A stretch of DNA of 15,511 nucleotides. Source: Thermoflexales bacterium (GTDB lineage Bacteria; Chloroflexota; Anaerolineae; Fen-1058). Positions 1 through 15,511 of this stretch are shown piece by piece (the stretch's first letter is position 1; each line of letters begins with the position of its first letter). The stretch is taken from positions 1-15,511 of the forward strand of contig JAFGFO010000015.1 in NCBI GenBank assembly GCA_016931085.1, in the 5' to 3' direction. The notes under the pieces are model-generated. The model saw only the letters and a program-made list of their open reading frames with translations, ran no database searches and was not told the origin of the DNA. The translations under genes were made by a program, and so were the position numbers.

Positions 1-431
1 TGCCAGGCTTTATCACGCTGGATAACATCATCGACGAGCATTTTTCGCGCAACCCACGCCTGGTAGCCGGCTTATTTCAATGGGGCTATATCGAGGAATT
101 GGGGCTGGGCATCGACCGGATGATCGAGGAAATGGTCCAGCTCGGTCACCCGCCGCCCAAGTTCAAAGCCTTGCCCTATTCTTTTACGGTCACGCTGTAT
201 AATGTGCACGAGCGCAGGGCTGTGCCGTCCTGGCAACATTCCATGAACGAGCGCCAGGCACGGGCCGTGCAGTTCGTCCGCGAGCATGGGCGGATTGCCA
301 ACCGAGATTACCAATTTCTCTGCCAAGACGTCTCCCCCGAGACACTCCGGCTGGACCTGGCAGACCTGGTTGATAGAGGCATTTTTCTTAGAGTAGGAGC
401 TAAAAAAGGGACCTATTATATTTTCAAATAG
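1..431 (+). CDS. C-terminal part of an AlbA/Schlafen-type ATP-binding transcriptional regulator (5' end outside window)
   Basis: The gene enters from the left and is read in the frame that starts at base 3; about 142 residues are visible. The segment around RNPRLVAGLF and GYIEELGLGIDRM is the hallmark of the C-terminal HATPase_c_4 region found in 'putative DNA-binding' proteins that begin with an AlbA_2 (Schlafen-like) domain, often annotated as RecG-like. The end (about residues 80-142) reads as a winged helix: a region like NRDYQFLC, then SPETLRLDLADLVDRGIF and a short beta wing finishing in YYIFK. Such proteins are thought to be nucleic-acid-binding regulators and are frequent in defence islands. 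It converges on the lipoprotein gene at 483-1016. The N-terminal AlbA domain is not visible, so the assignment rests on the C-terminal half. The family call is fairly firm; the function is not known. Confidence 0.8.
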   Translation, partial: PGFITLDNIIDEHFSRNPRLVAGLFQWGYIEELGLGIDRMIEEMVQLGHPPPKFKALPYSFTVTLYNVHERRAVPSWQHSMNERQARAVQFVREHGRIANRDYQFLCQDVSPETLRLDLADLVDRGIFLRVGAKKGTYYIFK

Positions 432-462
432 TTATCCCAATTTTATCCCAATTTTATCCCAA
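432..462. repeat. Three tandem 11-bp repeats containing TTATCCCAA
   Basis: TTATCCCAA occurs at 432-440, 443-451 and 454-462, exactly 11 bp apart, about one helical turn. An inverted copy, TTGGGATAA, lies at 514-522 inside the 3' end of the lipoprotein gene, and a partial copy (TATCCCAA) is near 487. The repeats start right at the stop codon of the upstream regulator gene and fill the gap between two convergent genes. Helical phasing suggests a protein-binding array, or a simple tandem duplication; no U-tract terminator is clear. Confidence 0.7.
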
Positions 463-482
463 AAAACAGGCTATAATAAGCT

Positions 483-1016
483 CTATATCCCAAGCTGATG
501 GCCGGGATGTAATTTGGGATAAATAGCTGACTGATTGCTCCCCGCCTGTACACCAGTTGGCAAAGTGACTCGTCCATTTCTCCCCATCTCGTGCCTGGCC
601 TCTGGCTTGAGTGGTTTGAGCTGCACAGGGGCGGTCATGACAGTGTGGTGCTGGATGTGCGGGTCAAGCTCGACGCTCCATGGGACATAGCCGGCGGCCT
701 CGACCGTCAGCGTATGGGGGCCGGTAGCCTCGATGACTACCTGCAGGCAGCAGCCGCGCCCCAGCTCGTGCCCGTCCACCGCGATCACAGCGCTGTGGAC
801 GTGTTTGCCCGTTTGCTTGTCGGTCACGTCCAGGTTCAGTTGCAGATAGGGTGTCTCGACCGTCGGCTCGCCGCCGGCATTGAGCGGCAGCCGCCCGCTC
901 TCGCCCTCTTCCAGCAGCCAGGGCGTGGGGGTGGGCGCGACTGAGGTAGGTCGGCCGCCGCAAGCAGGCAACAGTGTCAGGACCAATAACGCAGTTTGAA
1001 TGGTTCGGATATGCAT
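483..1016 (-). CDS. Predicted lipoprotein with a PEGA/carboxypeptidase-regulatory-like beta domain
   Basis: The 177-aa product begins with a short charged segment and a hydrophobic stretch ending in LLPAC, a good lipobox with the modified cysteine at residue 19, so it should be exported and lipid-anchored. A Thr/Pro linker (about residues 24-33) follows. Residues about 57-130 then form a beta-sandwich-like pattern: LQLNLDVTDKQTG, AVIAVDGHELG, HTLTVEAAGYVPW. This resembles PEGA or carboxypeptidase-regulatory-like surface domains, where the AxGYxPW turn is typical. The last 45 residues are low in recognisable features. No strong ribosome-binding site precedes the ATG; the start is chosen because it gives a complete signal peptide. 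Its partner is unknown. It faces the convergent regulator gene, and upstream lies the small GIY-YIG-like gene on the same strand. Confidence 0.7.
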   Translation of the reverse strand: MHIRTIQTALLVLTLLPACGGRPTSVAPTPTPWLLEEGESGRLPLNAGGEPTVETPYLQLNLDVTDKQTGKHVHSAVIAVDGHELGRGCCLQVVIEATGPHTLTVEAAGYVPWSVELDPHIQHHTVMTAPVQLKPLKPEARHEMGRNGRVTLPTGVQAGSNQSAIYPKLHPGHQLGI

Positions 1017-1111
1017 TTCAGGCTACGACTCGCGTGTTGACGCTAAAACAGAAGTACACAGTGCGCCAGTTAACGCTACTAATTGTTATTAGCACGATTG
1101 TCCCAAAGAAT

Positions 1112-1324
1112 TTACTGTTTCGTCGTGCTTGTAATGGTGTAGGTATAGCCGTATTTCCAGCCTTCTCCGCCTGGGCCTCCTGTGTAACCAGGTTTTGCAA
1201 GCATGTCTTTCTCCCATTGGCGGGCTTCTTTCTCAGTAGCGAAGCTGCGTTGCCACCAGTCAGATGGGTTGCCGTGTGCTCTCTTCCTGGATTCAGGATC
1301 ATCAGTCAAACCAACGTATTTCAT
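1112..1324 (-). CDS. Small GIY-YIG-like protein
   Basis: This 70-aa protein starts MKYVGLTDDP, followed by R13 and H17 and, after a short helix, a conserved-looking WE at 37-38. That order (YVG, Arg, His, Glu) matches the core of GIY-YIG nuclease-fold proteins, but the first GIY strand is missing or reduced and the protein is shorter than the usual 90-aa domain. The C-terminus is rich in Gly, Trp and Tyr (GGPGGEGWKYGYTYT). From memory, small stand-alone proteins of this type with HGNPxDW motifs are scattered in bacteria and plasmids; no activity is established here. The start is well supported: AAAGGAGG sits five bases before the ATG. It is probably its own transcript or the tail of the membrane-protein cassette, 86 bp downstream of that cassette's last gene. 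Confidence 0.72.
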   Translation of the reverse strand: MKYVGLTDDPESRKRAHGNPSDWWQRSFATEKEARQWEKDMLAKPGYTGGPGGEGWKYGYTYTITSTTKQ

Positions 1325-1410
1325 GTGTGCCTCCTTTATCGATAGCGTTACTCATAGCGCGTCTCGGCGCACTGTGTCACCCTTGCGGCTACTACGCGAT
1401 AGCATACCGT

Positions 1411-2310
1411 TCAATCTTGGATCGTCCAGGCGGTAAACCCGCCGCCAGATTGCTCTACAAGGTATCGGTTTTCCTGGCCGTCGCTAATAGCGACCAGGGC
1501 GATCTTTTTGTCTCCCTCCACCCACACAAGACTGGAAATTCGACCCAGGTTTCGTGCCGGCGTATAAATGAGTTGTGTGTTCGCTATCTCAAAGATAAAG
1601 AGGGACTCTGCATTGTTTTGTGCGTCTCGTGCGACAAAAGCAATCTTGTCGCCTGCCTTTGCCCAGGCCAGCGGCAACGACGCTTCCAAGCTCAGGCTGC
1701 GGGGGAAACGCGGGTCAGACTCGCGATCCGTTATCAAGGATGGCTTGGGAGAAGAAGATGCCAGGTCGAGAAGATAAAGGCTGCCCAATGGATTGTAAGC
1801 GCGAGAAAGCACCAGCACCTTCCCCGAGCTATGCCACCAAAAAGCTTCGAACTCGGCCAGGCTGCAGATTTGGCGTTCTTTGTGAGTTTGCCCGCTGTAT
1901 GCATAGACTCTTTTGACGCCTCTGTTGAACGTATAGATTTCATCGTTATACTCGCCCAGGACCACAAAGGCCGGTTCGGGCAATCCCGGCGACCGTGTCA
2001 AGTCTGCCGGCTGTTGCAGTGTAGACGGCGAGTACGCATTGATTTGAGCAAGAGGTGGCCAATCTAGCGCGTAGGCAACAACCACGACCACGATGAGCAC
2101 CAGAAGCGCAAGTCCCAACAAGCTCCCCAGGCACCCGGAGGGAGTACGAGCGCTCCACCAGCGGCCGCTCTGGGTAAGGCGACTCTCGGACGATTGCACG
2201 CGTTGTGTACTGACCTGTCCCTTCTCAACCTCGGCCAGAAAAGCGATCGCATTCTTTGTTTTGTCTGTTGCTGGAGGGAGACGACGGTCGCTATCTGATG
2301 TAGTAGTCAT
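1411..2310 (-). CDS. Single-pass membrane protein with a WD40/TolB-like extracytoplasmic region
   Basis: The 299-aa product has a polar cytoplasmic N-terminus of about 58 residues, one strong transmembrane helix (about residues 61-83, LLGLALLVLIVVVVVAYAL) and a C-terminal region of about 200 residues made of repeated beta-strand units. Examples are VLGEYNDEIYTFN, GKVLVLSRAYNPLGSLYLLDL, GDKIAFVARD and DKKIALVAISDG. Alternating hydrophobic strands with GDKIA-type turns resemble TolB/WD40 beta-propeller blades, though only three or four blades would fit. It is the last gene of a three-gene cassette; its ATG is separated from the preceding stop by one base and has no clear Shine-Dalgarno, so it is probably translated by coupling. 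The function is not recognised; a sensor or scaffold role outside the membrane is only inference. Confidence 0.72.
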   Translation of the reverse strand: MTTTSDSDRRLPPATDKTKNAIAFLAEVEKGQVSTQRVQSSESRLTQSGRWWSARTPSGCLGSLLGLALLVLIVVVVVAYALDWPPLAQINAYSPSTLQQPADLTRSPGLPEPAFVVLGEYNDEIYTFNRGVKRVYAYSGQTHKERQICSLAEFEAFWWHSSGKVLVLSRAYNPLGSLYLLDLASSSPKPSLITDRESDPRFPRSLSLEASLPLAWAKAGDKIAFVARDAQNNAESLFIFEIANTQLIYTPARNLGRISSLVWVEGDKKIALVAISDGQENRYLVEQSGGGFTAWTIQD

Positions 2311-2311
2311 T

Positions 2312-2767
2312 TCATTTACCGCTCAGTTTGTCTTTTAGCTTTTGTAACCACTCGTACAGTTTTGGAACGTGCGTATAACGTTCCGGTTCCTTCAAGAGTA
2401 TCTCGGCCCGTTCGAGCGCGTTCCTGCCAACTAGGCCCAAGTTTCCCAATTCCTCGGAACTTGCTTGATGACGATACTGTTGCATAGCTTCTTGTGCTAT
2501 CCCGGCAATGTGCAACTCGACAATTGCTGAATCCCTTTCCCTCATCCCCTGGCAGATCTCCAGAGCTTCTTGCAATGATTTCCGTTTTACGGCATCACAT
2601 AGTTGATCGTATTGTAACTTGAGCTGGCGACCATGCTTGCGATCATATTCAATGGTGAGATCTTGAGCGACCTTGACACCCGGCTGGCGGCCATGCTTAC
2701 CGCCAAATATGAGCAGAGAGAGAGCTATCGACAAGAAGCAAAACGCTAAAACGATAATCCAATTCAT
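2312..2767 (-). CDS. Hypothetical protein with N-terminal membrane anchor
   Basis: A 151-aa protein with one hydrophobic N-terminal helix (about residues 3-21) and an otherwise helical, charged soluble part. Residues 50-130 look like two or three antiparallel helical hairpins (KRKSLQEALEICQGM, LERAEILLKEPERY), suggesting a TPR-like or coiled helical bundle, presumably facing the cytoplasm or the cell surface beside the membrane. I do not recognise a family. The start overlaps the stop of the preceding gene by four bases (ATGA) and has AAGGAGG seven bases upstream inside that gene, so the two are certainly co-transcribed and co-translated. It is the middle gene of the cassette 3675-1411, which suggests a membrane complex. 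Confidence 0.7.
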   Translation of the reverse strand: MNWIIVLAFCFLSIALSLLIFGGKHGRQPGVKVAQDLTIEYDRKHGRQLKLQYDQLCDAVKRKSLQEALEICQGMRERDSAIVELHIAGIAQEAMQQYRHQASSEELGNLGLVGRNALERAEILLKEPERYTHVPKLYEWLQKLKDKLSGK

Positions 2768-3675
2768 TTTTCACCCTCCTTGTTCTTTGAAGTGCCTATA
2801 GGCCAGTCGCCTTTATAAGCAAAATCGCTGAATGTTGGCTCTGGCTGAAGCATCCAAAACCGTGTCAGTTCATGCCATGTGACACATTCCTCCTCGAACG
2901 ACTTGACTGGCTGGAGCCCTAAGGCTTCTGCCAACTGGTATCTGAAAAGATCAAAGGCGGCGCGAAACATCTCTCCCCAATCACAAGCGCTGCTAATCGC
3001 CGCCCGGTAGAAAACGAAAGCGGCGATTAACGACAGCAAAGGCAGCCACCAACTCAAGTTGGACTCAAACAAGATACGCACGAATAAACACTCAATGCCA
3101 AAGATGCCTATTAAAAAGCTGGCGTTGAGCAAAAAGTCCAGTGTGGAGCGGTATCCGGTGATATAGGAAGTAAACTCGTGCTTGTCCAGGATGGGGAGCA
3201 TACGGGGCCAAAACAATACCCCGTCCATACAATATCTTCGCCGCGGATAAGCTTCGAAAGCCGCAATGACGTTCCCCAACTGGGTTGGCAGAACCCAGGC
3301 TGGAGTGGGAAACGAGTCATCGAGATCAGAGTCATGCTGCTCTTGTAATTGGTTCCTGCGCTCCAGATGCCAGCCAGTCAAAAATTGTCCCCACCAACTA
3401 TCTTTCCATACATGACCTTCGTAGAGACGTATGATTGGGACTTCAATGGCGCTAATTATGTAGCTGAGCAGGATTGCTAATGCGCCACTGATGAATGCCT
3501 GGTCTTGTAGGTCGCGGCCGGCGATTTCATTCACTATGGGGAGGAAGCGAAAAGAAGGGAGGATGAAGAACTGGTTGAGCATGACGAAAAGTAAAGCAGG
3601 GAACAGGGCCGGCAGCCGGAATGCATCCACCAGCATCTTGACCAGTTCTGACAAACTAGTAACAATAGCGTTCAT
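2764..3675 (-). CDS. Multi-pass membrane protein of unknown function
   Basis: The 303-aa product has four predicted membrane helices, at about residues 21-39, 60-80, 180-202 and 207-227. The long loop between helices 2 and 3 (about 84-178) carries a conserved-looking block, LPTQLGNVIAAFEAYPRRRY followed by DGVLFWPRM, and the C-terminal 75 residues are soluble. I believe similar proteins with the 'GNVIAAFEAYP..RYGMDGVLFWPR' block occur as hypothetical membrane proteins in other bacteria, but I cannot name a Pfam family. The start is supported by GAGGAGG seven bases upstream. It heads a cassette with the two following membrane-anchored proteins (overlap of 4 bp, then a gap of 1 bp). Two paired hairpins and a large conserved loop suggest a membrane complex or a membrane effector; function unproven. 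Confidence 0.78.
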   Translation of the reverse strand: MNAIVTSLSELVKMLVDAFRLPALFPALLFVMLNQFFILPSFRFLPIVNEIAGRDLQDQAFISGALAILLSYIISAIEVPIIRLYEGHVWKDSWWGQFLTGWHLERRNQLQEQHDSDLDDSFPTPAWVLPTQLGNVIAAFEAYPRRRYCMDGVLFWPRMLPILDKHEFTSYITGYRSTLDFLLNASFLIGIFGIECLFVRILFESNLSWWLPLLSLIAAFVFYRAAISSACDWGEMFRAAFDLFRYQLAEALGLQPVKSFEEECVTWHELTRFWMLQPEPTFSDFAYKGDWPIGTSKNKEGEK

Positions 3676-3895
3676 TCTTCTTCCTCCTCAGTTATTCGAA
3701 AACCCCCGCGCCGGCCTGGCATGCTTGTGCTGGCATCTCTTGAATCATTGACCAGATGAGGTTTTGAGACCACTGAATCAATACCCTCATCCGTCGCGCG
3801 TCATTGCATCAATGATTCTATCCCCTTCACATCAATACGCGGTCAGCGGTGATGACGGTTGCAGACCTGACAGCTCAGCATAAGCCAGTCCTCTA
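3676..3895. other. Gene-free gap with a nested inverted repeat
   Basis: This stretch between the NACHT gene and the membrane cassette holds no convincing coding sequence. It contains an outer perfect 10-bp inverted repeat, GAATCATTGA at 3742-3751 and TCAATGATTC at 3809-3818, and inside it an inner 7-bp pair, GATGAGG at 3755-3761 and CCTCATC at 3785-3791. The two nested arms could form a cruciform, or bind a dimeric regulator upstream of the cassette. There is no T-rich tract typical of a simple terminator, and I could not find a convincing sigma-70 promoter. Confidence 0.6.
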
Positions 3896-6178
3896 TCACA
3901 ACTCTCCGCTCTTTGTCAATAAGGGGTCGTTGCAAGTCGACGGCGAACTCAATATCTTCCTCACTCGCGTAGTCTCTGACCGATTAGGTAGCCAAATAGT
4001 CTCATCCCGTCTAATTTTGGTGGTAAGGTGCTCGCTTTGCAGAAGACCAAGGATATCAGGAACCAGCCTGCGAGATCTATGGTCAAGTCCCCTGCACAAT
4101 GCACTCTCTTTACGACCTGCGCCGGCTTGGAGATAGAGTTTCTTCAATACTGTCAGTGTCACCCGTACTCCGATAGGCAAATCTAGTTTCAAAATGGCAT
4201 TGGTCGTTTCCACAGTTTGAGAGAAGCTGTCAAAAACACACCCGCCCAGAAAAATATTCTGTGGCAATTCTGCCTCTGATACTACTCCGTCAATCTCTGC
4301 AAAGTAGCACCCACGAAACCGAGGCAATTGCGCAGCATCTACGTCACTATCGATCTCTAGTCGTGAGAAATAACACTCTTGAAATTCTATGCCAGAGAAA
4401 GCTCCCATACCTTTGGGTAGTTCGAGATCAGGGATTAAAGTATTTTTCACATAAACGTTATATTGGATAGGCCACTGTTTCTCAAAGGCAATCCTTACCA
4501 AATCCGTAGTGAGAAGTGCAGCATCATAAGATTCAGCCGCTTTCCTCAGAGCAGGGTTCAATTTTCCACTTGAATAGCCTAGATTGGAAAGTCGGTTTGC
4601 GGCAACGGAGATGCCTAACGACCGCAAGGCACATTCAGCATTCGCAAAGAGCTCAAGATCAAAGGCGAATGGATTGTTTGCAAATTCAACGACGTCTCCA
4701 ACCCTACACACATCCGCCCAATCTTCATCAATAAACCGACGTGTGTCTTCCTCTACCTGGTCGATTCCCAGCCCTGGCAGGCGTTGCAGCAAGACCATGG
4801 CCAATTCATTCGGCTGATACCCACAGATTTCTTTGAAAGCGTCGATAATTTGATCTGATGTCAAAGGACCTAGACCATCCTGGGATACACGAGCTTTTGT
4901 TGCCAGTCTTTCAAGGATACGCTTGAGCGTATCGCCATCTATCCCAGCTTCGATTTTAGCTTCCCGGCGTACAACTTGGTCTAACAAAGTATTCCACCCA
5001 ATAGCAGGATCGACAACTCCTTTTGCCATACCGTCTGATTGTGTGATCCCCTTAAGTAAACCTTTCGCTACAAGAGTGCCCAACAACAGTGGCCTTGCAG
5101 GTAGCCAGGCTGGCATACCTTCTTTGGGGAACTTGTGTTTCTCCAAGTATGTCGTAATCTGTTTTTCAGTAAAATCATTGAGACTCAATTTTACAAAAGA
5201 TAGGTCGATAGCAAGTGCTTTGGAGCACTCGTCCTCTCCATCGAAGAAGTGGGCCCTTCCTGCCATGGTAAGTCCAGCTTCAGGCGGAGTATCTTGGACA
5301 AACTCGCGAATCATTTGCATAGAGCGATAGCGAACTTCACGCAACGTTTTCCAAACACCTACCCACCCCAGGATTGAGATTTCGTCAAAACCATCTAATA
5401 ACAAGATGGCATAGCCGGCTCGCCAGGCTCGGACAAGGTGCGAGTGAGATGCAAATCCAATATTGCGAGCGTGACGTTCCAGCACCTCAGCAGGATTTAT
5501 TTGCCCAATGTGATCCCGCAGGTTCAGATAAACAGGAAATTGCGGAATGTGTCCCTTATGATGTCGTTTCCTCAATTCGAAATAGATTTCGCGCATGGTC
5601 ATACTCTTGCCAGCGCCATAATCACCAAGAAGAAGCACCCGCCCGCCACTCACCAGACGGTTGCAAATCTCTCCCACACTCCACAGGTTACTCGAGCCCG
5701 TCTCTACCAGATCCAGAGGTACGTACTCAACGGTTGGATTAAGGGAATCCGTCTCGGGGTCACGCACACTTCCAAAAGAATAGTTATTCCGGGCGCTGAG
5801 GTAACTTTTCGTGTCAATCAGCCTGCTCTGAAAGTGTGCAAAGGAAAGAGGAACGACAGATCCCTTAAATTGACGAACCTCTTCCCTTTGATCACCAGTC
5901 GGTTCTTGTTGGGTGATAAACCAACATTTGACAGCCTTGTCTGAATATCGGCGCTGAAACTGCTTTGCCAGGCCGTCCAATTTTTTAGCGTCCCCCCTGG
6001 CTTTTGCACGCTGCCGCGATGTAGTGGCTTCAATCAAGTGGATGCAATCTTCCGTAATAAAGACTCCATCACATTCACGCCCGCTAATGATGCGACTGCC
6101 ATCGAACTCGGCCTCAGGCCAGAGATGCCGCGCGATGCGTCTCACCTCATCTTCAAATATTGTGTCATCATAGTTCAT
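3896..6178 (-). CDS. STAND defence protein: restriction-endonuclease-like N-terminus fused to a NACHT NTPase
   Basis: A 760-aa predicted intracellular sensor. Residues about 5-125 look like a PD-(D/E)xK nuclease fold: an early acidic helix (E10/E11), D37 in ECDGVFI, then E50-x-T52 in HLIEATTS with downstream lysines K57, K59 and K65/K66. The usual catalytic lysine is replaced by Thr. Residues about 175-390 are a NACHT module: Walker A GDYGAGKS (185-192), Walker B with ILLLDGFDEIS (258-268), and R308 in TMAGRAHFF as a sensor-type arginine. Residues 390-560 fit a winged-helix and helical region. Residues 590-650 contain repeated FxECYFSRLEID-like strands resembling pentapeptide-type beta units, a possible sensing region. 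In the STAND family, ligand binding drives oligomerisation and activates the effector. It lies 55 bp after the methyltransferase stop and is AT-richer than that gene, so it may have been acquired separately. The start has AGGAG about 12 bases upstream, wider than ideal. Confidence 0.82.
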   Translation of the reverse strand: MNYDDTIFEDEVRRIARHLWPEAEFDGSRIISGRECDGVFITEDCIHLIEATTSRQRAKARGDAKKLDGLAKQFQRRYSDKAVKCWFITQQEPTGDQREEVRQFKGSVVPLSFAHFQSRLIDTKSYLSARNNYSFGSVRDPETDSLNPTVEYVPLDLVETGSSNLWSVGEICNRLVSGGRVLLLGDYGAGKSMTMREIYFELRKRHHKGHIPQFPVYLNLRDHIGQINPAEVLERHARNIGFASHSHLVRAWRAGYAILLLDGFDEISILGWVGVWKTLREVRYRSMQMIREFVQDTPPEAGLTMAGRAHFFDGEDECSKALAIDLSFVKLSLNDFTEKQITTYLEKHKFPKEGMPAWLPARPLLLGTLVAKGLLKGITQSDGMAKGVVDPAIGWNTLLDQVVRREAKIEAGIDGDTLKRILERLATKARVSQDGLGPLTSDQIIDAFKEICGYQPNELAMVLLQRLPGLGIDQVEEDTRRFIDEDWADVCRVGDVVEFANNPFAFDLELFANAECALRSLGISVAANRLSNLGYSSGKLNPALRKAAESYDAALLTTDLVRIAFEKQWPIQYNVYVKNTLIPDLELPKGMGAFSGIEFQECYFSRLEIDSDVDAAQLPRFRGCYFAEIDGVVSEAELPQNIFLGGCVFDSFSQTVETTNAILKLDLPIGVRVTLTVLKKLYLQAGAGRKESALCRGLDHRSRRLVPDILGLLQSEHLTTKIRRDETIWLPNRSETTRVRKILSSPSTCNDPLLTKSGEL

Positions 6179-6233
6179 TTTTCTTCGGTTCTCCTGCTAC
6201 CTCAAGGCTGTTATGAGCTTATCATGCTCACCC

Positions 6234-9200
6234 TCACTCCACCGGCCAAGCCGGAATAGCCGCGTCAATCTCGTCCATCAGCCGGATCGTCTCTCGCAGC
6301 GCAACCACGATCCGGGCATAGTGCGCCTTGTCTGCACTGTCCAACTCGTACCCGCGCCGGTCCTTGAGCCACTTGTGACACACCTGGTAGCCGCCGACGT
6401 GAAACTCCCACACCTCCTCCGGCACACCCTGGAAACCCTGCCCGGCGTTCATCCACACGGTGCTATCGTCATACTTGGGGTAGCCCCGCGCCACCACGTC
6501 GTCGCCCCGGCCCACAAAGCGGGTGATCGGCTTGTCGAGCGCGGGCGACTCCAGCAGGTGCAGACCGACCAGCTCGGCCCCCAGCCCCGCCAATGTGCGG
6601 AACAGCCCCAGGTCGCGCGTGAGCGGCAGGCGCGGAAAGTCGATCTTGAGAAATTCGGCGTAGCGCGTGCGGTAGGTAGGCGAGTGAAAGACGGCGTACA
6701 TGTAGTGGAAGACATCCTCCGGGCCAAAGGTCTTGCGCAGGTCACCCATGCCATCAGGGATAAAGGTGAGATTGAGATTGTCGCTAATGGTTCGGATGAA
6801 GGTAGGTGCGAAATTGGGCACGCGCGTGGTCTCAGTTTGAGCAAAGAGGGTACCAGCGGTGGATTCGGCCGTGGTGTAAAGGTAGAGGGGAAAGATGGAT
6901 GACCCATCTTTGACTTCAACAAACACAGCAGGCGTTGGACAGTCACTGACCAGTGCATGTTGCCACCTCTCGGCTTTTGTTTGGCGAACGAGATTGAAAG
7001 CAAGATTCGGTTTGAGCAAATGTCTTGTGACTTCTAGTCGTGGATAATCCATTGCCACTTCACTGAAATAAGTAGGGCGTATATCAAATGGACGATATAA
7101 GCAATCAATCAAATCATCTTCCCAGTGTGAATTTCGTCGCAACCGAGCTCGAGCGACGCTGAGCTTCCAATCCCGATTATCTGGCACTTCATACTTTCTC
7201 CGAAAATCGTCGTCACTCAACTGTGTGTCACGCATTTCCTTTATGCGGTGGCGTAGAGCAGCTCGGTCAAGATCGATCGCAAAGTAATCACGATGCGACT
7301 GGAAACCCAACACGTTGACTGGCATCACCTCTGTGATCTTCCATCCTTGTTCATACTCCGTTCGTACATTGACGTTCTGCGGTACAAAAAGATAAAATGG
7401 CGAGGTGGGTTGTAAGTCCATCCATTCAACGGTTGAAACATCGTGGCTTGCAAGGAAGTCATATTTGCCTTCGCGTATGCCATAGAGGTCAGCGTGGTGA
7501 ACCCTAACCTCAATTGGCTTTGCCAATCGCCTCTCCCCCCTCGCTAGTGCGACAGACGAGGAGTGTTTGACCGCCAACAGGATGGCTACACCTTGCTGGA
7601 TATCGAAGACGTTTTCGTCTTTGCCTCCATCAGGGGCGGTTTCTTTTTTCTTGGTGTTGCCGTGCAAGTCTGACACATAGATGTCATCAAATGTGCCCAA
7701 CAGTTGTTGGCGCATACCTCGAAAAGTGGGATTGTCGAGATAACCGTGATTGGTGATCATTGCCACGATCCCCGCGCCAGCCTGCTCAATGCGCCACTGG
7801 GCAAAGCGAATGAACTTGACGTAATCGTCTTGCAGCCACTTGGGATTACGCTCGCCCAACGACGCACCATCCACCTGGTAATACGAGCGCACCAGCGAGC
7901 CAATCCACTCACCCTTGTTGGCCGAATGACCAGAGTACGGCGGATTGCCAATGATGACGGTGACCGGCACCTCGGTCTTGACCCGGTTGGCCTCTTCAGC
8001 CTCGTGCGCCAGGGAGGGCGTGTCCACGCGCGGGACTTCGTGCGCCGGCTGGAGCGTGTTGGTCAGGTACACGCGCAGCCGCTCGTCCGAGCCAAAGTCG
8101 TAGCCGGTCTGCTGCAGCGCCAGCCCCAGCTTCATGTGCGCCACGGCATACGGCGCCATCATCAGCTCGAAACCGTACAGGCGCGGCAGCAGGTGGCGGG
8201 CGACGTACTCGTTCCAGGCCAGAGCAATCTCCATGGGGCGCAGCCCCGCTTTCTCGGCGTTGCGGGTGAATGTGTCGTAAATCTGCTCGATGACGTGATT
8301 GAGAAAGGTGCCGGTGCCGGTGGCCGGGTCGAGAATCTGCACCTTGGGCACCATCTGCCCCTTCCACGCCATCTCGCCGGTATCGGCCAACCCGTCGGGG
8401 CAGCCAAACTCGGTCCGCAGCAGATAATCCACCGAGCGGACAATGAACGAGACGACCGAGTCGGGGGTGTAAAACACGCCGCGCCGGGCCTTTTTGTCGG
8501 GATCGTATTCGCGCAGGAAGGACTCGTAAAAGTGGACGACGGGGTCCTCCTTGTGCTCCTTGCTCTGGCGGCCAAAGTCGCGCAGCACGGCCTCCATGTT
8601 CACCCCGCGCAGCATGTCCACCAACTCGCCCACCCCCAACTCGTCCATGTCCACCTGTGCCCCGCGCCGGCCGCCGCCCACCTTCAGACACTCGGCAAAC
8701 AGGTCGCGCAAAAATGGACTGGTGTTGGGGATCAGCCCGGCCACGTCGCCGGCCTGGGGCGCAAATTCGCCCGTGCGGGTGGCGCGCGCCGAAAACAGGC
8801 CGTAGGTCACCGTCTGGGCGTACATGTCGGCAAAGTCGTCCACGCTCAAGTCGTGAATCAGCGCGCGCCGGAACGACTCGTGCAAGCGATGCAGCACGCC
8901 AGTGGCTTTTTCGTACTCGTAAACCTCGTTGACCAGGGCGCGGGTGGCGGCGGCCAGCTCCGCCATGCGTGAGGCCAAAGCCTGGGAGGTGGTGATGGTT
9001 TCGCGGTGAGCGGAGACAAAGGCCGAGTCCCACTGCTCGCGCCAGGCCTCGGCGTCGCCGGTGTCATCGGGCCAGCGCAAAGCTTCCAGGTTAAGCTTTT
9101 CCAGGTAATAAAAATGCCGCTCGTCGGCGTCCCACGAAAAGGTGCGCAGTTGGGGCAGCCCACCCGGCGTGTCGTGAAAGTGCGCGAAGGAAATGCCGCG

Positions 9201-9578
9201 CTCGCGGCCCTGGCCGGTGGCCGAGATGAACATCAGATCGTCCAGGTCCCAAACAGCTTGCCGGCTGCGCTTGCTCCCGCGCTTCTTGCGCACCAGGGCG
9301 GCCAGCACGCGGCGCATGACCACCACCGGCAAGCGTTTAGGCTCAAAGTCGATCCAAAACACACCCCACGGCTGCCCCTCCACCAACGGGCGAATCTGCT
9401 TGATCGCCCGCACCTTGACGGCGGCCTGCTCGTCCAGCCCCAATTCTTCCGGCTCATAGTCAAAGGCCAGGTCCTCGACGTCCTCCTCTTCCACGATGGG
9501 CCAATCGAGGTGCTCGTGCAAATACCCCACCAGCGACTCGAAATCTTGTATGGACTTGATCGCGGCATAATCGGGCAT
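6234..9578 (-). CDS. Type ISP-like N6-adenine DNA methyltransferase with specificity domain
   Basis: The 1114-aa product has a conserved N-terminal domain (about 1-170, including WGVFWIDFEPKRLPVVVMRR and DLDDLMFISA). A helical coupler (about 185-365) with the YGLFSAR motif near 259-265 follows. The gamma-class methyltransferase core has GVFYTPDSVV (368-377), motif I ILDPATGTGTF (415-425) and motif IV IGNPPYSG (543-550), where NPPY marks adenine-N6 or cytosine-N4 methylation. The C-terminal 500 residues hold the target recognition region and end in a block with FLKIDFPRLPLTRD, characteristic of the type ISP C-terminal specificity domain. It should modify host DNA at an asymmetric site using S-adenosylmethionine. 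It starts 11 bp after the helicase gene, with AAAGGA six bases before the ATG, so the two form one operon. Unlike single-chain type ISP enzymes, the nuclease and helicase are on the separate upstream gene. Confidence 0.88.
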   Translation of the reverse strand: MPDYAAIKSIQDFESLVGYLHEHLDWPIVEEEDVEDLAFDYEPEELGLDEQAAVKVRAIKQIRPLVEGQPWGVFWIDFEPKRLPVVVMRRVLAALVRKKRGSKRSRQAVWDLDDLMFISATGQGRERGISFAHFHDTPGGLPQLRTFSWDADERHFYYLEKLNLEALRWPDDTGDAEAWREQWDSAFVSAHRETITTSQALASRMAELAAATRALVNEVYEYEKATGVLHRLHESFRRALIHDLSVDDFADMYAQTVTYGLFSARATRTGEFAPQAGDVAGLIPNTSPFLRDLFAECLKVGGGRRGAQVDMDELGVGELVDMLRGVNMEAVLRDFGRQSKEHKEDPVVHFYESFLREYDPDKKARRGVFYTPDSVVSFIVRSVDYLLRTEFGCPDGLADTGEMAWKGQMVPKVQILDPATGTGTFLNHVIEQIYDTFTRNAEKAGLRPMEIALAWNEYVARHLLPRLYGFELMMAPYAVAHMKLGLALQQTGYDFGSDERLRVYLTNTLQPAHEVPRVDTPSLAHEAEEANRVKTEVPVTVIIGNPPYSGHSANKGEWIGSLVRSYYQVDGASLGERNPKWLQDDYVKFIRFAQWRIEQAGAGIVAMITNHGYLDNPTFRGMRQQLLGTFDDIYVSDLHGNTKKKETAPDGGKDENVFDIQQGVAILLAVKHSSSVALARGERRLAKPIEVRVHHADLYGIREGKYDFLASHDVSTVEWMDLQPTSPFYLFVPQNVNVRTEYEQGWKITEVMPVNVLGFQSHRDYFAIDLDRAALRHRIKEMRDTQLSDDDFRRKYEVPDNRDWKLSVARARLRRNSHWEDDLIDCLYRPFDIRPTYFSEVAMDYPRLEVTRHLLKPNLAFNLVRQTKAERWQHALVSDCPTPAVFVEVKDGSSIFPLYLYTTAESTAGTLFAQTETTRVPNFAPTFIRTISDNLNLTFIPDGMGDLRKTFGPEDVFHYMYAVFHSPTYRTRYAEFLKIDFPRLPLTRDLGLFRTLAGLGAELVGLHLLESPALDKPITRFVGRGDDVVARGYPKYDDSTVWMNAGQGFQGVPEEVWEFHVGGYQVCHKWLKDRRGYELDSADKAHYARIVVALRETIRLMDEIDAAIPAWPVE

Positions 9579-9589
9579 AGGCTGTCCTT

Positions 9590-12500
9590 TCAGCTCAACT
9601 CTATCCAGGCTTTGAGCGCCGGCTTGACCCCCTGCGGCGCGACGGCCGATTTGAGGTAGGTGTTTTTAATGTGCTTTTCCACCTTTTTGCGAACCTCCCG
9701 CAGCGTCTCGGCCTCCACCACGCAGCGGCGCGGCGTGTCGGGTTGGCTGCGGATCACGGTCTCGATCCACTCGGCGTCATCCTGGATTTTCTCGGTCGCC
9801 AGGTCGTACAGATACCACTGGGTGTAACCGGCTTCCAGCGTCCACTGGCCGCTGGCTTGATCCAGCGCCGGCAGTGCGTAGCAGAAAAACACGCCCCGCG
9901 CGCCTTCCGAGGGGTGAGAGCGCCCGCTAAAGACGCGCAGCGGCAAGCGCGCCAGCCGCTCCTCCAGGCCGGGATGAGCGGCCAGCAAGTCGTAATAAGC
10001 CAGGCGCATGGCCTCGACGGGCGAAGGCGCGCCGTCGTAGGCCAGGTTGAACTCTTTGAGCGCCTTGTAATGATCTTCTGGCTTGATCAACTTGCGTCCC
10101 TCGATGCCAAAGACCGTGGAAATTCTCAACACCTTGTGGGCGACCCGCTCGTATAGCGCCAGCAGGCGGTCCAGCTCGTCCGGCGGCAAAAAGTTCCAAT
10201 AGCGCACTATGCGGCGCACTTGGCCCCAATCCGGGTGATCAGCCAACATCTTTTCCTCCACGGCCAAGTCGAGGCGGCGGTCCACGCGGCCGATGCGCTG
10301 CATCAAGCGCACCGGGTTCCAGTGCAGGTCGTAATTGATCAGCAGCGTGGCATCCTGCAGGTTGAGGCCCTCCGAAAGCACGTCGGTGGAAATCAGCACG
10401 CGCGTTTCGCCGACGCCCGCCAGGGCCAAATCGCGGCTGGACGAGTCATTGTAGTAGGGCGAAAAGGCGGTGATGATCCTGCCGCGGTTGCGCTCCACGT
10501 GGCTGTGTACCACGTCCAGGGGACCGATTTTCTCCCGTTTCAATTCGTCGTACAGGTATTGGGCCGTCTCCATGTACTCGGTAAAGATCAAGACCTTGTG
10601 TTGGCTGAGGGGCGGCTCGCCCAGCAGCTCGATCAAGGCTTGCAGCTTGCTGTCTCGCCCGGGCGTAAAGTCTGCCAGATCACCGAGAAAGACAATCAAC
10701 TCGTCCAGATCGAGATAGGTCTCGTCCAGGATTTCGCCCACCCGGTACTCGTCGCGCCGCAGCGTTTCGACCGCCTCCAACAGCTCGACCGGCAGCACGT
10801 CCTCCTCCTCGTCCTCGGCAAGCAAGTCCTGGTTCTGGCGCACGCGCGCGAGTGCCCCCGCGTGCTGCCCTTGCCAGCGTTCCAGGCGGCGCTGTTCGGC
10901 CGGGGTGATGCTGTTGGCCTGGACAAAAGCCCACAGCTTGAGCAGCAGCCGCTCGCAGGTGGCCCGAAAGGCGTGCGTCGAGCTTTCAAAGCGCTTGAGC
11001 AGTTGGGTGCGGATCAGCCCAACGACCTGCGCCTGGCGGCCCTTCTGCATGGGGTCGAAGCCGGCGTCAGAGCCGACGGGATAGGCCAGGGGATAATAGA
11101 TGGCCAGGCTCAACAGGGGCTTGTCCTTGCGAAAGGCCCGTTCGAGATCGTCCAACAACTGGCCGTAGGTCTCGCGCAGCGAATACTCGCCCACCTTGGG
11201 CGGCTCACGATCCGGGAAAACCACCTGGCCCCCGCCGTGCTGTTCCTGGCTCGCGCGGGCATACGCCCGGCTGCGCTGGACGACCAGCGAGCGAAAGAGA
11301 TCGTCCTGGCCCAAAACCCGCTCGGCCTCGTGCATCGAAATCTCGACGCCGGCGCTCTGCCCACCTGTCAGCCGTTCCAGCGCATTGTCCAGCGTGCGAA
11401 AGTGGCCGGGCAGCGAGTGGATGCCCAGCGCGCGGAAATAGTCGGCCTGGCGGCGCGAAAACAGCTCGATCAAGTGCTGCAGATCGAGCAGGCTGTTGTT
11501 GATGGGCGTGGCGGTGATGAGATACACTTGCTTGCCTTCCAGCATGTCGTACAACTGGCGGTAACGCTGGGCGGCCTGATTGCGAAAGTGATGCGCTTCG
11601 TCGATGATGACGACGTCGGCCTGGCGCTTGACCTCGTCCATGTAGGCCGGAAAGTCGTTGCCGCGCAGCAGGTCGGTGTGGTTGTAGATGACCAGGTTGT
11701 TGCCAAAGCGCGAGCTGGCCAAGCCCGGCAGGTAGCGCTCCAGCTTGCTTTCCCACACCGGCTGCCTGGCGGCCTTGGGCACGAACAGCGCCACCCGCTT
11801 GCGCTCGTGCAGCAGCCGCTCGATCAGCATCATGCCGATAAAGGTCTTGCCCAGCCCAACGCTGTCGCACAGCAGCGCCCCGTTGTAGCGTCCGGCGTAT
11901 TTCAGCAGCGCGTGGTAGCCTTCTCGCTGGTACTGATCCAGCAGAGGATAGACGCGCGACTGGCTCTGCTCCCACTCGGTGGCCGTCAGCTCGTGGCCGC
12001 GGAAGAACTCGTGGAGCGCCTTGGCGTACACCTCGAAGGGCGTATAGTCGCGGACGTGGGGTTGAATCGTCCGCAGGATGTTGGGCGTGACGTCCTCGGC
12101 CTGTTCCCAGTACGCCTCGTACCACGCTTGCAGATCCTTTACCCCGCTCTGCAAGCGCACGTTCAGCTCGATGTTTTCGTGCAGGCCGGGGTGGGTAAAG
12201 TTGCTCGAGCCGACCAGCGCCGTCGCGCCCATCACGTCGAAGCGGGCGTGGGTGATGTAAGCCTTGGCGTGAAACTTGCGCTCGCGGTAGACGCGGCAGA
12301 CGATTCGCCCGCTCTGCAGCGCCGCCACGATGGCCGGCACGCCGCCGAGAAAGTCGTTCTTTTCCTTTTCGCTCTCCAGGCTGTGGTCGAGCTTGAGCGT
12401 GATCTTGCCCAGGGCGGCCTCGAACGCTTGTTTAGTCTTGATGCTCACCTCGTCGCCCATGAGGATGCGGATGCGTTCCAGCTTTTGCCACTGCCCGTCG

Positions 12501-12715
12501 AGCGCCAGCAGCGCGCCGATCTCGAAATAGCCGGTGGCCACGTCAAGCTGGCGGGCCACGTCGCACCATTCGCTCAGATAGCGGGCGGCTTGCCACTGCT
12601 CGTCGCTGTTGTCCACGACGAACAGCTCGCCGCCGCGCCGTTCGTCCTCCGGCATGGGCGAGGTTGGTGGAGCTTGGGGTGGGGCTTGCTGCCGGCTTGG
12701 TCTTGGTCTGGGCAA
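9590..12715 (-). CDS. PLD-family nuclease fused to an SF2 (SNF2-like) helicase, restriction partner of the methyltransferase
   Basis: From the TTG start at 12715 the product is 1041 aa. Residues about 30-215 form a phospholipase D-like nuclease domain: HAK at 149-151 (HxK of the HKD motif), GSSN at 169-172 and ENIEL after it. The helicase follows with Walker A region DSVGLGKT (284-291), DEAHH (372-376), TATP (401-404), then the second RecA domain with KVLIFTEY (707-714), STDVLSEGLNLQ (776-787) and QRIGRVDRR (806-814). The C-terminal 190 residues are of unknown role. Such PLD-helicase proteins are predicted to translocate on DNA and cut unmodified target; the paired methyltransferase would protect the host. 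A longer reading frame begins at an ATG at 12793, but AGGAGG eight bases before the TTG, and the basic Pro/Arg/Gln linker that begins there, favour TTG. Another candidate start is ATG at 12655. Confidence 0.87.
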   Translation of the reverse strand: MPRPRPSRQQAPPQAPPTSPMPEDERRGGELFVVDNSDEQWQAARYLSEWCDVARQLDVATGYFEIGALLALDGQWQKLERIRILMGDEVSIKTKQAFEAALGKITLKLDHSLESEKEKNDFLGGVPAIVAALQSGRIVCRVYRERKFHAKAYITHARFDVMGATALVGSSNFTHPGLHENIELNVRLQSGVKDLQAWYEAYWEQAEDVTPNILRTIQPHVRDYTPFEVYAKALHEFFRGHELTATEWEQSQSRVYPLLDQYQREGYHALLKYAGRYNGALLCDSVGLGKTFIGMMLIERLLHERKRVALFVPKAARQPVWESKLERYLPGLASSRFGNNLVIYNHTDLLRGNDFPAYMDEVKRQADVVIIDEAHHFRNQAAQRYRQLYDMLEGKQVYLITATPINNSLLDLQHLIELFSRRQADYFRALGIHSLPGHFRTLDNALERLTGGQSAGVEISMHEAERVLGQDDLFRSLVVQRSRAYARASQEQHGGGQVVFPDREPPKVGEYSLRETYGQLLDDLERAFRKDKPLLSLAIYYPLAYPVGSDAGFDPMQKGRQAQVVGLIRTQLLKRFESSTHAFRATCERLLLKLWAFVQANSITPAEQRRLERWQGQHAGALARVRQNQDLLAEDEEEDVLPVELLEAVETLRRDEYRVGEILDETYLDLDELIVFLGDLADFTPGRDSKLQALIELLGEPPLSQHKVLIFTEYMETAQYLYDELKREKIGPLDVVHSHVERNRGRIITAFSPYYNDSSSRDLALAGVGETRVLISTDVLSEGLNLQDATLLINYDLHWNPVRLMQRIGRVDRRLDLAVEEKMLADHPDWGQVRRIVRYWNFLPPDELDRLLALYERVAHKVLRISTVFGIEGRKLIKPEDHYKALKEFNLAYDGAPSPVEAMRLAYYDLLAAHPGLEERLARLPLRVFSGRSHPSEGARGVFFCYALPALDQASGQWTLEAGYTQWYLYDLATEKIQDDAEWIETVIRSQPDTPRRCVVEAETLREVRKKVEKHIKNTYLKSAVAPQGVKPALKAWIELS

Positions 12716-12723
12716 GGCTATTT

Positions 12724-12729
12724 CCTCCT
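12724..12729 (-). promoter_or_regulatory. Ribosome-binding site that decides a TTG start
   Basis: On the minus strand AGGAGG lies here, followed by eight bases (AAATAGCC) and TTG at 12715. Neither the in-frame ATG at 12793 nor the one at 12655 has a comparable site, and the promoter-like -10 hexamer at 12780-12785 sits just inside the longer frame, so the mRNA probably does not include the 12793 codon. Confidence 0.7.
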
Positions 12730-12779
12730 GGCACGCGCGTATCACTCGTCTCACTATCCCTTTGCGCTCTACAATATAC

Positions 12780-12806
12780 ATTATACATTTCATTTTTTTT
12801 TTGCAA
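12780..12806 (-). promoter_or_regulatory. Candidate promoter for the PLD-helicase/methyltransferase operon
   Basis: The minus strand has a perfect TATAAT at 12785-12780 and TTGCAA at 12806-12801, with a short 15-bp spacer made mostly of an A-tract. Transcription would begin near 12773, leaving a leader of about 57 bases before the TTG start with its AGGAGG. The -10 match is strong; the spacing is below the usual 16-18 bp, so confidence is limited. Confidence 0.45.
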
Positions 12807-12827
12807 ATCAGCGAAATTGGGTGTAAC

Positions 12828-12853
12828 GCGTATTACGTATAGCGTATTGCGTA
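12828..12853. repeat. Tandem 12-bp repeats between divergent genes
   Basis: GCGTATTACGTA at 12828-12839 and GCGTATTGCGTA at 12842-12853 differ by one base and are spaced 14 bp. They lie between the two divergent promoters, where an operator could control both the restriction module and the TIR receptor. The same kind of short TACGTA-rich tract could also be drifting low-complexity sequence. Confidence 0.6.
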
Positions 12854-12875
12854 ATCTCATTGGAGTGGGTAAGCT

Positions 12876-12905
12876 TTGCCCAAATGCGGTGTTTTGTGGT
12901 AAACT
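12876..12905 (+). promoter_or_regulatory. Candidate promoter giving a leaderless TIR-receptor transcript
   Basis: TTGCCC at 12876-12881 and TAAACT at 12900-12905 are separated by 18 bp and resemble weak sigma-70 -35 and -10 boxes. The receptor ATG at 12912 begins six bases after the -10 box, at the position expected for the transcription start, and no Shine-Dalgarno precedes it. This fits leaderless translation, but the hexamers are imperfect. Confidence 0.35.
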
Positions 12906-12911
12906 TGTCGT

Positions 12912-14744
12912 ATGGAGCCTTCCAGTGCCGAGATTCGCCAATTTCTGAGAGATCTGGTGAGCGACGACGAGCTTACCGAGTTGTGCTTTGACTATTTCCG
13001 CGACGTCCAGGCCGATTGGGCGGCCGGTATGCAAAAAGGACAAAAGATACAAGCCCTGCTGGATTACTGCGAGCGGCATGGGAAGACTCCCCACCTCCTG
13101 ACGGCTATGAGTAAGTCGTGGCCTGAGCGTTACCGGCAGCGTTTCGCGTCCGTCTTGCCGGCGGCCCCTTCGGCTCCCCCCACACCTCTCCAACGCGACC
13201 CCCGGCAGGTCTTTATCAGCCACGCGCACCAGGATGCGGACATGGCCCACCGCCTGGCGGCTGATCTGCAAGCAGGAGGGTGGCCGGTGTGGATCGCGCC
13301 GGACAGCATCCAATCGGGCGAGCGATGGGTCAGCGCGATCAATCGAGGGCTGAAAGCAAGCGGCGTGTTTGCCCTTGTATTGACGCCGGCCGCCGTCAAT
13401 TCGGACTGGGTTCAAGACGAGACTAGTGCGGCACTCGAGATGACAAAGCGGGAGGGCATGCGCTTTATCTCGCTGGATGTCGAGCCTTGTGACGTGCCGC
13501 CGTTGTGGGGTGTTCGTCAGCACATCTCGTTTCAAGGCAGTTACGAGAGAGGGCTGTCGCGCTTGTTGGCCTGGTTGGAGCAAAGGTCGCCGGCGGCGTC
13601 ACCGGTACCATCCACAAAGGTTCCTTCTTCGCCTGATAAACAGGCCCTCGATCTAGGGACAAGCATTGCTCCTACGCCGATTTCTCGCCCTTCTACAAGA
13701 GTATCCCCACAACTGGCGTCGAGACGTACCAAGTCGCCTTGGTGGAAAATGATTGTGGGTGGGTTGCAACAGCTTCGTGTGCCGGCCTGGGGAGTGGCGG
13801 CCCTGGCGTTGCCAGCGCTCGTGGCGCTTTGGCTTGTGGGACAAAGTGTGTTCCCTTCGCATGGGTCAGCCAGCACTGCCACGGCTACCGCGACTATGCC
13901 AGTTGCTAACCTGAATCCCACGACAGCCATTCCTCCCCCGACGGCCACGCCTATGCCCAAACTGGGTGAGCAGACGACGCGCCCGGTGGACGGCATGGTG
14001 ATGGTCTACGTGCCGGCTGGCGAGTTTATGATGGGCAGCACCGACGAAGAGGTGAATCAGGCTTGGGAATTGTGTAAGCAGTATTACGCTAGTTGTTCAA
14101 AAGACTGGATTACGCGGGAACAACCGAGGCACAAGGTGAGCCTGAATGCGTTTTGGATCGACCGGACGGAGGTGACGAACGCGCAGTACAAAAAGTGCGT
14201 GAATGCCGGCGCGTGTGAGGCGTCATCGTACGCCAATGAATCCAGTTATAACGGTGAGGATCAGCCGGTAGTGGGCGTGAGTTGGAGTGATGCGAACGAG
14301 TATTGCAAGTGGGCCGGTGGGGAACTGCCAACCGAGGCGCAGTGGGAGTACGCGGCGCGTGGGACGGACGGGCGAACTTTTCCGTGGGGGAACGAGCAAG
14401 CCACGTGCGATTACGCGGTGATGAATGATGGGAGTGGAAGTGGGTGTGGTAAGGGAGTGGCATGGCCGGTGGGAAGCAAGCCGAAAGGGGCGAGTTGGGT
14501 GGGGGCGCAGGATATGGCTGGCAATATATGGGAGTGGGTGGCGGATTGGTATGGAGCGTATCCGTCCGAGGCACAGACAGATCCCACTGGCCCGGCGACC
14601 GGGAGTTCACGCGTGCTGCGTGGCGGTAATTGGTCCGGCGACCCGGCCTACGTGCGCGCGGCCGTCCGCTACGGTCTCGCGCCCGGCGACCGTCGCGGTT
14701 ACGTCGGTTTCAGGTGTGTCGTTGTTGGTGCGCCAGGACAGTGA
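12912..14744 (+). CDS. EAD-TIR-transmembrane-FGE/C-type-lectin receptor, target protein of a diversity-generating retroelement
   Basis: The 610-aa product has an N-terminal helical death-like effector-associated domain (about 1-76, with LRDLVSDDELTELCFDYF). A TIR domain follows at about 97-225: VFISHAHQD at its start, an SIQSGERWVSAI loop, and W166-x3-E170 giving the NADase glutamate. A basic stretch (RRTK near 271-274) precedes one membrane helix (about 290-314), then a Thr/Ala/Pro stalk (316-350). Residues 356-606 are an FGE-sulfatase-fold domain (VPAGEFMMGS, FWIDRTEVTNAQY, LPTEAQWEYAARG, DMAGNIWEWVADW, VLRGGNW, VGFRC). The positive-inside pattern puts TIR in the cytoplasm and the lectin-like domain outside; it holds eight cysteines. 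The substrate-pocket segment lacks the catalytic FGE cysteines, so it is read as a ligand-binding domain. Residues 575-597 are the hypervariable part. TIR activation would be expected to consume NAD+ and signal through EAD contacts; that is inference. Confidence 0.9.
   Translation: MEPSSAEIRQFLRDLVSDDELTELCFDYFRDVQADWAAGMQKGQKIQALLDYCERHGKTPHLLTAMSKSWPERYRQRFASVLPAAPSAPPTPLQRDPRQVFISHAHQDADMAHRLAADLQAGGWPVWIAPDSIQSGERWVSAINRGLKASGVFALVLTPAAVNSDWVQDETSAALEMTKREGMRFISLDVEPCDVPPLWGVRQHISFQGSYERGLSRLLAWLEQRSPAASPVPSTKVPSSPDKQALDLGTSIAPTPISRPSTRVSPQLASRRTKSPWWKMIVGGLQQLRVPAWGVAALALPALVALWLVGQSVFPSHGSASTATATATMPVANLNPTTAIPPPTATPMPKLGEQTTRPVDGMVMVYVPAGEFMMGSTDEEVNQAWELCKQYYASCSKDWITREQPRHKVSLNAFWIDRTEVTNAQYKKCVNAGACEASSYANESSYNGEDQPVVGVSWSDANEYCKWAGGELPTEAQWEYAARGTDGRTFPWGNEQATCDYAVMNDGSGSGCGKGVAWPVGSKPKGASWVGAQDMAGNIWEWVADWYGAYPSEAQTDPTGPATGSSRVLRGGNWSGDPAYVRAAVRYGLAPGDRRGYVGFRCVVVGAPGQ
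14608..14738 (+). repeat. DGR variable repeat (VR) inside the receptor gene
   Basis: The core 14612-14735 matches 14999-15122 over 124 bp at a fixed offset of 387. All 17 differences fall on adenines of the downstream copy (8 A-to-G, 6 A-to-T, 3 A-to-C). The edges extend to about 14608 and 14738 if further adenine-only differences are accepted. The changed codons are residues 575, 576, 577, 580, 585, 587-589, 592, 593 and 595-597, with 567 possible. The invariant 3' half (about 14703-14735) is where the initiation of mutagenic homing would lie. The VR ends six bases before the stop codon. Confidence 0.93.
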
Positions 14745-14746
14745 GC

Positions 14747-14774
14747 TTCTGGATTTCTGGGTTCTGGATTTCTG
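14747..14774. repeat. Direct repeat after the receptor stop codon
   Basis: TTCTGGATTTCTG is present twice, at 14747-14759 and 14762-14774, with a period of 15 bp. It sits between the receptor stop codon and a GC-rich hairpin. Similar 'ctggatttctgg' tracts are common low-complexity sequence in some Chloroflexota; no role is assigned. Confidence 0.6.
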
Positions 14775-14786
14775 CGGGGGTGGGGG

Positions 14787-14811
14787 CTGGGGAGGGGCTT
14801 CCCCTCCCCAG
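14787..14811. promoter_or_regulatory. GC-rich perfect hairpin downstream of the VR, possible DGR target cruciform
   Basis: CTGGGGAGGGG at 14787-14797 and CCCCTCCCCAG at 14801-14811 pair perfectly over 11 bp with a 3-nt loop. In the Bordetella phage DGR, a GC-rich hairpin just after the VR is known to promote retrohoming. Here it lies about 50 bp after the VR end, farther than in that model. No U-tract follows, which argues against a simple intrinsic terminator. Confidence 0.6.
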
Positions 14812-14818
14812 GTTAAAT

Positions 14819-14850
14819 CCGCGCGAAGCGCGGCCGATTTTGAGGATTTT
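14819..14850 (+). terminator. Possible weak intrinsic terminator of the receptor gene
   Basis: CCGCGC (14819-14824), loop GAA and GCGCGG (14828-14833) form a 6-bp stem, followed by CCGATTTT and, after GAGGA, a further T-run. The T-tract is interrupted and starts four bases after the stem, so termination would be partial. Readthrough into the template repeat is possible and would supply the DGR RNA. Confidence 0.35.
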
Positions 14851-14994
14851 TCAGGTAGGCCCACCGGTTGAGGATTCGTGAAAACGTACGAGAATGTAAG
14901 CAAAAAACGGAACAAAGGCGTCAATCGGAAGCCTCGCTTGCTTTGCCCAACGGGGTGAGCATGCCATGGGTAACCGATACGTGGGGGCAGGCCG

Positions 14995-15125
14995 AAAACG
15001 TGCTGCGTGGCGGTAATTGGAACGACAACCCGGCCAACGTGCGCGCGGCCAACCGCAACGATAACGCGCCCGACAACCGTAACGATAACGTCGGTTTCAG
15101 GTGTGTCGTTGTTGGTGCGCCAAGA
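14995..15125 (+). repeat. DGR template repeat (TR)
   Basis: The core 14999-15122 is the adenine-rich partner of the VR in the receptor gene. Its variable codons are nine AAC, two GAC and two GAT, holding 22 adenines, of which 17 differ from the VR. The remaining four adenines of the core and all 98 non-adenine positions are unchanged. In a DGR this segment is transcribed, copied by an error-prone reverse transcriptase that misincorporates opposite adenines, and the cDNA replaces the VR. The orientation is the same as the target gene, as usual. A reading frame passes through it, but it is the template rather than a protein-coding gene. Confidence 0.93.
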
Positions 15126-15511
15126 GAGGTTCCCGCAAGCCAGGTGCGCCGGGTTTATGGACGCGGCGCTACGCCCAAGGGATCAAGTCCAGGCCTGTTC
15201 CCGGTGGTGCGACACAGCGCGCCCCACCAAAGAACAATGTGCCCTGCCCTGTGTGGTAGATCCTGATTTTGGATTCGACGCTCAGGGCAGGGCCGCTTTT
15301 TTGAGGCATTTGGCATTTGCGCGGAAAGAGTGGATCACGAAAGGCACGAACGCTTCGCGCCTTTCATGCGCGAAAGGGGGTTTCGCGCTTTTCGCGGTCT
15401 TTCGCGAGTTCGCGGTTCAAACTCGCGAGCGTTTCACGCTGGGGACTAATTTCACGCTTTGGAGTTGAGGCTTTAGCCGGAGAAACCGCCTTCCAAAGGA
15501 CGCAAAGCGAA
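15126..15511 (+). ncRNA. Structured spacer after the TR, probable 3' part of the DGR template RNA and leader of the next gene
   Basis: No credible gene is seen in these 386 bp. In characterised DGRs the RNA used by the reverse transcriptase includes the TR and a structured spacer downstream of it, before the RT gene. This stretch contains an 11-bp stem (15241-15251 with 15283-15293), a second hairpin GCGCGAAA/TTTCGCGC (15368-15375 with 15381-15388) and a third 9-bp stem (15402-15410 with 15420-15428). The right part is rich in TTCGCG/CGCGAAA words, which may simply be a low-complexity intergenic tract. The RNA 3' end is not determined. Confidence 0.45.
15241..15302 (+). terminator. Long-range stem followed by a T-tract downstream of the TR
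   Basis: GCCCTGCCCTG at 15241-15251 pairs perfectly with CAGGGCAGGGC at 15283-15293 around a 31-nt loop, then CGC and six Ts end at 15302. It could end the template RNA, or be a structural element of that RNA. The long loop is unusual for an intrinsic terminator. Confidence 0.4.

Follow-up and report, generated by a model that had tools for sequence, protein, structure and literature searches.

How was the end of a TIR-domain gene rewritten from a template beside it, if the DNA that carries both holds no reverse transcriptase (RT)? The question is raised by the right end of the window, as the whole contig of 15,511 nt that was analysed is called here, which stops 386 nt behind a template repeat (TR).

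Repeat pair and variable codons

An earlier note had counted 17 differences between two 124-bp copies (14612–14735 and 14999–15122) and had read them as a template/variable pair of a diversity-generating retroelement (DGR). The counts are exact: every one of the 17 differences falls on one of the 26 adenines of the downstream copy and all 98 non-adenine sites are identical (98/98; hypergeometric p 9.05e-15), and this confinement to adenines bears out the reading. In the extended pair 20 of 31 adenine sites and 0 of 99 other sites are changed. The following stretches are the two repeats of a DGR and its target gene:

12912–14744, plus strand: target gene EAD7-TIR-FGE, an open reading frame that ends with the VR (Pfam, AlphaFold model)
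14609–14738, plus strand: variable repeat (VR; adenine-bound differences, in-frame codon analysis)
14996–15125, plus strand: TR (adenine-bound differences, in-frame codon analysis)

Read in the frame of the target, the template codons of the variable core are ten AAY and four GAY. Thirteen of these 14 are altered in the VR, each to a different amino acid, and changes of adenine cannot create a stop in any of the 14. By arithmetic the core codons allow 15^10 x 4^4, about 1.5e14, protein variants. Because the VR shows no non-adenine difference from the TR its rewriting is recent, so that of the phrase "actively or recently mutagenised" in the earlier note the second half stands; the first half is not borne out, with no RT or Avd on the contig and a cassette that is likely RT-less.

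Target protein

The upstream copy had also been placed at the 3' end of a TIR gene whose product carries an FGE/C-type-lectin-like domain, and Pfam and the predicted fold agree with this. FGE-sulfatase (PF03781) matches the C-terminal part with E 2.3e-52, and EAD7 (E 2.4e-16) and TIR_2 (E 1.2e-24) are both past the cut-off. The protein consists of EAD7 (residues 8–68), TIR_2 (100–219), a linker, a predicted membrane helix (292–312), a Pro/Thr-rich linker and FGE (364–603). An AlphaFold model (pLDDT 83, pTM 0.51) is confident for EAD7, TIR and FGE and of low confidence in the linkers, and it has a helix at residues 292–312 with which a hydrophobic segment coincides. In a fold search with this model the FGE part resembles solved FGEs (E 7.6e-21) as well as the variable protein 2y3c of Treponema denticola (E 1.9e-15).

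Homologues were compared in two ways. Among the 105 with an RGG.W/F motif within the 120 matches listed, 68 have a hydrophobic stretch between TIR and FGE on a crude hydrophobicity scale, and the N side is the more positive one in 50 of these; because this holds for most such homologues the FGE head is predicted to lie outside the membrane. In 43 homologues, the window included, mean entropy is 3.17 bits at the 14 variable codons compared with 1.36 at the other 21 VR residues and 1.26 in the TIR domain, and for this reason the target family overall looks DGR-diversified. VR residues 579 and 590 do not have adenine codons in the window, yet they are equally variable among the 43. E170 of the TIR domain, which we take to be its NADase glutamate, is invariant in these 43 sequences. 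A tRNA-Gly called by ARAGORN at 13782–13871, where the linker and the membrane helix are coded, is likely a false positive, as it lies inside the reading frame and has no Rfam match.

DGR loci in related genomes

An RT profile matches 83 of 396 related genomes, all of the class to which genome G003 belongs, at E <= 1e-50; at most four RT candidates per genome were scored in this survey, and 16 genomes were later rechecked in full. A scan for TR/VR pairs covered 104 loci (100 RT neighbourhoods, L009, L010, L012 and the window) and gave a match in 81, one of which (L204) is a mere palindrome; 77 were kept. The most frequent order is VR-RT-Avd-TR (38 of 77). Thirteen targets were chosen for Pfam, and the eight with TIR among them are not to be read as a frequency. 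At L231 (8192–11464) a second target on the opposite strand, EAD8-TIR-NACHT-FGE, uses the TR of its neighbour in common.

The relatives give a measure of what lies between the repeats of the window:

14748–14774, plus strand: TCTG repeats 3' of the VR, 4 copies in 75 nt
14787–14811, plus strand: 11-bp GC-rich hairpin 48 nt past the VR, resembling DGR target hairpins or cruciforms as judged by its letters
14878–14958, plus strand: 26-codon frame starting VKTYENV, the first 7 codons a likely relic of an RT start
14981–14994, plus strand: motif before the TR, GTGGGGGCAGGCCG, common to L215 and L191

At least three TCTG copies follow the VR in 60 of the 77 loci, the window included, compared with 5 of 1540 controls, and a stem of at least 8 bp lies within 120 nt behind 48 of 90 VRs (again with the window) compared with 78 of 1800 random pieces. 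TCTG repeats and hairpin behind the VR are features of the class. The pre-TR motif class occurs in 20 of 77 loci and in 22 of 2310 control pieces. The VKTYENV frame was scored with a profile of 31 RT starts, aligned on M/V/L-K-T-Y-x-N/H-L or close to this form; they were chosen among 45 starts, out of 103 RTs, that fitted a pattern. Of the random genomic 257-mers 40 of 4976 (0.8%) score at least as high, as do 9 of 5000 shuffles, which makes the seven codons suggestive of, and no proof for, a relic of an RT start. The codons after them may be the tail of avd; the match is too weak for such a tail to be claimed.

Structured RNA behind the template

15123–15312, plus strand: structured 3' part of the predicted DGR RNA, sp-like (similarity, model R1, covariation; no Rfam family)
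15241–15302, plus strand: last helix of the RNA, then six T, a terminator-like end (inverted-repeat search)
15313–15511, no strand: tail to the contig end, without RT or Avd, with short inverted repeats

The best RNA matches to the window by far are two complete DGRs, L215 and L191, to which this region is 73.7–74.4% identical over 164–175 nt. The covariance model R1 was built from these three sequences; it scores the RNA of the window, from which it was partly built, at 198.5 bits and finds matches behind the TR in 19 of 53 further loci at E <= 0.01, with L215 and L191 counted. In an alignment of 34 sequences 41 of 43 pairs have changes on both sides and 90.7% of the cells are paired, compared with 35–47% in slid controls, figures that are biased towards the structure to which the alignment was fitted. 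Rfam has no match to the RNA of the window even at E 1, and a pattern scan of IMG/VR for it gave 0 matches. The final helix was not listed by a simple terminator scan, the loop limit of which is 8. A motif scan of 12700–15511 found no sigma-70-like promoter on the plus strand, and expression of the RNA is therefore unsupported by the promoter scan. In the phage BPP-1 a spacer RNA in the corresponding place is described to recruit RT-Avd (PMC12875486).

In the tail, positions 15336–15478 hold short inverted repeats and one arm (about 15467) of an inverted repeat which in L215 stands ahead of RT starts; the core of this arm was found in 3 of 235 sequences searched.

Where are RT and Avd?

No RT was found among the nine proteins of the window by Pfam. 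Models of RT (from 97 relatives) and of Avd (from 78) found nothing in six frames of the contig, which ends 386 nt past the TR, and an RT hidden in the window is ruled out by the Pfam and six-frame RT searches together. The reading that we hold to be probable is that the window carries the TR and the VR of a DGR on an EAD7-TIR-FGE gene, with RT and Avd off the contig and likely deleted from between the repeats. VR and TR are 1786 nt apart in L215 and 1774 nt in L191, with RT and Avd between them, compared with 387 nt in the window, the gap of which (257 nt) retains the post-VR elements, the VKTYENV frame and the pre-TR motif. Because the closest relatives place RT and Avd exactly where the window has this relic-bearing gap, the cassette is likely RT-less. 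RT relics of other loci keep the N-terminus (L281, L296) or both ends with the middle gone (L280). By the first 60 residues the targets of L280 and L212 are sister-like, both being TIR-FGE proteins with an EAD7 match under the Pfam cut-off; VR and TR are 1713 nt apart in L212, which has an RT, and 876 nt in L280 with its relic. Downstream of the complete DGR of L215 lie two extra truncated RT starts (8865–9029 and 10036–10507), with another DGR RNA in front of the second.

It is rather unlikely that the window belongs to a complete DGR of the usual kind, with the order VR-TR-(Avd)-RT and an RT that begins just past the contig end. Ten of the 77 loci do have the TR 284–360 nt behind the VR and the RT to the right, the contig stops 386 nt behind the TR, one of the ten (L146) has 502 nt from the TR to its next match, and the arm near 15467 also occurs ahead of RT starts in L215. 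However, in nine of these ten relatives the next RT or Avd match follows 211–327 nt behind the TR and would already show within the 386 nt, where the window has none. Furthermore, the RNA of the window groups with VR-RT-Avd-TR relatives and not with the VR-TR-RT class, and the gap holds the RT-start-like relic.

An assembly chimera that dropped RT and avd between two repeats is a very improbable source: the window is a single 15.5-kb contig and VR and TR are repeats, but a repeat-driven collapse would merge the two into a single copy rather than leave both with a spacer between them, and a similar layout is seen in other genomes. Chance, or plain duplication followed by random divergence, deserves practically no weight in view of the confinement to adenines (p 9e-15), which rules out plain duplication of the 124-bp copies, and of the cis elements common to relatives.

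Under the favoured reading, deletion of RT and Avd, the history of the locus would be as follows. The RNA would have been cotranscribed with the target, probably ending at the terminator-like helix, and an RT-Avd complex would have bound its structured part and made a cDNA with random errors at the adenines of the template. This cDNA would have homed to the VR, helped by the hairpin, and would have been written over the end of the EAD7-TIR-FGE gene. The FGE domain, predicted to lie outside the membrane, may serve as a variable ligand-binding head that signals through the TIR domain inside. Once RT and Avd were lost, the VR could be rewritten again only by RT-Avd acting in trans, without which it would stay frozen in its present form.

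RT-less cassettes elsewhere

A second RNA model, R2, for which some of the searched genomes had themselves supplied sequences, detects the RNA at E <= 0.001 in 72 of 396 genomes (105 matches). The 86 strongest matches were used and the 19 weakest left out. Forty-two of the 86 lie more than 3 kb from any surveyed RT, and their surroundings are as follows:

RT present after all: 4 (3 partial, at a contig end)
RT relics: 3
Clean VR-TR-RNA cassettes: 7
Repeat pair by relaxed alignment only: 2
Cassettes at a contig end: 2
Avd without RT: 5 (2 near a contig end)
RNA directly behind an FGE gene: 7
Others: 12, mostly near a contig end

The clean cassettes (L264, L269, L274, L276, L288, L291 and L293) are flanked on each side by 3.6 kb or more of sequence without RT or Avd, and their VR-to-TR distance is 228–356 nt. 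Five of their targets were scanned and are TIR-FGE (L264, L274), NACHT-FGE (L269, L276) and CHAT-FGE (L288) genes; in the wider Pfam scan of eight chosen RT-less or RT-relic targets five have TIR, which is again not a frequency. At least three TCTG copies stand behind the VR in four of the seven, one in L293 and none in L288 and L291. L261, L285 and L292 have Avd but, with 3 kb or more of sequence on each side, no RT.

Seven loci (L255, L258, L271, L279, L282 at 8935–9116, L283 and L297) have the RNA directly behind an FGE gene without a separate TR, so that the gene's own end stands where the template would be; this end is AAC-rich and template-like in L279 and L297. L262 (8700–9104) has a lone template-like stretch with RNA and no target or RT match within 8.9 kb on each side.

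Whether such a cassette still works divides the favoured reading, a DGR without its own RT and Avd, in two. We consider it possible, and hold it tentatively, that the window is a working RT-less cassette which is rewritten in trans by RT-Avd of another DGR in the cell. The cis parts are present and the window pair has 0 of 99 non-adenine differences. In addition, nine RT-less cassettes (the seven clean ones and two at a contig end, pooled) are adenine-bound like 76 RT-bearing loci: 114 of 203 adenine and 4 of 629 other sites differ in the former, 1262 of 2208 and 26 of 6039 in the latter. The scan behind these counts prefers clean pairs, however, and under relaxed alignment L282a has 11 and L289 has 4 differences at other sites. 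The genomes of five of the seven clean cassettes contain a full-length match to DGR RT elsewhere, but no full DGR RT was found in G317 and G288 (clean cassettes) or in G236 (L280). In G227 an RT-bearing locus of that genome comes 2nd and 3rd of 84 in the rankings by the RNAs of its two cassettes, whereas the RNA of L264 ranks the RT locus of its own genome 72nd of 84, and for L269 and L274 there was no such locus to compare. Trans action has been argued from metagenomes for Thiohalocapsa (PMC10907252).

A recently dead DGR, the RT lost, the VR frozen and the repeats uneroded so far, is held just as tentatively and would account for the same observations. RT and Avd are missing and RT relics recur among relatives; G236 (a 4.67-Mb contig) has an RT relic only, and its TR and VR differ at 24 adenines and at no other site. 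On the other side, the RNAs of L264, L269, L274 and L293 each best-match another of these four, and because of this a lasting lineage rather than fresh wrecks is hinted at.

We tentatively suggest that RT-less cassettes of target and template may be a standing, non-autonomous class of DGRs in which TIR-, NACHT- and CHAT-FGE genes are hypermutated in trans, each cassette with its own template and RT-recruiting RNA and unseen by RT-anchored surveys.

Comparison with known systems

The window resembles the DGR of Bordetella phage BPP-1 as described (PMC3240598, PMC12875486) in the adenine-only TR/VR changes, the GC-rich hairpin behind the VR and the structured RNA behind the TR. Hairpins behind the VR as such are known (PMC3240598); that of the window has a 3-nt loop and lies 48 nt from the VR, whereas in BPP-1 a 4-nt GRNA loop at 4–34 nt is described. 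BPP-1 has the order avd-TR-brt, while in the window the TR directly follows the target and the contig is without avd and RT. Unlike that of BPP-1, as far as described, the RNA of the window ends in a terminator-like helix.

For Thiohalocapsa PB-PSB1, DGR targets with TIR, NACHT, EAD and CLec/FGE domains are reported together with degenerate loci in which the RT is missing or broken, and trans action is proposed (PMC10907252). In DGR 4 and 5 there, the RT has given way to repeat arrays; the two match the TR of DGR 2, and the RT of DGR 3 is broken by a transposon in one genome (PMC10907252). In contrast, the target in the window is still accompanied by its own TR and RNA although RT and Avd are absent from the contig, and this layout recurs across genomes. 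The cyanobacterial DGR variable proteins, some of them TIR-like, are likewise CLec targets with signalling domains; their remote targets are described by the VR and tied to the TR of a DGR elsewhere (PMC7517822). The complete DGRs L215 and L191, which have the RNA family in common with the window, and L212 with its TIR-FGE target and sub-threshold EAD7 differ from the window in that RT and Avd lie between VR and TR.

TIR, EAD and NACHT proteins as DGR targets are thus already in print (PMC10907252, PMC7159879, PMC7517822), as are degenerate loci with a missing or broken RT and trans action (PMC10907252). Neither RT-less target-template cassettes as a class nor the RNA family of the window was found among titles and abstract openings of the open-licence PMC literature. 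As far as this literature was searched, the recurrent compact RT-less cassettes, the covarying RNA family and the TCTG-plus-hairpin element in the class are apparently new. The pipeline of Roux et al. (2021) looks for the RT first and then for repeats around it, and by its own account leaves DGRs on remote targets undetected (PMC8144416); a search anchored on the RNA recovers cassettes which an RT-first pipeline passes over. Beyond phage BPP-1, the covariance model also offers access to the RNA by which RT-Avd would be recruited. Should the cassettes be active in trans, a single RT could serve a whole set of immune receptors and diversify each with the template it carries.

If the prediction of a TIR protein anchored in the membrane, with a hypervariable head outside, holds, the target would be a hypermutable counterpart of Toll-like receptors with the domain order reversed. 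In the EAD/TIR conflict systems an EAD is fused to an effector domain and a cognate EAD sits on a core component (Kaur et al. 2020, PMC7159879); the former feature is present in the target, and no second EAD7 was found by Pfam in the nine proteins of the window, so that a partner may be encoded in another part of the genome. Searches of phage and plasmid records with the target match 21 and 481 records, none over 80% of the target, and among the matches listed (20 of each) the similarity is to its FGE part. Defence-like neighbours occupy the minus strand at 3899–12793, namely a NACHT protein (3899–6178), a type IIG (Type ISP) restriction enzyme (6237–9578) and a PLD-SNF2 helicase (9593–12793; HKD+Snf2 in PADLOC).
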